A DNA stretch of 64,000 nucleotides from Bradyrhizobium ontarionense (GTDB lineage: Bacteria; Pseudomonadota; Alphaproteobacteria; Rhizobiales; Xanthobacteraceae). Made by a program: the position numbers and the translations under genes. Positions 1 to 64,000 of the stretch are shown here, one piece after another (position 1 is the first letter of the stretch; each line of letters begins with the position of its first letter). Where the stretch lies: positions 930,001 through 994,000 of the forward strand of contig NZ_CP088156.1 of the NCBI RefSeq assembly GCF_021088345.1, written 5' to 3'. A model generated the notes under the pieces. It did not search any database. It was not told where the DNA came from and was given only the letters and a program-made list of their open reading frames with translations.

Positions 1-634
1 TGCCGAGGAATTTGCGGCCGTAGAGCGATTTCTCGCCCCAGGCGCCGTAGGCCTCCAGCATCTCGTGCGTCTCGTCGGAGATCAGCGGCACCGCGAGGCC
101 GTGCTTGTCGCGGAAACTGTCCTGCGCCTTGACCGTATCCGCGGAGACGCCGAGCACCGCGGTGCCGGCGGCGGCGAAATCCTTCGACAGGCGGGTGAAG
201 TCGATCGCCTCCTTGGTGCAGCCGGGCGTGTTGGCCTTGGGATAGAAGAACAGCACGAGCTTCCGGCCGGCATGGTCGGCCAGCGAAACGGTTCCGCCGC
301 CGTCGCGCGGCAGCCGGAAGGCGGGGGCCTTGGCGCCCTCGGCGAGTCCGGTTCCACCGGTGGCGGGCGTGGCCGATTTGGCCGGTGCGACGGCTTTGGG
401 CTTGCCGGTCACGGACTTTGCAGCCGCGGCTCCAGTCTTCGCGCTGGTCTTGGGCCTGATCTTGGGGCTGATCTTGGCATTCGTCTTGGCGGTGGTTTTC
501 TTGGCGGCCATCGTCGCCTGTTTGGCCGATGTCTTGGTCGCGGTCGTCTTCTTGGCCGCGATAGCCGGCCGGTTCCCGACGGACACACCGTACGACGACG
601 GGTTGGAGGATTTCTTTCGTGATTCCTTTGACAT
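1..634 (-). CDS. bcp: Peroxiredoxin, Bcp/PrxQ type, with basic N-terminal extension (3' end outside window)
   Basis: Thiol peroxidase that reduces hydrogen and organic peroxides in the cytoplasm. The frame runs from an ATG at 634 to the window edge, so the C-terminus is missing. Residues 1 to about 95 are a Lys/Ala/Thr-rich low-complexity extension with repeated AKKTTAK-type motifs, absent from ordinary Bcp proteins of about 155 aa. The AhpC/TSA fold starts near residue 97 and the peroxidatic cysteine is C139 in NTPGCTKEA. The resolving cysteine that E. coli Bcp carries five residues later is absent (Ala-Ile-Asp-Phe follows), so a 1-Cys or other-Cys mechanism is likely. The extension may bind DNA or another polyanion; that is inference. 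Confidence 0.85.
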   Translation of the reverse strand, partial: MSKESRKKSSNPSSYGVSVGNRPAIAAKKTTATKTSAKQATMAAKKTTAKTNAKISPKIRPKTSAKTGAAAAKSVTGKPKAVAPAKSATPATGGTGLAEGAKAPAFRLPRDGGGTVSLADHAGRKLVLFFYPKANTPGCTKEAIDFTRLSKDFAAAGTAVLGVSADTVKAQDSFRDKHGLAVPLISDETHEMLEAYGAWGEKSLYGRKFLG

Positions 635-1156
635 ACGCCTTCCTTTCGTCGCTTTCGGCGGCTCAATCATGACACTGTCTCGGTTCTTGTCCGGTGTCCC
701 GGGATCGATCTGGCATCTGTGCTGCGATGCGCGCGGGGGCGACACCTCTTGCGACGTTCCGTAAATCGTGGGTACCAGCACTCGTGAGTACCATTGCAAT
801 GACGATTCTCGTACCTTCTCCGGATCAGACGTCCTCCGGATCAGACGTCCCGGCCAGACATTCGATCGGTTCTGGGGAGACGCCGGTGCGCTGGCACGAG
901 CAGGTGGGCAAACCTGGCGGCGGCAGGGTATAGTGGCAAGGATTGTACGCGTCGTCCGCCCCGCGCCGCAGAGGTGTCGGCGGGCGTGTCGACAGCGACC
1001 GTCGAAGCGGGGTGCGATCGACGGGGAGCGGCAGCGGGCCATGCCGGCCAGTAAGCGCCCGCGGCCGTGAACGGGCGGGGCCACACCGGAGACCGATCTG
1101 GCCGAAGCCAGGTTGGCACCAACGTATCGGACACCAGGGGCCAGCACCGAGAGGCA
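635..1156. other. Intergenic region between divergent peroxiredoxin and AsmA-like genes
   Basis: About 520 bp. It should hold promoters for both flanking genes, but I see no convincing pair of promoter boxes. The only clear structure is a perfect 16-bp tandem duplication at 819-850. Short open frames on both strands here have no recognisable protein character. Confidence 0.5.
819..850. repeat. Perfect 16-bp tandem duplication
   Basis: Two adjacent copies of TCCGGATCAGACGTCC (819-834 and 835-850). Probably a replication-slippage duplication; no function is evident. Confidence 0.9.
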
Positions 1157-4100
1157 ATGGCAAGACAGACATCACCCCACCGGCCCCATCTGCAAGCGGA
1201 CACCCAGGGCCAACAATGGGATGACGCCGACTTGGATTTGGCTGACCAGCATGAGGACGCTGCCGAGCACGACGAGGTCGCCGAACAGCGCGCCCGCCGT
1301 CTGCTGGAGCGCTCCGATTCCGGCTTGCGCGGAACGGCGGACGGCCTGCGTCCCCGCATGTCGGGCCGGCGCTGGGTGAAACGGGTCGCGATGGCGCTGA
1401 CGTTGCTGGCGCTGATCCTGTCCGTCGGTTTCGCCGGCCTGTGGCTGCGGCTCGGCGCCGGGCCGATCAGTCTCGATCTGGCGACGCCGTGGCTTGCGGC
1501 CGCGATCGAGGACAATATCGGTCACGGCAACACGGTCGAGGTCGGCGGCACCCAGATCGAGCGTGCGGGCCGAATCCACATTGCGGTGCGGGTCCGCGAT
1601 GTCGTCGTCCGCGATCAGGATCATGCGGTCGTCGCGAGCGCGCCGAAGGCCGAGGTGAGGCTGTCCGGCGTTGCACTGATGATGGGCCAGCTGCGGGCGG
1701 AGAGCCTCAAGCTGGTCGATGCCGAGCTCGCGATCCGGATCACGCCGGACGGCACCGTCACCGTCTCGACCGGTTCGAGCAACAAGCCGCTGGCCACCGG
1801 TGTGGCGTCCAAGCGCGACGCCGGCCTGCCGCCGACCTTTCCGCGTCCAGGTGCGGCCGCCGCACCGGCGCCCGCAGGGGCGCAAGGCAGCTCGCCGCAA
1901 GCCGCACCGGCCGCGACGGCCCCCGCCGGGACGGCCGTGCCGGTCAGCGCCCCGAACGGCCTGCTGGCCGGGCTCGATTGGCTCGACAGCCTCAGCCTGA
2001 CCGGGCTCGACGGCCAGAACCTGAACGAGATCGGCCTGAAGAACGGTGTGCTGATCGTCGACGACCAGCAGCGCGGCAACAAATGGACCTTCGAGAACAT
2101 CAGCCTCAGCCTGCGCCGGCCGTCCGGCGGCGGGGTCGCGCTGAGCCTCGGCGAGGAGGGCGCCAAGCCATGGCTGCTGCGGGTTCAGGTGGGACCGCAG
2201 TCGAACGGCGTGCGGACGATCGAGATCAAGGCCGACAAGGTCTCCACCAGCAACATCCTGCTCGCGCTGCGGCTGAAGGATCTGACCTACATGGCCGACC
2301 TGCCGCTCACCGGCGACGTCAAGGGTGAGCTCGGCCGCGATGGATTGCCGACCTTTCTGCGCGGCAAGATCAATATCGGGGCCGGCAGCATCATCGATAC
2401 CGATACGCCCGATTATCCGATGGCGATCGACTCCGCCGAACTGACCATGGACTGGGATGCGGGCCGCCGCGTGCTGGTGGCGCCGTTCAAGGTCGTCTCC
2501 GGCGCCAACCGGGTCACGCTGATCGCCAACCTCGAGCCGCCGAACGACGGCGTCAACGATTGGCGGCTCGGTCTGAGCGGCGGCACCATCCTGCTCGGTG
2601 CGATCGAGAAGGACCCGCCGCTGATCTTCAACCGCATCTCGATCAACATGCGCTTCGACACCGAAGGCAAGCGCGTGCTGCTGACGCAGGCCGAGGTGTC
2701 GAACGGCGAGGTCGGCGTGGCCGGGACCGGCAGCGTCGACTATGCCGGCGAGCCGCGGCTGAAGCTCGGCTTCGCCGCGACGCCGATGCCCGCGCTCGCC
2801 CTGAAGCGGATATGGCCGGCGCTGATCGTTCCGGAGGTGCGGGCCTGGATCATCGAGCGCATCGAGCGCGCCTCGGTGCAGCGTATCGACGTCGCCGTCA
2901 ATTCGCCGACGCGCAACCTGCCGCGCAAGGGGCCGCCAATTCCCGACGACGGGCTCGACGTCAACATCGTGGCGACCAATGTCACCGTGCATCCGGTCGA
3001 CGGCCTGCCGTCGGTGCGCGACGCTGACATGAAGGTGCATGTGACCGGACGCACCGCGACGGTCGCGATCGGCCAGGGCGTCGCCGACACCCCGGCCGGG
3101 CGCAAGCTCAACTTCTCCGACGTCGTGTTCGAGGTGCCCGACATGGCGCCGAAGCCGTCACCGTCGCGCGTGCGCATGCGCGTGGACGGCCAGGTCGCGG
3201 CCGCCGCCGAGATCCTCTCGTCCGACCGGCTCAACGATCTGTCGTCGATGCCGATCGACCCCAACCAGACCAAGGGAACGTTCCAGGCCAGCGTCAATCT
3301 CGCGCTGCCGGTCAAGGGCGAGCTGACCAAGGCCGATACCAACTACACGGTGACGGCTGACCTCAATGGCTTTGCCGCCGACAAGCTGGTGATGAGCCAG
3401 AAGCTCGAGGCCAATACGCTCAAGATCGTGGCCAACAATTCCGGCTACCAGGTGAAGGGCGACGTCAAGATCAACGGCCAGCCCGCGACGCTCGACTATC
3501 GCAAGCCGGCCGAGGGCGACGCCGACATCAAGATGCAGGCGATCCTCGACGACGCCAGCCGGGCACGGCTCGGCATGGATCTCGGCACCGCCATCACCGG
3601 CAACGTCCCGCTCAAGCTCAACGGCAAGATCGCCGGCTCCAGCGATCGCGACAGCCGGATCGGTGTGGAGGCTGATCTGACCCAGCTCCGTCTCGACAAT
3701 CTGCTGCCGGGCTGGGTCAAGAATCCGGGCAAGGCGGGGAAGGCGACCTTCAACGTCGTCGCGAAGCAGCAATCGACGCGGTTCGAGGACATCAACATCG
3801 AGGGCGGCGGCGTCGCCATCAAGGGCTCGCTCGAGGTCGACCAGAACGGCGACCTGATGAATGCGAACTTCCCGACCTATTCGCCGTCCGAAGGCGACAA
3901 GACGCAGCTGAAGGCCGAGCGCGGCCCGGACGGCGTGTTGAAGCTGTCGATGCGGGGCGACGTGTTCGACGGGCGCGGCTTCCTCAAGTCGGCGATATCA
4001 GGCACCAACAAGGACGCCGAAAAGAACAAGGCGCGATCGAACCTCGACTTCGACGCCGAGGTCAAGCTCGGCGCCGTCGCCGGGTTCAACGGCGAGGCGC

Positions 4101-4861
4101 TGCGCAGCGTCGACGCCAAGCTCTCCAGGCGCGGCGGCGCCTTCAAGAGCTTCAATCTCACCGGCAAGGTCGGCCGCGATACGCCCGTCACGGCCGACCT
4201 TCGCGTCGGACGCGAGGCGCCGAGCTCCGATCCGCGCGTGCGCCGTCAGGGACGCGAGGTGATCTTTCTCGTGACCAGCGACGCCGGTGCGCTGTTGCGC
4301 TTCTCCGATACCTATTCGAAGATGGCCGGCGGCGAGCTGGAGCTCGCGATGGAGCCGCCGACGGCCGATCCGGGTCCCAAAGAGGGGCTTGCGGTCGTTC
4401 GCAACTTCACGGTCAGGGGCGAGCAGGCGCTGGACCGCGCCGCCTCGGGCGCCGTGCAGGGCGCTTCGCAAGGCATCGCCTTTACCATGCTGCGCGCGGA
4501 GTTCACGCGGCAGAACGGGCTGCTCTCGTTCAGGGAAGGCATTGTCAAGGGACCGACGCTCGGCCTCACCATCGAGGGCAGCATCGACTACAACGCGAAC
4601 CAGGTCCGGGCCTCGGGCACGATCGTGCCGCTGTACGGGCTGAACAACATGTTCAACCAGATTCCGATCGTCGGCCTGTTCCTCGGCGGCAGCAATGAGG
4701 GCCTGTTCGGCGTGACCTATGAGGTGGTCGGCACGCCGAGCCAGCCGGTGGTGCGCATCAATCCGATCTCGGCGATGCTGCCGGGCGTGACGCGCAAGAT
4801 CATGGATTTCAACACCGGCAAGCAGCCCTATCCGCCGGCGGAGCTGCCGCCGAACAATTGA
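1157..4861 (+). CDS. AsmA/YhdP-like inner-membrane-anchored envelope protein
   Basis: A protein of 1234 aa. An acidic cytoplasmic N-terminus is followed by one transmembrane helix (about residues 75-100, VKRVAMALTLLALILSVGF) and a very long periplasmic part. The latter includes an Ala/Pro-rich linker (about 235-285), a DUF3971-like middle region and an AsmA-like C-terminal region ending in the GLNNMFNQIPIVGLFLGGSNEGLFGVTYEV segment, which is characteristic of the YhdP/AsmA2 family. Family members are beta-groove proteins implicated in moving phospholipid across the periplasm; that role here is inference. The ATG at 1157 follows GAGAGG. An in-frame start at 1067 would add 30 residues of poor quality. 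The gene stands alone and is divergent from the peroxiredoxin. Confidence 0.8.
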   Translation: MARQTSPHRPHLQADTQGQQWDDADLDLADQHEDAAEHDEVAEQRARRLLERSDSGLRGTADGLRPRMSGRRWVKRVAMALTLLALILSVGFAGLWLRLGAGPISLDLATPWLAAAIEDNIGHGNTVEVGGTQIERAGRIHIAVRVRDVVVRDQDHAVVASAPKAEVRLSGVALMMGQLRAESLKLVDAELAIRITPDGTVTVSTGSSNKPLATGVASKRDAGLPPTFPRPGAAAAPAPAGAQGSSPQAAPAATAPAGTAVPVSAPNGLLAGLDWLDSLSLTGLDGQNLNEIGLKNGVLIVDDQQRGNKWTFENISLSLRRPSGGGVALSLGEEGAKPWLLRVQVGPQSNGVRTIEIKADKVSTSNILLALRLKDLTYMADLPLTGDVKGELGRDGLPTFLRGKINIGAGSIIDTDTPDYPMAIDSAELTMDWDAGRRVLVAPFKVVSGANRVTLIANLEPPNDGVNDWRLGLSGGTILLGAIEKDPPLIFNRISINMRFDTEGKRVLLTQAEVSNGEVGVAGTGSVDYAGEPRLKLGFAATPMPALALKRIWPALIVPEVRAWIIERIERASVQRIDVAVNSPTRNLPRKGPPIPDDGLDVNIVATNVTVHPVDGLPSVRDADMKVHVTGRTATVAIGQGVADTPAGRKLNFSDVVFEVPDMAPKPSPSRVRMRVDGQVAAAAEILSSDRLNDLSSMPIDPNQTKGTFQASVNLALPVKGELTKADTNYTVTADLNGFAADKLVMSQKLEANTLKIVANNSGYQVKGDVKINGQPATLDYRKPAEGDADIKMQAILDDASRARLGMDLGTAITGNVPLKLNGKIAGSSDRDSRIGVEADLTQLRLDNLLPGWVKNPGKAGKATFNVVAKQQSTRFEDINIEGGGVAIKGSLEVDQNGDLMNANFPTYSPSEGDKTQLKAERGPDGVLKLSMRGDVFDGRGFLKSAISGTNKDAEKNKARSNLDFDAEVKLGAVAGFNGEALRSVDAKLSRRGGAFKSFNLTGKVGRDTPVTADLRVGREAPSSDPRVRRQGREVIFLVTSDAGALLRFSDTYSKMAGGELELAMEPPTADPGPKEGLAVVRNFTVRGEQALDRAASGAVQGASQGIAFTMLRAEFTRQNGLLSFREGIVKGPTLGLTIEGSIDYNANQVRASGTIVPLYGLNNMFNQIPIVGLFLGGSNEGLFGVTYEVVGTPSQPVVRINPISAMLPGVTRKIMDFNTGKQPYPPAELPPNN

Positions 4862-5081
4862 GGCGGCTGGCGGCTCCGGTTCGGGGTTTGAGGCCGCTTC
4901 CCCGATGAACGCTCTTGGTTGTGGTGGGCGCACGAGACACGCGACGCCTCGCCCAAGCTGATCGAGAGAGCGATCGGACGGCCCGCGCCCGCGGATTTGT
5001 CTGTGGCTGCCTTGGCACACCTTCTGGATTCAGCACACATCCGACGCACGATCAGATTGCAGCGCGCGCGGGCCGGAGGTT

Positions 5082-7838
5082 ATGTTTCAGGTAATTTCTT
5101 ACTTTTCTTGGGGCGATATTTTGAAACACCCGCTTGTCCTGGCCGGACCGTGTGCCGGCTTTTTTGCGCTGTTGGGTTTGATCGTTGCGCCCGGTTCAGC
5201 TCGCGCCGGCTGCTCAACCGGCGGCACCGTCCAGACCTGCACCGGAAATTTGTCGGCAGGCGTTGCGGTCGATCCCTCCGTCAACACGCTTCTGGTCAAT
5301 ACACTGACGACCAACATATCTCCGGCCTCCGGCACCGCCGGCATTTCGACAGGGCAATTCGCCTCCGACATTTCCGGCACGATCGATCTCGGGGCATTTC
5401 AAATCATCACCTCCGGCGCCGGAGGGGTGAGTTTCCTCAGTGCGCGGAGTGTGGATCTGACGTTCAAAGGGACGATCTCCACCAACGGGGGAGCGGGGAT
5501 TGCTGCGTCCAGCGCGGGTGAGCCGAGCTTCGATGTCCATGTCAGATCGACAGGAAACATCTCGACCCGTGGGGTCGGCGCGTCTGGTATCGCTGCCTTC
5601 ACGAGTTGCTGCGGGGTTGTGACGCTCGAATCGACCGGAGACATCTCGACGAATGGGAGCGGCGCCTACGGCCTTGTCGCGCAGGCGCAAGCCTTCTCGA
5701 GCGCGGTGACGTCGAAAGGCAACGTGACGACCGCAGGCGACAACTCGGCCGCCATCGCGGCATTCAGCGGCGGCGCCGTGACGATCTCGTCCCAAGGCAA
5801 CCTGACGACGTCGGGAAGCAACGCTTCAGGGATCACCGCGTCCGGCAACGATATAACCATCAATTCGATCGGCAGCATCGTCACGAACGGAAGCGGGTCG
5901 GATGGCATCTTCGCGCGATCAGGCTACTTCGTCCAACACACATCGATCCGCTCGAACGGCGATATCACGGCCTCCGGCGACGGCTCCTATGGAATCCATA
6001 CTTTCACGTCCAGTTTAGGCAACACCGCCGTAACCAACCTGGCAGGCACCATCTCAGGAGGGCAGGGCGCGGGCGCCGGCGTCTACTTGCAGGGAGGCAC
6101 CAACGTCCTGACGAATTATGGGACGATCACAAGCGCAGCCGGCACCGCAGGAAGCGCGATCCTGGGCGATACCGGAAACACCATCGTCAACAATTCCGGC
6201 ACGATCATCGGCAGCGTCAAGCTCGGCACCGGAGCCAACAGCTTCAACAATCTTGCGGGGGCCGTGTTCGCGCCGGGCGCGTCGGTTGTCCTCGGCGACG
6301 GGATGACGCTGACAAACAGTGGAGTGCTTGCTCCCGGCGGAAGCACCGCGATACAGACGACCAACCTCAGCGGCAATTTGATCCTCAATTCGGGCGGAAC
6401 CTATCTGGTCAAGGTATCGCCCACCGCGTCCGATCAGATCGTCGCGTCGGGAACGGCAGCACTGTCGGGTACGGTGAATGCGGTTTTCAGCCCCGCCTCC
6501 TACGTGACCAAGAGATACACGATCTTGTCCGCGGCAGGCGGTCTGAACGACACGCGATTCTCCACATTGGTGGAGACGAACCTGCCCGCGAATTTTCACA
6601 CTGCGCTGAGCTACACCCCCAAAGACGTCTACCTTGATCTGATCCTCAATTACGGGCTTCCCGGCGGGCTCAACGGCAACCAGGCGGCAGTTGGGAATAC
6701 GCTGATCAACGCGTTCAATAGTAATGGTATTCCATTCGTCTATGCCGGGCTGACGGCGAATGGGCTGACGCAGGCATCGGGTGAGGTCGGCACGTTGCCG
6801 CAGCACACCACGTTCGATGCGATGGGCCAGTTCCTGGGGCTGCTCACCGACCCATTGATACAACGCACGACCGCGTCGGCTTCGTCGTCCGGTCCGGCGG
6901 GGTTTGCGGGCGACAGCAACGCCTACCAGGCGGATCGGCGGACCGATGCGTTCGCGATGTTCACCAAAGCTCCACCGGTGCCGTTCGCGCAGCGCTGGAA
7001 CGTGTGGACCGCAGGCTTCGGCGGCTCGCAGTCGAGCAACGGCAATGCGAGCGTTGGATCGAATGACACGACGAGCCGCATCTACGGCGCGGCTGCCGGT
7101 GCAGACTACCTGTTCTCACCGAATACGCTGGCGGGCTTCTCGCTCGCCGGGGGTGGCACGAATTTCAACATCAATGGACTCGGTTCAGGACGCTCCGATC
7201 TTTTTCAGATCGGTGCGTATATGCGCCACACGGACGGACCCGCCTACGTCTCCGCAGCGCTGGCTTATGGTTGGCAGGACATCACGACCGATCGTTACGT
7301 GACGATCGCAGGCGTCGACCATCTCCGTGCGGAGTTCAACGCGAACGCCTATTCGGGCCGGGTCGAAGGTGGCTACCGCCTTATCGGACCTTGGAGCGGC
7401 GGCGTCGGCATTGCGCCCTATGCAGCGGCGCAGGTCACCACCATCGCTCTGCCGTCCTATTCGGAGCAGGTGGTCTCCGGTGCCGGAAACTTCGCCTTGA
7501 ACTACGCCGCGAAGAGCCCGACCGATACCCGCAGCGAGCTCGGCTTCCGTACTGACAAATCGTTCACTGCGACAAATGGCGTGCTCTCGCTTCGCGGCCG
7601 TCTTGCCTGGGCGCATGATTTCAATCCCGACCGCGCGGCTGCAGCGACATTCCAGGCGGTGCCGGGGGCGAGCTTTGTCGTCAACGGGGCAGCGCAAGCC
7701 AGAAATTCCGCGCTGACCAGCGCCGCTGTCGAGATGCATTGGACGGCCGGCTGGTCGGCGGCCGCGACCTTCGAAGGAGAGTTTTCGGATACCACACGCT
7801 CGTATGCCGGCAAGGCCGTCGTGCGCTACGCGTGGTAA
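5082..7838 (+). CDS. Autotransporter (type Va) outer membrane protein
   Basis: A 918-aa protein with signal peptide, repetitive passenger and C-terminal beta-barrel. The passenger (about residues 45-480) contains about six irregular copies of a 20-30 residue unit of the form GNISTxGxGASGI, typical of a right-handed beta-helix, and a proximal LAPGGSTAIQTTNLSGNL-like segment. The last 270 residues look like an autotransporter barrel, ending in alternating aromatic residues and a terminal Trp (AGKAVVRYAW), the usual BAM recognition signal. The start is uncertain. ATG 5082 has GGAGG only two bases upstream. TTG 5121 has GGGGCG at good spacing and would give a tidy signal peptide (KHPLVLAGPCAGFFALLG, cleavage after ARA). 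The passenger substrate or ligand is unknown. Confidence 0.88.
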   Translation: MFQVISYFSWGDILKHPLVLAGPCAGFFALLGLIVAPGSARAGCSTGGTVQTCTGNLSAGVAVDPSVNTLLVNTLTTNISPASGTAGISTGQFASDISGTIDLGAFQIITSGAGGVSFLSARSVDLTFKGTISTNGGAGIAASSAGEPSFDVHVRSTGNISTRGVGASGIAAFTSCCGVVTLESTGDISTNGSGAYGLVAQAQAFSSAVTSKGNVTTAGDNSAAIAAFSGGAVTISSQGNLTTSGSNASGITASGNDITINSIGSIVTNGSGSDGIFARSGYFVQHTSIRSNGDITASGDGSYGIHTFTSSLGNTAVTNLAGTISGGQGAGAGVYLQGGTNVLTNYGTITSAAGTAGSAILGDTGNTIVNNSGTIIGSVKLGTGANSFNNLAGAVFAPGASVVLGDGMTLTNSGVLAPGGSTAIQTTNLSGNLILNSGGTYLVKVSPTASDQIVASGTAALSGTVNAVFSPASYVTKRYTILSAAGGLNDTRFSTLVETNLPANFHTALSYTPKDVYLDLILNYGLPGGLNGNQAAVGNTLINAFNSNGIPFVYAGLTANGLTQASGEVGTLPQHTTFDAMGQFLGLLTDPLIQRTTASASSSGPAGFAGDSNAYQADRRTDAFAMFTKAPPVPFAQRWNVWTAGFGGSQSSNGNASVGSNDTTSRIYGAAAGADYLFSPNTLAGFSLAGGGTNFNINGLGSGRSDLFQIGAYMRHTDGPAYVSAALAYGWQDITTDRYVTIAGVDHLRAEFNANAYSGRVEGGYRLIGPWSGGVGIAPYAAAQVTTIALPSYSEQVVSGAGNFALNYAAKSPTDTRSELGFRTDKSFTATNGVLSLRGRLAWAHDFNPDRAAAATFQAVPGASFVVNGAAQARNSALTSAAVEMHWTAGWSAAATFEGEFSDTTRSYAGKAVVRYAW

Positions 7839-7970
7839 CCGTCGGTCGCTGCCGGTTGGCGAATGTAGGCGTTGCGGTGCGCGTAGCCGTTCGCCTGCTC
7901 ATGTTTGAACGCCCCCGGGCCATGCCGACGAGGGCGGACCTGGGATAGGACGCACACGCCCGCCACCCGG

Positions 7971-9239
7971 TCATTGCCGCAGCGCCGGCACCACCAGGAA
8001 CGGGATCATGCCGATGACGACGCTGATGAGCGCGAGCAGGATCACCGCGTCGTAGCCGTGCGTGAGGTCGTGGATGACGCCGCCGCTCCAGGAGCCCAAA
8101 GCCGCGCCGAGGCCGGCCCCGATGGTGATCGCACCGTAGATGGTGCCGAGCCGCCTGCCGCGGAAGATCTTCATCGCGGTTGCCGACAGCAGCGGGCCGC
8201 GCGAGCCGATCATGCTGCCGAAGCAGACGACGAAGCCGGTGAGCAGAAAGATGTTGGGCGCGAATTGCAGCGCCCACAGCATCAGGATGCCCGCGATCGA
8301 CACCGCGTAGGAGAACAGCACCGACGGCCGCCGCCCGATCAGCCCGTCGAGCCAGGAGACGCCGAGCATGCCGAACAGCAGGACGACCCCGGAAAAGCCC
8401 CAGGCGGTCGCGGCCTGCAGCGGCGGAAAGCCGGCATCGATCAGATAGGCCACGACCTGCGGCGCGATCGCGTACATGCCAACAGCGGTGAAGAAGAAGG
8501 TCGCGAACAGCGCCCAGAAGGCGTGATGGCGCAGCGCACGTGACAAGGTCCAGGCATCGTCGGCGAGCTCGTCCGCCAGCGGCTTGATGACCTCAGGCGC
8601 GCCGGCGGCAAACAGGCGCCAGGGCAGCAGCGCCAGCGGCACCAGCAGGAGGAACGCCGCGGCGCCGAACGACTGATAGGCGCTGCGCCAGCCGATGGCG
8701 TCGATCAGCAGCTGCGAGCCCGGCAGCAGCATCAGCACGCCGGCGCCGGTCGCCGAATAGATCACGGCCATTGCGGTCGGCAGCCTGGCGCCGAACCAGC
8801 GTCCCAGCAGGATCGAGTTGGGGACGTTGCCGATCAGGGCGATGCCGATGCCGACGCACAGGCCGATGCTGATCTGGAATTGCCACAGCGCCTGCGCATG
8901 AGCGGCAGAGGTGAACGCTGCACCCAGCAGCAGAAGCCCCAGCGCATAGACGGCGCGCGGGCCGGAATGGTCGAACAGCCGGCCGATCAGTGGCGCTGCG
9001 AGACCGCCCGCCAGCGCCGTGAGCGAATAGATCGAGACCACCTCGGCGCGGTCCCAGCCGAAGCCGTCGGAGATCGGCTTGAGGAAGACGGTGAAGCTCT
9101 CGCCGAGTCCGCGGCCGACCACCGAGAGCGCAAAACAGAGGCTCAGCACCACGAATGCCATGCGCGCCGCCTTCGGCGGCGGCGCGGCGGTCGGCGTTTC
9201 CTCGGCTTGCGCAGGCTCTGGCGGCGCGCTGATCGTCAT
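7971..9239 (-). CDS. Major facilitator superfamily transporter
   Basis: A 422-aa permease with about 12 hydrophobic segments, a short Pro/Ala-rich N-terminus and an RLFDHSGPR motif A-like loop between helices 2 and 3. GRWFGARLPTAMAVIYSATGAG and the overall arrangement resemble the monocarboxylate/oxalate-type MFS group, but the substrate cannot be read from sequence. It lies 56 bp downstream of tyrS on the same strand, with a 9-bp hairpin directly against the ATG. The ATG at 9239 is preferred over an in-frame TTG at 9275, which would place the hairpin inside the coding region. Confidence 0.85.
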   Translation of the reverse strand: MTISAPPEPAQAEETPTAAPPPKAARMAFVVLSLCFALSVVGRGLGESFTVFLKPISDGFGWDRAEVVSIYSLTALAGGLAAPLIGRLFDHSGPRAVYALGLLLLGAAFTSAAHAQALWQFQISIGLCVGIGIALIGNVPNSILLGRWFGARLPTAMAVIYSATGAGVLMLLPGSQLLIDAIGWRSAYQSFGAAAFLLLVPLALLPWRLFAAGAPEVIKPLADELADDAWTLSRALRHHAFWALFATFFFTAVGMYAIAPQVVAYLIDAGFPPLQAATAWGFSGVVLLFGMLGVSWLDGLIGRRPSVLFSYAVSIAGILMLWALQFAPNIFLLTGFVVCFGSMIGSRGPLLSATAMKIFRGRRLGTIYGAITIGAGLGAALGSWSGGVIHDLTHGYDAVILLALISVVIGMIPFLVVPALRQ

Positions 9240-9240
9240 G

Positions 9241-9263
9241 GCCGAAAGGGAGCGCCTTTCGGC
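9241..9263 (-). promoter_or_regulatory. 9-bp-stem hairpin directly upstream of the MFS start codon
   Basis: GCCGAAAGG (9241-9249) and CCTTTCGGC (9255-9263) are perfect inverted repeats around a 5-nt loop. The structure sits between tyrS and the MFS gene, one base before the ATG on the minus strand. There is no U-tract, so it is a weak terminator at best. It could instead hide the ribosome binding site. Confidence 0.55.
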
Positions 9264-9295
9264 GGTCCCTGACAAGCGGCCAAAAGCGAATGAGC

Positions 9296-10549
9296 CTATG
9301 CGGGCTTGATAAGCACGTGGCGCTTCTTGCCCATCGACAGCTTGATCACGCCTTCGTTCGTCAGTTCCGCAGGTGTCAGCGCCATCTTCTCGTCGGTCAC
9401 CGCGACGTCGTTGACGCGCAGGCCGCCGCCCTTGATCTGCCGCCGCGCCTCGCCATTGGAGGCGACGAGGCCGGCCTTGACGAAGGCGTTGAGCACGCCG
9501 AGCCCGGCGTCGAGCTCGGCCTTGGTCACCTCGACCGTCGGCAGGTTCTCGGCAATGGCGCCTTCCTCGAAGGTGCGGCGCGCGGTTTCGGCGGCGGTGC
9601 GCGCAGCCTCTTCGCCATGCAGCAGAGTCGTTGCCGCATCCGCGAGCGCCTTCTTGGCCTCGTTGATCTCGGCTCCCTGCAGCGCGGCGAGCTTCTCGAT
9701 CTCGGACAGCGGCAGCGTCGTGAACAGCTTGAGGAACTTCTCGACGTCGGCGTCCTCGGTGTTGCGCCAGTACTGCCAGAAATCATACGGGCTGCACTGG
9801 TCGGCGTTGAGCCAGATCGCGCCCTGCGCGGTCTTGCCCATCTTGGCGCCGGAGGCGGTCGTCAGCAGCGGCGTGGTCAGCGCGAACAGTTGCTCGGTGC
9901 CCATGCGGCGGCCGAGCTCGACGCCGTTGACGATGTTGCCCCACTGGTCCGAGCCGCCCATCTGCAGCCGGCAGCCGGTGCGCCGCGACAGCTCGACGAA
10001 GTCATAGGCCTGGCAGACCATGTAGTTGAACTCGATGAAGCTCATCTCCTGCTCGCGCTCGAGCCGCAGCCGCACCGAATCCATGGTCAGCATGCGGTTG
10101 ACCGAGAAGTGCCGGCCGATGTCGCGCAGCATCTCGATCCAGTTCAGCTTGGTCAGCCATTCGGCGTTGTCGAGCATGACGGCATCGGTCGCCCCGTCAC
10201 CATAACGGAGCACCTTGGCGAAGACGCCACGGATCGAGGCCTTGTTGGCCTCGATCTCGTCGACCGTGCGCATCGCGCGGGTCTCGTCCTTGCCGGAGGG
10301 GTCGCCGACCATGGTGGTGCCGCCGCCCATCAGGGTAATCGGCTTGTTGCCGCTCTGCTGCAGCCAGTACAGCATCATCATGGTCAGGAAGTTGCCGATG
10401 TGCAGCGAGCGTGCCGTACAGTCGTAGCCGACATAGGCCGTGGCCTGGCCCTTGGCCGCCAAGGCGTCCAGGCCCTGGAAATCCGAGCACTGATGAATGA
10501 ACCCGCGGCTCTGCAACACGTTCAGGAAGTCAGACTTGAAGGCAGTCAT
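9296..10549 (-). CDS. tyrS: Tyrosyl-tRNA synthetase
   Basis: Charges tRNA-Tyr with tyrosine. The 417-aa length is standard for the bacterial TyrRS-1 type. The class I HIGH signature appears as HIGN in [12 protein letters not shown], the tyrosine-binding region as [10 protein letters not shown], and the KMSKS loop as KMGKT. A C-terminal S4 RNA-binding domain covers about residues 350-415 ([20 protein letters not shown]). ATG 10549 begins the canonical [18 protein letters not shown]-terminus; the frame is open further upstream but that part is not protein-like. It is divergent from anmK across about 200 bp. Confidence 0.97.
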
Positions 10550-10746
10550 TTGTCGGCGACTCTGAGGATTCTCGTTTACGGTATTGGCCGCTCGTCTCGG
10601 CGCGGCGCGCCCGGGCGGCTGCCGCTGATCCAGGCGATGTGGCATTATAAGATGCGCCGCGCTTGTACAAGCATGTGCACGGCTCCGGCGGAACCTCAAA
10701 TTCGCCGCACTAGCAAGCGAGGCCAGGGTTTTCAGGTTCGACTGCA

Positions 10747-11850
10747 ATGATTCTGACCGCACTTGGCCTCATGAGTGGCACCTCGCTCGACGGGGTGGAC
10801 GTGGCCTTGATCGAGACCGATGGGCGGCAGATCAAGAGCCTCGGTCCGTCCGGCTACCGGCCCTATAGCGCCGCCGAGCGCAGCCTGCTGCGCGAGGCGC
10901 TTGCGGATGCGGTGCAGATCGACCGGCGCGAGGCGCGTCCCGGGCGGGTCCGCGACGCCGAGCTCGCAGTGACGGCAGCGCACGCGGAGGCCGTCTCGGC
11001 ATTCCTGGCGCAGCACCGGCTGACCCCGGAGGACATCGATATCATCGGCTTCCATGGCCAGACCGTGCTGCACCGCCCGGAACGGCGCCTGACCGTCCAG
11101 ATCGGCGATGCCGGGGCGCTGGCCAAGGCCGTCCACATCCCGGTGATGCACGATTTCCGCGCCGCCGATGTCGATTTCGGCGGGCAGGGCGCCCCGTTCG
11201 TGCCGGTCTATCACCGCGCGCTGGCGCAGTCGCTGTCGCGCGAGGGCCCGATCGCCGTGGTCAATATCGGCGGCGTCTCCAACATCACCTATATCGATGG
11301 CGACGACGTGCTGATCGCCTGCGACACCGGTCCCGGCAACGCGCTGCTCGACGACTTCATGCACCGGACCACGGGCCAAGCCTTCGATCAGGATGGCCGT
11401 GTCGCGGAGCTGGGCACGCCGGACGAGGCGTGGATTGCCAGTGCGCTGGCGCTGCCGTTCTTTGCGCTGCCGCCGCCGAAATCGCTCGATCGCAACGACT
11501 TCGCCGCGCTGAAGCTGGGCGAAGCAGCCCCGGCCGACGGCGCCGCAACCCTGACGGCGTTCACGGTGGCCGCCATCACCCGCATCGTGCCGCTGCTGCC
11601 GAAGCCGCCGGCGAGCTGGATCGTCTGCGGCGGCGGCGCCCGCAACCACACCATGATGCGGATGCTGCGCGAGCGCGTGGCGCCCGCCACCGTGGAATCG
11701 GCCGATGCGCTGGGCTGGTCGGCCGACGCGATCGAGGCGCAGGCGTTCGGTTTCCTCGCGGTGCGCGGCATGAAGGGCCTGCCGCTGAGCTATCCCACCA
11801 CCACCGGCGTGCCGTTCCCGATGACCGGGGGCGTGATCGCTCGGCCCTGA
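10747..11850 (+). CDS. anmK: Anhydro-N-acetylmuramic acid kinase
   Basis: Phosphorylates and hydrolyses 1,6-anhydro-N-acetylmuramic acid released during peptidoglycan turnover to MurNAc-6-phosphate, a step of cell-wall recycling in the cytoplasm. The family signature [12 protein letters not shown] is at residues 6-17, followed by [12 protein letters not shown], the IGDAGALAK segment, the metal/ATP-site [18 protein letters not shown] and CDTGPGN. The length of 367 aa matches E. coli AnmK. It is divergent from tyrS, an arrangement I recall from related Rhizobiales. The lytic transglycosylase at 62434-63654 makes the anhydro-sugars this enzyme would recycle. Confidence 0.96.
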
Positions 11851-11852
11851 TT

Positions 11853-11914
11853 GATGCAAATGCATCTACCTTGACAACTTCATGCAGATGCATCTAGTTT
11901 GATGTATCTGCATC
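11853..11914 (+). promoter_or_regulatory. Three-copy dyad operator around the GST promoter
   Basis: Three 14-bp dyads fit GATGCA-NN-TGCATC: 11853-11866 (perfect), 11881-11894 (one mismatch) and 11901-11914 (one mismatch). A candidate sigma-70 promoter is interleaved with them: TTGACA at 11871-11876, an 18-bp spacer, and TAGTTT at 11895-11900. Copy 2 lies in the spacer and copy 3 starts at the -10 edge, so a bound protein should repress. No regulator gene is adjacent. Confidence 0.65.
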
Positions 11915-11932
11915 GAACTTGCCGAGGATGTC

Positions 11933-12610
11933 ATGGCGCCTGTCCTGAGGCTGATCAGCCACAAGCTCTGCCCCTATGTGCAACGCGCCGTCATCGCGCT
12001 GACCGAGAAAGGCGTCGCGTTCGAACGGATCGACATCGACCTCTCCGCCAAGCCCGACTGGTTCCTGAAAATATCGCCGCTCGGCAAGGTGCCGGTGCTG
12101 ATCGTGCCGACGGCGAAGGGCGAGGTGGCGTTGTTCGAGAGCAACGTGATCTGTGAGTACATCGAGGAGACGCAGCCTGGTGCAAAGCTCCATCCGGAGG
12201 ACGCGCTGGCACGCGCGCAGCATCGCGCCTGGATGGAGTTCGGTTCGGCGATCCTCGCCGATCTCTGGGGATTGGAGACGACGCAGGATGCCGCGATCTT
12301 CGCGGCCAAGCGCGAAGCCCTCACGGCCAAGTTCGCCCGCGTCGAGGTAGCGCTTGGCGAGGGGCCGTATTTCGACGGCGCCCGCTTCAGCCTGGTCGAT
12401 GCCGTGTTCGCGCCGGTCTTCCGCTACTTCGACGTGTTCGATGCCTATGGCGATCTCGGCATCTTCGCCTCAACGCCCAAGGTCCGCGCCTAGCGTGATC
12501 AGTTGGCGCGGCGCCCGAGCGTGAGAACGGCCGTCAGCGTCGATTATCCGCAGCTTCTGCGCGCCTTCCTGGCGCGGCATGATGCCTATCTGTTGAAGCA
12601 GGCAGCGTGA
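11933..12610 (+). pseudogene. Glutathione S-transferase interrupted by an in-frame amber codon
   Basis: The reading frame is a 225-codon GST: a thioredoxin-fold N-terminus (LRLISHKLCPYVQRAVIALTEKG, SPLGKVPVL, ESNVICEYIEE) and an alpha-helical C-domain with FSLVDAVFAPVFRYFD. A TAG at 12491-12493 (codon 187) stops translation, yet the same frame continues with good GST sequence (RDQLARRPSVRTAVSVDYPQ) to TGA at 12608. In homologues the interrupted position in KVRA-x-RDQL is usually Trp, so TGG to TAG is the simplest event. The 186-aa product would lack its last C-terminal helix. The start ATG 11933 follows GAGGA. Either a recent pseudogene, a truncated active enzyme, or a sequencing error. Confidence 0.8.
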
Positions 12611-12626
12611 GAAGAGTTTGTAGGTC

Positions 12627-12775
12627 GTAGGGTGGGCAAAGCCGCAGATCGGCGCGACGCGCCGATCGAGGACGTGCCCACCATTGTCTCAGCACCACTC
12701 ATGGAGATGGTGGGCACGGCGCGCTTGCTACCATTCGTGCTGAAGCAGCGTCGGGCGCGCCTTTGCCCACCCTAC
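12627..12775. repeat. 149-bp inverted-repeat element, copy 1
   Basis: Bounded by GTAGGGTGGGCAAAG (12627-12641) and its exact reverse complement (12761-12775). An inner pair, GTGCCCACCAT (12674-12684) and ATGGTGGGCAC (12707-12717), allows a nested cruciform. A second copy with identical 15-bp ends lies at 62283-62420. It is noncoding and looks like a MITE/REP-type dispersed element. Confidence 0.9.
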
Positions 12776-12806
12776 AGAACGCCGCGCTCCGAATGACGAA
12801 CTGACG

Positions 12807-13454
12807 TCACCTCACATTGGCAAGCCGCATGTCGAGATAGGCCGTGATGGTTTCCATCAGGGGCTCGAGCTTGCTGTCGAAGAAGTGGTTGGCGCCGGGG
12901 ATGATCTGCTGATCGATCACGATGCCCTTTTGCGTCTTCAGCTTCTCGACCAGCGTGTTGACGTCCTTCGGCGGCACCACCGCATCCTTCTCGCCATGGA
13001 CGATGAGGCCCGACGAGGGGCAGGGCGCCAGGAACGAGAAGTCGTAGAGGTTGGCCGGCGGCGCGATCGAGATGAAGCCCTCGACCTCGGGACGGCGCAT
13101 CAGCAGCTGCATGCCGATCCAGGCCCCGAACGAGAAGCCGGCGACCCAGCAGGCGCGCGCCTCGGGATTGATCGTCTGCGCCCAGTCGAGCGCGGACGCG
13201 GCATCAGACAGCTCGCCGGTGCCGTGGTCGAACGAGCCCTGGCTGCGGCCGACGCCGCGAAAGTTGAAGCGCAGCACCGAGAAGCCGCGATGGGCGAAGG
13301 CGTAGTAGCACTGGTACACGATCTGGTGGTTCATCGTGCCGTGGAACTGCGGATGTGGATGAAGGATCATCGCGATCGGCGCGTTCTTCTGCTTCGCCGG
13401 ATGGTAACGGCCTTCGAGGCGGCCCGCCGGACCGTTGAAGATGACTTCAGGCAT
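12807..13454 (-). CDS. Alpha/beta hydrolase of the small YfhR/dienelactone-hydrolase-like group
   Basis: A 215-aa cytoplasmic hydrolase. It has the oxyanion HPHPQFHGTMNH loop near residue 35, the nucleophile elbow GFSFGAW (Ser near residue 106), the acid in HGEKDAVVPP and the catalytic His in GANHFF. This composition matches the widespread proteobacterial alpha/beta hydrolase that resembles a serine esterase, with unknown physiological substrate. The start ATG 13454 gives MPEVIFNGPAGRLEGRYHP, the usual beginning for this group. It stands alone on the minus strand. Confidence 0.85.
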   Translation of the reverse strand: MPEVIFNGPAGRLEGRYHPAKQKNAPIAMILHPHPQFHGTMNHQIVYQCYYAFAHRGFSVLRFNFRGVGRSQGSFDHGTGELSDAASALDWAQTINPEARACWVAGFSFGAWIGMQLLMRRPEVEGFISIAPPANLYDFSFLAPCPSSGLIVHGEKDAVVPPKDVNTLVEKLKTQKGIVIDQQIIPGANHFFDSKLEPLMETITAYLDMRLANVR

Positions 13455-13783
13455 CAGGGAATCCTTGAGAATCCTTGGCAGATCATCGACCGACTTCGTC
13501 CTTGCTTCATCTGGCGCCTTGCCGACGCATTCCGCAGGAAAAGTGGTGATCGAGCGCCATCCGTTCGCTCGGATGGAGCGGCACTGGCGTGATTGGAAGG
13601 CCGCCTTCTAGCATGGAGCGCAGGGCAAAAAGCAAGGATTTTCAACGTCCGACCGTGGCGCCATGATGTCGGGTGAGCCCGCAGGTCGCCATCCGATTTG
13701 CTCGCGCGTTTCGCCGCGCGCCGTCCGCATGTCCGCATAAGCCAATGGAAGCGTTTGATTTTTTCTCGGTCGTGACGCCGGGT
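13455..13783. other. Intergenic region, nothing recognised
   Basis: 329 bp between the 5' end of the hydrolase gene and the 3' end of the LytTR gene. It should contain the hydrolase promoter. I see no RNA gene, strong hairpin or repeat. Confidence 0.4.
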
Positions 13784-14683
13784 TCAGCGCGCTTCCGAGG
13801 TCCGCTCGAGCGTGGCGACGGCGCTCCGATAGCGACGACTGCCCTGGACCCTATGCCCCGTGTCGAAGGTGAGGTCGAAATCGCCGGATGGCCGGACCGC
13901 GACCGCAGTGACCCGGGCGAGGTTGGCGAGCCGGCCGCGGTGGATCCGGACAATGCTGAAGCCAGCGAGATCCGTCTCGGCTGCCGCCAACGTGCCGCGG
14001 ATCAGGTGCTGCCTGCCATCGGCGAGGTCGTATTCGATGTAGTTGCCGGCCGAATTGATCCACAGGATCTCGGCCGGCGAGATGCGCACCCGGCTCGTGC
14101 CGTCACGCAGCCAGAGCGCGGCGGGAGCCGGCGCCGCGCTCTGGCTGCGTGACGAGACTGGCCCTTCCATGGCTCCGCCGTCGCGATCGAACAGCCAGAT
14201 GGCGCCCCCGATGAGGACGGCCGTCATGATGTCCTTGCGGAACTCGTAGACGATCGTTGCCAGCGAGAGCTGGAAATCATAGCTGCCGCCCGCCGACCAC
14301 ATCAGGAGCTTGCGCAAGATCACCATGCCGGCGATGTGGAGCGCAGAGAAGGCGAGGATGACCGCGAGCGCGATCGCAGCCCGGGTCGCCCAGGCCGGTG
14401 ACCGGCGAAGGGTTCGGACGGCGACGAGGAGCAGGGGCGCGAGCAGGATGATGACGAGGATGCTCGTCATCTCCCACAACAGCGGGGTCCGGACATCATA
14501 GATCGCGCCGCGCTTCGCGGCATCCTGGGCCGCGGACAATGCGTTGACGAGACCGGTGCTGAGCGAGATCGCCGCGACTGCGGCATAGAAGATGCGGTCG
14601 TTCGGGCGGGACACGGAACCCGAGGCAGAACTCAGGACAGAACCCAAGACAGAACCCAAGACAGAACCTACGAGCTTGTTCAT
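13784..14683 (-). CDS. Membrane-bound LytTR-family DNA-binding regulator
   Basis: A 299-aa protein with four predicted transmembrane helices (about residues 30-50, 70-90, 100-125 and 150-170) and a C-terminal LytTR DNA-binding domain (about residues 195-295, LWLRDGTSRVRISPAEILWINSAGNYIEYDLADGRQHLIRGTL). It therefore resembles a one-component membrane regulator without receiver domain. The first 20 residues are a GSVL tandem repeat encoded by 12-bp DNA repeats. A downstream start is possible because that repeat is not typical of the family. Ligand and targets are unknown. It is divergent from the suf operon. Confidence 0.85.
   Translation of the reverse strand: MNKLVGSVLGSVLGSVLSSASGSVSRPNDRIFYAAVAAISLSTGLVNALSAAQDAAKRGAIYDVRTPLLWEMTSILVIILLAPLLLVAVRTLRRSPAWATRAAIALAVILAFSALHIAGMVILRKLLMWSAGGSYDFQLSLATIVYEFRKDIMTAVLIGGAIWLFDRDGGAMEGPVSSRSQSAAPAPAALWLRDGTSRVRISPAEILWINSAGNYIEYDLADGRQHLIRGTLAAAETDLAGFSIVRIHRGRLANLARVTAVAVRPSGDFDLTFDTGHRVQGSRRYRSAVATLERTSEAR
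14624..14668 (-). repeat. 12-bp tandem repeats at the start of the LytTR gene
   Basis: Two exact copies of GACAGAACCCAA (14636-14647, 14648-14659), a partial third (14660-14668) and a diverged copy upstream (14624-14635). They encode GSVL units, so changes in copy number keep the frame. Confidence 0.85.
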
Positions 14684-14826
14684 GGTGGCGCAGCCGCTAT
14701 CTCAATCGGGTGCGCGACGGTACCACGCCGCCTTGCGCCAGGGCAGCACGCGGACGGCGTGAATCCGTGCGTCGGCGCGGATAGCCGCGATGGCCGGTCG
14801 TGGCGCAACTTGATAAGAATGAACCG

Positions 14827-15990
14827 ATGTCTGACCGGATCTATCTCGACTGGAATGCGACGACGCCGCTGCGGCCCGAGGCGCGCGAGGCGATGGTCGC
14901 CGCTATGGATCTCGTCGGCAATCCCTCCTCGGTCCACGCCGAAGGCCGCAAGGCGCGCCGGCTGGTCGAGGATGCCCGCGAGGCGATCGCGCGCAGCCTG
15001 GCAACAGTGCCGCGCCGCGTGGTGTTCACATCCGGCGGGACCGAGGCCAACGTGCTGGCGCTGAGCCCGGATCTGAAAGCGCCCGCCGGGAAGGTCGGGC
15101 GGCTTCTGATGTCCGCGGTCGAGCATGCCTCGGTGCTGGCCGGGGGCCGGTTCCCGCTATCAGCGGTCCAGACCATCCCGGTGGACCCCTCCGGCGTGGT
15201 CGATCTTGGCCGCCTGAAAACGCTCCTCGCCGGCGGTCCGCCGGCCCTGGTTTCCGTCATGGCCGCCAACAACGAGACCGGGGTGCTTCAACCGGTTTCG
15301 CAGGCGGCTGATCTCGTGCGCCAGGCGGGCGGCCTCCTGCATGTCGACGCGATCCAGGCCTTCGGAAAAATATCGTTCGATATCAATGAGGTGGGAGCCG
15401 ACCTTGTTACGATCTCTGCACACAAGATCGGCGGTCCCAAGGGCGTCGGCGCGCTCGTACTCGGAGTCGGCGTCGACGACGTGGCGCCCCTGCTGCGCGG
15501 CGGCGGCCAGGAGCGGGGCCGCCGGGCGGGAACCGAGAACGTCATCGGCATCGCTGGCCTGGGTGCGGCGGCCAAAGCCGCCCTGGCCGGGATCGCAACC
15601 GACCAGGTGCGAATCGGCGCACTGCGCGACCGGTTGGAACTCGGGCTGCGGCAGACACCGGGCGTCACGGTCTTTTCTTCCCAGACGGCGCGGCTGCCCA
15701 ATTCCACGCTGTTCACCGCGCCCGGGCTGAAGGCCGAGACCGCCGTGATCGGCTTCGATCTCGAGGGTATCGCCGTATCGTCGGGGTCGGCCTGCTCGTC
15801 GGGCAAGGTGCAGCCGTCCCACGTGCTGGAGGCCATGGGAGTGAGTTCCGCAGCCGCCCAGGGCGCGGTGCGCCTCAGTCTGGGCTGGTCCACGGCCGAG
15901 GCGGACGTCGATCGCTGCGTCAAGGCTTGGCGAAAGCTGTCATTGACCCTACTTAAAGGACGCGACGAAACCGTCGTTGAGCGATTCTAG
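14827..15990 (+). CDS. Cysteine desulfurase (NifS/IscS type), first gene of the suf cluster
   Basis: PLP enzyme that removes sulfur from cysteine for Fe-S cluster assembly. At 387 aa, it has IYLDWNATTPLRPEA, the SGGTEAN motif, the PLP-binding Lys in TISAHKIGGPKG and the sulfur-accepting Cys in SSGSACSSGKVQPS. The extended active-site loop puts it in group I (IscS/NifS), distinct from the SufS gene five positions later. ATG 14827 gives the usual MSDRIYLDWNATTP start; GTG 14800 is an alternative. It is followed 84 bp later by sufB. No IscR gene accompanies the operon here. Confidence 0.92.
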   Translation: MSDRIYLDWNATTPLRPEAREAMVAAMDLVGNPSSVHAEGRKARRLVEDAREAIARSLATVPRRVVFTSGGTEANVLALSPDLKAPAGKVGRLLMSAVEHASVLAGGRFPLSAVQTIPVDPSGVVDLGRLKTLLAGGPPALVSVMAANNETGVLQPVSQAADLVRQAGGLLHVDAIQAFGKISFDINEVGADLVTISAHKIGGPKGVGALVLGVGVDDVAPLLRGGGQERGRRAGTENVIGIAGLGAAAKAALAGIATDQVRIGALRDRLELGLRQTPGVTVFSSQTARLPNSTLFTAPGLKAETAVIGFDLEGIAVSSGSACSSGKVQPSHVLEAMGVSSAAAQGAVRLSLGWSTAEADVDRCVKAWRKLSLTLLKGRDETVVERF

Positions 15991-16074
15991 GGGCGTGATT
16001 TCGTCGCCGAAACGTCGTAAGACGGTTCCAGAAGATGTCCACCGCGGTCCTTGAAACCGCGAGCGGAGGATGGA

Positions 16075-17571
16075 ATGCCAGCCGTACAAGAGACGGTCGA
16101 CCGCGTCAGGCGGATCGACGTCGATCAATATCGATATGGATTCGAGACCGTCATCGAATCCGAGAAAGCCCCCAAGGGGCTTTCCGAAGACACCGTCCGC
16201 TTCATCTCGGGCAAGAAGAACGAGCCCGCCTGGATGCTCGAATGGCGCCTGGAGGCCTATCGCCGCTGGCTGACCATGACCGAGCCGACCTGGGCGCGCG
16301 TCGACTATCCCAAGATCGATTTCCAGGATCTGTACTATTACTCGGCGCCGAAGCCGAAGAAGCAGCTCTCCTCGATCGACGAGATCGATCCGGAGATTCT
16401 CAAGACCTATGAGAAGCTCGGCATTCCCCTGCGCGAGGTCGCGATCCTCGAAGGCGTCGAGCCCGTTCCCGGCGCCGGCAGTCCCGAGACGCGCAAGATC
16501 GCGGTCGACGCCGTGTTCGATTCGGTCTCCGTGGCGACCACGTTCAAGGAGGAGCTGAAGAAGGCCGGCGTGATCTTCATGCCGATCTCGGAAGCCATCC
16601 GCGAGCATCCCGAACTGGTGCAGAAATATCTCGGCAGCGTGGTGCCGACCTCGGACAACTTCTACGCCACATTGAACTCGGCGGTGTTCTCCGACGGCTC
16701 GTTCGTCTACGTGCCGCCGGGCGTACGCTGCCCGATGGAGCTGTCGACGTACTTCCGCATCAACGAGCGCAACACCGGCCAGTTCGAGCGCACCTTGATC
16801 ATCGCCGACAAGGGTGCCTACGTGTCCTATCTCGAGGGTTGCACGGCGCCGCAGCGCGACGAGAACCAGCTGCATGCAGCTGTCGTCGAACTGGTCGCGC
16901 ACGATGACGCCGAGATCAAGTACTCGACGGTGCAGAACTGGTATCCGGGCAATTCGGAAGGCAAGGGCGGCATCTACAATTTCGTCACCAAGCGTGGCGA
17001 CTGCCGCGGCAACAATTCCAAGATCTCCTGGACCCAGGTCGAGACCGGATCGGCGATCACCTGGAAATATCCGAGCTGCATCCTGCGCGGCGACAATTCG
17101 CGTGGCGAGTTCTATTCGATCGCGATCTCGAACGGCTATCAGCAGGTCGACTCGGGCACCAAGATGATCCATCTCGGCAAGAACACGACCAGCCGGATCA
17201 TCTCCAAGGGCATCGCGGCGGGCCGCTCGCAGAACACCTATCGCGGCCTCGTCACGGCGCATCGGAAGGCGTCCAACGCGCGCAACTTCACCGCCTGCGA
17301 TTCGCTGCTGATCGGCGACCGCTGCGGCGCGCACACCGTGCCCTACATCGAGGCCAAGAACTCCTCGGCGACCTTCGAGCACGAGGCGACGACGTCCAAG
17401 ATCTCCGAGGACGTGCTGTTCTACTGCGTCCAGCGTGGCCTCTCCCAGGAGGAGGCGGTCGGCCTCGTCGTCAACGGCTTCGTCAAGGACGTGCTGCAGC
17501 AGTTGCCGATGGAGTTCGCGGTCGAGGCGCAGAAGCTGATCTCGATCTCGCTCGAAGGATCGGTCGGATAA
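16075..17571 (+). CDS. sufB: Fe-S cluster assembly scaffold SufB
   Basis: A 498-aa core subunit of the cytoplasmic SufBC2D scaffold on which Fe-S clusters form. It shows the SufB/SufD beta-helix with [39 protein letters not shown], the [27 protein letters not shown] region and the C-terminal SufC-binding part ([21 protein letters not shown]). ATG 16075 follows GGAGG at 16065-16069 with 5-nt spacing and replaces an in-frame upstream start at 16051. It is separated from sufC by about 127 bp of repeat DNA. Confidence 0.97.
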
Positions 17572-17574
17572 GCC

Positions 17575-17677
17575 CTCATCCCGAGAAGGCAGCCAAGCGG
17601 CTTCCTCCAAGGATGAGATGAAAGCTTTGTTGGCCTCGTGCCTTCGAGACGCGCCTCCGGCGCTCCTCGGGACGAGG
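17575..17677. repeat. Two tandem hairpin repeats between sufB and sufC
   Basis: First hairpin: CTCATCC (17575-17581) with GGATGAG (17611-17617). Second: CCTCGTGCC near 17634-17642 with GGGACGAGG (17669-17677), enclosing a TTCGAGACGCGCC...GGCGCTCCTCGG core. Similar sequence is familiar to me as a dispersed palindrome in Bradyrhizobium. Its position inside an operon implies that it is transcribed. Confidence 0.8.
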
Positions 17678-17698
17678 AACAGACAGATAGAGAGACCA

Positions 17699-18451
17699 AT
17701 GGCACTACTCGAAATCAAGAACCTGCAGGTCCGCGTCGAGGAGCGTGAGATCCTCCACGGCCTGACGCTGACCATCGACGCCGGCAAGGTGCATGCGATC
17801 ATGGGGCCGAACGGCTCCGGCAAGTCGACGCTTAGCCACGTGATCGCCGGCAAGCCGGGCTATGAGGTCACCGGTGGTGAGGTCCTGTTCAAGGGCGAGG
17901 ATCTCTTGGCGATGGCGCCGGACGAGCGCGCCGCCAAGGGCGTGTTCCTGGCGTTCCAGTATCCGGTCGAGATCCCCGGCGTCGCCACCATGACCTTCCT
18001 GCGCACCGCGCTGAACGCGCAGCGCAAGGCGCGCGGCGAGGAGGAATATTCGACGCCGGACTTCCTCAAGAAGGTGCGCGAGATTTCGAAGTCGCTCAGC
18101 ATCCCGCAGGACATGCTCAAGCGCGGCGTCAATGTCGGCTTCTCCGGCGGTGAGAAGAAGCGCAACGAGGTGCTGCAGATGGCGCTGTTCCAGCCGTCGC
18201 TGTGCATCCTCGACGAGATGGATTCCGGCCTCGACATCGACGCGCTGCGCATCGCCGCCGACGGCGTCAACGCGCTGCGCTCGCCCGAGCGTTCGATGGT
18301 CGTGATCACCCATTATCAGCGGCTGCTGAACTACATCGTGCCCGACGTCGTTCATGTCATGTCGAAGGGACGCGTCGTGAAAAGCGGCGGCAAGGAGCTG
18401 GCGCACGAGCTCGAGGCGTCCGGCTACGCCCAGTTCGAGGACGCGGCCTGA
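17699..18451 (+). CDS. sufC: Fe-S assembly ATPase SufC
   Basis: The 250-aa ABC-type ATPase of the SufBCD complex; it is soluble and does not act as a transporter. Walker A is GPNGSGKST, the signature is FSGGEKKR and Walker B is LCILDEMDSGLD, all in canonical order. The start at ATG 17699 gives MALLEIKNLQVRV. The frame is open upstream through the hairpin repeat, but those residues are repeat-derived. It is 20 bp from sufD. Confidence 0.97.
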   Translation: MALLEIKNLQVRVEEREILHGLTLTIDAGKVHAIMGPNGSGKSTLSHVIAGKPGYEVTGGEVLFKGEDLLAMAPDERAAKGVFLAFQYPVEIPGVATMTFLRTALNAQRKARGEEEYSTPDFLKKVREISKSLSIPQDMLKRGVNVGFSGGEKKRNEVLQMALFQPSLCILDEMDSGLDIDALRIAADGVNALRSPERSMVVITHYQRLLNYIVPDVVHVMSKGRVVKSGGKELAHELEASGYAQFEDAA

Positions 18452-18471
18452 CGACCGTGAATGGATCTGTG

Positions 18472-19794
18472 ATGAACGTTGCTTTGGTCAAGAACGACAC
18501 CGGGATGGCGGCAAGCGGCGGTTTTTCCGCCGACGCCGGACGGCTGCCCGGCACCGGCAAGGTCGCCGAGATCAGGCGCGAGGCCTTTGCCGCCTTCGAG
18601 CGCACCGGTCTGCCGCACCGGCGTATCGAGGAATGGAAATACACCGATCTGCGCGCGCTGATGCGCGAGGTGTTGCCGCTCGCGGGCTCGCCCGATGCGG
18701 CCGCGATTGCACGCGCCAAGGCGGCGATCGCTGCGACGGCCATCGAAGGTGCAACGAAGCTCGTGCTGGTCGACGGCGTTGTTTCAGCCGATCTGTCGGA
18801 CCTCTCGGCGCTTCCGCCCGGTGTCACCGTGCGGACCTTGCGCGCGGTCCTGGACGACCACGCCAATGATGCCCGCGGTGATCTGCTGCTGACCAAGGCG
18901 GCGGATCCGATGCTGTCGCTCAACGCGGCGCTGGCGACCGACGGCGTCGTCGTCACGGTGGCCAATGGCGCGCAATTGTCGACCCCGCTGCAGCTCATTC
19001 ATGTCGCGACCGCGGCCAAGGCCGCGCGCTACAGCCGCTCGCATGTCCGAGTCGGGCAGGGCGCTCGCGCGACCCTGGTCGAGAGCTCCGTGGCGGCCGA
19101 TGGCGCCGCAGCCTACCAGGCCAATGATGCCGCGGTGATCTGGGTCGGCGACGAGGCTGCGTTCTCGCACGTCAGGTTGATGTGTGACGCCGCCGATGCC
19201 GTGAACGTTTCGTCCGAGCTGATCACCGTCGGCGCCCGATCGAAGCTCAGCCTCTTCAACATGACCAGCGGCGGCGCCATCAGCCGGCTGCAGGCGTTCA
19301 TCACGATGGCAGGCGAAGACAGCGAGCTGATCGTCAACGGCGTCAACCTGCTGCGCGGCAGGCAGCACGGCGACCTGACGCTTGTCGTCGACCACGCGGT
19401 TCCCGGCTGCACCAGCCGCGAAAATTTCCGCGCCGTGCTCGACGATCGCGCGCACTCCGTGTTCCAGGGCCGCATCATCGTCGAGCCCGGCGCGCAGAAG
19501 ACCGACGGCAAGATGATGACGCGGGCGCTGCTCCTGTCCGACGAGGCCGAGGCCGACAGCAAGCCGGAGCTCGAGATCTTCGCTGACGACGTCTCCTGCG
19601 GCCATGGCGCGACGTCGGGCGCGCTCGACGAAAGCCTGCTGTTCTATCTGCGCGCGCGGGGCCTGCCTGAGAAGCAAGCGCAGGCCCTGCTGATCCAGGC
19701 CTTCGTCGGTGAGGCGATCGAGGCGATCGAGGACGACGGATTGCGCGAGCGCGTGATGTCAGCAGCGCAGGATTGGCTGGAGGGGGGCGCATGA
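18472..19794 (+). CDS. sufD: Fe-S cluster assembly protein SufD
   Basis: The 440-aa partner of SufB in the scaffold complex. The N-terminal helical part has the usual RRIEEWKYTDLRALMRE signature, followed by the beta-helix domain with a conserved His in CGHGATSGALDESLLFYLRARGLPEKQAQALLIQAFV. ATG 18472 is preferred, although GTG 18457 and 18469 are in frame. It ends in a 4-bp ATGA overlap with sufS, so the two are translationally coupled. Confidence 0.96.
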   Translation: MNVALVKNDTGMAASGGFSADAGRLPGTGKVAEIRREAFAAFERTGLPHRRIEEWKYTDLRALMREVLPLAGSPDAAAIARAKAAIAATAIEGATKLVLVDGVVSADLSDLSALPPGVTVRTLRAVLDDHANDARGDLLLTKAADPMLSLNAALATDGVVVTVANGAQLSTPLQLIHVATAAKAARYSRSHVRVGQGARATLVESSVAADGAAAYQANDAAVIWVGDEAAFSHVRLMCDAADAVNVSSELITVGARSKLSLFNMTSGGAISRLQAFITMAGEDSELIVNGVNLLRGRQHGDLTLVVDHAVPGCTSRENFRAVLDDRAHSVFQGRIIVEPGAQKTDGKMMTRALLLSDEAEADSKPELEIFADDVSCGHGATSGALDESLLFYLRARGLPEKQAQALLIQAFVGEAIEAIEDDGLRERVMSAAQDWLEGGA

Positions 19795-21038
19795 CCACGC
19801 ATCCGGCCGTCACCAACGGTTCCTACGACGTCGCGCGCATCCGCGAGGATTTCCCGGCGCTGGCGCTGCAGGTGTATGGCAAGAAGCTCGTCTATCTCGA
19901 CAATGCCGCCTCGGCCCAGAAGCCGCGCGCGGTGCTCGACCGCATGACGCAGGCCTATACCAGCGAATATGCCAACGTGCATCGCGGCCTGCATTATCTC
20001 GCCAATGCGGCGACCGAAGCCTATGAGGGCGGCCGCGAGCGGGTGACGCGCTTCCTCAATGCGCGGCGGACCGAGGAGATCATCTTCACCCGCAACGCGA
20101 CCGAGGCGATCAACCTCGTGGCAGCGTCCTGGGGCGGACCGAACATCGGCGAGGGCGACGAGATCGTGCTCTCGATCATGGAGCACCATTCCAACATCGT
20201 GCCCTGGCACTTCCTCAGGGAACGCCAGGGTGCCGTGATCAAATGGGCTCCGGTCGACGACGACGGCAACTTCCTGATCGACGAGTTCGAGAAGCTGCTG
20301 ACCGACAAGACAAAGCTGGTCGCCATCACGCAGATGTCGAACATGCTTGGCACGCTGGTTCCAGTGAAGGAGGTCGTCCGCATTGCGCATGCGCGCGGCA
20401 TTCCGGTGCTGATCGACGGCAGCCAGGCCGCCGTGCATCTCGCCATCGACGTCCAGGACATCGACTGCGACTTCTACGTCTTCACCGGCCACAAGCTGTA
20501 TGGGCCGACGGGCATCGGCGTGCTCTATGCCAAATATGATCACCTCGTCGCAATGCGGCCATTCAACGGCGGCGGCGAGATGATCCGCGAAGTCACGCGC
20601 GATCTCGTCACCTATGGCGACCCGCCGCACAAGTTCGAGGCCGGCACCCCGATGATCGTCGAGGCGGTCGGGCTGGGGGCCGCGATCGACTACGTCAATT
20701 CCGTGGGCAAGGAGCGGATCGCCGCGCACGAGCACGATCTGCTCACCTACGCCCAGGATCGGCTGCGCGAGATCAATTCGCTGCGGCTGATCGGCACGGC
20801 CAAGGGCAAGGGCCCGGTCATCTCGTTCGAGATGAAGGGCGCGCACGCGCATGATATCGCGACCGTCATCGATCGCCAGGGCGTCGCGGTACGGGCGGGC
20901 ACGCATTGCGTGATGCCGCTTTTGGAGAGATTCAACGTCACGGCGACCTGCCGGGCCTCGTTTGGCATGTACAATACGAGGGAAGAGGTCGATCAGCTGG
21001 CACAGGCACTGATCAAGGCGCGGGATTTGTTTGCATGA
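19791..21038 (+). CDS. sufS: Cysteine desulfurase SufS
   Basis: A 415-aa group II cysteine desulfurase that supplies persulfide to SufBCD. It contains VYLDNAASAQKPRAV, NVHRGLHYLA, the PLP Lys in FYVFTGHKLYGPTG and the catalytic Cys in VTATCRASFGMYNT. No SufE or SufU partner gene is present in the window. ATG 19791 follows AGGGGGG and overlaps the sufD stop; its own stop overlaps the next gene by 4 bp. Confidence 0.97.
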   Translation: MTTHPAVTNGSYDVARIREDFPALALQVYGKKLVYLDNAASAQKPRAVLDRMTQAYTSEYANVHRGLHYLANAATEAYEGGRERVTRFLNARRTEEIIFTRNATEAINLVAASWGGPNIGEGDEIVLSIMEHHSNIVPWHFLRERQGAVIKWAPVDDDGNFLIDEFEKLLTDKTKLVAITQMSNMLGTLVPVKEVVRIAHARGIPVLIDGSQAAVHLAIDVQDIDCDFYVFTGHKLYGPTGIGVLYAKYDHLVAMRPFNGGGEMIREVTRDLVTYGDPPHKFEAGTPMIVEAVGLGAAIDYVNSVGKERIAAHEHDLLTYAQDRLREINSLRLIGTAKGKGPVISFEMKGAHAHDIATVIDRQGVAVRAGTHCVMPLLERFNVTATCRASFGMYNTREEVDQLAQALIKARDLFA

Positions 21039-21406
21039 CCGACACGGCCGACGTCAAAACCCAGACTATCGAAACGCTTTCGGCGCTGCCGCCGGAGGAG
21101 ACCGAACGGCTGTCGAGCGAGATCGTCGCCGCGCTGAAGACGGTGTTCGATCCGGAGATTCCGGCCGACATCTACGAACTGGGCCTGATCTACAAGGTCG
21201 ACATCAAGGACGACCGCAGCGTTGACGTCTTGATGACGCTGACGACGCCGAACTGCCCTGCGGCCGGTGAGCTGCCGACCATGGTGGAGAATGCGATCGC
21301 CAGCGTGCCGGGGGTCGGCATCGTGAATGTGAGCATCGTCTGGGAGCCGCAATGGACGCCGGACCGCATGAGCGACGAGGCCCGCCTCGTCCTGAACATG
21401 TGGTGA
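21035..21406 (+). CDS. sufT: SufT, MIP18/DUF59 family Fe-S maturation protein
   Basis: A 123-aa protein of the DUF59/MIP18 family with FDPEIPADIYELGLIYKVDI, LTTPNCPAAGELP and a C-terminal VWEPQWTPDRMSDEARL, matching the SUF-linked subgroup. Members help deliver clusters to client proteins. Stop and start codons overlap with sufS (ATGA), and sufA follows 61 bp downstream. Confidence 0.93.
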   Translation: MTDTADVKTQTIETLSALPPEETERLSSEIVAALKTVFDPEIPADIYELGLIYKVDIKDDRSVDVLMTLTTPNCPAAGELPTMVENAIASVPGVGIVNVSIVWEPQWTPDRMSDEARLVLNMW

Positions 21407-21467
21407 GATAAGCAGGCACGAAGTTTGAATAGGCCGCGGGGATTGATCGACCGCTGGGATTGACCAC

Positions 21468-21872
21468 ATGACCAATATGACCGACGCACCCACGCCTGTT
21501 GTCAGCAAGCCGAAACCGAGGCCCCGCCCGCAGGTGATGCGCCTGACCGACGCTGCCGCTGCGCGCATCCGCGATCTGACGGCGCGCGCCGAATCGGAGA
21601 TCATCGGATTGCGGGTGGGCGTCAAGAACGGCGGCTGCGCCGGCCAGTCCTACACGGTCGAATACGCCCACGACGTCCGGCCGACCGACGAAGTCGTCGA
21701 GGACAAGGGCGTCAAGATCCTGGTCGACCCCAAGGCAGTGCTGTTCCTGCTCGGCACCGAGATGGACTACAAAGCCGACAGGATGCAGGCCCAGTTCGTC
21801 TTCAACAATCCCAACCAGATCAGCGCCTGCGGCTGCGGCGAGTCTGTTCAGCTCAAGCCGGCCGAGGTCTGA
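21468..21872 (+). CDS. sufA: A-type Fe-S carrier SufA (HesB/IscA family)
   Basis: A 134-aa A-type carrier that transfers Fe-S clusters to apoproteins. The three conserved cysteines are present: one in KNGGCAGQSY and two in SACGCGES. The first 20 residues are a Pro/Lys-rich tail (PVVSKPKPRPRP), longer than in E. coli SufA. It is the last gene of the suf operon. Confidence 0.95.
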   Translation: MTNMTDAPTPVVSKPKPRPRPQVMRLTDAAAARIRDLTARAESEIIGLRVGVKNGGCAGQSYTVEYAHDVRPTDEVVEDKGVKILVDPKAVLFLLGTEMDYKADRMQAQFVFNNPNQISACGCGESVQLKPAEV

Positions 21873-21897
21873 GCGTCGGTTTTCCGTCTGCCCTCGT

Positions 21898-21913
21898 CGC
21901 GACATATGTCGCG
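21898..21913. repeat. Perfect 16-bp palindrome after sufA
   Basis: CGCGACATATGTCGCG reads identically on both strands, 26 bp after the sufA stop. It could be a protein-binding dyad or, in RNA, part of an end structure; no U-tract follows. Confidence 0.6.
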
Positions 21914-21995
21914 TTCCAGACATTGAAAGCCGGCGTTCAAACCCGGCTCTCGCGGTACGGCGAAGCTGATCGGCATTCGACCCCGTGACATCGCG

Positions 21996-22484
21996 CTAGG
22001 TGACAATCCCCAGCCGCGTCTTCAACATGATGTCCTGCACGGCCTTCTGGGTGCGTGGTGATACCTGCCGGTCGGCCGGGAAGTCGACGAACGGCGTGAG
22101 CCAAGGCTCCTCCTTGTTCGCCTCTCCGTAATAGGGATGATATGCGACCAGTCTGCGGCTGTGGTCGGTCGTTTGCGATCTCAGGATGAGGCTGTTGTGG
22201 CTCTTGCCGTCGACCGTGATGCTGCCATTCATCACGATGCCAGCGAACTTCCATGCCCTATGATCAGCATCGAGCCAGTTCATCGCCATGGCTTCGACGA
22301 ACGCCGCATCGTCGGTCTGCAAGACCTGCAAGTGATATTTGGGGGTCCACCAGCCTGTCATCGTCGTGCCCAGGGCGGTATTGGCAAAGCCGTGCGTGTC
22401 CATATGCTGGAACGCAAAGCGAAACTGTTGCCCGGCGAACCGGGCAAGGTCCGCAAGTTTGCGGTCCACCGGTCTCGGAAACAT
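21996..22484 (-). CDS. Unrecognised protein, possibly an N-terminally decayed remnant
   Basis: A 162-aa frame with protein-like composition (GWWTPKYHLQVLQTDDAAFVEAMAMNWLDADHRAWKFAGIVMNGSITVDGKSHNSLIL) and no family I recognise. The first ATG is 22484, without a clear Shine-Dalgarno. Upstream in the same frame a further 15 codons (TLLKYQIANTQGADF) look coding up to a TGA at about 22530. That suggests the true N-terminus may have been lost by a stop or frameshift. Base composition is lower in GC than the neighbouring suf genes. It is convergent with sufA. Confidence 0.5.
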   Translation of the reverse strand: MFPRPVDRKLADLARFAGQQFRFAFQHMDTHGFANTALGTTMTGWWTPKYHLQVLQTDDAAFVEAMAMNWLDADHRAWKFAGIVMNGSITVDGKSHNSLILRSQTTDHSRRLVAYHPYYGEANKEEPWLTPFVDFPADRQVSPRTQKAVQDIMLKTRLGIVT

Positions 22485-22596
22485 GAAGTCGGCCCCCTGC
22501 GTGTTCGCAATCTGGTACTTTAATAACGTTCAGGCGAGCGCGCCAATGGATTGCCTGCTCGCGGACGAGGCGGTCTACGCCAATTGAGGAGGGACG

Positions 22597-23157
22597 ATGG
22601 ACCGCGAATTCCTGATCGACCTGTTCGCCGGTTTCGGTCCGGTCACGATCCGGCGGATGTTCTCCGGCTTCGGCATCTCCGCCGACGGCATCAACTTCGC
22701 ACTGGCGCTGCGCAGCGGCCTCTATTTGCGCGCTGATGAGGCCAGCTTTGCCAAGTTCGAGGCTGCAGGGTCCAAGCCGTTCTCCTATGAGACGCGGGCG
22801 CGGACGATGACGGTGCGATCGTATTGGCAGGTGCCGGCGCATCTGTTCGACGACACCGACGAGTTCGCCGGGTGGGCGCGGGAGGCGTTGGCAGCGGCGC
22901 AGAGAGCGGCTCTGACCAAGCGAACCAAGAAGAAGAGGGCGACATCGTCCCGCAGCGGGCGGGAGCCCTCGGCAGCACGCGGCGGTGCGCAGCCTGAAAC
23001 GGCCGGCAAGGCGACGAAAACGGCGAAGTCGGTCAAGAAGGCGCGAAAGACGGCCAAGAGCACCGCCAAAGCTGCAGCGCCGCCGCCAACCCCGAAACGA
23101 AGCCGCAAGGCGCTGCAACCGCGCAAGAGGTCTGGAGCATCATCGGCGCGACGTTGA
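22597..23157 (+). CDS. TfoX N-terminal domain protein with basic tail
   Basis: A 186-aa protein. Residues 1-105 match the TfoX/Sxy N-terminal domain (FGPVTIRRMFSGFGISADGINFALALRSGLYLRAD, FSYETRARTMTVRSYWQVP). The TfoX C-terminal domain is absent; instead residues 110-186 are a Lys/Ala/Arg-rich low-complexity tail resembling histone H1 C-termini. Sxy proteins regulate competence with CRP in gammaproteobacteria, but the stand-alone domain in Rhizobiales has no known role. The start is supported by GAGGAGGG upstream of ATG 22597. It is convergent with the GGDEF gene. Confidence 0.85.
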   Translation: MDREFLIDLFAGFGPVTIRRMFSGFGISADGINFALALRSGLYLRADEASFAKFEAAGSKPFSYETRARTMTVRSYWQVPAHLFDDTDEFAGWAREALAAAQRAALTKRTKKKRATSSRSGREPSAARGGAQPETAGKATKTAKSVKKARKTAKSTAKAAAPPPTPKRSRKALQPRKRSGASSARR

Positions 23158-23177
23158 GATGGCCGCCAGGGGCGGCG

Positions 23178-24293
23178 TCACGCCACCTGTCCGCGCGCTT
23201 CCTCGGCATATTCCGGATCGGTCTCACAGATGACGCAGTTACGGCCGTTGCGCTTGGCTGCATACAGGCAGGCGTCGGCACGCTCGATCAGCGCGTCGGT
23301 GTCGTCGTCGGCTCTCAGCATGGATACCCCGACCGAGATCGTCACGCGCCCGAGGATTTCTCCGGTCGACTTCTTCTTGAGCTCCTTGGCCGTGACGGCG
23401 CGACGGATCTGGTCGGCGACCGTCAGCGCCTGCCGCAGTGGCGTGTTGGGCAGCACGACGACGAATTCCTCGCCACCGTAGCGCGCCGCGATGTCCTGAC
23501 CCTTGATCGCATGCTTCAGCGTCATCCCGACGAGGCGCAGCACCTGATCTCCGGTGAGGTGACCATAGGAATCGTTGAACGACTTGAAGTGATCGATGTC
23601 GAACATCAGAAGCGACAATGGCTGATTCGTCGCGAGCCCGGCCTGCACCGTCATCTCGATCATGCGGTCGAAATATTTGCGGTTGCCGAGACCCGTGAGC
23701 GGATCGGTCAGGCTCTCGGCGCGGATCGCTTCGAGGCTGTGCTGCAATTCGCTGATCTCGTCTTTCGACAGCGACAGACGCTCCTCAAGAATCTGATTGG
23801 TCTCACGCATCTGGCGCGTCGACTGGGCGAGGACCTCGATGATCTCGACGAGCTGCTCGCGGTTGGTGGCCAATGCGAGCTTCTGATCTGCGCCGGCCAG
23901 GCTGGCATCGTAGCTCGCCGTCCTGCCGAGAGCGTCGTTGATCGTGCCCATCAGGTCGTCGATCTCGCCGACCACGCGCGCCCCGACTTTGTCGATGCGG
24001 TCCGACGTCTTCAGATGGGTGAGATAGGATTCGTAGAGCTCGTCGAGCTCGGATTGGGAGAGCCTGCCGTTGCGCGAGAGCGTCTCGTTGATGATCTCGT
24101 TCAGCGGCGCATTGTAGCCCGTCGCATAGACGTACCAGATCTCGTAGTTGCGCGGGTTGGCCGAATGACGCAGCAGTTTGATCTGGCTGAGCGCGACTTC
24201 GGCGAAGCCTATCGTGCGTTCGTGTTCGTCAAGCGCATTGACCACCACAGGTCCCCCATAATTCGCCCGCGTCGCCGTCGCTACAGCAATCAA
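23178..24293 (-). CDS. Diguanylate cyclase (GGDEF domain)
   Basis: Makes cyclic di-GMP from two GTP. In the 371-aa frame, residues 20-190 are an alpha-helical region ending in a coiled-coil-like stretch (about 160-195), with no transmembrane helix. Residues 195-360 are a GGDEF domain (LTDPLTGLGNRKYFDRM; active-site GGEEF at 273-277). The allosteric I-site position, normally RxxD, reads KGQD (264-267). The first codon of this frame is TTG 24293; a GTG a few codons later is also possible, so the exact start is open. Confidence 0.9.
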   Translation of the reverse strand: MIAVATATRANYGGPVVVNALDEHERTIGFAEVALSQIKLLRHSANPRNYEIWYVYATGYNAPLNEIINETLSRNGRLSQSELDELYESYLTHLKTSDRIDKVGARVVGEIDDLMGTINDALGRTASYDASLAGADQKLALATNREQLVEIIEVLAQSTRQMRETNQILEERLSLSKDEISELQHSLEAIRAESLTDPLTGLGNRKYFDRMIEMTVQAGLATNQPLSLLMFDIDHFKSFNDSYGHLTGDQVLRLVGMTLKHAIKGQDIAARYGGEEFVVVLPNTPLRQALTVADQIRRAVTAKELKKKSTGEILGRVTISVGVSMLRADDDTDALIERADACLYAAKRNGRNCVICETDPEYAEEARGQVA

Positions 24294-24590
24294 TAAACAA
24301 TGACGTGCACGCTAAAGGACGTTCATGAATCAGGGGTAAATACGGCCGTAGAGTCACGGGGGCGCGCAAGCCGCGTCGCTTGCGGGACCGGCGTCTTCTT
24401 ATGATCGATGATCTACATAAGAGGTGGCGTTTGCGATCGCCGCGGCATTGATTGCGCACCGAAAAAGGCGCGGGTGGCGTACCACGGGCCCAAAGGGTGT
24501 CGCGGCGAGCCGCGCAAGCACCTGGCGGCGACGCGAGCGAAATCAGCAAAGAAAAATCGCACGTCAGTGATTGCGAGGCGCGGTCTTGCA
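24294..24590. other. Intergenic region between rhlE and GGDEF gene
   Basis: About 300 bp that should carry the GGDEF promoter. No RNA gene, repeat or protein-like frame was recognised. The region ends in the strong hairpin at 24591-24622. Confidence 0.4.
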
Positions 24591-24622
24591 TTGAAGCTCC
24601 GAGCCGCTGCTCGGAGCTTCAA
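24591..24622 (-). terminator. 14-bp-stem hairpin downstream of rhlE
   Basis: TTGAAGCTCCGAGC (24591-24604) pairs perfectly with GCTCGGAGCTTCAA (24609-24622) around a 4-nt loop, beginning 5 nt after the rhlE stop. No U-run follows, so it is terminator-like or a 3'-end stabilising structure rather than a textbook intrinsic terminator. Confidence 0.65.
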
Positions 24623-24627
24623 GCCGC

Positions 24628-26058
24628 TCACGGAATTGGCGCGCGCACTGGACGGAGCAGGAAAGCCGGAAGATGCGAATGATCGGCAGGCTCATTGTCG
24701 GGCTCGCGCCGTGGCCGGCGTGGTTCGTTGCGCGGCTGTTCATTGCGCGGCTGCTCGTTGCGAGCGACGGGGGCGGGCCGGGGAGCCGCAGCCTGTGCAG
24801 CGCGCGGCGATGCAGCGGCCGGACGTGGCTCGCGCGGCTCGCGCTCACGCGGCGTCTTGCCGCGGCTGCGACGCGCACCGTCGCGCGGACGACGTTCATG
24901 CGCATCCTCATCACGCGGGGTGTCGTGCACCTCGTAGTCGCCCTCGATCGTCGGAATGCTCTGGCCGATCAGCTTTTCGATCGCAGTGACCGACTTCTGA
25001 TCGGCTGGAGCGACGATTGAAATGGCAGTCCCGGTGCGGCCGGCGCGACCGGTGCGGCCGATGCGGTGGACGTAGTCGTCGGAGTGATGGGGGACGTCGA
25101 AATTGAAAACGTGGCTGACTTCGGGGATGTCCAGTCCGCGCGCTGCGACGTCGGACGCCACCAGCAGCGGCAACTCACCCTTGCGGAACTGATCGAGCGC
25201 GGCCGTGCGCGCCGACTGGTCCATGTCGCCATGCAGCGCACCGACGCTGAAGCCGTGCTTCTGCAGCGACTTGTGAACGACTGCAACGTCGCGCTTGCGG
25301 TTGCAGAAGATGATCGCGTTCTTGAGGTCCTTGGCCTCGCGCAGCAGCTTGCGCAGCACGTCGCGCTTCTGATGCGCCTCGCGGCCCGATGGCACTTGCA
25401 ACTGGGTGATGTTGACGCCGGCCGTCGCCGGCTTGGACACCTCGACCTTCTGCGGATTGTGCAGGAAGGCCTCGGTGATGCGCCGGATTTCCGGCGGCAT
25501 GGTCGCGGTGAAGAACAGGGTCTGCCGCGTGAACGGGACGAGCTTGCAGATGCGTTCGATGTCGGGGATGAAGCCCATGTCGAGCATGCGGTCGGCTTCG
25601 TCGATGACCAGGAGCTCGACACCGGTGAGCAGCAGGCCGCCGCGTTCGGTATGGTCGAGCAGGCGGCCTGGTGTCGCGATCAGAACGTCGACGCCGCGGG
25701 TCAGCTTGGTGTCCTGGTCGCCGAACGAGACGCCGCCAATGAGCAGCGCGACGTTGAGCTTCTGGCCGGCGCCGTAGCGATCAAAGTTCTCTTTGACCTG
25801 GGCCGCCAGTTCGCGCGTCGGCTCGAGAATGAGGGTGCGGGGCATACGAGCCCGGGCACGGCCCTTCTCCAGGATGGTGAGCATCGGAAGCACAAAAGCG
25901 GCCGTCTTGCCGGTGCCGGTCTGGGCGATGCCGAGCACGTCGCGACGTGCCAGAACATGGGGAATCGCCTGCTCCTGAATGGGGGTAGGGATGGTGTAAC
26001 CGGTGGCCGCAACTGCAGCCAACACCTTGTCGGACAAGCCGAGATTGGAAAATGACAT
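24628..26058 (-). CDS. rhlE: DEAD-box RNA helicase RhlE
   Basis: A 476-aa ATP-dependent RNA helicase involved in RNA degradation or ribosome assembly. Motifs are in order: F-x-x-LGLSDKVL with the Q motif (PTPIQEQAIP), AQTGTGKT, PTRELA, TPGRLLD, DEAD in VIDEADRMLD, TAT in FFTATMPP, DVAARGLDIP and HRIGRTGRAGR. Residues 380-476 are an Arg/Pro-rich tail with a NEQPR repeat, typical of alphaproteobacterial RhlE and probably RNA-binding. The start is ATG 26058. The upstream region is long (513 bp), which fits a cold- or RNA-regulated leader, but no specific element was identified. Confidence 0.95.
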   Translation of the reverse strand: MSFSNLGLSDKVLAAVAATGYTIPTPIQEQAIPHVLARRDVLGIAQTGTGKTAAFVLPMLTILEKGRARARMPRTLILEPTRELAAQVKENFDRYGAGQKLNVALLIGGVSFGDQDTKLTRGVDVLIATPGRLLDHTERGGLLLTGVELLVIDEADRMLDMGFIPDIERICKLVPFTRQTLFFTATMPPEIRRITEAFLHNPQKVEVSKPATAGVNITQLQVPSGREAHQKRDVLRKLLREAKDLKNAIIFCNRKRDVAVVHKSLQKHGFSVGALHGDMDQSARTAALDQFRKGELPLLVASDVAARGLDIPEVSHVFNFDVPHHSDDYVHRIGRTGRAGRTGTAISIVAPADQKSVTAIEKLIGQSIPTIEGDYEVHDTPRDEDAHERRPRDGARRSRGKTPREREPREPRPAAASPRAAQAAAPRPAPVARNEQPRNEQPRNEPRRPRREPDNEPADHSHLPAFLLRPVRAPIP

Positions 26059-26571
26059 CGAGCCTCTGTGTCACGCGCCTACAGGCGACGGGGCCTCTGT
26101 TCGACGCCGCCGTTAGGAATCGAGGGGTAAAAGGCTGTGGTCGCGTTCAACCCCGAAACGGCATGCTTTAGGAAGCTGGGGGTTCTCTGACTGACGCTGA
26201 CCCGCGGCCAGTGCTTGGTAGAATCGAGTAGCGTTTCCAAGCCGCGATAAGCAGAAAATAGGGTCAAATCACCCAAAGTCAATGGACGTGACGGTTGAAG
26301 TCCTGAAAAAGCTTAACGTTTTTGCATTATTTGCGGGCAACTCGTCGTAGAGCCGTCGCATTTCGGACGGCCCGAACGCCCGCACGGCTGGTCCCGACCG
26401 GGAGCGTCCCGTCGAATTGTCGTCGGAATTGTGGCCTGTCGTCGGGCGCCTCAGCGGGCTGCAACGAGGCGCAAACGCCTTGCGTGAACCAGTGGCCCGA
26501 CGAGGCCGACTATCGCAGGACTGGTCGGTGGTGGCGACGGCTTCACGGACGCAGCAGAGCAGGGACGGATC
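26059..26571. other. Divergent intergenic region between rhlE and caspase-like gene
   Basis: 513 bp containing both promoters. Around 26300-26340 it becomes AT-rich (AAAAAGCTTAACGTTTTTGC), which suits a promoter, but I cannot fix the boxes. No RNA gene recognised. Confidence 0.4.
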
Positions 26572-28071
26572 ATGGCATCGATGCGGATATGGTTGGCAAG
26601 CGGACTGGCCATCCTGGTGATGTTGTTGGCGCCGGCAGCTCATGCTGAGAAGCGCGTTGCGCTCGTCGTCGGCAACAATGACTACAGATACGTTCCCAAG
26701 CTGCAGAAGGCCGTGAACGATGCCCGCACCATGGGCGATACGCTGAAGCAGCTCGGCTTCAGCGTGATGGTCGCTGAAAACCTCAACCGCCAGCAATTCA
26801 GCCAGACCCTGCTCGCCTTCGACAACGCGGTCGAGCCCGGTGACACCGCCTTCTTCTTCTATGCAGGCCATGGCTTCGAGATCGCGGGCCAGAACTTCCT
26901 GCTGCCGACCGATGTGCCGGCCGCGATCGAAGGACAGGAAGAGCTGGTGCGCGACGCCTCGATTCTCGCCGACCGCGTCATCGAGCGGCTGCAGAACAAG
27001 AAGGCGCGGACCTCGATCCTGGTCTTCGATGCCTGCCGCAACAATCCGTTCGAGCGCGCGGGCACGCGTGCGGTGGCCGGCGGCGGTGGCCTCGCGCCGA
27101 TGACCCAATTGCCTGAAGGCGTGTTCTCGGTCTTCTCGGCGGGGCCGCGGCAGACGGCGCTCGACCGGCTGTCGAATGAGGACGCCAACCCCAACTCCGT
27201 GTTCACGCGCACCTTCGCCAAGGAGCTGACGCAGCCCGGCGTCAACCTGGTGCAGGTCGCGCAGCGCACGCGGCGCGTGGTCAGCGAACTCGCCGAGACC
27301 GTCCGTCACAAGCAGATCCCGGTCTATTTCGACCAGATGGTGGATGACGTTTTTCTCAACGGTGCCGTCAAGCCGCAGGCCGAGGGGACCCGGCCCTCCG
27401 ATCCGCCGCCTGCAAAACTCGCCGCGCTGCCGCCGGTCTCCGCCCCGCGCATCCCGCCGGCCAACGAGACGCTGAACGCGCCGATCGCGATGTTCTCGCG
27501 CCATAATGGCGGCTGGACCGTCACGTTCTCGATCGCCGATCCGACACTTGGTATTTCCTGGCGCATGGGCGACGCCGGAGATTTCCGCGAAACCGGCTTC
27601 ATGGACGTGCTCGATCCGCGCACCCGCAAGCGCATGCCGAATCCCTCGATCCAGCTGCCCGCGGACGCGCCGGCCGGGACGATCCAGCTGCGCTATGTCG
27701 ACGCCGGCGGCGAGATGCAGGGACCGTTTCCGATCAGGTTCGAACCGGAAGCCGCGCTGGTCCGTGACCAGCGCAAGATCCTCGACATGACGGCGACCAG
27801 CTGGCTGTCGTTCCGCGAGTTCAATGGTCTCCTGGTCTACTACACGCATCTGATGTCGTATCGCTGCGCGATTCGCGAGGTGCGCATCGGCATCGATACC
27901 GCGGTCCCCGACAAGGTGCTGAACATGCCGGGCTGCGACATGCGCGATCCGATTTCGATTCCCTCCAACGCCACGCCCTATCTCAAGCTGCCGCCGTCGA
28001 CCCAGTTCATCTCGGTCGAGCTGACCTATCGCGACGGCAGCGTGTCGGAGATCAAGAGCTTTCGGCGCTGA
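26572..28071 (+). CDS. Secreted caspase-fold (peptidase C14) protein
   Basis: A 499-aa protein with a Sec signal peptide (residues 1-25, cleavage after AHA). The caspase p20-like domain spans about residues 27-260. The catalytic dyad is intact: H100 in FFFYAGHGFEI and C155 in LVFDACRNNPF. This places the protein among bacterial orthocaspases, cysteine peptidases usually specific for Arg or Lys. Residues 305-499 form a second, unrecognised, beta-rich domain. ATG 26572 follows AGGGACGG. It is probably active in the periplasm; the substrate is unknown. Confidence 0.88.
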   Translation: MASMRIWLASGLAILVMLLAPAAHAEKRVALVVGNNDYRYVPKLQKAVNDARTMGDTLKQLGFSVMVAENLNRQQFSQTLLAFDNAVEPGDTAFFFYAGHGFEIAGQNFLLPTDVPAAIEGQEELVRDASILADRVIERLQNKKARTSILVFDACRNNPFERAGTRAVAGGGGLAPMTQLPEGVFSVFSAGPRQTALDRLSNEDANPNSVFTRTFAKELTQPGVNLVQVAQRTRRVVSELAETVRHKQIPVYFDQMVDDVFLNGAVKPQAEGTRPSDPPPAKLAALPPVSAPRIPPANETLNAPIAMFSRHNGGWTVTFSIADPTLGISWRMGDAGDFRETGFMDVLDPRTRKRMPNPSIQLPADAPAGTIQLRYVDAGGEMQGPFPIRFEPEAALVRDQRKILDMTATSWLSFREFNGLLVYYTHLMSYRCAIREVRIGIDTAVPDKVLNMPGCDMRDPISIPSNATPYLKLPPSTQFISVELTYRDGSVSEIKSFRR

Positions 28072-28080
28072 CGGGCTGGC

Positions 28081-28848
28081 TCACGCCATCACGGAATAGC
28101 CGCCGTCGACCGGAATCGCGGTGCCCGTGACAAAGTCCGACGCCGATGAGCTTAAGAACGTGGCGATGCCCGCGAAGTCGCCGATGTCGCCCCATCGCCC
28201 GGCGGGCGTGCGCGCAAGCACGCGGTCATGCAGGCCATCGATCTGCTTACGGGCGGCACGCGTAAGATCGGTGTCGATCCAACCCGGCAAAATGGCGTTG
28301 ACCTGGATGTTGTCAGGCGCCCAGGCGCAGGCACAGGCGCGCGTGTATTGGACGATGCCGCCTTTGCTCGCCGCGTAGGCGGGCGCGAAGCTGGCGCCGA
28401 AGATCGACAGCATCGAGCCGATGTTGATGATCTTGCCGCGGCCTGCGGATTTGAGGGCCGGGTAGGCGGCCTTCGAGCACAGGAAGGCGCTGGTGAGATT
28501 GGTGTCGATCACCTCGCGCCATTCCTCGAGCTCGAGCAGATGCGGTGGCTTGCGGATGCTCATGCCGGCGTTGTTGATGAGGATGTCGATTCGGCCGAGG
28601 TTGCCTACGACCCGTTCGACCATCGCCGCGACGTCGCCCTTGTCGCTGACATCAGCCGTGACGGCGATGGCGCGCACGCCGCGGCCGGTGAGATCGGCTA
28701 CGGCCGCCTTCGACTTGGCCTCGTTGCGGCCGACCACGGCGATGTCAGCGCCCGCGTCGGCGAGCCCGTGCGCCATGCCCAAGCCGATGCCGCCATTGCC
28801 GCCAGTGACGATCGCAACCTTGCCGCGGAGGTCGAAAGGGCCTGCCAT
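28081..28848 (-). CDS. SDR-family NAD(P)-dependent oxidoreductase
   Basis: A classical short-chain dehydrogenase of 255 aa. The cofactor motif is TGGNGGIG (residues 15-22), followed by NNAGMS, the catalytic Ser in INIGSMLS and YAASK. The C-terminus has PVDGGYSVMA. Sequence style is close to gluconate 5-dehydrogenase or 2-deoxygluconate dehydrogenase-type enzymes, but the substrate is not determined. The start ATG 28848 has GGAG upstream. It lies 29 bp downstream of the small membrane protein gene on the same strand. Confidence 0.88.
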   Translation of the reverse strand: MAGPFDLRGKVAIVTGGNGGIGLGMAHGLADAGADIAVVGRNEAKSKAAVADLTGRGVRAIAVTADVSDKGDVAAMVERVVGNLGRIDILINNAGMSIRKPPHLLELEEWREVIDTNLTSAFLCSKAAYPALKSAGRGKIINIGSMLSIFGASFAPAYAASKGGIVQYTRACACAWAPDNIQVNAILPGWIDTDLTRAARKQIDGLHDRVLARTPAGRWGDIGDFAGIATFLSSSASDFVTGTAIPVDGGYSVMA

Positions 28849-28877
28849 GCGTAGTCTCCAAATCTATCCGAAAGAGG

Positions 28878-29063
28878 TCAGCAGGTGCCCTGCCAGATCA
28901 TCACCAGGCCAAGCGCGCCCATGCCGACGCCATAGCCGGCCCATTGCAGCTGGTTGATCATGAAGCTCGCGCGCGGCCAAGGCACCACGCCGGTGCCCTG
29001 ACCGACCCAGAGCAGGCCGATGGCGAGCACGAACAGGCCGCCGATCATCAAGAACCTCCGCAT
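28878..29063 (-). CDS. 61-aa two-helix membrane protein
   Basis: A small protein with two hydrophobic helices (about residues 5-21 and 41-58) separated by GTGVVPWPRASFMINQLQWA. The start ATG 29063 has a strong GGGAGGG ribosome site. I recall close relatives as conserved hypothetical proteins in Bradyrhizobium; the function is unknown. It probably shares a transcript with the SDR gene. Confidence 0.75.
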   Translation of the reverse strand: MRRFLMIGGLFVLAIGLLWVGQGTGVVPWPRASFMINQLQWAGYGVGMGALGLVMIWQGTC

Positions 29064-29188
29064 GCCCGTTCCCTCCCTCGTCGACTGGCTTCACAGCATC
29101 GGAGACGCCGCTGCCGTCTTTTTTGTGGAGAGAAGGGTAGCGACGGACGGGCGCGATGACCAGAGCCGGAACTTTGGGACCTAAAACA

Positions 29189-29215
29189 AAAAGCCCCGGA
29201 TCAACCGGGGCTTTT
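29189..29215 (-). terminator. Intrinsic terminator of the outer membrane protein gene
   Basis: On the minus strand, a stem AAAAGCCCCGG/CCGGGGCTTTT with a 5-nt loop ends in a run of Us (As at 29188-29192 on the plus strand), 35 bp after the porin stop. The A/T flanks could let it work in both directions. Confidence 0.9.
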
Positions 29216-29249
29216 CGCAGCAGATTCGAGAATGCCGAGTGGGGACTGC

Positions 29250-30029
29250 TCAGTACTTGGCAACCACCGGGCCGGTCCAGTTGAAGCGGTAGACCAGCGA
29301 GGTGCTGATGGTCTGGACCCAAGGCTTGAAGGTGACGGAGTCCGTGCTCAGAGCATTGGTGCCATCGAAGCGCACGGCGATATCCTTCTTGCCGTAGAAG
29401 GCCGTGCGATATTCCGTCTTCATGAACCAGCCGGGGGCCGAGATACCGAAGATGTTCAGGTTGTTCTCGACACCACCGCCAATGAACCAGCCATTGCGGT
29501 TGAAGGAGTCGGTGTGGAAGCCCGACGCTGCGCCGGTGAATGCCGAGTTCAGAGTGGTGCCAGACCAGTGCGATCCAGAGTAACCACCGTTGACGTAGGA
29601 CAGAACGTTGGGAGCAACCAGATAGCCGACGCGCACGCCGCCAGCCCAGCTGTCCTGCAGCTTGATGCGGCCGGTGAAGGCAGCGAACTGGTCCTGAATG
29701 TCTCCGCGCAGGCTGCCGAACTGGCCATCACCGAAGACGCCAATCACCCAGCTGGGGGTAGCCTGCCAGTCGTATCCGATACCGGCCGTGCCATACCAGC
29801 CGTCGCCGCCAACGCGCTGATTGACCGTCGATGCGAACCCGGTGCGGTTGCTGTTCGAGTCGGCATCCCAGATGCCGCCACCAGCACCGCCGAAGATGTA
29901 GAAGCCGGTCCAGCTCGGGGCGACCGGCGCCATCGGAGCCTTGACGTAGGGCCTTGCAGCGAGATCAGCAGCAGACGCGACACCGGTCATTGCCACCACT
30001 GCGGTCAGAGCGAGCAAAAGCTTTTTCAT
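29250..30029 (-). CDS. Omp25/31-like outer membrane beta-barrel protein
   Basis: A 259-aa protein with Sec signal peptide (MKKLLLALTAVVAMTGVASA), an AADLAARPYVKAP linker and an eight-stranded barrel-like body rich in Gly and aromatic residues (WTGFYIFGGAGGGIW, GGVRVGYLVAPNVLSYVNGGY). The C-terminus is ISTSLVYRFNWTGPVVAKY. This matches the Omp25/31 family abundant in Rhizobiales outer membranes. The start ATG 30029 has GGGGA upstream. A TATAGT hexamer at 30099-30104 (minus strand) may be the -10 box. It ends in a strong terminator. Confidence 0.92.
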   Translation of the reverse strand: MKKLLLALTAVVAMTGVASAADLAARPYVKAPMAPVAPSWTGFYIFGGAGGGIWDADSNSNRTGFASTVNQRVGGDGWYGTAGIGYDWQATPSWVIGVFGDGQFGSLRGDIQDQFAAFTGRIKLQDSWAGGVRVGYLVAPNVLSYVNGGYSGSHWSGTTLNSAFTGAASGFHTDSFNRNGWFIGGGVENNLNIFGISAPGWFMKTEYRTAFYGKKDIAVRFDGTNALSTDSVTFKPWVQTISTSLVYRFNWTGPVVAKY

Positions 30030-30261
30030 TGTCAAAATCCCCAAAGAGCGTCGTCGGCAGTGGTAGCCGGTGGCGATTCCCTCGCCCGATGTGGCCAAAC
30101 TATAGCCGATTGCCGCCCAAAAGCTGTTGCACGTTGAACACACCGCAAGGCAAAGTAGGTTTGCGAGCCCCGCGTCTCCGGCAAGTCGTTGTAACTTCAA
30201 ATGAAACAGGTTCCACGCGAGCGCGTGGAACCTGCAATCAGTGCTTGAGCCAGGTCAAAAG

Positions 30262-32325
30262 CTAGACGTCGAGTAGCTCGTCACTGGCGAATTCGGCCTT
30301 TTCGGAGATGAAGGAGAATCGGGCTTCGGCCTTGGTCCCCATCAGCCGCTCGACCGAGTCCGCCGTACCGTCGCGATCCTCGGCCAGCAGCACCACGCGC
30401 AGCAAGGTGCGCTTGGCCGGATCCATGGTGGTTTCCTTCAGCTGTGCCGGCATCATCTCGCCGAGGCCTTTGAAGCGGCCGATCTCGACCTTGGCATTGG
30501 CGTTGAACTCGCGCTTCAGCAGGGCGTCCCGGTCGGCATCGTCGCGGGCGTAGAACGTCTTGCTGCCATGGGTCAGCCGATAGAGCGGCGGCACGGCGAG
30601 GTAGAGATGACCTTCGTCGATCAGCGGCCTCATCTGCCGGTAGAAGAAGGTGATCAGCAGCGAGGCGATGTGGGCGCCGTCGACATCGGCGTCGGTCATG
30701 ATGATGATGCGCTGGTAGCGCAGATCCTCTTCCCGATAGGACGGGCCGGTGCCGGCGCCGATCGCCATCACGAGGTCGGCGAGCTGAGCATTTGCGGTGA
30801 GCTTGTCCTTGCCGGCCGAGGCCACGTTGAGGATCTTGCCGCGCAGCGGCAGCACCGCCTGCTTCTTGCGGTCGCGCGCCTGCTTGGCGCTGCCGCCGGC
30901 CGAATCGCCCTCGACGATGAAGAGCTCGGAGCCCTCGGTGCCGGCATCGGTGCAGTCGGCGAGCTTGCCGGGCAGGCGCAGCTTCTTGGTCGCGGTCTTG
31001 CGCGCCGTTTCCTTTTCCTGACGGCGGCGGATGCGGTCCTCGGCGCGCTCGATGACGAAGTCGAGCAGCCGATTCGCCTGCACCGGGTTGCCGGACAGCC
31101 AATGATCGAACGGGTCCTTGACGGCCTGTTCGACGATGCGCTGCGCCTCCGCAGTGGCGAGGCGGTCCTTGGTCTGGCCCTGGAATTCCGGCTCGCGCAC
31201 GAACACCGACATCATGATGGCGGCGCCCGCCATGATGTCCTCGGACGTGATGCTGGCCGAGCGCTTGCCCTGGCCGACGCGCTCGGCGTGGTCCTTCAGG
31301 CCGCGGAGCAGGGCGCTGCGAATGCCCGCTTCATGGGTGCCGCCATCTGGTGTCGGGATCGTGTTGCAGTACGAGGACAGGAAGCCGTCGGCATCGGCGG
31401 TCCAGGCGACAGCCCATTCGCAGCCGCCATGGCCGCCGGTGCGGCCGGACTTGCCGGCGAAGATGTCGGGATGGACCAGCGTGTCGGCGTGGATCGCCGC
31501 GGCGAGATAGTCCTTGAGGCCGCCGGGGAAGTGGAAGGTCGCCTCGGGCTGGACGTCCTCGATGCCCTTCAGCAGCGCGGGATCGCACTTCCAGCGGATC
31601 TCGACGCCGCCGAACAGATAGGCCTTGGAGCGCGCCATCTTGAACAGGCGCTGCGGCTTGAACGTAGCCTTGGCGCCGAAGATGGTCGGATCGGGCTGGA
31701 AGCGCACCCTGGTGCCGCGGCGATTGGCGACCTTGCCGATCTCCTCGAGCTTGCCCTTCGGATGGCCGCGCTCGAAGATCATGCGGTAGAGTTTCTGGTT
31801 GCGCGCGACCTCGACCTCGAGCCGGGTCGACAGCGCGTTCACCACGGAGATGCCGACGCCGTGCAGGCCGCCCGAGGTCTCGTAGACCTTGGAGTCGAAC
31901 TTGCCGCCCGCGTGCAGGGTGCACATGATGATCTCGAGCGCCGACTTCTTCGGGAATTTGGGGTGGGGATCAATAGGGATGCCGCGGCCGTTGTCGGTCA
32001 CGGTCAGGAAGCCCTCGGTGTCCAGCTCGACCTCGATGAAGGTGGCGTGACCGGCCAGCGCCTCGTCCATCGAGTTGTCGATGACCTCGGCGAACAGGTG
32101 GTGCAGCGCCTTCTCGTCGGTGCCGCCGATATACATGCCGGGACGGCGGCGCACCGGCTCCAGGCCCTCGAGGACCTCGATGTCACGGGCGGTATAATCG
32201 CCCTCGGGACTTGCCGCGCGAGCGGCGGCTTTGGCGGGAGCCTTGCCCTTGGCGGCGAACGCCGCCAACGGGTCGCTGACGCCCTTGGGTTTGGCTTTTG
32301 CAGCTGATTTCAATGGCTTGCCCAT
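30262..32325 (-). CDS. parE: DNA topoisomerase IV subunit B
   Basis: ATPase subunit of the decatenating type IIA topoisomerase, 687 aa. A basic Ala/Lys tail (residues 1-45) precedes the GHKL ATPase domain (EVIDNSMDEALAGHA, DNGRGIP, SGGLHGVGISVVNALS), the transducer with the QTK loop (QGQTKDRL) and the TOPRIM domain (IVEGDSAGGSA, MTDADVDGAHI). The GxSSYCNTIPTPDGGTHE segment and the lack of the GyrB insert support ParE. ATG 32325 gives MGKPLKSAAKAKPKG. Confidence 0.95.
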   Translation of the reverse strand: MGKPLKSAAKAKPKGVSDPLAAFAAKGKAPAKAAARAASPEGDYTARDIEVLEGLEPVRRRPGMYIGGTDEKALHHLFAEVIDNSMDEALAGHATFIEVELDTEGFLTVTDNGRGIPIDPHPKFPKKSALEIIMCTLHAGGKFDSKVYETSGGLHGVGISVVNALSTRLEVEVARNQKLYRMIFERGHPKGKLEEIGKVANRRGTRVRFQPDPTIFGAKATFKPQRLFKMARSKAYLFGGVEIRWKCDPALLKGIEDVQPEATFHFPGGLKDYLAAAIHADTLVHPDIFAGKSGRTGGHGGCEWAVAWTADADGFLSSYCNTIPTPDGGTHEAGIRSALLRGLKDHAERVGQGKRSASITSEDIMAGAAIMMSVFVREPEFQGQTKDRLATAEAQRIVEQAVKDPFDHWLSGNPVQANRLLDFVIERAEDRIRRRQEKETARKTATKKLRLPGKLADCTDAGTEGSELFIVEGDSAGGSAKQARDRKKQAVLPLRGKILNVASAGKDKLTANAQLADLVMAIGAGTGPSYREEDLRYQRIIIMTDADVDGAHIASLLITFFYRQMRPLIDEGHLYLAVPPLYRLTHGSKTFYARDDADRDALLKREFNANAKVEIGRFKGLGEMMPAQLKETTMDPAKRTLLRVVLLAEDRDGTADSVERLMGTKAEARFSFISEKAEFASDELLDV

Positions 32326-32584
32326 GGAATCTGATGTTGCGCTTGCGCAAGAGGGAACGAATCGTTGAGTCTGACTATGCCATGGACCGGCATAAAACAA
32401 TGACCCTCGCCAGGACGGGGCCTTCCCGAGGCGTCTCCCGAGACGGGGTCCCCCGGCTTGTTCACGCGCTACAGCCGGTTGTTGTGACTTGAAGTCTGCC
32501 GGCTCCGTGGCGTACCAGTCGAACGCAAGGAACCGTGAAAGCCATCAAGCACTTAGGCTTCGGGGCGGGAAAGGCATCGAGCAG

Positions 32585-33115
32585 ATGGAAGATTTTGGTC
32601 GCGCGGTTGCTGATTTCGTGCGCGACCATCAGGCCTGGGCTGCACCGATCGTCCTGCTGCTCGCCTTTGGCGAGTCGCTGGCCTTCATCTCGCTCCTGAT
32701 CCCGGCCTGGGGTGCCCTGGTGGCTATCGGCGCGCTGATCGGCGTGACCGGAATCAGCTTTTGGCCGGTCTGGCTGGCCGGCGGCGTCGGAGCGGCGCTG
32801 GGCGACTGGGTCTCCTACTGGTTCGGCTACCGCTACAAGGACCGGGTGGCCAGGATGTGGCCCTTGTCCCGCTTTCCTGAAATCCTCCTGCGCGGAGAGG
32901 CGTTCGTACGCGACTGGGGGGTCCCGAGCATCTTCATCGGCCGGTTCTTCGGGCCGCTGCGCGCCTCCGTGCCGCTGGCCGCCGGCATCTTCGAGATGCC
33001 CTACCTCCAGTTCCAGGTCGCCAATTTCGTCTCGGCGCTGGTCTGGTCAGCGGCGCTGCTGCTGTTCGGTGATGTGATCGGGCGGATCGTGGAATGGCTG
33101 TGGCGCGCGGTCTGA
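32585..33115 (+). CDS. DedA-family membrane protein
   Basis: A 176-aa inner membrane protein with the DedA/SNARE-associated pattern: a re-entrant segment FGESLAFISLLIPAWGALVAIGALIG, GAALGDWVSYWFGYRYKDRV and the FxGRFFGPLRASVPLAAGIFEMP motif with the conserved Arg/Pro. DedA proteins include lipid-carrier flippases that recycle undecaprenyl phosphate; this particular activity is inferred. ATG 32585 was chosen over 32489 because the earlier 32 residues are not family-like. Confidence 0.88.
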   Translation: MEDFGRAVADFVRDHQAWAAPIVLLLAFGESLAFISLLIPAWGALVAIGALIGVTGISFWPVWLAGGVGAALGDWVSYWFGYRYKDRVARMWPLSRFPEILLRGEAFVRDWGVPSIFIGRFFGPLRASVPLAAGIFEMPYLQFQVANFVSALVWSAALLLFGDVIGRIVEWLWRAV

Positions 33116-33240
33116 ACCGGTGCCATGGCGTCCGGCCGTCCTCGAAGGTGCTGAATCGTCCCGCTACTCGCTCCGGTTGACGGGCGAGGAGGGATCTGTG
33201 AAGCTCCGCAGCCTCTCGATGCGCCATGCGAGCACGGACC

Positions 33241-33729
33241 ATGCGCAAGCCTCAAGGTCGTCGCGGCAAGGGCGAAAAGGGACAGGCCGGCAGCTCTTAT
33301 CCTGGCCCTCGGATCGGACCCGGCCAAACGAGCCAATATCCCGGTCCGCGGAGCGAATGGCCGGGCCCGCGCAGCAGGTGGCCTGGCCCGCTCGTCCCTG
33401 TCGAGATATCGAAGAAGCTGCTGCAGGGCAGGGAGGCGATGCAGGGAAAGCACGCCCATCTCCTGAAAGAGATTCTGCAGATCAATCCCGTCGAGCGCCT
33501 GTCGGATGCAGACAAGGATGAAGCGCTCATCGCCTACGACCAGCTGATCGATGTGATCAAGCAAGCCTCGCGCAAGGGCGCCAGTTCGGAGGCGCTCAGC
33601 GCCGGCATCAGGAAGCTGGGGCCGTTCAGCACACGCTTGGCCTTGTCGACGGATGCGTTGACCGACGATCTCGAGCTCAACGCGGCGATCGGCCGGCCGG
33701 CGCCTGGGAGTGGCAAAAGCGGCAGTTGA
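33241..33729 (+). CDS. Unrecognised protein with Pro-Gly-Pro repeats
   Basis: About 162 aa, function unknown. Residues 15-52 contain four irregular repeats with PGPR/WPGP (SSYPGPRIGPGQ, QYPGPRSEWPGP, RSRWPGP), basic and disordered. Residues 55-150 are helical and acidic/basic balanced (ISKKLLQGREAMQGKHAHLLKEILQINPVERLSDADKDEALIAYDQLIDVIKQASRKG). The ATG at 33226 is also in frame. The next gene starts 15 bp after the stop, so the pair is probably cotranscribed. Confidence 0.65.
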   Translation: MRKPQGRRGKGEKGQAGSSYPGPRIGPGQTSQYPGPRSEWPGPRSRWPGPLVPVEISKKLLQGREAMQGKHAHLLKEILQINPVERLSDADKDEALIAYDQLIDVIKQASRKGASSEALSAGIRKLGPFSTRLALSTDALTDDLELNAAIGRPAPGSGKSGS

Positions 33730-33743
33730 GCGGGCACGCCGAC

Positions 33744-34199
33744 ATGACGACAGCGAGTGACCGCAAGGATTTTCGCAAGAGGGTCAGCGACGACCTCGAC
33801 ATCACGACGGCTGCGCTTACCGATCGATCCCGCGTCATATCGCTGGGGATCGTCGCGCTTTGCTGGGCCTTCATCATCGGAGAACTGCCCAAAACCGGGG
33901 GTATCAAGGTTCCCGCAGTGAATTTGCTCGGTCCGATTTTCCTGGCGCTCTGCGCGATCCTGAGCGACTGGCTGCAATTCCTGTTCGGATATTTCTCCAG
34001 CCTGGGCACGCTCCGCGCAATCGAGGCGGATCCGAACGCTGCCAACGAGTACGATGTCTCATCGCTGCGCTACCGGCTGCGTTTTGCGATGTTCTACGCC
34101 AAGCAGGTGTTTTGCTTCGCGGCGGCGATCTGGTTCCTGCTGGCCATTCTGCTGACTTTGCTGTCCGCATGGGCCGTCGCCACTGGCCCGGGGCCCTGA
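33744..34199 (+). CDS. Unrecognised membrane protein with about three helices
   Basis: A 151-aa protein with hydrophobic segments at about residues 30-48, 55-75 and 118-142, and a charged N-terminus (TASDRKDFRKRVSDDLD). I know no family. It follows the PGP-repeat gene closely; an in-frame TTG overlapping that gene's stop (33726) would couple the two. The pair lies between dedA and the PaiB-like gene. Confidence 0.65.
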   Translation: MTTASDRKDFRKRVSDDLDITTAALTDRSRVISLGIVALCWAFIIGELPKTGGIKVPAVNLLGPIFLALCAILSDWLQFLFGYFSSLGTLRAIEADPNAANEYDVSSLRYRLRFAMFYAKQVFCFAAAIWFLLAILLTLLSAWAVATGPGP

Positions 34200-34438
34200 A
34201 CGCTTGGGCTCGCAACGGTCTGGCTCTCTTGACGAGCGACGGTTCCGGCCTTATAGGCCTGCGCCCATGATCAACGCAGCGACCAATATGTTCGCCATTG
34301 TACGCCGCCGTACCCTCGCGGTGTGGGCGATGATCTGCGTCTAGATCACAGCCCCTGCCGCCGGATCCGGTCCCGCGGCAATCTCCCCCCTTGCAGCGTG
34401 ATTGATCAGGCGGCTCCTTCGTCCAGCAGGAGTTTCCG

Positions 34439-35089
34439 ATGTACACGCCTCCGCCCTTCAAGCCTGATCGCGCCGCGAGCCTCGGCTTTGCGGAGGCGCG
34501 CGGCTTCGGTACGGTCTGTGCGTGGGACGGGAGCAAGCCGATCGCGTCCTCGGTGCCGTTTCATCTGGGCGCGCTGAACGACGGCACGCCGCAGGCGTTC
34601 TTGCATGTCGCGCGCGGCAATCCGCTGGCCAGGCTTGCCGATGGCTCGACGTCGTGGCTGCTCGCCGTCAACGGCGCCGATGCCTATGTGTCGGCCGACT
34701 GGTACGTATCGCCAGACCAGGTGCCGACCTGGCTCTATCAGGCGGTTCATCTGACCGGCACCGCACGGGTCCTGTCCGAGGCGGAGCTCGCGTTGCAGGT
34801 GGATACGGTGAGTGCCAAGTTCGAGCAGTGGCTGTTGCCGAAAAAGCCGTGGACCTCCGACAAGATGACCGCCGGCCGCCTGGAGGCGATGCGCAAGGCG
34901 ATCGTGGGCGTCGTGATGACGATCGACGAGGTCGAAGGCAGCTTCAAGCTCAACCAGCACAAGTCCGAGGCCGACTACGCGGCAGTCGCGACCAGGCTTG
35001 GCGAGCAGTCCGACATCGGCTCGCAACAAATTGCCTCTCTCATGCGGCAGGCGCGGCCTCAGGCCTTTGCCGGCGAAACCCCGACCTAA
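34439..35089 (+). CDS. PaiB-like FMN-binding protein
   Basis: A 216-aa protein of the PaiB/FMN-binding split-barrel family. It has the typical MYTPPPFK start, the GTVCAWDG...ASSVPFHLG strand pair, [13 protein letters not shown] and the late segment [27 protein letters not shown], which is diagnostic for PaiB. In Bacillus PaiB is linked to protease and sporulation regulation, while in proteobacteria the family is uncharacterised and may be enzymatic. The start ATG 34439 has AGGAG upstream. It lies 10 bp upstream of argC on the same strand. Confidence 0.85.
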
Positions 35090-35099
35090 GGAGCGTGTG

Positions 35100-36092
35100 A
35101 TGACCGTGATCGACAGCAACTTGCCGAAAGCTCAAAATGCAGCCGGCGCTCCGACGCGCTCCGTGTTCGTCGACGGCGGCTCCGGTACGACCGGGCTCGG
35201 TATCGCCGAGCGGCTCCGGCACCAGCCGGATATCGCCGTCAAGACCATCGCCGAGGACAAGCGGAAGGATCCGGCGGCCAAGCGGGCGCTGATGGCGGAG
35301 GTCGACCTCGTCATCCTCTGTCTGCCCGACGAGGCCGCAAAGGAAACGGTCGCGCTGATTGACGGCATGGGCAATGCCGCGCCCAAGGTGCTGGATGCAT
35401 CGACGGCATTCCGGGTTGCGCCGGACTGGGCCTATGGCTTTCCCGAGCTTGCCCCCGATCAGGCTGACAAGATCAGCAACGCACGCAAGGTCTCCAATCC
35501 CGGCTGCTACCCGACCGGCGGCATTGCGCTGCTGCGGCCGCTGGTCGATGCCGGCCTGCTGCCGCAGGACTATCCGGTCACCGTGAACGCGGTGAGCGGC
35601 TATTCCGGCGGCGGCAAGACGATGATCGCCGCCTACGAGAACGGCACGGCGCCGGCGTTCGAGCTCTACGGTCTTGGTTTCGAGCACAAGCACCTGCCGG
35701 AGCTGCAGCTCTATTCGAAGCTGACGCGGCGGCCGATCTTCATTCCCTCCGTCGGCAACTACCGTCAGGGCATGCTGGTCTCGGTGCCGCTGCAGCTCGA
35801 CACGCTGTCGGGCAAGCCGACCGGGGCGGACCTGCAGGCGGCATTGGCGAACCGTTATGCCGGCAGCAAATATGTATCGGTGATGCCGCTCGATGGAACG
35901 GTCGCCGAGAGTGGCCGGCTCGAACCTGAGGCGCTCAACGAGACCAACAAGCTCGAGCTCTACGTGTTCGCCAGCGACAAGCATCATCAGGCGGTGCTGG
36001 TCGCGCGGCTCGACAATCTCGGCAAGGGCGCCTCTGGCGCGGCCGTGCAGAACATGCGGCTGATGCTCGGGCTTCCCGACCTCGGGACCTGA
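35100..36092 (+). CDS. argC: N-acetyl-gamma-glutamyl-phosphate reductase (type 2)
   Basis: Third step of arginine biosynthesis: NADPH reduction of N-acetylglutamyl phosphate to the semialdehyde. At 330 aa it belongs to the shorter type 2 ArgC. Visible features are the Rossmann motif [36 protein letters not shown] and the active-site Cys in [15 protein letters not shown]. The catalytic His region is [13 protein letters not shown] 35100 overlaps a TGA and has AAGGAG just upstream. Confidence 0.95.
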
Positions 36093-36212
36093 AATCGGTC
36101 AGGATCTATCCGGCCGCAGAAGCGGCCGTCTCGATCGGCAACACCATGCGACGGCCGGCTTCCGCCGGCCGCGCCGTGCAACGACGCACGTCAGACATCG
36201 ATGGGCAGACCC

Positions 36213-37439
36213 ATGACCGCTTATGACCTGAACGAACTGCCCGTCACCTTGAATGCCGTGCGTGCTGCGGCCGAGACGATCGGCGGCGCGGTGCTCGCGA
36301 CTGCCTGCAACCAGAGCCGAACCTTGGGCGAGATCTGCGGCTGCAACATCTGGCTGAAATTCGAAAACCTGCAGTTCACCTCCTCGTTCAAGGAGCGCGG
36401 CGCGTTGAACCGGCTGAACGCACTGTCTGCCGAGCAGAGAGAGCGCGGCGTGATCGCGATGTCCGCCGGCAACCACGCGCAGGGCGTGGCCTATAATGCG
36501 AGGCGTCTCGGCATCCCCGCCACCATCGTGATGCCCGTGGGCACGCCGATGGTGAAGGTCGAGAACACCCGCCGGCACGGCGCCGAGGTGGTCATCTCCG
36601 GCGCGACCCTGGAGGAGGCCGGCGCGTTCGCCCGCGAGCACGGCGCGGCGCACGGTATGACCATGATCCACCCTTACGACGATCCGCTGATCATCGCAGG
36701 GCAGGGCACCGTCGCGCTGGAGATGCTCGCGGCGGTGCCGGCTCTCGACACGCTGGTCGTGCCGATCGGCGGCGGCGGCCTGATCTCGGGCATGGCGGTT
36801 GTAGCGCGCGCGCTCAAGCCGTCCTTACGCATCGTCGGCGTTCAGGCCGAGCTCTACCCGTCGATGTACAACGCCGTCCGTGGCGCTCAGCTGCCGATGC
36901 GTGGCGATACGCTAGCCGAGGGCATCGCGGTGAAATCGCCGGGCCGGATCACGACCGAGATCATCCGCCATCTCGTCGACGACGTTCTGCTCGTCACCGA
37001 GCCGCAGATCGAGCGCGCGCTGGCAACGCTGATCTCGATCGAGAAGACCGTGGTCGAAGGCGCCGGTGCCGTCGGCCTCGCCGCGGTGCTCGCACACCCC
37101 GGCGACTTCGCGGGGCGCAATGTCGGGCTGGTGCTGAGCGGCGGCAACATCGATACGCGGCTCATCGCTTCGGTGCTGACCCGCGAGCTCGCCCGCGAGG
37201 GACGGCTGACGCAGCTGTCGATCGACATCGTCGATCGCCCGGGACAGCTCGCGGCCGTGTCGACGCTGCTCGGCGATGCCGGCGCCAACATCATCGAGGT
37301 GTCGCACCAGCGCACGTTCTCGGACCTGCCGGCGAAGGCGACGCTGCTGGAGCTGGTGATCGAAACGCGCGACCATGCGCATCTGAACGACGTCATGGCG
37401 AAGCTCGCTTCAGCCAATTTCAAGGCGCGCTGCACCTGA
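36213..37439 (+). CDS. Threonine dehydratase with C-terminal ACT domain
   Basis: A PLP enzyme of 408 aa that deaminates threonine (and possibly serine) to 2-oxobutyrate. It has the PLP Lys in FTSSFKERGALNR, the SAGNHAQGVAYNARRLG loop, the GGGGLISG phosphate-binding motif and SGGNID. Residues 330-408 are one ACT domain (LSIDIVDRPGQLAAVSTLLGDAGANIIEVSHQRTF), as in the TdcB-ACT or short IlvA-like group. An ATG at 36201 is also in frame. The last 21 bp of the gene (37419-37439), coding FKARCT-stop, are repeated exactly 1.2 kb downstream. Confidence 0.93.
   Translation: MTAYDLNELPVTLNAVRAAAETIGGAVLATACNQSRTLGEICGCNIWLKFENLQFTSSFKERGALNRLNALSAEQRERGVIAMSAGNHAQGVAYNARRLGIPATIVMPVGTPMVKVENTRRHGAEVVISGATLEEAGAFAREHGAAHGMTMIHPYDDPLIIAGQGTVALEMLAAVPALDTLVVPIGGGGLISGMAVVARALKPSLRIVGVQAELYPSMYNAVRGAQLPMRGDTLAEGIAVKSPGRITTEIIRHLVDDVLLVTEPQIERALATLISIEKTVVEGAGAVGLAAVLAHPGDFAGRNVGLVLSGGNIDTRLIASVLTRELAREGRLTQLSIDIVDRPGQLAAVSTLLGDAGANIIEVSHQRTFSDLPAKATLLELVIETRDHAHLNDVMAKLASANFKARCT
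37419..37439 (+). repeat. 21-bp direct repeat, left copy (3' end of threonine dehydratase gene)
   Basis: Starts TTCAAGGCGCGCTGC and ends in the TGA stop of the dehydratase gene. It is identical to 38638-38658; the bases before and after the two copies differ. The repeats bracket the RNA ligase gene. Confidence 0.95.
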
Positions 37440-37479
37440 CAGATGGTGTGTACCGAATAACTCGTTTGGATCGCTTCCG

Positions 37480-38607
37480 ATGTTCAAGGTCATTCAGCAT
37501 ATCTCCGACGTCGAGCCTGCCGTCGCGGGAAAGAAGGAGATTCGCTTCCTCTCGCAGCCCAATGGCATCACGCTCGGCTGCTACCTGTTCATGGATTCCA
37601 AGACCTTCGACTCCCCCGAGGCTTTGGAATGCCGCGGGATTGCGTTCGATCGCGAGGGCCGCGTCGTATCGCGGCCGCTGCACAAGTTCTTCAATGCCGG
37701 CGAGAAGGAGTGGCTGGCGCCGGACCGTCTGGTCTTGCGCGACGACATCGTCGCGATCTACGACAAGCTCGACGGCAGCATGGTCGCTACCGCCTGGGTC
37801 GAGGGCGAGCTGAAATGGCGATCGAAGAAGTCCTTCAACTCGGAGGTCGTCAATCTGGCGACGCAGTTGCTGGATCAGCCGGAGCATAGCGGCATCAACG
37901 CCTTCGCCTGGGAGGTCGCGAGCGCCGGCCTGACGGCGATCTTCGAGCTCACGCATCCGGACGCCCGGATCGTCGTCGCGCAGGAGCAGCCTGAGCTGCG
38001 ACTGCTGCATGTGCGGGACAACGTCACCGGCCAGTATGTCATGCTGGACAGAGGTCATGTCGTTCATGACCTGATCGCGGGCCACGGCATTCCGCTGGTC
38101 CATCGCTTCGACGGCTTGTCGCTTTCAGCCGCGATCGACTCGCTCGCCGACATGCAGGGCAGGGAGGGCTACGTCATCCAGTTCGCCAATGGCGACATGG
38201 TCAAGATCAAGTGCCCCTGGTACCTGCGCATCCATCGCAGTCTCTCGTTCCTTCGCGAGCGCGACATCGCCTGGTTGGCGCTCAACGAGGAGCTGGACGA
38301 CGTGAAGGGCGCGCTGGTCGAGGCTGGCATCGACCTTGCGGCCGTGAACGAGGTTGAGGCGCGGCTGAAGCGCATGCTCTCCGGATTTGTGGATGAGATC
38401 GAGGCCATCTGGGAGCGGGGCCGCGATCTCGACCGCAAGAGCTTTGCGATCGCCAACAAGGATCATCCGTTGTTCGGTCTGGCGATGCAGCGCTACCTCG
38501 GCAAGGAGGTGACCTTGCTCGAATGGTACGGACGCACACGGCTGAAGGACGATTTTAGCCTGCGCGCGCTGGTGGACGAGACGTTGATCGATGCCCTCGA
38601 TGGCTGA
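37480..38607 (+). CDS. T4 Rnl1-type RNA ligase
   Basis: A 375-aa ATP-dependent RNA ligase of the T4 RnlA/Rnl1 family, joining 3'-OH to 5'-phosphate RNA ends. The nucleotidyltransferase motifs are intact. Motif I KLDGS has the AMP-accepting Lys at K96, preceded by ECRGIAFDREGRVVSRPLHKFFNAGE. FELTHPDARIV lies near residue 155, motif IV is EGYVIQF (E229) and motif V is VKIKC (K242, K244). The C-terminal helical part (250-375) could be tRNA-specific as in T4 Rnl1. No polynucleotide kinase or nuclease gene is adjacent. The gene is bracketed by 21-bp direct repeats, which suggests acquisition as a cassette. The start ATG 37480 has TTTGGA upstream. Confidence 0.9.
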   Translation: MFKVIQHISDVEPAVAGKKEIRFLSQPNGITLGCYLFMDSKTFDSPEALECRGIAFDREGRVVSRPLHKFFNAGEKEWLAPDRLVLRDDIVAIYDKLDGSMVATAWVEGELKWRSKKSFNSEVVNLATQLLDQPEHSGINAFAWEVASAGLTAIFELTHPDARIVVAQEQPELRLLHVRDNVTGQYVMLDRGHVVHDLIAGHGIPLVHRFDGLSLSAAIDSLADMQGREGYVIQFANGDMVKIKCPWYLRIHRSLSFLRERDIAWLALNEELDDVKGALVEAGIDLAAVNEVEARLKRMLSGFVDEIEAIWERGRDLDRKSFAIANKDHPLFGLAMQRYLGKEVTLLEWYGRTRLKDDFSLRALVDETLIDALDG

Positions 38608-38637
38608 GCGCCGACGGTGACTCCGCCGCCGGGCGGC

Positions 38638-38658
38638 TTCAAGGCGCGCTGCACCTGA
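38638..38658 (+). repeat. 21-bp direct repeat, right copy
   Basis: Exact copy of 37419-37439, lying 31 bp after the RNA ligase stop. Read in the dehydratase frame it would again encode FKARCT-stop, here preceded by Gly-Gly codons. Confidence 0.95.
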
Positions 38659-38690
38659 GGGAGCGCGCCGCGAGACGTCGGACTGCCGCT

Positions 38691-38711
38691 GGGGGGGACG
38701 GCGACCCCCCC
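38691..38711. terminator. G7/C7 hairpin between RNA ligase and SDR genes
   Basis: Seven Gs (38691-38697), a 7-nt loop and seven Cs (38705-38711), located between two convergent genes. GAGACG (38672-38677) and CGTCTC (38715-38720) could extend the structure. No U-run follows. Confidence 0.5.
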
Positions 38712-38718
38712 GTGCGTC

Positions 38719-39477
38719 TCACACCCAACCGCCGTCCACGATGTAGTGCTGAGCGGTGCAGGCCGAGGCCTCATCGGAGGCGAGGAAGACGGTGAACTTC
38801 GCCACCTCGTCGGGAATGAGCTTCCGCTTCAGGCATTGCCGCTGCATGAGCTCGACCTCGCCCTGCGGGGTCATCCATTTCTCGAGCTGGCGCTCGGTCA
38901 TGATCCATCCCGGCGCGATCGCGTTGACGCGGATATTGTAGGGACCGTAATCGCGTGCCAGCGAGCGCGTGAGACCGATCACGGCTGACTTGCTGGCCGT
39001 GTAGGCGGCCATGCCGCCTTGTCCAGCCATCCACGATATTGAGCCGAAATTGATGATGACGCCGGCATTCGCGGCCTTCATGTCCGGCAATACGGCTTGC
39101 GCGGCGAAGAACTGGTGCTTCAGGTTGACCGCAACGCGGTCGTCCCAATACTCCGGCGTCATCTCATCGGTGCTGTGCCGTTCGTCATTGGCGGCATTGT
39201 TGATGAGGATGTTGATCGCGCCGTGCGTGCTGTGTGCCTCGGCGACGCCGGCGCGCAACGCGGCGGTGTCGGTGAGGTCGACGTACTGGAACTGCGCGCT
39301 GAGACCTCGATCCGACAGCTCGCGTTCCAGACGTCGGCCTTCATCGGCCTTGATGTCGAAGAACACGACATTGGATCCCTGCTGCGCAAATCGCCGCACG
39401 ATCGCAGCGCCTATTCCCGATGCACCGCCGGTCACGAGAACGACCTTGCTCGCGAGATCGGAATAGGTGGCGGCCAT
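38719..39477 (-). CDS. SDR-family oxidoreductase next to the sugar cluster
   Basis: A 252-aa short-chain dehydrogenase: cofactor motif TGGASGIG, NNAAND in place of NNAG, catalytic Ser in INFGSISW, YTASK and a C-terminal VDGGWV. The style resembles sugar dehydrogenases such as L-fucose or galactose dehydrogenase-type SDRs. It is transcribed divergently from the ABC transporter operon, so it probably acts on the same sugar and may be under the same LacI regulator. The start ATG 39477 follows GGGGAG. Confidence 0.88.
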   Translation of the reverse strand: MAATYSDLASKVVLVTGGASGIGAAIVRRFAQQGSNVVFFDIKADEGRRLERELSDRGLSAQFQYVDLTDTAALRAGVAEAHSTHGAINILINNAANDERHSTDEMTPEYWDDRVAVNLKHQFFAAQAVLPDMKAANAGVIINFGSISWMAGQGGMAAYTASKSAVIGLTRSLARDYGPYNIRVNAIAPGWIMTERQLEKWMTPQGEVELMQRQCLKRKLIPDEVAKFTVFLASDEASACTAQHYIVDGGWV

Positions 39478-39551
39478 GGGTATCTCCCCGATGTTGTCTC
39501 GCGGGCGACGCGCTGCCCAACTCGTCCCCAGAGGTTAGTCGCCTCGAGCGT

Positions 39552-39589
39552 GAGGTGTATAGGTCAGAATTTTGGTTGCGCACCTCAGA
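39552..39589. promoter_or_regulatory. Candidate operator for the LacI-type regulator
   Basis: Within the 163-bp divergent intergenic region, TGAGGTG (39552-39558) and CACCTCA (39583-39589) form an inverted repeat. CCTCA...TGAGG around 39585-39599 forms a second, short one. Location suits control of both the SDR and transporter genes; the assignment is speculative. Confidence 0.3.
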
Positions 39590-39640
39590 AATTGAGGACA
39601 GGATTACCGTCAACAAAAGAAGCCGGTTGGGAGGACTGTG

Positions 39641-40900
39641 ATGAGATTGCTCGCGAAGCTGGGCCTCGCCGCTACCGCATGCCTGCTTTGGGCCAGCGCC
39701 GCTGCGGCTGACACCACGGTGAAGTGGCTGCACCTCGAGGTCAATCCGGCACAGGTCAAGATCTGGGAGGAAGTGGCCCGTGCCTATGAGGCGTCGCATC
39801 CGGGCGTCAAGGTCGAGATGCAGTTCCTCGAGAACGAGGCCTACAAGGCCAAGCTGCCGACCATCCTGCAATCGAAGGATCGGCCGAACATCATCTACAG
39901 CTGGGCCGGCGGCGTGTTGAAGACGCAAATCGAGGCCGGCGTCCTCGAGGACATCACCGATCAGGTGAAGGGCTACAGCGACAGCCTGACACCGGCGGCG
40001 CTCGCGGCATTCACCGACAATGGCCGGGTTTACGGCCTGCCGATCTCGCTCTCCCAGGTCGGCTTTCTCTGCAACAAGGAGCTGATGGCCAAGGCGAAGG
40101 TCGATCCCGCCGCCATCAAGAGCTGGGACGATCTGCTGAGCGCCGTGAAGACGTTGAAAGCCGCCGGCGTGACGCCGATCGTGGTCGGCGGCGCCGACAA
40201 ATGGCCGCTGCACTTCTACTGGACGCATCTTGCGGTGCGCATCGGCGGCAAGCCGGCGTTCGAGGCAGCATTGCGCGGCGAGAATGGCGGCTTCGCCGGC
40301 GAGACCTTTCAGAAATCCGGCGAGTTGTTCAAGCAACTCGTCGATCTCCAGCCGTTCCAGAACGGTTTTCTCGGCTTCAAGAATCCGCAGGCCGTCGGTT
40401 ATTTCGGCGACGGCAAGGCCGCAATGACGCTCGCGATCAGCTCAGTCTACAATCTGCAGCGCGCGCTTGCCGCCGACAAGGTCGGATTGAGCGAAGACAA
40501 GATCTGCTGGTTCGATTTCCCGACCGTGGTCGGCGGCAAGGGTTCGCCCACGGATACGCTGGGCGGCATCACCGGCTGGCTGGTCACCAAGGGCTCGCCG
40601 AAGGAGGCGGTCGATTTCCTGAAATATTTCATCTCGAAGGACGTGCAGACGCGGCTTGCGGCCGGCAACTTCATCATCCCGGTGGTGCAGGGCGCGGACG
40701 CCGGACTCAACAATTCCTTCATGAAGCTGATCGCGGCCAATCTGGCGAAATCGAACTATCACCAGAACTTCTACGATCAGAGCCTCGGCCCCTCGGTCGG
40801 TCGTGTCGTCAACGACGTCACCGCGGAGATCGCCGGCGGCAGCATGAGCCCGCAGGACGCCGCCAAGGCGATCGAGGCCGCGCGGAAGCAGGGCAACTGA
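39641..40900 (+). CDS. Sugar ABC transporter substrate-binding protein (CUT1 type)
   Basis: A 419-aa periplasmic binding protein of extracellular family 1. It has a signal peptide (residues 1-23, ending ASAAAA), the early KWLHLEVNPAQVKIWEEVARAYEASHPGVKVEMQFLENEAYKAKLPTILQS region and late FLKYFISKDVQTRLAAGNFIIPV. ATG 39641 follows GGGAGG at ideal spacing. It is the first gene of a tightly packed operon; the first permease gene begins 1 bp after the stop. Confidence 0.92.
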   Translation: MRLLAKLGLAATACLLWASAAAADTTVKWLHLEVNPAQVKIWEEVARAYEASHPGVKVEMQFLENEAYKAKLPTILQSKDRPNIIYSWAGGVLKTQIEAGVLEDITDQVKGYSDSLTPAALAAFTDNGRVYGLPISLSQVGFLCNKELMAKAKVDPAAIKSWDDLLSAVKTLKAAGVTPIVVGGADKWPLHFYWTHLAVRIGGKPAFEAALRGENGGFAGETFQKSGELFKQLVDLQPFQNGFLGFKNPQAVGYFGDGKAAMTLAISSVYNLQRALAADKVGLSEDKICWFDFPTVVGGKGSPTDTLGGITGWLVTKGSPKEAVDFLKYFISKDVQTRLAAGNFIIPVVQGADAGLNNSFMKLIAANLAKSNYHQNFYDQSLGPSVGRVVNDVTAEIAGGSMSPQDAAKAIEAARKQGN

Positions 40901-40901
40901 C

Positions 40902-41843
40902 GTGGCGCGGCCGATCGCGAGTTCGCCCGCGCTGGACGTTGCGCGGCCACCACTCGCCGCGCACGCGATGCGCGGCCCGAGCTGGGACGGCCGCTTCACC
41001 GTCCTGATCCTGTTCCTGCCGCCGGCGCTGCTGCTGTTCACGCTGTTCGTGGTGCTGCCGATCGGCGAGGCCGCCTGGTACTCGGCCTTCAACTGGAACG
41101 GCTTCGGCAAGCCGACCAACTGGATCGGCTTCGACAATTATCGGTTCGTGCTGGAGACGCGCGCGTTCTGGCTCGCGCTCCGCAACAACGGCCTGATCAT
41201 CGCGGTCTCGCTCGCGATCCAGCTGCCGCTTGCGCTGACGCTGGCCTTGATGCTTGCGGAACGCTTTCGTGGCGCGATTGCGCTGCGCATGCTGTTCTTC
41301 ATGCCCTATATCCTGGCGGAGATCGCGACCGGGCTGATCTTCAGCTTCGTCTATGACGGCGATTACGGCCTCGTCGCCTCGATCTGGCGCAGCTTCGGCG
41401 CCGAGCCGCCGCATCTGCTGGCCTCGACCGACACGGCGATGCTGGCGGTGCTGATCGTGATCGTCTGGAAATATTTCGGCTTCCACATGATGCTGTTCAT
41501 CGCAGCGCTCCAGAGCATCGACAAGAGCCTGATCGAGGCCGCCCGGATCGACGGCGCGACGCGGGCGCAGAGCCTGCGCCACGTCGTCATCCCCTTGCTC
41601 TCTCCGACGATCCGGCTCTCCGTGTTCTTCGCCATCGTCGGCTCGCTGCAGCTGTTCGACCTCGTCATGCCGCTGACGCGCGGGGGACCTGCCGATTCCT
41701 CGAATACGATGGTGAGCTTCCTCTACAACAACGGCATCTCGCGCATGCGGGTCGGCTATGGCAGCGCCATCGGCGTCATCCTGTTCGTGATCTGCGTGAC
41801 CTTTGCCTTCACCTACAAGCGATGGTTCATGCGCGATGATTAG
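40902..41843 (+). CDS. Sugar ABC transporter permease, MalF-like
   Basis: A 313-aa inner membrane permease with six or more helices and the EAA loop EAARIDGATRAQSLRHVVIPLL, which contacts the ATPase. It starts with GTG 40902, two bases after the binding-protein stop codon begins the gap, and ends overlapping the second permease by 8 bp. The C-terminus reads FTYKRWFMRDD. Confidence 0.92.
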   Translation: MARPIASSPALDVARPPLAAHAMRGPSWDGRFTVLILFLPPALLLFTLFVVLPIGEAAWYSAFNWNGFGKPTNWIGFDNYRFVLETRAFWLALRNNGLIIAVSLAIQLPLALTLALMLAERFRGAIALRMLFFMPYILAEIATGLIFSFVYDGDYGLVASIWRSFGAEPPHLLASTDTAMLAVLIVIVWKYFGFHMMLFIAALQSIDKSLIEAARIDGATRAQSLRHVVIPLLSPTIRLSVFFAIVGSLQLFDLVMPLTRGGPADSSNTMVSFLYNNGISRMRVGYGSAIGVILFVICVTFAFTYKRWFMRDD

Positions 41844-42684
41844 CAACGAGACCGCCCGCGCGCCATTCGATCCAGCCGTGTTGTTCAAGGCGGTGTTCCT
41901 CGCGGCCGTCGCCGTCTGCGTGCTGGTCCCGCTGCTCGCGACCCTGCTCGGGGGCTTCAAGTCGCTCGGCGAGTTGCGGGTCAATCCATTCGGACTGCCT
42001 GACCACTGGGAGTGGCAGAACTATGCCGACATCCTGTTCTCCGGTCGCTACTGGCAGCTGCTGCGCAACTCGCTGATCATCTCGACGCTCACGGTGACAT
42101 TGACTTTGATCGTCGCCTCGATGGCGGCGTTCACCTTCGCCCATGTCAGGTTCTACGGCAGCTCGATGCTGCTGAGCTATTTGACGCTCGGCCTGCTGTT
42201 CCCTGCCGCGACCGCGGTGCTGCCGCTCTTCATCAGGGTGCGCGATCTCGGACTGCTCGATACCTATTTTGGCGTTGCGCTGCCGCAGGTCGCCTTCAGC
42301 CTCGCCATGAGCGTGTTGCTGCTCCGGCGCTTCTTCAAGGACATTCCCTATGAGCTGCTCGAAGCGGCGCTGGTCGACGGCTGCAGCTACATCAAGTTCT
42401 TCCGCTACGTGACGCTGCCGCTGTCGCGACCGATTCTGGCCACCGTCGGCACCATCACCTTCGTCAACAGCTGGAACGCCTATCTGTTGCCGCTGGTGAT
42501 GCTCAACACCGATGCGCTGTACCCCTGGCCGCTCGGCATCATGGTCTATCAAGGCGAGTATTCGTCCGAATGGAATCTGATCCTGGCTTTCATCACGCTG
42601 ACCATCCTGCCGACGATCATTCTCTTCCTTCTGGCGCAGAAGCACATCGTTGCCGGCCTCACGTCGGGCGCGGTCAAAGGATGA
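41836..42684 (+). CDS. Sugar ABC transporter permease, MalG-like
   Basis: The 282-aa second permease, with six hydrophobic segments and EAA loop EAALVDGCSYIKFFRYVTLPLS. The C-terminal FLLAQKHIVAGLTSGAVKG is the typical MalG-type end (QKYFVxGLTAGAVKG). ATG 41836 lies inside the last codons of the preceding gene, which implies coupling. No gene for the ATPase subunit follows or occurs elsewhere in the window. Confidence 0.93.
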   Translation: MISNETARAPFDPAVLFKAVFLAAVAVCVLVPLLATLLGGFKSLGELRVNPFGLPDHWEWQNYADILFSGRYWQLLRNSLIISTLTVTLTLIVASMAAFTFAHVRFYGSSMLLSYLTLGLLFPAATAVLPLFIRVRDLGLLDTYFGVALPQVAFSLAMSVLLLRRFFKDIPYELLEAALVDGCSYIKFFRYVTLPLSRPILATVGTITFVNSWNAYLLPLVMLNTDALYPWPLGIMVYQGEYSSEWNLILAFITLTILPTIILFLLAQKHIVAGLTSGAVKG

Positions 42685-42705
42685 ACGGCATCCACGGAGA
42701 TCACA

Positions 42706-43803
42706 ATGAGAAAAGTCGGCATCGGAATCATCGGCTGCGGCGTCATCAGCACCGCCTATCTGAAGGCCGCCCAGCGTTTCCCCGTCCTGGACATCAAGGC
42801 GCTTGCCGACATGCGCAGCGATGCCGCGGAGCGCCAGGGCGCCGCTTTCGGCCTGCCGGCGATGCGGGTCGATCAACTGCTCAAGCGCGATGACGTCGAG
42901 ATCGTCGTCAATCTCACCGTGCCGCTCGCCCACACCGATGTCAGCCTCGCGGTGCTGAATGCCGGCAAGCATGTCCATTCCGAGAAGCCGCTCGGCATCG
43001 ACGTCGCGGAAGCCCGCAAGGTGATGGAGCTCGCCGCCGAGAGAAACCTCCGTGTCGGCTGCGCGCCAGACACGTTCCTCGGCGGTGGGCACCAGACCGC
43101 GCGTAAGCTGATCGACGACGGCGCGATCGGCACGCCTGTGGCGGGCAGCGCGTTCTTCGGCTGCCCCGGTCATGAGCGCTGGCATCCGGCGCCAGGTTTC
43201 TACTATTTGCGCGGCGGCGGGCCGATGCTCGATATGGGTCCGTACTACATTACCGATCTCGTTCAGCTGCTCGGTCCGGTCGCGAGCGTGATGGGCTCGA
43301 CGGCGCGCCCGAGATCCGAGCGCCTGGTCACCAGCCAGCCCAACAGTGGCACGCTGATCCCGGTCGAGGTCTCGACCCATGTCGCCGGCACGCTCGAATT
43401 CGAGAGCGGAGCGGTCGTGTCGATCACGATGAGCTTCGATGTCCCGAAGCACCGGCACGCGCCGATCGAGATCTACGGCGACAAGGGCAGCATGCTGGTG
43501 CCGGACCCGAACCGGTTCGGCGGCGAGGTGCAGGTCGCAAAGACTGGCGGCGAATGGGAGACAGTGCCGTTGACCCACGCGCATGTCGACGGCGAATTCC
43601 GCTCCATCGGTGTCGCCGACATGGCCTCCGCGATCCTGAACAACCGGCCGCATCGTGCCAGCGGCGCGCTCGCGTTCCATGTGCTGGAGGTGATGGAGGC
43701 GTTCCAGACCTCCGCCAGCGAAGGCCGGCGCGTCAAGATCGAGAGCCGCGTCGAGCGGCCGGCGATGCTGCCTGTGGGATGCGAAACCGGACAGATCGAC
43801 TGA
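42706..43803 (+). CDS. Gfo/Idh/MocA-family sugar dehydrogenase
   Basis: A 365-aa NAD(P)-dependent oxidoreductase. The N-terminal Rossmann domain has GIIGCGVISTAYLKAA, NLTVPLAHTDVSLAVLNAGKHVHSEKPLGI with the conserved EKP, and a C-terminal alpha/beta domain with PGFYYLRGGGPMLDMGPYYITDLVQLLGP. It resembles ThuB-like enzymes that oxidise disaccharides at C3, and the neighbouring ThuA-like gene supports that. The start ATG 42706 has GGAG upstream. Confidence 0.9.
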   Translation: MRKVGIGIIGCGVISTAYLKAAQRFPVLDIKALADMRSDAAERQGAAFGLPAMRVDQLLKRDDVEIVVNLTVPLAHTDVSLAVLNAGKHVHSEKPLGIDVAEARKVMELAAERNLRVGCAPDTFLGGGHQTARKLIDDGAIGTPVAGSAFFGCPGHERWHPAPGFYYLRGGGPMLDMGPYYITDLVQLLGPVASVMGSTARPRSERLVTSQPNSGTLIPVEVSTHVAGTLEFESGAVVSITMSFDVPKHRHAPIEIYGDKGSMLVPDPNRFGGEVQVAKTGGEWETVPLTHAHVDGEFRSIGVADMASAILNNRPHRASGALAFHVLEVMEAFQTSASEGRRVKIESRVERPAMLPVGCETGQID

Positions 43804-43813
43804 GGGCGGACAC

Positions 43814-44458
43814 ATGCGCAAGGCAATGATTGTGTGGGGCGGCTGGCCGGGACATGATCCCGACCTCTGTGCCTCGATGATCCGCGGCTGGCTCAAGGCG
43901 GAAGGCTTCGAGGTCCGGATCGAGACCACGACGTCGGCGTTCGCTGATCCCGCGATTCACGATCTGTCGCTGATCATCCCGATCTATACGATGTCTAAGA
44001 TCGAAAAGGCCGAAGCGCTCAACCTGTGCGCGGCGGTGCGCAGTGGCGTCGGGCTCGCCGGCCATCATGGCGGCATGTGCGATGCCTTCCGCGATTCGGT
44101 CGACTACCAGTTCCTGTGCGGTGGGCAGTGGGTCGCGCATCCCGGCAACATCATCGACTACAAGGTCGACTTGACCAGGCCGGACGATCCCATCATGAAG
44201 GGGCTGAAGAGTTTCGAGCACCGTTCCGAGCAATATTACATGCATGTCGACCCGGCCAACGAGGTGTTGGCGACCACGACCTTCAGCGGCGAGCACGCAT
44301 CCTGGATCGAGGGGGTGGTGATGCCGGTGGTGTGGAAGAAGCGATATGGCGCGGGCAGGGTATTCTATTCCTCGCTCGGCCATCGCGCCTACGAGCTCGA
44401 CGTGCCGGAGATCCGGACGTTGATGACCCGCGGCATGCTGTGGGCGGCGCGCGAATGA
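43814..44458 (+). CDS. ThuA-like protein (glutamine amidotransferase-like fold)
   Basis: A 214-aa protein of the ThuA family named for trehalose utilisation in Sinorhizobium. It shows VWGGWPGHDP, SGVGLAGHHGGMCDAFRDSVDYQFLCGGQWVAHPG, the EQYYMHVDP segment and a late GRVFYSSLGH. ThuA acts with ThuB-type dehydrogenases in 3-keto-disaccharide pathways; that role here is inferred from family and operon. It is coupled to the LacI gene by an ATGA overlap. Confidence 0.9.
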   Translation: MRKAMIVWGGWPGHDPDLCASMIRGWLKAEGFEVRIETTTSAFADPAIHDLSLIIPIYTMSKIEKAEALNLCAAVRSGVGLAGHHGGMCDAFRDSVDYQFLCGGQWVAHPGNIIDYKVDLTRPDDPIMKGLKSFEHRSEQYYMHVDPANEVLATTTFSGEHASWIEGVVMPVVWKKRYGAGRVFYSSLGHRAYELDVPEIRTLMTRGMLWAARE

Positions 44459-45504
44459 CGACTGGTGCGATCCAGCCCGCAATTCGCGCGACGCTCGAGG
44501 ACGTCGCGCGGACGGCGGGCGTTTCGCTCGCCACCGTCGACCGCGTCATCAACCGGCGCGAGGGCGTGCGCGCCAAGACCATTGCGCGCGTGGAGGCCGC
44601 CGTTGCCAAGCTCGGCTACCGCGCCGACGTCGCGGCCGCACGGCTCGCGCGCGGGCAGAGTTTTCGCTTCGCCTTCGTGCTGCCGACCGGCAGAAACAGC
44701 TTCATGACGAACCTGACCGAGCAGGTGCAACGCACTGCGGAGTGGTTGGCCGGCCAGCGCGGCTTCATCGATATCCTCCACGTCGATGTGTTCGATCCTG
44801 ATGTGCTGGCTAGCGCGCTGGAGAACCTGTCGCCGGCCTATCAGGGCGTGGCCGTCATCGCGCTCGACCATCCCAGGGTGCGCGCCGCGATCGATGAACT
44901 CACCGCGCGTGGGGTTGCCGTGGTGACCCTCGTCTCGGACGCGCCGAGCGCGCGCCGTCTGCACTATGTCGGTATCGACAACCCGGCGGCGGGGCGGACT
45001 GCGGCGACGCTGATGGGACGCTTCCTTGCCGGCCGCCAGGGGACGGTTGCCGTGATCGCGGGATCGTTGTCGCTGCGCGATCACGCCGAGCGGCAGTTCG
45101 GCTTCCACCAGATCCTGTCCAGCGAGTATCCGAACCTGTTCACGCTGCCGGTCATCGAGGGCCGCGACGACAGCGAGCTCACGCGGGAGCTCACGGCCGC
45201 GCTGCTCGCGCGCCATGCCGATCTGCGCGGCATCTACTGCTGCGGCGCCGGAAACCGTGGCATCGCCGACGCGATCGAGGCGTCGGGTCGCGCGCGCGAG
45301 GTGGTCTGGATCACCCATGAGCTGACCCAGTACACGCGCCGTTTCCTGGTCCGCGGCACGCTCGATGCCATCATCAACCAGGATCCCGGCCACGAGGCGC
45401 GGTCCGCGGCGCGAGTCCTGCTCGCGCATTGCTCGGGTGAGCCGATCAGTCCCGACCAGGAGCGCATCCGGATCGACATCTTTCTGCGGGACAATCTGCC
45501 GTAG
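44455..45504 (+). CDS. LacI-family transcriptional regulator
   Basis: A 349-aa regulator. The N-terminal HTH is TLEDVARTAGVSLATVDRVINRREGVRAKT with the hinge helix AAARLARG, followed by a periplasmic-binding-protein-like sensor domain. As last gene of the sugar operon it is probably autoregulated and senses the imported sugar or a derivative. The start overlaps the thuA-like stop by 4 bp. Confidence 0.92.
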   Translation: MTTGAIQPAIRATLEDVARTAGVSLATVDRVINRREGVRAKTIARVEAAVAKLGYRADVAAARLARGQSFRFAFVLPTGRNSFMTNLTEQVQRTAEWLAGQRGFIDILHVDVFDPDVLASALENLSPAYQGVAVIALDHPRVRAAIDELTARGVAVVTLVSDAPSARRLHYVGIDNPAAGRTAATLMGRFLAGRQGTVAVIAGSLSLRDHAERQFGFHQILSSEYPNLFTLPVIEGRDDSELTRELTAALLARHADLRGIYCCGAGNRGIADAIEASGRAREVVWITHELTQYTRRFLVRGTLDAIINQDPGHEARSAARVLLAHCSGEPISPDQERIRIDIFLRDNLP

Positions 45505-45567
45505 CTGATCGAGAGCTGAGCGCGGGCGTGGAGGACGTCGCGGCGCGACATCCTCCTGAACGATCGA

Positions 45568-45966
45568 TTACAGCCAGCCGAAAATGGCGACCGCCAGCAC
45601 AGCCTGGGCCGCGAAGCCGACCACGAAAGCAAGCGTGCGGAACACCGGCAGGCCGAGCGCATAGACGATCACGTGCGCCACGCGGGACCAGAAATAGACG
45701 GCGCAGGCGAGCACGGTCCATTTGGTCGAGTAGTCGATCGAATTGAGAATCAGCACCAGCGGTGCGAAGATGACGAGGTTCTCGACCGCATTGTCGTGCG
45801 CGAACATCAGTCGCGTCGCCCAGGGCGCATGCGGCTTGTCGTTGCGCGTGGGATTGGCCATCGCGCCCGACAGGCCTCGGGTCTGGCAACGGTTCAGGAT
45901 ATAGGGAACCCACAGCAGCCCGGTCAGAATGACCGTGAGCGTCAGCCAGAACAGTTCGCGCGTCAT
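45568..45966 (-). CDS. MAPEG-family membrane protein
   Basis: A 132-aa protein with four hydrophobic helices and the MAPEG pattern: RATRLMFAHDNAVENLVIFAPLVLI-like segment and SRVAHVIVYALGLPVFRTLAFVVGF. MAPEG members include glutathione-dependent and eicosanoid enzymes, but the bacterial short forms are uncharacterised. The start ATG 45966 has GAGGGG upstream. It lies 74 bp downstream of phaC on the same strand. Confidence 0.85.
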   Translation of the reverse strand: MTRELFWLTLTVILTGLLWVPYILNRCQTRGLSGAMANPTRNDKPHAPWATRLMFAHDNAVENLVIFAPLVLILNSIDYSTKWTVLACAVYFWSRVAHVIVYALGLPVFRTLAFVVGFAAQAVLAVAIFGWL

Positions 45967-46040
45967 CGAGATCCCCTCAATTGAATATCGTCCCGTCCCG
46001 GCGGGACGGAGGCGGTTATAGTCAATCGCGGCTGATCGCG

Positions 46041-47846
46041 CTACGCACGGACGCGGACATAGGACCCTGGCGCGTCCTCGATCGGTGGATAGGCCTCGCT
46101 GCCGACGCTGCGCGCGGGAACCTGCTCGGGATCGAGCTGGCTGAGCCATTCGCGCCAATCCGGCCACCACGAGCCCTTGTGCTCCTGCGCGCCCTTGATC
46201 CAGTCCTTCAGCGAGATGTCGTTGATCTGGTCGTTGGTCCAGTACTGATACTTGCCGGAGGAGGGCGGGTTGACGACGCCGGCAATATGGCCGGAACCGG
46301 ACAGCACGTATTTCACGGGGCCGCCGAAGAACTGCGAGCCGTAGAGCACGGAATCGGCCGGCGCGATGTGGTCCTCGCGTGCCGCCAGATTGTAGACGGG
46401 TACCTTCACCTTGGAGAGATCGAGCAGCGTGTTGTCGAGCACCATCGTGCCCGACGTCAGCCGGTTCTCGAGATAGCAGTTGCGCAGGTAATAGGAATGG
46501 TTTGCTGCCGACATCCGCGTGGCGTCCGAATTCCAATGCAGCAGGTCGAACGCCGACGGCGGCTGGCCCTTCAGGTAGTTGTTGACGACGTAGGACCAGA
46601 TCAGGTCATTCGAGCGCAGCATGTTGAAGGCCATCGCCATCTTGCTGCCCTCGAGCACGCCGGAGGCCTGCATGTCGCGCTCCAGCGCCGAGATCTGGGT
46701 CTCGTCGACGAACACCAGCAGGTCGCCGGCGTGGGTGAAGTCCACCTGGGCGGCGAGGAAGGTCGCCGAGGTCACGCGCTGGCGCCGCTTGTCGGCAAGC
46801 CAGGCCAGCGTGGTCGCGAGCATGGTGCCGCCGACGCAGTAGCCCAGCGTATGCACCTTCATCTCGCCCGTCACCTTCTCGATGACGTCCATGGCCGTGA
46901 GCGGCCCTTCCTTCATGTAATCGTCCCAGGTCTTGGTCCCGAGATTCTTGTCGGGATTGACCCAGGAGATCACGAACACGGTGAGCCCCTGATCGACGCA
47001 CCACTTGATGAAGGATTTCTCGGCGCGCAGATCGAGAATGTAGAACTTGTTGATCCAGGGTGGCACGATCAGGAGCGGCGTGCGCAGCACGTTCTCCGTC
47101 GAGGGCGTGTACTGGATCAGCTGCATCATCTCGTTCTGGAAGATCACCTTGCCGGGCGTCGTCGCCATGTTGACGCCGACCTCGAGATTGCCGGGGTCGG
47201 ACTGGCGGATCCTCAGCGAGCCCTTGCCGGCTTCGATGTCCTCTGCGAGCATCTGCATGCCGCGCACCAGATTGTCGCCGCTCGACGACATGGTCTGGCG
47301 CAACACTTCTGGATTGGTCAGCACGAAGTTGGATGGCGCGAGCGCATTCGTGATCTGGTTGACGTAGAATTCCGCCTTCTTGCGCGTGTGCGGATCGAGG
47401 CCTTCGGCATTGTGGACGAGGTCCTGCGCCCACTGTGTCGTGAGCAGGTAGGCCTGCATCACGAAGTCGAAGAACTGATTGGATTTCCATTCGGGATCGG
47501 CAAATCGCCTGTCGCGCGGGGATGGCGAGATCGCCGGCGGCGCCTCTTCCCCGGCGAGGCGTCGTGAAGCCGACCCCCACAGATCGAGATAGCCCTTGGC
47601 GATCTTGGTCTGAATGTCGCTCGCGCGATCCTTGTCCGAAAGCCAATAGTCGGCAACCGCAGTGAACGACTTCACAACTTCAGTAAGCTCGGTCGGCGGC
47701 CGGTCCTGGACTTCGCCGTTCTCGCGTGGCTTCAGATAGGCGGCAAGCGCCTTGCCGCTGGTCTCCATGGCCTTCGCGATGTTCATCGCGAAAGCTTCTG
47801 CGTCGAAGGTCTTTGCTGATCGGGTGTCGGTCTGAACGTCAGTCAT
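46041..47846 (-). CDS. phaC: Class I poly(3-hydroxyalkanoate) synthase
   Basis: Polymerises 3-hydroxyacyl-CoA into PHA storage granules. The 601-aa length is standard for class I. It has the PhaC N-terminal domain ([31 protein letters not shown]), then an alpha/beta hydrolase core with the lipase-box-like GYCVGG carrying the catalytic Cys, an Asp in AAREDHIAP and a His in [13 protein letters not shown]. Class [14 protein letters not shown] and SWVNPD motifs are present. No phaA, phaB or phasin gene is in the window. Confidence 0.97.
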
Positions 47847-48093
47847 GGCCTGATCACACTATCGCGTCGGGAGCGTTTCGTCACCGCAATCGATCAATAA
47901 TCCGCGAGTTTGCGGTTAATTCGATTCTTGCGTGTTGCGTTGCGAAAAAGACTCTTGCTTCGGTCATATCGAGCTCGTAGCGGTCGGAATTCCTGTTCAA
48001 CCCGCTAACGTTTTGGGTGACAATTGGTTGTGCTGCGGCAAAATGCGCCGGGCTGCGGTCGATTGGGTGCGGAGACCGAGGGGACGTCGTGTG

Positions 48094-48387
48094 ATGCCGG
48101 TGGATCGAAGCTGGAAGTCGAGGGCGCGAGCTCTTGCTGCGGCCGGCGTCCTCTGCGGCACGCTCACGCTGGCCGGCTGCTCCAGTCCGATCGCGGACAT
48201 GCCCTCGCTCGAGGCTGAAGCCCTGGTGCGGCCCAAGGAGCCGGGTGGCTATCTGCCTGTCAACGACGTCCCGCGCGATCGCGACGCCGCGACCATCTCG
48301 CCGGAAGAGCGCGCCAGGATCGAGAAGGAGTTGCTCGCTGCGCGCGACCGTCAGGCCTCGGCCGGAACGGGTGCAAAGGACAAGTGA
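48094..48387 (+). CDS. Small putative lipoprotein
   Basis: A 97-aa protein with basic N-terminus, hydrophobic segment and lipobox LTLAGC (Cys at residue 29), so probably lipidated. The mature part is short and hydrophilic (ADMPSLEAEALVRPKEPGGYLPVNDVPRDRD, then a charged helix EERARIEKELLAARDRQ). The ATG 48094 start gives a normal signal peptide; in-frame starts at 47932 and 48043 would put an unlikely Cys-rich or basic stretch in front. It is divergent from phaC. Function unknown. Confidence 0.75.
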   Translation: MPVDRSWKSRARALAAAGVLCGTLTLAGCSSPIADMPSLEAEALVRPKEPGGYLPVNDVPRDRDAATISPEERARIEKELLAARDRQASAGTGAKDK

Positions 48388-48594
48388 TCGGCGGCTCCGA
48401 CCGGCGTAATTGTCTGGCGCGGCGCAGTGTCCATGATAAAACACCGGAATCAACACCTCCGCGTGTCGTCGCCAGCCAAGCTGTGAGCCCGTGCTAAGCG
48501 TTTGATCCAGCACCGGTTTCAAGGCAAGGCCCGCGGCGCCGCAGCGCCAGCCATGCTGGCGAATCCGCCCCCGGTTGCCGGAGCCGAGAGACCC

Positions 48595-49815
48595 ATGGAA
48601 GACTTCTATCGCATCCGCCGTCTGCCGCCTTACGTATTCGAGCAGGTCAACCGGGCCAAGGCGGCCGCACGGAACGCCGGCGCCGACATCATCGACCTCG
48701 GCATGGGCAATCCGGACCTGCCGGCGCCGCCGCATGTGCTGGAGAAGCTCAAGGAGACCCTCGGCAAGCCCCGCACCGACCGTTACTCGGCATCGCGTGG
48801 CATCGTCGGCTTGCGCCGGGCTCAAGCGGCCTATTACGACCGCCGCTTCGGGGTCAAACTGAACCCCGATACGCAGATCGTGGCGACGCTGGGCTCGAAG
48901 GAAGGTTTTGCCAACGTCGCGCAGGCGATCACCGCGCCGGGCGACGTCATTCTCTGCCCGAACCCGAGCTATCCGATCCATGCCTTCGGCTTCCTGATGG
49001 CGGGCGGCGTGATCCGCTCGGTGCCGTCGGAGCCGACGCCGCAGTTCTTCGAGGCGGCCGAGCGCGCCATCATCCATTCGATCCCGAAGCCGCTCGCGCT
49101 GATCGTCTGCTATCCGAGCAATCCCACCGCCTATGTCGCAAGTCTCGACTTCTATCGCGACCTCGTCGCATTCGCGAAGAAGCACGAGATCCTGATCCTG
49201 TCGGACCTCGCCTATGCCGAGGTCTATTTCGACGACAAGAATCCGCCGCCGTCGGTGCTGCAGGTGCCAGGCGCGATGGACGTGGCGGTCGAGTTCACCT
49301 CGATGTCGAAGACCTATTCGATGGCCGGCTGGCGCATCGGTTTTGCGGTCGGCAATGAACGCATCATCGCTGCGCTGGCGCGCGTGAAGTCGTATCTCGA
49401 CTACGGCGCGTTCACGCCGGTCCAGGTCGCGGCCACCGCCGCGCTGAACGGCCCCGACGACTGCATTCGTGAGATGCGCGACGTCTATCGCAAGCGTCGC
49501 GATACGCTGGTGGAAGCCTTCGGCCGCGCCGGCTGGGAGATCCCGTCGCCGGAGGCGTCGATGTTCGCCTGGGCGCCGCTGCCCGAAGCGTTCAAGACCA
49601 TCGGCAGCATGCAGTTCGCGACCCTGATGGTCGAGAAATCCGGTGTCGCGGTGTCGCCAGGCGTCGGCTTCGGCGAGCACGGCGAAGGCTATGTCCGCAT
49701 CGCGATGGTCGAGAACGAGCAGCGCATCCGGCAGGCCGCGCGCGGCGTCCGCCGCTTCCTTGAAAGCGGCATCGAAACGTTGCACAACGTGGTTCCTCTC
49801 GCCAATCGGCGCTGA
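48595..49815 (+). CDS. Class I/II aminotransferase, AlaC / LL-DAP aminotransferase-like
   Basis: A 406-aa PLP aminotransferase beginning MEDFYRIRRLPPYVFEQVNRAKAAARNAGADIIDLGMGNPDLP, which is the typical start of the AlaC group. It has SRGIVGLRRAQAAYY, NPSYPIHAFGF, the PLP Lys in TSMSKTYSMAGWRIGF and a late GYVRIAMVENEQRIRQA. It probably makes alanine or an aspartate-family amino acid. It lies 36 bp upstream of hom, the aspartate-pathway branch enzyme, and AlaC-hom linkage is common. ATG 48553 is an alternative start. Confidence 0.9.
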   Translation: MEDFYRIRRLPPYVFEQVNRAKAAARNAGADIIDLGMGNPDLPAPPHVLEKLKETLGKPRTDRYSASRGIVGLRRAQAAYYDRRFGVKLNPDTQIVATLGSKEGFANVAQAITAPGDVILCPNPSYPIHAFGFLMAGGVIRSVPSEPTPQFFEAAERAIIHSIPKPLALIVCYPSNPTAYVASLDFYRDLVAFAKKHEILILSDLAYAEVYFDDKNPPPSVLQVPGAMDVAVEFTSMSKTYSMAGWRIGFAVGNERIIAALARVKSYLDYGAFTPVQVAATAALNGPDDCIREMRDVYRKRRDTLVEAFGRAGWEIPSPEASMFAWAPLPEAFKTIGSMQFATLMVEKSGVAVSPGVGFGEHGEGYVRIAMVENEQRIRQAARGVRRFLESGIETLHNVVPLANRR

Positions 49816-49851
49816 GTCTCCCAGGTTCTTTTCTGCAGGTTCATTGATCTC

Positions 49852-51171
49852 ATGGTCGCACCCCTGAGAGTGGGTATCGCGGGCCTCGGCACCGTGGGTG
49901 TCGAGGTCGTTCGTCTCATCGAGCGGCAAGGGCGCGTGCTGTCCGAGCGGACGGGACGGCCGGTGCGCGTCGTCGCTGTGACCGCGAGGTCGAAGGCCAA
50001 GAAGCGCGGCATCGATCTGTCCGGCTTCAAATGGGCCAAGGATGCGCTGGCGCTCGCTGGGGATCCCGAGGTCGACTGCCTGGTCGAGCTGATGGGCGGC
50101 GCCGGCGATCCCGCGCTGTCGGCGATCGACACCGCGCTCAAGGCCGGCAAGTCGGTGGTGACGGCCAACAAGGCGCTGATCGCCAAGCACGGCTTGAAGC
50201 TCGCCAAGGCTGCTGAGAAGCATGGCGGCGCGCTGAATTTCGAGGCCGCCGTCGGTGGCGCCATTCCCGTGGTCAAGACCTTGCGCGAGGGGCTCGCCGG
50301 CACCGGCATCAGCCGGGTCTATGGTATCCTCAACGGAACCTGCAACTACATCCTCACCCGGATGGAGCAGGAAGGGCTGTCGTTCGATGAATGCCTGAAG
50401 GACGCCCAGCGCCTCGGCTATGCCGAGGCCGATCCGTCGTTCGACATCCATGGCCATGACACCGCGCAGAAGCTCGCGATCCTGGCGAGCCTCGCCTTTG
50501 GCACCCAGGTGGCGCAGAGCTCCATCTATGTCGAAGGCATCTCCTCGATCGCGCCGGAAGATCTCAAGGCGGCTGCCGAGCTCGGCTACCGCGTCAAGCT
50601 GCTCGGCGTCGCCATGCGCACCGCCAAGGGGATCGAGCAGCGGGTCCATCCGACGATGGTGCCGAAATCGTCCTCGATCGCGCAAGTGATGGGCGTCACC
50701 AACGCCGTGACGATCGACGGCGAGGGCATTCCACCGATCACGCTGGTCGGACCCGGCGCCGGTGGCGCGGCGACGGCGTCCGCCGTCGTTGCCGACATCG
50801 CCGACGTCGCACGCGGCATTCGCGTCGCGCCGTTCGGGCGTCCGGTCGAGAAGCTGCAGGCGACCGAGAAAGCTCCGATGGAGCGGCACGAGGGCGGCTA
50901 CTACATCCGCCTGATGGCGCGCGACCATGCCGGCACGGCCGCGACGATCGCGACCCGGCTGGCCGAGCAGAAGATCTCGATCGAATCGATCGTGCAGCGC
51001 CACCCGAACGGCAGCGAGCCGCCGAAATCCGCGGGCAAGAGCGCGCCCGTGCCTGTCATTCTCATTACCTACGCGACCCATGAAGACGCGGTGCATCGCG
51101 CACTCCAGGCGGTGCAGCGCGACAAGGTCATCAGCGGCAAGCCGCAGGTCATCCGGATCGAGAAAAATTAG
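49852..51171 (+). CDS. hom: Homoserine dehydrogenase
   Basis: NAD(P)H reduction of aspartate semialdehyde to homoserine, the branch point to threonine and methionine. At 439 aa: Rossmann motif VGIAGLGTVG, VVTANKALIAKHG, the family signature region AVGGAIPVVKTLREGLAG...ILNGTCNYILTRM, and catalytic Lys near EADPSFDIHGHDTAQKLAIL. A C-terminal ACT domain (residues 355-435, YIRLMARDHAGTAATIATRLAEQKISIESIVQR) gives feedback control by threonine. No aspartokinase fusion. Confidence 0.96.
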   Translation: MVAPLRVGIAGLGTVGVEVVRLIERQGRVLSERTGRPVRVVAVTARSKAKKRGIDLSGFKWAKDALALAGDPEVDCLVELMGGAGDPALSAIDTALKAGKSVVTANKALIAKHGLKLAKAAEKHGGALNFEAAVGGAIPVVKTLREGLAGTGISRVYGILNGTCNYILTRMEQEGLSFDECLKDAQRLGYAEADPSFDIHGHDTAQKLAILASLAFGTQVAQSSIYVEGISSIAPEDLKAAAELGYRVKLLGVAMRTAKGIEQRVHPTMVPKSSSIAQVMGVTNAVTIDGEGIPPITLVGPGAGGAATASAVVADIADVARGIRVAPFGRPVEKLQATEKAPMERHEGGYYIRLMARDHAGTAATIATRLAEQKISIESIVQRHPNGSEPPKSAGKSAPVPVILITYATHEDAVHRALQAVQRDKVISGKPQVIRIEKN

Positions 51172-51375
51172 GGCATGATGCCCAGGGAACCGTTTGTCCC
51201 TGCTCAAACAAACGCATGGCGTTTGCCCAGACTTCATGCTCAAACCGGGGGAATCGACAGGCGGGGAGCGGCCATCCGGGCCGACCGCCTGATCGGTGCG
51301 TCGTCCGTGGGGGCGACGTTTGAGCGGTAGATTTTGATGGCGGGTGTCCGCCGTGACGTCTTGAGGAGTTGACCG

Positions 51376-52377
51376 ATGTCGACGCAGATTTCTGTCCCGC
51401 AGCAGTTGTTGCTCGAGCGCATCCTGACGCTCGAGCTGGTGCGCGTGACCGAGCGGGCGGCGGTGTCGGCGGCGCGGCTGCGCGGCCATGGCCAGGAGAA
51501 GCCGGCCGACCAGGCGGCCGTGGATGCGATGCGTCGCGAGCTCAACAAGCTGCCGATCGAAGGCACGGTCGTGATCGGCGAGGGCGAGCGCGACGAGGCG
51601 CCGATGCTGTATATCGGCGAGAAGGTGGGTCTCAACACCGGTCCCAGGGTCGACATCGCGGTCGACCCGCTCGAGGGTACGACCTTGTGCGCCAAGAACA
51701 TGCCCGGCGCGATTGCGACCATGGCGATGGCCGATGGCGGCACGCTCCTCCATGCTCCCGACGTCTACATGCAGAAGATCGCAGTCGGCCCCGGCTACGC
51801 CAAGGGCGTCGTCGATATCGACGCGACGCCGGCCGACAATGTCCGCCGGCTCGCCAAGGCCAAGGGCGTGGAGCCCGGTGCGATCACAGTGCTGGTGCTC
51901 GACCGTCCGCGTCACGCCGACATCATCCAGGGCGTACGCTCGACTGGTGCGGCAGTGCGGCTGATCACCGACGGTGATGTCGCCGGCGTGATCCACTGCG
52001 CCGACCCGGACAACACCGGCGTCGACATGTATCTCGGCACCGGCGGCGCACCGGAAGGCGTGCTGGCGGCTGTGGCGCTGCGCTGCATCGGCGGCCAGAT
52101 GCAGTGCCGGCTGATTCTCGACACCGAGGAGAAGCGCGAGCGCGCCCACAAGATGGGCGTCGGCGACCCCAAGATGATCTACGGCATCGAGGACATGGCC
52201 CGTGGCGACTGCCTGTTCGCGGCTACCGGCGTCACCACCGGCTCGCTGCTCTCCGGCGTCAAGTTCCGCAAGGACGGCGTGATCGAGACCGAGACCGTCG
52301 TCATGCGCTCGGTCACCGGCACTGTGCGCTACATCCGCGCCGAGCACCGCCAGTTGGAGAAGTTCCACCTCGACTGA
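51376..52377 (+). CDS. glpX: Fructose-1,6-bisphosphatase class II
   Basis: Hydrolyses fructose-1,6-bisphosphate for gluconeogenesis or the Calvin cycle. The 333-aa GlpX type has IEGTVVIGEGERDEAPMLYIGEKVG, the metal-binding VDPLEGTTLCAKNMPGAIATMAMADGG and a late VTTGSLLSGVKFRKDG. The N-terminus carries the usual LELVRVTERAAVSAARLRGHG. Start ATG 51376 has GAGGAG upstream. It is part of a hom-glpX-HAD-recJ neighbourhood on one strand. Confidence 0.96.
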   Translation: MSTQISVPQQLLLERILTLELVRVTERAAVSAARLRGHGQEKPADQAAVDAMRRELNKLPIEGTVVIGEGERDEAPMLYIGEKVGLNTGPRVDIAVDPLEGTTLCAKNMPGAIATMAMADGGTLLHAPDVYMQKIAVGPGYAKGVVDIDATPADNVRRLAKAKGVEPGAITVLVLDRPRHADIIQGVRSTGAAVRLITDGDVAGVIHCADPDNTGVDMYLGTGGAPEGVLAAVALRCIGGQMQCRLILDTEEKRERAHKMGVGDPKMIYGIEDMARGDCLFAATGVTTGSLLSGVKFRKDGVIETETVVMRSVTGTVRYIRAEHRQLEKFHLD

Positions 52378-52392
52378 CGTCGGAGCGCCGTG

Positions 52393-53112
52393 ATGTCCGA
52401 TCTGTCCATGGTCAAGGCGCTCGTCTTCGACGTGTTCGGCACCGTCGTCGACTGGCGCACCAGCCTGATCAATGATTTCACCGCGTGGTCGAAGACCCGC
52501 GGCATCCAGGGTGACTGGACCGCGCTGGTCGACGGCTGGCGCGGGCTCTATGTCGGCTCGATGGACGAGGTCCGCAAGAATCCAGAGCGCGGCTACGTCA
52601 TCCTCGATGTGCTGCACCGCCGCTCGCTGGAGACGCTGGTGGCGCGGCTCGGCATCGCGGGCCTCACCGAGGCCGACCTCGATCATCTCGCCCGCGGCTG
52701 GCACCGGCTGCATCCGTGGGCCGACAGCGTCGCCGGGCTGTCCCGGCTGAAGTCCAAATACATCATCTCGCCGCTCTCCAACGGCAATGTCGCGCTGCTC
52801 ACCAACATGGCGAAGTTCGCGGGTCTGCCCTGGGACCTCATCCTCTCCGCAGAGCTGTTCGCGCACTACAAGCCCGACCCCGAAACCTATCTCGGCGCCG
52901 CGCGTCTGCTGGGTCTTGCGCCCGGCGAGGTCATGATGGTCGCCGCGCACAACAATGATCTCGAAGCTGCGCAGCGGTACGGTCTCAAGACCGCCTTTGT
53001 CGCCCGCCCGACCGAATACGGGCCGCTGCAGAGCCGCGACTTCGAGGCCACCGGCGCCTGGGACATCACAGCCAATGATTTCGGCGGCATCGCCGATCGC
53101 GTGGGCTGCTGA
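52393..53112 (+). CDS. Haloacid dehalogenase type II
   Basis: A 239-aa HAD hydrolase of the L-2-haloacid dehalogenase subgroup. The nucleophile Asp is in ALVFDVFGTVVDWRTSL, motif II is ISPLSNGN (Ser/Asn), motif III Lys is in HYKPDPETYLGAARLLG, and motif IV is MMVAAHNNDLEAAQRYGLKTAFV with the AHNxDL signature of dehalogenases. It could act on 2-haloacids or as a general phosphatase. ATG 52393 is preferred over the adjacent GTG. It is 15 bp from glpX. Confidence 0.9.
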   Translation: MSDLSMVKALVFDVFGTVVDWRTSLINDFTAWSKTRGIQGDWTALVDGWRGLYVGSMDEVRKNPERGYVILDVLHRRSLETLVARLGIAGLTEADLDHLARGWHRLHPWADSVAGLSRLKSKYIISPLSNGNVALLTNMAKFAGLPWDLILSAELFAHYKPDPETYLGAARLLGLAPGEVMMVAAHNNDLEAAQRYGLKTAFVARPTEYGPLQSRDFEATGAWDITANDFGGIADRVGC

Positions 53113-53122
53113 CCCGCCGGCC

Positions 53123-54211
53123 TCACCCGCCCGACACGATCGCGCCGTACCAGCCGAGCCCCTTGTAGGTCTCGTAGCCCGGTGTGGCATGGAACGCGAC
53201 CATGCGCCCCGAGGCGTCCTGATAAAATCCGCTGGGCTTGCCGTCGAGCTTGAGCGACAGCCGCTCGCTCAGGATGCCCTGGCCGTCGGACGCGGCGATG
53301 ACGCGGAAGTTGGAATCGACCAGCAGCACGCGCGCGCGGTCGTTTTCACTGACGCGCACGCCCTGGACGATCGCGCGCGCCTGCGCTTCCCAGTCGAAAT
53401 GGATCGCGAGCACGCCGAGCGGCTTGCCGTTGGCCTTGCCATGCTCGCGCACGGACGCGCAATAGGTGGCGACCTGCGCATTGCCGAGCAGCGGCTGGCA
53501 CTCGACGTCACCGGCTGTGTAGTCGTCGCCGGAGCGCAGGCCGCGCGCCTCCCGGAACCATTTGGTGTCGGCCACGCTCTGGCCGACAACGTTGAAGCGA
53601 TCGGCGCGGCCGTTTGCGATCACCTTGCCGCTGGGATCGCATAGCCACAGATCCAGATAGACCGTGTAGGCCGACAGGATCACGGCGAGCCGCTCGGAGA
53701 CATGCGCGACCCCTGTCGCATCCGGGTTTGCCGCACAGTCGACGACGGCTGAATCGGTCGCCCACCAGCGCACGTCGCAGGTGCGTTCGTAGAGATTGCG
53801 GTCGATCAGTTCGATCGCATTCAGTGATAGATCGACCATGCGCTCGCCGCGGGCACGGTCGGTCATGCGCTCGATCGAGCTCTTGAGATTGCCGGTGCGC
53901 GTCGTGAGCTGGCCTTCGAGCTCGCGCGCGATGGTCTCGACGAGCTGGCCGACCGCACGGACCTCCTGCGCCACCACGGCGAAGCCTGCGCCTTGCGCGC
54001 CCACCCGCGAGCTTTCGATCAGCGCGTTGAGCGCCAGCATCTTCATCTGGTTGGTGATCTGCTGGATCGATTTGGTCTTCTCGCAGGCGATCTGATTGAC
54101 CTCGCCGGTGAGCCGCGCGATCAGCGCCGAGACGTCGGTCTCGTCGTCCTTCTGAGCCGCGTGTGAGGGAGCAATGGAGGGCGACGTCTTCAATTCGGGC
54201 GCGATCGGCAT
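53123..54211 (-). CDS. Soluble chemoreceptor-like protein: MCP hairpin tip followed by Cache-like sensor
   Basis: A 362-aa protein without transmembrane helices. Residues 40-90 match the highly conserved tip of chemoreceptor signalling hairpins (NQMKMLALNALIESSRVGAQGAGFAVVAQEVRAVG), but the flanking helices are much shorter than in full MCPs. Residues 130-362 resemble a Cache/PAS-like sensor fold (LDLWLCDPSGKVIANGRADRFNVVGQSVADTKWFREA, LGVLAIHFDWEAQARAIV, RVLLVDSNFRVIAASD). The order, signalling part first and sensor second, is the reverse of a classical MCP. The start is ATG 54211; TTG 54217 is possible. It is convergent with the HAD gene. Confidence 0.8.
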   Translation of the reverse strand: MPIAPELKTSPSIAPSHAAQKDDETDVSALIARLTGEVNQIACEKTKSIQQITNQMKMLALNALIESSRVGAQGAGFAVVAQEVRAVGQLVETIARELEGQLTTRTGNLKSSIERMTDRARGERMVDLSLNAIELIDRNLYERTCDVRWWATDSAVVDCAANPDATGVAHVSERLAVILSAYTVYLDLWLCDPSGKVIANGRADRFNVVGQSVADTKWFREARGLRSGDDYTAGDVECQPLLGNAQVATYCASVREHGKANGKPLGVLAIHFDWEAQARAIVQGVRVSENDRARVLLVDSNFRVIAASDGQGILSERLSLKLDGKPSGFYQDASGRMVAFHATPGYETYKGLGWYGAIVSGG

Positions 54212-54509
54212 CGGCAATCAACTCCGTGTTGCCGCGTGCTCCGTCGGCACGGAGCGCGCGAACAAATCAGGCGTAATATTTGATTGAAATTGTACGAAGT
54301 TCGCCTAACGGCTGTTTAATGCACGCCCTTGGACACAGCTGTAATTTTAGGCAACCAGCCGAATATGCTGTCAGGTTCCTGGAGTTCCCGGCGGCTATCA
54401 TTCGATTCCAGTGGGTTCCCTGGATGGAACCCGCCGATGGCAGAGAGTTGCTGTAGGTTCGCTGCCGTCCGTTTCGAATCGCTGCGCTGCAAGCGAGGCT
54501 CCCCGCATC

Positions 54510-56351
54510 ATGGCACCATCGGCCCTTGCACTGCCCCTGAGCGCGCCGCCAGCGTTTCTGGGGGTACGGCTGTCGCTGACCAGCAAATTGTGGCGCGACC
54601 GGCTGGATGCGCGCGGCGCGGCGCGGGCGCTCGCCATCGTGCAGCGCTATGAGTTGCCGGAGATGCTGGCGCGGGTGATCGCCGGGCGCGACGTCGAGAT
54701 CGATCAGGTCGACGACTTCCTCGATCCCACCATCCGCAAGCTGATGCCGGATCCGTTCACGGTGACGCAGATGGAGGCGGCGGCCGGCCGCATCGCCGAT
54801 GCTGCGGCGAAGGGCGAACGCGTTGCGATCTTCGGCGACTACGATGTCGACGGCGCGACGTCGGCGGCGCTGCTCGCCTGGCATCTGCGCCATTGCGGGC
54901 TCGATCCCCTGATCCACATTCCGGATCGCATCTTCGAAGGCTACGGGCCGAATGTCGAAGCCATCCGCGCGCTCGCGGCCAAGGGCGCGACGCTTCTGGT
55001 GACGGTCGACTGCGGCACGACGAGTCTCGAGCCGCTCGCCGAGGCGCGACGGCTCGGCATGTCCGTAGTCGTGATCGATCACCACCAATGCGGCGAGGAG
55101 CTGCCGGAGGTCGACGCGCTGGTGAATCCGAACCGGCCCGACGATCTCTCCGGCCTCGGCTATCTCGCCGCGGTCGGGCTGACGCTGGTGACGCTGGTCG
55201 CCGTCAACAGAGAGCTGCGCAAGCGTGGTTTCTGGACTGCGGAACGGCCGGAGCCCGACCTGCTCAGCATGCTGCATCACGTTGCGCTCGGCACCGTCGC
55301 CGACGTCGCGCCGCTGATCGCGCTCAATCGCGCCTTCGTCGCCAAGGGCCTGATCGCGCTGCGCCGGCGCGACCATGTCGGCCATACCGCGCTGATGGAC
55401 GTGGCGCGGCTCAACGGGCCGCCGGAGGCTTGGCACCTCGGCTTCATGCTGGGCCCACGTATCAATGCCGGCGGCCGCATTGGCCGCGCCGATCTCGGCG
55501 TGCGGCTGCTGCTCGAAGGTGACATCTCGGAAGCGGCGCGCATCGCCGCCGAGCTCGATCGTCTCAACAGCGAGCGCCGCGTCATCGAGCAGGCGGCGGA
55601 AGCGCAGGCCGAGGCGGAGGCGCTGGCCTCGCTGGGGCTTGAAGACAAGGGCGCGGTGATCGTGACGGCCTCCCAAGGCTGGCATCCCGGCGTCGTCGGT
55701 CTCGTTGCCTCGCGGTTGAAGGAAAAGTTTGCCCGTCCCGCGTTTGCGATCGCGCTGGAGCCCGGCGGCATCGGCACCGGATCGGGCCGCTCGATTCCCG
55801 GCGTCGATCTCGGCCGCGCGGTGCGCCACGCGGTGGAGCAGGGCATCCTGATGAAGGGCGGTGGGCATGCGATGGCCGCCGGCGTCACCCTGCGCAGGGA
55901 GCGGCTCGCCGAATTCCGCGCTTTTCTGGAAAGCGCGCTCGCCGCCGACGTCGCCGATGCGCGCCACGTCAACGAGATCCTGATCGATGGCGCGATCAGC
56001 GCACGCGCGGCGACGCCGGAACTGGTCGCGACGCTCAATCGGGCCGGTCCGTTCGGCAGCGGCAATCCCGAGCCGATCGTGGCGCTGCCGTCGCACCAGC
56101 TGGTCTATGCCGACGAGGTCGGGCAGGCGCATCTGAAGCTGCGCTTCAAATCCGGCGACGGCGCCACCGTCAATGCCATCGCGTTCCGCTCGGTCGGCCA
56201 GAAGCTCGGCAATGCGCTGCTTCAGCATCGCGGCCAGATCCTGCATGTCGCCGGCACGCTCACGGTCGACCGCTACCAGGGCGTCGAGCGGGTGCAACTG
56301 CGCGTGCTCGATGTCGCGGTGCCGGACCACGGACCGGCGATGATCAGGTAG
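54510..56351 (+). CDS. recJ: Single-stranded-DNA exonuclease RecJ
   Basis: 5'-3' single-strand DNA exonuclease for recombination and mismatch repair, 613 aa. DHH-family motifs: FGDYDVDGATS (motif I), VTVDCGTTSLEPL (motif II) and VIDHHQCGEELP (motif III, DHH), followed by GTVADVAPL (motif IV). The DHHA1 domain has SGRSIPGVDLGRAV...GGGHAMAAGVTLRRERL, and an OB-fold C-terminal segment completes it. The start is uncertain: ATG 54510 gives MAPSALALPLSAPPAFLGV, which fits the family. Confidence 0.95.
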   Translation: MAPSALALPLSAPPAFLGVRLSLTSKLWRDRLDARGAARALAIVQRYELPEMLARVIAGRDVEIDQVDDFLDPTIRKLMPDPFTVTQMEAAAGRIADAAAKGERVAIFGDYDVDGATSAALLAWHLRHCGLDPLIHIPDRIFEGYGPNVEAIRALAAKGATLLVTVDCGTTSLEPLAEARRLGMSVVVIDHHQCGEELPEVDALVNPNRPDDLSGLGYLAAVGLTLVTLVAVNRELRKRGFWTAERPEPDLLSMLHHVALGTVADVAPLIALNRAFVAKGLIALRRRDHVGHTALMDVARLNGPPEAWHLGFMLGPRINAGGRIGRADLGVRLLLEGDISEAARIAAELDRLNSERRVIEQAAEAQAEAEALASLGLEDKGAVIVTASQGWHPGVVGLVASRLKEKFARPAFAIALEPGGIGTGSGRSIPGVDLGRAVRHAVEQGILMKGGGHAMAAGVTLRRERLAEFRAFLESALAADVADARHVNEILIDGAISARAATPELVATLNRAGPFGSGNPEPIVALPSHQLVYADEVGQAHLKLRFKSGDGATVNAIAFRSVGQKLGNALLQHRGQILHVAGTLTVDRYQGVERVQLRVLDVAVPDHGPAMIR

Positions 56352-56366
56352 TAGCCCCAACATCCC

Positions 56367-56518
56367 CTGTCGTCCCGGACAAGCCTCGCCGACGCTTGCG
56401 TCGGCGCGGCGCAGATCCGGGACCCACGCCGCAGCAGATGTTGTGAGGATGCGATGCCGACGGTGCCTCACACGACGGCCGCGGCGTATGGGTCCCGGCT
56501 CGGAGGCCGGGACGACAG
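56367..56518. repeat. 152-bp inverted-repeat element with 12-bp perfect ends
   Basis: CTGTCGTCCCGG (56367-56378) and CCGGGACGACAG (56507-56518) are perfect inverted ends. Inner pairs GGGACCCACGCCGC and GCGGCGTATGGGTCCC continue the palindrome. It lies 16 bp after recJ and is noncoding. It resembles the GTCGTCCCGG-type palindromes dispersed in Bradyrhizobium. Confidence 0.85.
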
Positions 56519-56612
56519 CGGAGGGTGAGGCGGCGGTCGCGTCTCTCATGGAAGCGCATGCAGTTACGTCCTCGCAGCGCCATCGCGCCCCGAGTGATGC
56601 CTGTTCAAAAAC

Positions 56613-56841
56613 CCTCTCAAGAAAGAGGGCGCAGGGAATGCCGGGTATCGACTGATACCCATGGCCCCCGTGCGTGAAAAGTGCACGGGGCAGGAACCAC
56701 AGGTCCAGCCGGATATCCCGGCATTCCCTGCGCGATGGTTTTCACGCTTATACGCGATCTCCCCGGTGTCCGGCTTGATAGCCACCGTCGCCCTTGGGGA
56801 TCATCATCCCCCAAGAGCTTGGCGCCAGCATCGGGGCGCCA
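56613..56841. repeat. Structured noncoding repeat with nested hairpins
   Basis: A 17-bp perfect outer stem joins 56629-56645 (GCGCAGGGAATGCCGGG) with 56717-56733. Inside lie the hairpin GGGTATC-GACT-GATACCC (56643-56660) and a second hairpin built on CCCGTGC/GCACGGG near 56666-56689. Two more hairpins follow: CTTGGGG/CCCCAAG (56793-56815) and TGGCGCC/GGCGCCA (56820-56841). The phrase GCCAGCATCGGGGCGCCAGG is one I remember from a family of dispersed Bradyrhizobium repeats; that recall is unverified. Confidence 0.75.
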
Positions 56842-57205
56842 GGACCACGCGACTTCACGTCCGCAACCTGCCGTTCGTCCGCGCACATCGAAGCACGCTG
56901 CGACACGATCGCGGCCACCGCATCCCGCCCTCCACGTTCATGACGATCGCGAAGCGCCCCTCTCATGAGGACGGGACGACGGCATTGTTTCTGATTTTCG
57001 GAATAATTGCAAGCGGAAAATTTGAGACCCGGCGACTGAGCGGAGGCAGGTCGCTGATGCGGCTTGCGAAATCGGTCGATCGGCGTCGAGGCTGCTCGAC
57101 CACCGGGACACTCTGGCGAATGTTAAAAGGCGCACACGCGCAGAACGCTTGCGCGTTCACGGTCTGCGCGGCAAGTTGCGCGGGGTGCGGGAAGGGTTGC
57201 GTGAG
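56842..57205. other. Noncoding tail of the repeat and leader of the next gene
   Basis: The first about 100 bp continue the repeat. From about 56980 composition becomes AT-richer (TTTCTGATTTTCGGAATAATTGC), suggesting the promoter of the membrane protein gene at 57206. No RNA gene recognised. Confidence 0.4.
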
Positions 57206-57622
57206 ATGAAGCGGATATCGTTCAAGGGTGTCGTGATCGGCAACATCGTGGACATCCTGTCGACGAACCTCGCTATCTTTCCAGCGACGATCATCATCTT
57301 CATCTATTCCCGATCTGCTGCGGAGCTTGCGGTCTCCAACCCTCGCGCTCTGATGGAAAGCGGCCTTTTCAAAGCTCTCATGATGACTTTCGGAGCACTC
57401 TGCTCCGTATTGGGCGGCTACGTTTCGGGGAGGGTTGCCAAGCACGATGAGATCCTCAACGGGGCTCTCTCGTCAGTTCTGTGCATCGGCTTCGGCGTAT
57501 ACGCGACAATTGGCGGCCGCAGCGCTCGCCATCTGGTCGTGCAACTTGCGTTGATCGCGGTGAGCCCCGCGCTGGCCGCCCTCGGCGGATATTTGAGTTC
57601 GCGAAGGAAGAAGCCGCAGTGA
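57206..57622 (+). CDS. Small membrane protein of unknown function
   Basis: A 138-aa protein with four hydrophobic helices (about residues 8-32, 52-75, 85-105 and 112-132), glycine-rich (GALCSVLGGYVSGRVAKHDEILNGALSSVLCIGFGVYATIGG), with a basic C-terminus SSRRKKPQ. The overall pattern recalls small TIGR04086/DUF3792-like membrane proteins, but I cannot assign it. ATG 57206 is preferred over 57149 because the earlier residues are Arg/Gly-rich and not protein-like. Confidence 0.7.
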   Translation: MKRISFKGVVIGNIVDILSTNLAIFPATIIIFIYSRSAAELAVSNPRALMESGLFKALMMTFGALCSVLGGYVSGRVAKHDEILNGALSSVLCIGFGVYATIGGRSARHLVVQLALIAVSPALAALGGYLSSRRKKPQ

Positions 57623-57742
57623 CGGCGCAGCCGCTGCTCGACCGGTGCGCCTTGAAACGAGGCTACGATCTCTCGCCTCTGTTTTTTCCAGGATCTCTGC
57701 AATCGTTGCGACGTAAGGTCGTTCGGACGAGCCGGAGTTGAA

Positions 57743-58756
57743 GTGCCCATGCGACGTTTGCTTGCCGTGCTCGGGCCTCTGCTGGTGTGGGCGTCGTGTG
57801 CTCTCGCTGAGCCGGGCCTGCATTGGCGGACGGCAAGCCCCGGCGACAAATCCTGGTCTGAGCCCATCTCACGCGAGGTGCAGGAATTCGCCGTTGAGCA
57901 GAAGCCGACGGCGATCATGGTTGTCAGAGACGACCACATCGTTGCCTCCTTTGGGGATGTCAGCGCGAAGGTCAATGTCAGATCCGTGCGCAAGAGCCTG
58001 CTGAGTGCGCTGTATGGCATTGCCGTCAAGGAGGGCCGGATCAACCTTGCCAGCACCCTTGCCGAGCTCGAGATCGACGATGTTCCGCCGGCTCTCTCGC
58101 CGGCAGAAAAGACAGCGACGGTTCGCCAGTTGCTGATGGCACGGTCCGGCGTCTATCATCCGGCCGCGTATGAGACAGGTCAGATGAAGCAGGGGCGGCC
58201 TGCGCGCGAAAGCCATACGCCCGGCAGCTTCTGGTACTACAATAATTGGGACTTCAACGCGCTCGGCACGATCTATCGTCGATCCGTGGACGACGTCTTT
58301 GCGAGCTTCGAGAAGCGGATTGCGCGGCCGATCGGCATGGAGGATTTCTCCGCATCGGATGGTCTGTATCTGAAGGAAGCCTCGTCGTCCCATCCGGCCT
58401 ATGTGTTTCGGGTGAGCGCCCGAGACCTGGCGAGGTTTGGCCTGCTGTTCCTCAACGGTGGCCGTTGGAACGGGACGCAGCTGGTCCCTTCTCAGTGGGT
58501 CACGGAATCGACGACCCGTCTTTCGGACACCGAACAGCCTGAACGTGGTTACGGCTATCTCTGGTGGACGTTCGCCGATGCAAGGTCGGACCTCAGCGCC
58601 TTCTTTGCCAATGGCTATGGCGGCCAACTGGTCGTGGTCGTTCCATCGAAACGCCTGGTGTTGGTCGAACTTGTGGATCTCGCTGCGAACAGGCAAGGGG
58701 TTCGGACGCAGCGCTTTCTCGATCTCGTGAGAAAAATCAGCGTATCGGTGCCGTAA
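57743..58756 (+). CDS. Secreted serine hydrolase of the beta-lactamase / class C family
   Basis: A 337-aa protein with signal peptide (MRRLLAVLGPLLVWASCALA) and a penicillin-binding-protein-like fold. It has the SxxK nucleophile motif SVRK in NVRSVRKSLLSALYG, YxN as YYNNWDFNALG, and late YGYLWW...NGYGGQLVVVVPSKRLV replacing the KTG box. Family members include esterases and D-aminopeptidases; the substrate is unknown. GTG 57743 has GGAG 5 bp upstream and ATG 57749 is the alternative. It is followed 11 bp later by the 2H phosphoesterase gene, so the two probably share a transcript. Confidence 0.87.
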   Translation: MPMRRLLAVLGPLLVWASCALAEPGLHWRTASPGDKSWSEPISREVQEFAVEQKPTAIMVVRDDHIVASFGDVSAKVNVRSVRKSLLSALYGIAVKEGRINLASTLAELEIDDVPPALSPAEKTATVRQLLMARSGVYHPAAYETGQMKQGRPARESHTPGSFWYYNNWDFNALGTIYRRSVDDVFASFEKRIARPIGMEDFSASDGLYLKEASSSHPAYVFRVSARDLARFGLLFLNGGRWNGTQLVPSQWVTESTTRLSDTEQPERGYGYLWWTFADARSDLSAFFANGYGGQLVVVVPSKRLVLVELVDLAANRQGVRTQRFLDLVRKISVSVP

Positions 58757-58767
58757 CAAGGCGTCCA

Positions 58768-59298
58768 ATGGCCATAGCGATCAATCTTCGATCTGATCAT
58801 TTCTCCGCAGCCGAGATCGAGGGTCTGTGGGATCAGGTCGCGGCGTTCGAGGAGGTGCCGTCGATGCATGCGCTCGGCTATCGGCCGCACGTCACGTTTG
58901 CCATCTACGAATCGCCCGAGATCGACGTCGACACCGCATGGAACGCCATGCGCGAGGCCGCGCAGGGCGGCGCTGCTCTGGAGGTTCAGTTCAGCCGCAT
59001 CCGCTGGTTCTCGCATCCCCAGTTCGTGCTGTGGGCCGAGCCGGCGATGAACGAGACGCTCTTCAGATGGCACGCCTCGATCGCGGCGGCGATCGACCCG
59101 GCGCATTGTCGTCCGCATTATCGCCCCGGCGCGTGGGTGCCGCACTGTACTCTGGGCACGCGGATCATGGACGGACGCCGCGACGACGCCATCGCTTTTG
59201 CGCGCTCGTTCGACCGTCGCTTCACCGTCGTGTTCGACGTCATCGATTGCGTGGTGTTTCCGCCCGTGCAGATCGTCGCGGAGCGGAAGCTGGCATGA
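58768..59298 (+). CDS. 2'-5' RNA ligase / 2H phosphoesterase superfamily protein
   Basis: A 176-aa protein with two HxT/S motifs spaced as in 2H phosphoesterases: PHVTF (about residue 42) and PHCTL (about residue 128). Members open cyclic phosphates or join 2'-5' RNA ends; bacterial stand-alone forms have mostly unknown substrates. The start ATG 58768 is the only protein-like one. It has no sequence link to the T4-type ligase at 37480-38607. Confidence 0.85.
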   Translation: MAIAINLRSDHFSAAEIEGLWDQVAAFEEVPSMHALGYRPHVTFAIYESPEIDVDTAWNAMREAAQGGAALEVQFSRIRWFSHPQFVLWAEPAMNETLFRWHASIAAAIDPAHCRPHYRPGAWVPHCTLGTRIMDGRRDDAIAFARSFDRRFTVVFDVIDCVVFPPVQIVAERKLA

Positions 59299-59335
59299 GC
59301 GCCCACGGACGATCCCGGTTGTACCGAAATGAAGC

Positions 59336-59737
59336 TCAGCGCCAGGACGGCTTCGGCAACTGGTCGGGATTGAATTTCGGGACCGACCGAGGCGCTGGTG
59401 GAGCCGCGGCATCGTCGGATGCGGAAAACAGCAGGATTGCCTCGAATGGCACGTCGGGGGCCTCCGCGGCGTAGCCCCAGCACGTGAGGGGCGTGCTTCT
59501 GCAGCACCCTTCGAGGCTGAGCGTCAGCTCATCCGGGCCGAACAGCGACGGCTGTCCCGGGGCGTGACGTTTCGTCTTGACGATGGCTGTGAAGCGATCG
59601 CCGTCGGCCTCGTAGCATCCCGTGTAGCTCAGCACGGTATCGCCGCCGCAGACCTTGCCGCCCACCAGCTGGACGATACCCGTCCCCTGGCCCTTGGGGG
59701 TCTTGAACCAGGCGGAATAGGTGCCTTCTTTCATCAT
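59336..59737 (-). CDS. GrlR-like small beta-barrel protein
   Basis: A 133-aa protein beginning MMKEGTYSAWFKTPKGQGTGIVQLVGGKVCGGDTVLSYTGCYEADGDRFTAIVKTKRHA. This matches a family of small rhizobial proteins that share the fold of GrlR, a negative regulator of type III secretion in enteropathogens. The match is from memory and the role in this organism is unknown. A Ser/Ala/Pro-rich tail follows residue 110. An in-frame ATG at 59770 is also possible. It lies 176 bp downstream of the 435-aa gene on the same strand. Confidence 0.65.
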   Translation of the reverse strand: MMKEGTYSAWFKTPKGQGTGIVQLVGGKVCGGDTVLSYTGCYEADGDRFTAIVKTKRHAPGQPSLFGPDELTLSLEGCCRSTPLTCWGYAAEAPDVPFEAILLFSASDDAAAPPAPRSVPKFNPDQLPKPSWR

Positions 59738-59913
59738 CTGCCGCAGATCCCGTCGTTGGGTCTCGCGCATCGTTGTGCGGCGCAAATTAAGAGAAGGTGA
59801 AAGCCACCGCGTGAATGGCACCAGGAACCGAAATTTGTTCGTGTACAAATGGTTGTGAACGAATCCGGGTCTGGCCCGATCGTCCGGCAACGGCTCGCCA
59901 TCTGGGCGCCAGG

Positions 59914-61221
59914 TCACTTCCAGTTTTCGACCCAATCGGAGGCCGTGCGACTCCATTGGATGACTGAGGTGTCATCCAGACCAACATCGAACAGATTCCA
60001 GCGATAAGCGTCGATAGCCTCGTCGACCGTGCATCCCCAGAGATACGGAGGCGTTGTCGCGATGGACCGCTCGACCGGATCGCTCAGCTGTTGAGGTGGC
60101 GGAATGGGGATGCCGCGCAGATGGTTGGATGCGAGGTCCTGCTCGTAGAATTGAGCGAGGCTTTCGAGCAGGTCTGCGCAGGCCGTTGCGTGATCATAGC
60201 CGTGCGCTACATGCCCGAGCCAGTGCGGCGCGAGCGCACCGAGGGTGGGCGGCAGGTCCAGCGTCTTGACGAGGGGGGAGCTTATCTGTCCGGTGGCGAA
60301 ATTGGCGAGCCCATGACAGGCCGCGGTGATCGCGATCATCAGATGCGTCTGCAGACGGCTCACAAACAGGAATTCGCGGCAATGACGGGCTTCCCATCCC
60401 CGACCTCCGCTACCCCGTCTCGCGTTCTCGCGGGTTGCCCGGAGCCCCTCCCAGTCGATCGGCGAACGGGCATGACGCACGAGCTTCAACGTGGAGAGAT
60501 CATCGATCAGGAGATTGGGCTGCCCACGGACACGGTTGTAGCGATGCTCATAGAGGGGCACGACATCGAGAGTACGCGTGCCGGCCTTCAGGGACTCGAT
60601 GATCAAGCATTCCTGGAGCAACGTCTCGAAGGTGTAGAAGAATGCAATCGAGGTGTCCGTAATGAATGCCGGAGAGGCAGGGCCGGGCTGACACCAGGTC
60701 TGGCCGATAATGGCGAACGGCGTCAGCGCATACAGCGAATGATAAGTGTAGCTGGGGTCACGCGCGCTCGGCAGCCGTGCAAGTCCAGCGATGATGTCCG
60801 CCAACCGGTTCGTGTCGCCATTCCAATGTCCGACATGCTGGATCCAGAGATTGGCATGATCCCGCCGTAGAGGTGGACCGAAGCGCAGGCCGCTGTACCG
60901 GTGTGGCAGCTGCAGCGCGCAGCCGACATGCCAGTCGAAATCGCCATCGGACATGCCGGACATGGCGATCTGTTCCTCCTTGTTGCGGCCAGGCGTCAGA
61001 CCGAGCGGCCAGCGCGCCGCCTCGTAAACCGCGGTCGGCGAATCGAAGCGGAAATGTTCGGTTGGATCGACGAATTCGGATGACAGCCAGACGCGGACGG
61101 GATCGCCGAGCCGCGGCACGGATGCGTGCGGATGGACGAACCCAGGCGAGGCAGGGCCGCCGGTGGGCCGAGGGCGGATTACGAAGTGCACTGTCTTTGA
61201 AGGATCGGACGGTGATGGCAT
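59914..61221 (-). CDS. 435-aa protein of unknown family
   Basis: I do not recognise this protein. It has no signal peptide or transmembrane helix and is rich in His, Trp and aromatic residues (GDFDWHVGCALQLPHRYSGLRFGPPLRRDHANLWIQHVGHWNGDTNRLADIIAGLARLPSARDPSYTYHSLY). The segment RHCREFLFVSRLQTHLMIAITAACHGLANFATG and a C-terminal YLWGCTVDEAIDAYRWNLFDVGLDD look conserved-domain-like. ATG 61221 is preferred over TTG 61260. Codon use is less GC-biased than in nearby housekeeping genes, which hints at transfer. It is probably cotranscribed with the GrlR-like gene. Confidence 0.65.
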   Translation of the reverse strand: MPSPSDPSKTVHFVIRPRPTGGPASPGFVHPHASVPRLGDPVRVWLSSEFVDPTEHFRFDSPTAVYEAARWPLGLTPGRNKEEQIAMSGMSDGDFDWHVGCALQLPHRYSGLRFGPPLRRDHANLWIQHVGHWNGDTNRLADIIAGLARLPSARDPSYTYHSLYALTPFAIIGQTWCQPGPASPAFITDTSIAFFYTFETLLQECLIIESLKAGTRTLDVVPLYEHRYNRVRGQPNLLIDDLSTLKLVRHARSPIDWEGLRATRENARRGSGGRGWEARHCREFLFVSRLQTHLMIAITAACHGLANFATGQISSPLVKTLDLPPTLGALAPHWLGHVAHGYDHATACADLLESLAQFYEQDLASNHLRGIPIPPPQQLSDPVERSIATTPPYLWGCTVDEAIDAYRWNLFDVGLDDTSVIQWSRTASDWVENWK

Positions 61222-61435
61222 CGGCCGCTGCCTGCTCTCGCGAGGAATGACGGGTGGCAAGCCTATCAGATCCGGCCAACGATCTGAGCTGGGTCAGCCC
61301 ATGCGAGACGCATGGTCGTCGCCGTGGTAAATGATCTGCCTCCGCGTCCCGGGCCGCGCCCTAAGAAAATTAGTCTGACGGGAGCACGGCACCCGTATAT
61401 ACGAACGAGACCGTGGCCAACCGAAAGATCCCGTG

Positions 61436-62251
61436 ATGCCGTCCGAACCTCGCTCGCCGCGTCTTGCCGTTCTGATCGACGCGGACAACGCCTCGGCCAA
61501 GATCGTCGACGGGCTGTTCGAGGAGATCGCCAAGATCGGCGAGGCCAGCGTGCGCCGCATCTATGGCGACTTCTCCAGCCCGCGCTCGAAGCCATGGGCC
61601 GATACCTTGGCGCGCCACGCGATCGTGCCGCAGCAGCAGTTCGCCTACACCACGGGGAAGAACGCCTCCGACATCACGCTGGTGATCGATGCCATGGACC
61701 TGCTGCACAGCGGCCGCTTCGACGGCTTCTGCCTGGTGTCGTCCGACAGCGATTTCACGAGGCTTGCGGCGCGCATCCGCGAGCAGGGCGTCGACGTGTT
61801 CGGGTTCGGCGAGCAGAAGACGCCGGAGAGTTTCCGGCAGGCCTGCCGCCGGTTCGTCTATACAGAAAACCTTCGCAGCGACGCTGCGAGCAGCAAGGAT
61901 GCCGATAGCGCTGCGGCGCCGAAGTCTCTGCTACCGATCAACGCGGCCACGCCGATGATCAAGAAGGTCATCACGCAGATGGACAGCGAGGATGGCTGGG
62001 TCGCGCTCGGCGAGGTCGGCAAGCAGCTCTCCAACCTGGTATCCGACTTCGACCCGCGCACCTATGGCTGCCGCAAGCTGAGCGATCTCGTCCGCAAGAC
62101 CGGCGCCTTCGAGATCGAGGAGCAGACGAAGGGCGGCGGCTCGGTGCGCATCCGCGTCAGGGCGGTGAGCGGATCGCAGCCCAAAGCGAAGGCGCCGAGG
62201 ACGGGCCAGCGCGAGGCGGTCAAGCCCGTGATGAAGGCCACGCCGAACTGA
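61436..62251 (+). CDS. NYN-domain protein with C-terminal LOTUS/OST-HTH domain
   Basis: A 271-aa protein. Residues 8-145 are a NYN (PIN-like) nuclease domain with the acidic residues LAVLIDADNASAK, SDITLVIDAMDLL and CLVSSDSDFTRLA in their usual places. Residues 170-245 are an OST-HTH/LOTUS domain (MIKKVITQMDSEDGWVALGEVGKQLSNLVSDFDPRTYGCRKLSDLVRKTGAFEIEEQ), which binds RNA. The C-terminus is basic. It is probably a ribonuclease or RNA-binding regulator with unknown target. ATG 61436 was chosen; GTG 61433 is adjacent. It stands alone. Confidence 0.9.
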   Translation: MPSEPRSPRLAVLIDADNASAKIVDGLFEEIAKIGEASVRRIYGDFSSPRSKPWADTLARHAIVPQQQFAYTTGKNASDITLVIDAMDLLHSGRFDGFCLVSSDSDFTRLAARIREQGVDVFGFGEQKTPESFRQACRRFVYTENLRSDAASSKDADSAAAPKSLLPINAATPMIKKVITQMDSEDGWVALGEVGKQLSNLVSDFDPRTYGCRKLSDLVRKTGAFEIEEQTKGGGSVRIRVRAVSGSQPKAKAPRTGQREAVKPVMKATPN

Positions 62252-62282
62252 GCGTCGCCCTGCTCGCAACAACGGCGGACAG

Positions 62283-62420
62283 GTAGGGTGGGCAAAGCAG
62301 CCGCCGAAGGCGGCAGCGTGCCCACCGTCGGGCGGCGTGCTCAGCGGTGAGATGGTGGGCACGGCGCCACTACCAGCTCTCAGGGTGGCGAGAGCACGGC
62401 CGCGCCTTTGCCCACCCTAC
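62283..62420. repeat. 138-bp inverted-repeat element, copy 2
   Basis: The same 15-bp ends as the element at 12627-12775: GTAGGGTGGGCAAAG (62283-62297) and CTTTGCCCACCCTAC (62406-62420). Inner GTGCCCACC and GGTGGGCAC are also shared, while the rest of the interior differs. It lies between the convergent NYN and transglycosylase genes. Confidence 0.9.
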
Positions 62421-62433
62421 ATTTCTTCGCCGC

Positions 62434-63654
62434 TCAGCCGCCCTGCCGCAGCTTCGCCAGCACCTTCAAGCCACCATATCCATCGGCCGGCTGGATGCCG
62501 GCCTTGGCCTGGAAGTCGCGGATCGCCTTCATGGTGTCGTTGCCGACGCGGCCGTCGGTGCCGCCGGTGTCGAAGCCGGCCGCGGTCAGGCGCTTCTGCA
62601 TCTCCTGCACCTCGGCAAGCGTCAGCGCGCGCTCGGAGCCGGGGAACGGCTGCAGGAACGGCGGCGCGCCGAGGATGCGGTCGCCGAGATGGCAGATCGC
62701 GAGCGCGTAGCTCATCGCCGGATTGTAGGACTTCACCGAGTAGAAGTTCGGCCCCAGCAGGAAGGCGGGACCGCCCTCGGCCGGGATCCACAGCTGCGCC
62801 GAGGCGTTGGCTTGCGGAAATGGCTGGCCGTCGGCGCGCGTGACGCCGGCCGCCTGCCAGGCCGCGTAGCTGCGGCTGCCCGACATGTTGCCGGGCGCGC
62901 GGACCTCGTAGCCCCAGTGCTCGCCACGGTGATACTTGCCGCGGTTGACGAGATAGCGCGCGGTCGAGCCGAGCGCGTCATCGGGCTTGCCGAACGGGTT
63001 GATCTTGCCGTCGCCGTCATAGTCGAAGCCGACATTGAGCCAGACTTCAGGCATCCACTGCGTGTGGCCCATCGCCCCGGCCCAGGAGCCGCGCATCTCC
63101 TCGGGCGTGCTCCAGCCGCGGTCGACGATTCTGAGCGCGTTGGCGAGTTCGGTCTCCCAATAGGCCTTGCGGCGCGGCTCGTTCCAGGCCAGCGCGGCCA
63201 GCGCCGGGAACACCGGGCGCATGTGGTTTTGCTGCACCAGCGGATCGCCGAACGCGGACTCGACGCCCCATAGCGCGAGCAGGGTACCGCGCTCGACGCC
63301 AAAATCCTTCTCGATGCGGGCGAACAGCGCCTCGTTCTTCTGCAGCGCGATCTTGCCGTTGATGACGCGCCAGTCGGAGACGCGGCGGTTGATGTATTGC
63401 CAGAGCTGCTCCTTGAACTCCGGCTGGTTGCGCATCTCCTTGAACACGGTCATGTCGGGCTCGAGCCGCGCCATGACCCGCGTCCAGGTCGCCTGCGAGA
63501 TGCCCTTGGCGAGCGCGCGGCCGCGAAACCCGTCGCGCCAGGCGTCGAATTCGGCGGGCGCGGCGGCGGCAGGGAAGGTGGGGGCGAGCAGGGCGGCGGC
63601 ACTGATGCCGGAGCGGAGCAAGGCGCGGCGGGTCATGGATTCGGACTGGGTCAT
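62434..63654 (-). CDS. Lytic murein transglycosylase, MltB-like, with peptidoglycan-binding domain
   Basis: A 406-aa periplasmic enzyme that cleaves peptidoglycan to 1,6-anhydro-muropeptides. The N-terminus has a twin-arginine-like signal (MTRRALLRSGISAAALLAPTFPAAA). The catalytic domain (about 35-330) has the family Glu in LWGVESAFGDPLVQQNHMRPVFPALAALAW, GSWAGAMGHTQWMPEVW and FDYDGDGKINPF. Residues 340-400 are a PG_binding_1 domain (LTLAEVQEMQKRLTAAGFDTGGTDGRVGNDTMKAIRDFQAKAG). Its anhydro-products are substrates for AnmK. The start ATG 63654 and the second ATG (MTRRALL) are both possible. Confidence 0.93.
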   Translation of the reverse strand: MTQSESMTRRALLRSGISAAALLAPTFPAAAAPAEFDAWRDGFRGRALAKGISQATWTRVMARLEPDMTVFKEMRNQPEFKEQLWQYINRRVSDWRVINGKIALQKNEALFARIEKDFGVERGTLLALWGVESAFGDPLVQQNHMRPVFPALAALAWNEPRRKAYWETELANALRIVDRGWSTPEEMRGSWAGAMGHTQWMPEVWLNVGFDYDGDGKINPFGKPDDALGSTARYLVNRGKYHRGEHWGYEVRAPGNMSGSRSYAAWQAAGVTRADGQPFPQANASAQLWIPAEGGPAFLLGPNFYSVKSYNPAMSYALAICHLGDRILGAPPFLQPFPGSERALTLAEVQEMQKRLTAAGFDTGGTDGRVGNDTMKAIRDFQAKAGIQPADGYGGLKVLAKLRQGG

Positions 63655-63703
63655 GGCCGGCAGTCTATCCGTTGACGCAGGCCGACGGCAGGCCCCGCAG
63701 CGG

Positions 63704-64000
63704 TCAATCCTGGTGGAACTCGGCGGCCAGGCGCGCCAGCCAGCGGCGGATGGTCGCGAGTTCCCGCTCGTTCAGGCCGCCGGCGAGCCGCTGGTCCAGC
63801 GCGGTGGCCCGGCGCCGTGCCGTGGCCAGCAGAGCGAGCCCGCGGCGGGTCAGGCTCGACTGCAGCACCCGCCCATGCACGGGATGCGGCGTCCTTCGGA
63901 TGGCGCCGTCGCGTTCGAGATTACCGATGATCACGTTCACGGTCTGCGGCGTCAGCAAGGCGACGCGCGCGAGGTCGGCGCCGGACAGCCCTGGATAGGC
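63704..64000 (-). CDS. MarR-family transcriptional regulator (5' end outside window)
   Basis: The last 98 codons of a MarR-type winged-helix regulator continue to the window edge. Visible are the recognition helix region (LSGADLARVALLTPQTVNVIIGNLERDGAIRRTPHPVHGRVLQSSLTRRG, with the wing HPVHGRVLQSSLT) and the C-terminal dimerisation helix (ALDQRLAGGLNERELATIRRWLARLAAEF). The ligand is unknown. It could be checked against the triple operator at 11853-11914, but no link is evident. Confidence 0.85.
   Translation of the reverse strand, partial: AYPGLSGADLARVALLTPQTVNVIIGNLERDGAIRRTPHPVHGRVLQSSLTRRGLALLATARRRATALDQRLAGGLNERELATIRRWLARLAAEFHQD

Follow-up and report, generated by a model that had tools for sequence, protein, structure and literature searches.

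The locus that holds the RNA ligase gene of Bradyrhizobium ontarionense A19 is probably, at an estimated probability of about 0.82, a hybrid, formed from two versions of one site by homology-facilitated illegitimate recombination (HFIR) or by a single crossover followed by a deletion. HFIR would be the simplest single event; we infer the direction of the exchange, the number of events and the route. The features of the locus are listed in Table 1, where positions are those of the window, the whole 64,000-nt stretch of DNA that was analyzed. The threonine dehydratase scored 645 bits against a cut-off of 496 for NCBIfam PRK07334, and the NCBIfam matches of the ABC transporter substrate-binding protein fall below their cut-offs.

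Table 1. Features of the A19 dehydratase-ligase locus, in window coordinates.
Feature	Position	Strand	Remarks
Threonine dehydratase (threonine ammonia-lyase) gene, 412 aa	36201..37439	+	ORF; PF00291 and ACT; homologous anchor of the proposed exchange
21-mer copy 1	37419..37439	+	functional dehydratase end, joined to the ligase
Dehydratase-ligase spacer, 40 bp	37440..37479	+	resembles ORS285 spacer
T4 Rnl1-type RNA ligase gene, 375 aa	37480..38607	+	PF09511; sole gene between the copies
30 bp after the ligase	38608..38637	+	resembles ORS285 ligase flank; putative non-homologous joint at right end
21-mer copy 2	38638..38658	+	taken as non-functional remnant of the resident dehydratase end
Dehydratase-SDR spacer relic, 60 bp	38659..38718	+	matches S58
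SDR-family oxidoreductase (SDR) gene	38719..39477	-	orthologue at same site in S58 and G002
Sugar-type ABC transporter substrate-binding protein gene	39638..40900	+	right-hand anchor common to site versions

The sequence-only reading had reported a perfect 21-bp direct repeat (TTCAAGGCGCGCTGCACCTGA) around the ligase gene and had judged it too improbable for chance, and both points were borne out. The two copies are 100% identical at the positions in Table 1 and lie 1219 bp apart from start to start; copy 1 comprises the final six codons and the stop of the dehydratase gene. Outside the 21 bp the copies are dissimilar, with 11/30 bases identical on the left and 8/30 on the right. A chance origin of the repeat was rejected, since no two identical 21-mers lay within 2 kb of each other in any of 40 simulated 64-kb sequences (order-3 Markov). 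There are two such pairs in the real window, the second belonging to a 12-bp tandem array at 14636; this array consists of 4.4 copies of GAACCCAAGACA (window 14616-14668). Throughout the 8,435,845-bp A19 genome (one contig), the exact 21-mer occurs at just these two sites, and allowing up to 3 mismatches adds a single site, which carries 3. Seven of the 265 genomes examined from the genus contain the 21-mer (≤1 mismatch), always at dehydratase ends; it is doubled in A19 only and single in the other six. The dehydratase itself was found in 241 of the 265 genomes at E 1e-150 or better.

The closest species to A19 reported in PMC11035471 is B. oligotrophicum S58 (ANI 88.8). The site was read in 11 genomes, comprising A19 and the ten with the nearest dehydratase, and it exists in alternative versions. 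The gene order is dehydratase-ligase-transporter in SSBR45G, ORS285 and ORS278, dehydratase-SDR-transporter without the ligase in S58 and G002, and dehydratase-transporter with neither gene in BTAi1 and G231. The neighbors of the dehydratase are different in G101, and the data for G199 and G100 stop approximately 0.6 kb past the dehydratase gene. Thus, the ligase is at the site in 4/11 genomes and the SDR gene in 3/11, and they occur there together only in A19. Additional stretches from G223, G163, G084 and G056 were covered, and neither the ligase nor the SDR of this clade stands beside the dehydratase at the dehydratase sites of the first three. The SDR orthologues at the site in S58 and G002 share 91-92% protein identity with that of A19; among the other genomes read, relatives at 58-60% lie elsewhere in five, and three lack any at E 1e-90. 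In SSBR45G, 2.8 kb follows the ligase before the transporter, and this interval holds an 841-aa ORF (L040 5150-7675, minus strand), an insert observed in none of the remaining ligase strains that were read.

The dehydratase and two genes upstream of it are common to A19, S58 and the three other ligase strains, at 85-89% DNA identity to A19. Among the four ligase strains the ligase is 85-89% identical and the dehydratase 86-89%, with the A19 ligase DNA 13-14% distant from those of SSBR45G, ORS285 and ORS278. The similar divergence of the two genes indicates that the ligase and the site diverged together and that their link is old in the clade.

The DNA to the right of copy 2 derives from the SDR version of the site. 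The 60 bp following this copy aligned with the S58 dehydratase-SDR spacer at a score of 53, compared to 23.2±5.7 for shuffled sequences (0/2000 as good), and the A19 and S58 spacers both terminate in CCGTGCGTC. The 40 bp to the right of copy 1 did not match the same S58 spacer (8 versus 7.0±4.8 shuffled). Since the S58 match is found to the right of copy 2 only, the flanks identify copy 2 as what is left of the original dehydratase end in the SDR version and copy 1 as the end paired with the ligase. The S58 match gains no confirmation from the G002 spacer, which has diverged too far (6 versus 1.9±3.9 shuffled), and the flank of copy 2 scored 17 against the SSBR45G ligase spacer, compared to 9.1±4.7 (6% of shuffles). 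On the ligase side, the significant matches were to ORS285, both for the A19 dehydratase-ligase spacer (equalled by 2% of shuffles) and for the 30 bp after the ligase (equalled by 0.15%); neither SSBR45G nor ORS278 gave a significant match to these flanks. A hairpin at copy 2, which also forms at the junction in S58, was given no weight; its folding is no better than that of shuffled sequences. Seven G and seven C form a hairpin at window positions 38691-38711, between the ligase and SDR genes, and these runs are missing from the S58 spacer.

Under the preferred reading, the A19 lineage would at first have carried a dehydratase-SDR-transporter site like that of S58, and would have received a DNA fragment from a relative with the dehydratase-ligase arrangement. 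This fragment would have paired with the resident dehydratase and crossed over inside that gene, which would be the homologous end of the event, while its other end, approximately 30 bp past the ligase stop, would have been fused non-homologously to the resident dehydratase, 21 bp short of where its stop codon ends. The product would be a complete dehydratase with a donor end (copy 1), the ligase, 30 bp, the 21-bp 3' end of the resident dehydratase gene (copy 2) and the SDR gene. Alternatively, a circularized fragment could have integrated by a single crossover, with subsequent deletion of most of the duplicated dehydratase, which would leave the same anatomy. The one-sided homology expected of an HFIR product is present, as the dehydratase and upstream genes are shared, and so is a joint of the non-homologous type, where 30 bp of ligase flank give way to an S58-like dehydratase tail and SDR spacer, although the donor is unsampled. 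The identical 21-mer also occurs in 4/10 of the other genomes read (S58, ORS278, G199 and G231), so a perfect match between two independent gene ends is unsurprising. In addition, copy 2 is noncoding and still perfect, which at 12% divergence would have a chance of approximately 7% by simple arithmetic; the splice therefore probably postdates the species splits. The genomes compared included no intermediate strain.

Laboratory experiments in PMC3240628 describe both HFIR and partial duplications via single crossover; in the E. coli results given there, 56 of 60 tested clones were single-crossover duplications and four appeared to be HFIR. The A19 locus resembles those single-crossover integrants in having cargo between a full gene and a partial duplicate, but the duplicates reported for sequenced clones in PMC3240628 span 109-950 bp and the A19 duplicate is 21 bp. 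This is shorter than the RecA threshold of approximately 30 bp quoted in PMC2884548, so the single-crossover route needs a later deletion. The clone counts weigh against HFIR at the A19 locus, as does the description of HFIR in naturally competent species. PMC5361080 suggests HFIR as the origin of natural gene arrays. As in the HFIR products and small variable segments described in these sources (PMC2884548, PMC3240628, PMC5361080), A19 has a short segment without mobility genes behind a conserved anchor, with one end homologous and the other not. In contrast to those products, the A19 case is read by comparison only, the 3-10 bp of micro-homology expected at an HFIR joint being checkable only with the donor, and it lacks the deletion that usually accompanies such events, apart from resident dehydratase sequence that would have been replaced by that of the donor.

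The same sequence would also result from events in the reverse order, in which a resident dehydratase-ligase site received the SDR gene and a 21-bp dehydratase tail from an S58-like strain, with the joint at the left end of the incoming piece. Trees of the downstream genes group A19 with S58 (90/96) and those of the upstream genes leave its position unresolved, and AU tests, which do not discriminate between the two orders, reject no alternative (A19 with SSBR45G downstream, p 0.089; A19 with S58 upstream, p 0.164; A19 with SSBR45G upstream, p 0.271). The attempt to prove the mosaic by trees was therefore not decisive. However, S58 is the closest species by whole genome and has the SDR version, which makes this version the likelier resident, and the grouping of the downstream genes with S58 points the same way, although an incoming piece could include them. 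We consider the reverse order unlikely.

The sequence-only reading had instead suggested a possible minimal mobile cassette, a ligase-only unit integrated in att fashion at the dehydratase 3' end and rebuilding that end. In such a case the repeat would be the att core, and an integrase would act from elsewhere. Several of its observations hold: a single gene of T4 Rnl1 type lies between the copies, no integrase gene is found in that interval, the ligase is added DNA relative to the closest species, and the ligase-free S58 has, as predicted, one uninterrupted 21-mer at its dehydratase-SDR junction. Elements integrated at gene 3' ends duplicate their att site, leaving a direct repeat that restores the gene end and its stop, and the exact A19 repeat likewise includes the stop codon. 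The A19 segment differs from such elements in having one cargo gene and no integrase between its repeats, and in that the repeat is missing from other ligase loci. The single copy at the empty S58 site is unspecific for an integrated element, because that copy is simply the end of the gene. That reading had also named, as counting against itself, a ligase kept at this locus by all close relatives without flanking repeats; this is nearly what was found, as SSBR45G, ORS285 and ORS278 have the ligase behind the same dehydratase with a single copy, while S58 is ligase-free. The best match to the strain's own dehydratase tail downstream of the ligase is 21/21 in A19 (0/500 shuffles as good), compared to 14/21 in SSBR45G (over 2772 bp; 91/500) and 10/21 in both ORS285 and ORS278 (499/500 each), so that none of these three has a second tail beyond shuffle level. 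Flanking direct repeats of at least 14 bp (11-bp seed) were absent from 6/6 other ligase loci (SSBR45G, ORS278, ORS285, G084, Asticcacaulis and Pseudomonas, the last with just 127 bases left of the match). The 21-mer was also looked for beside other cargo genes, and no such case was found in the 265 genus genomes (≤1 mismatch). No tRNA or tmRNA that could serve as an integration target is present in the 64-kb window. A mobile cassette was rejected on the repeat-less ligase loci and the 21-mer survey, and we regard it as very improbable.

Equally improbable is the insertion of a 1.2-kb unit with a 21-bp target duplication, as made by a transposase at a staggered cut. The anatomy alone would fit, as inserting 37440-38637 into an S58-like site duplicates exactly 21 bp; however, the interval between the copies contains no transposase, three other species have this ligase downstream of the same gene with no duplication, the ligase diverged together with the site, and transposon target duplications are usually shorter. 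A plasmid source was rejected because no DNA similar to 37300-38780 was found in 72,556 plasmid records, and a recent phage source because the best phage relative of the ligase is 47.5% identical over the whole protein.

The ligase has the domain (PF09511, Pfam E 1.2e-30), catalytic motifs and fold of a T4 Rnl1-type RNA ligase. The motifs K-x-DGS, EG and K-x-K, which we take to be the catalytic ones, are intact, and the motif lysines are invariant in eight aligned sequences. T4 Rnl1 (PDB 2c5u) is the nearest solved structure by both sequence (phmmer) and fold (Foldseek). The protein, at 375 aa, resembles T4 RNA ligase 1 in motifs, length and nearest fold, but is 24% identical to it in the fold alignment, and its gene is chromosomal, among metabolic genes. 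It scored 152.7 bits against the NCBIfam T4 RnlA equivalog TIGR02308, below the cut-off of 242.25. The structure model (pLDDT 82.5, pTM 0.69, 8 sequences) superimposes on 2c5u with a TM of 0.56 and a large rmsd, so the placement of domains in the model is not trusted. The ligase is probably an active ATP-dependent enzyme that joins RNA ends and, like T4 Rnl1, may act in sealing broken tRNA. Given the 40-bp gap and shared strand, it is possibly co-transcribed with the dehydratase gene. A role as partner of a PrrC/RloC nuclease was considered and rejected, as PF13166 exceeds its cut-off in 3/12 genomes (G002, BTAi1 and ORS285) and the ligase is present in just one of these, ORS285; the one PF13166 match (PrrC/RloC-type) in A19 lies below the cut-off.

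Matches to the ligase were found in 6/265 genus genomes: A19, three at 86-90% protein identity, G084 (75%, elsewhere in its chromosome) and G056 (a remote match at 30%). An order-wide search (E 1e-20) returned, besides A19, only remote relatives, in 8/397 genomes and 32-35% identical. Further relatives are found in Pseudomonas gregormendelii (68%), Asticcacaulis (59%), a viral contig (57%) and Burkholderia phage BcepSaruman (47.5%), and a phage origin of the ligase is likely. In G084 (L051 9157-10281) the relative stands alone behind an aminotransferase-like ORF, and in Asticcacaulis (L063 6001-7125) it stands alone near aldolase-, pgk- and gap-like ORFs, all named from their translations.

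The scar at the A19 locus is best explained as a commonplace trace of genetic exchange among related bacteria and not as a tiny mobile element. Two spliced versions of a site can leave a perfect, att-like repeat at a gene end without any mobile element, and the A19 site is an instructive false att site. It is also a compact natural case of HFIR-type gene gain, in which the genomes of the clade allow the event to be placed against the species splits. More speculatively, and on balance doubtfully, the 3' side of the dehydratase gene may serve photosynthetic bradyrhizobia as a site of exchange at which single genes, including the lone phage-type RNA ligase, would be gained and lost by flanking homology without a mobility gene, and the ligase may be a solo gene of phage origin, found on its own next to housekeeping genes in Asticcacaulis and another Bradyrhizobium as well.
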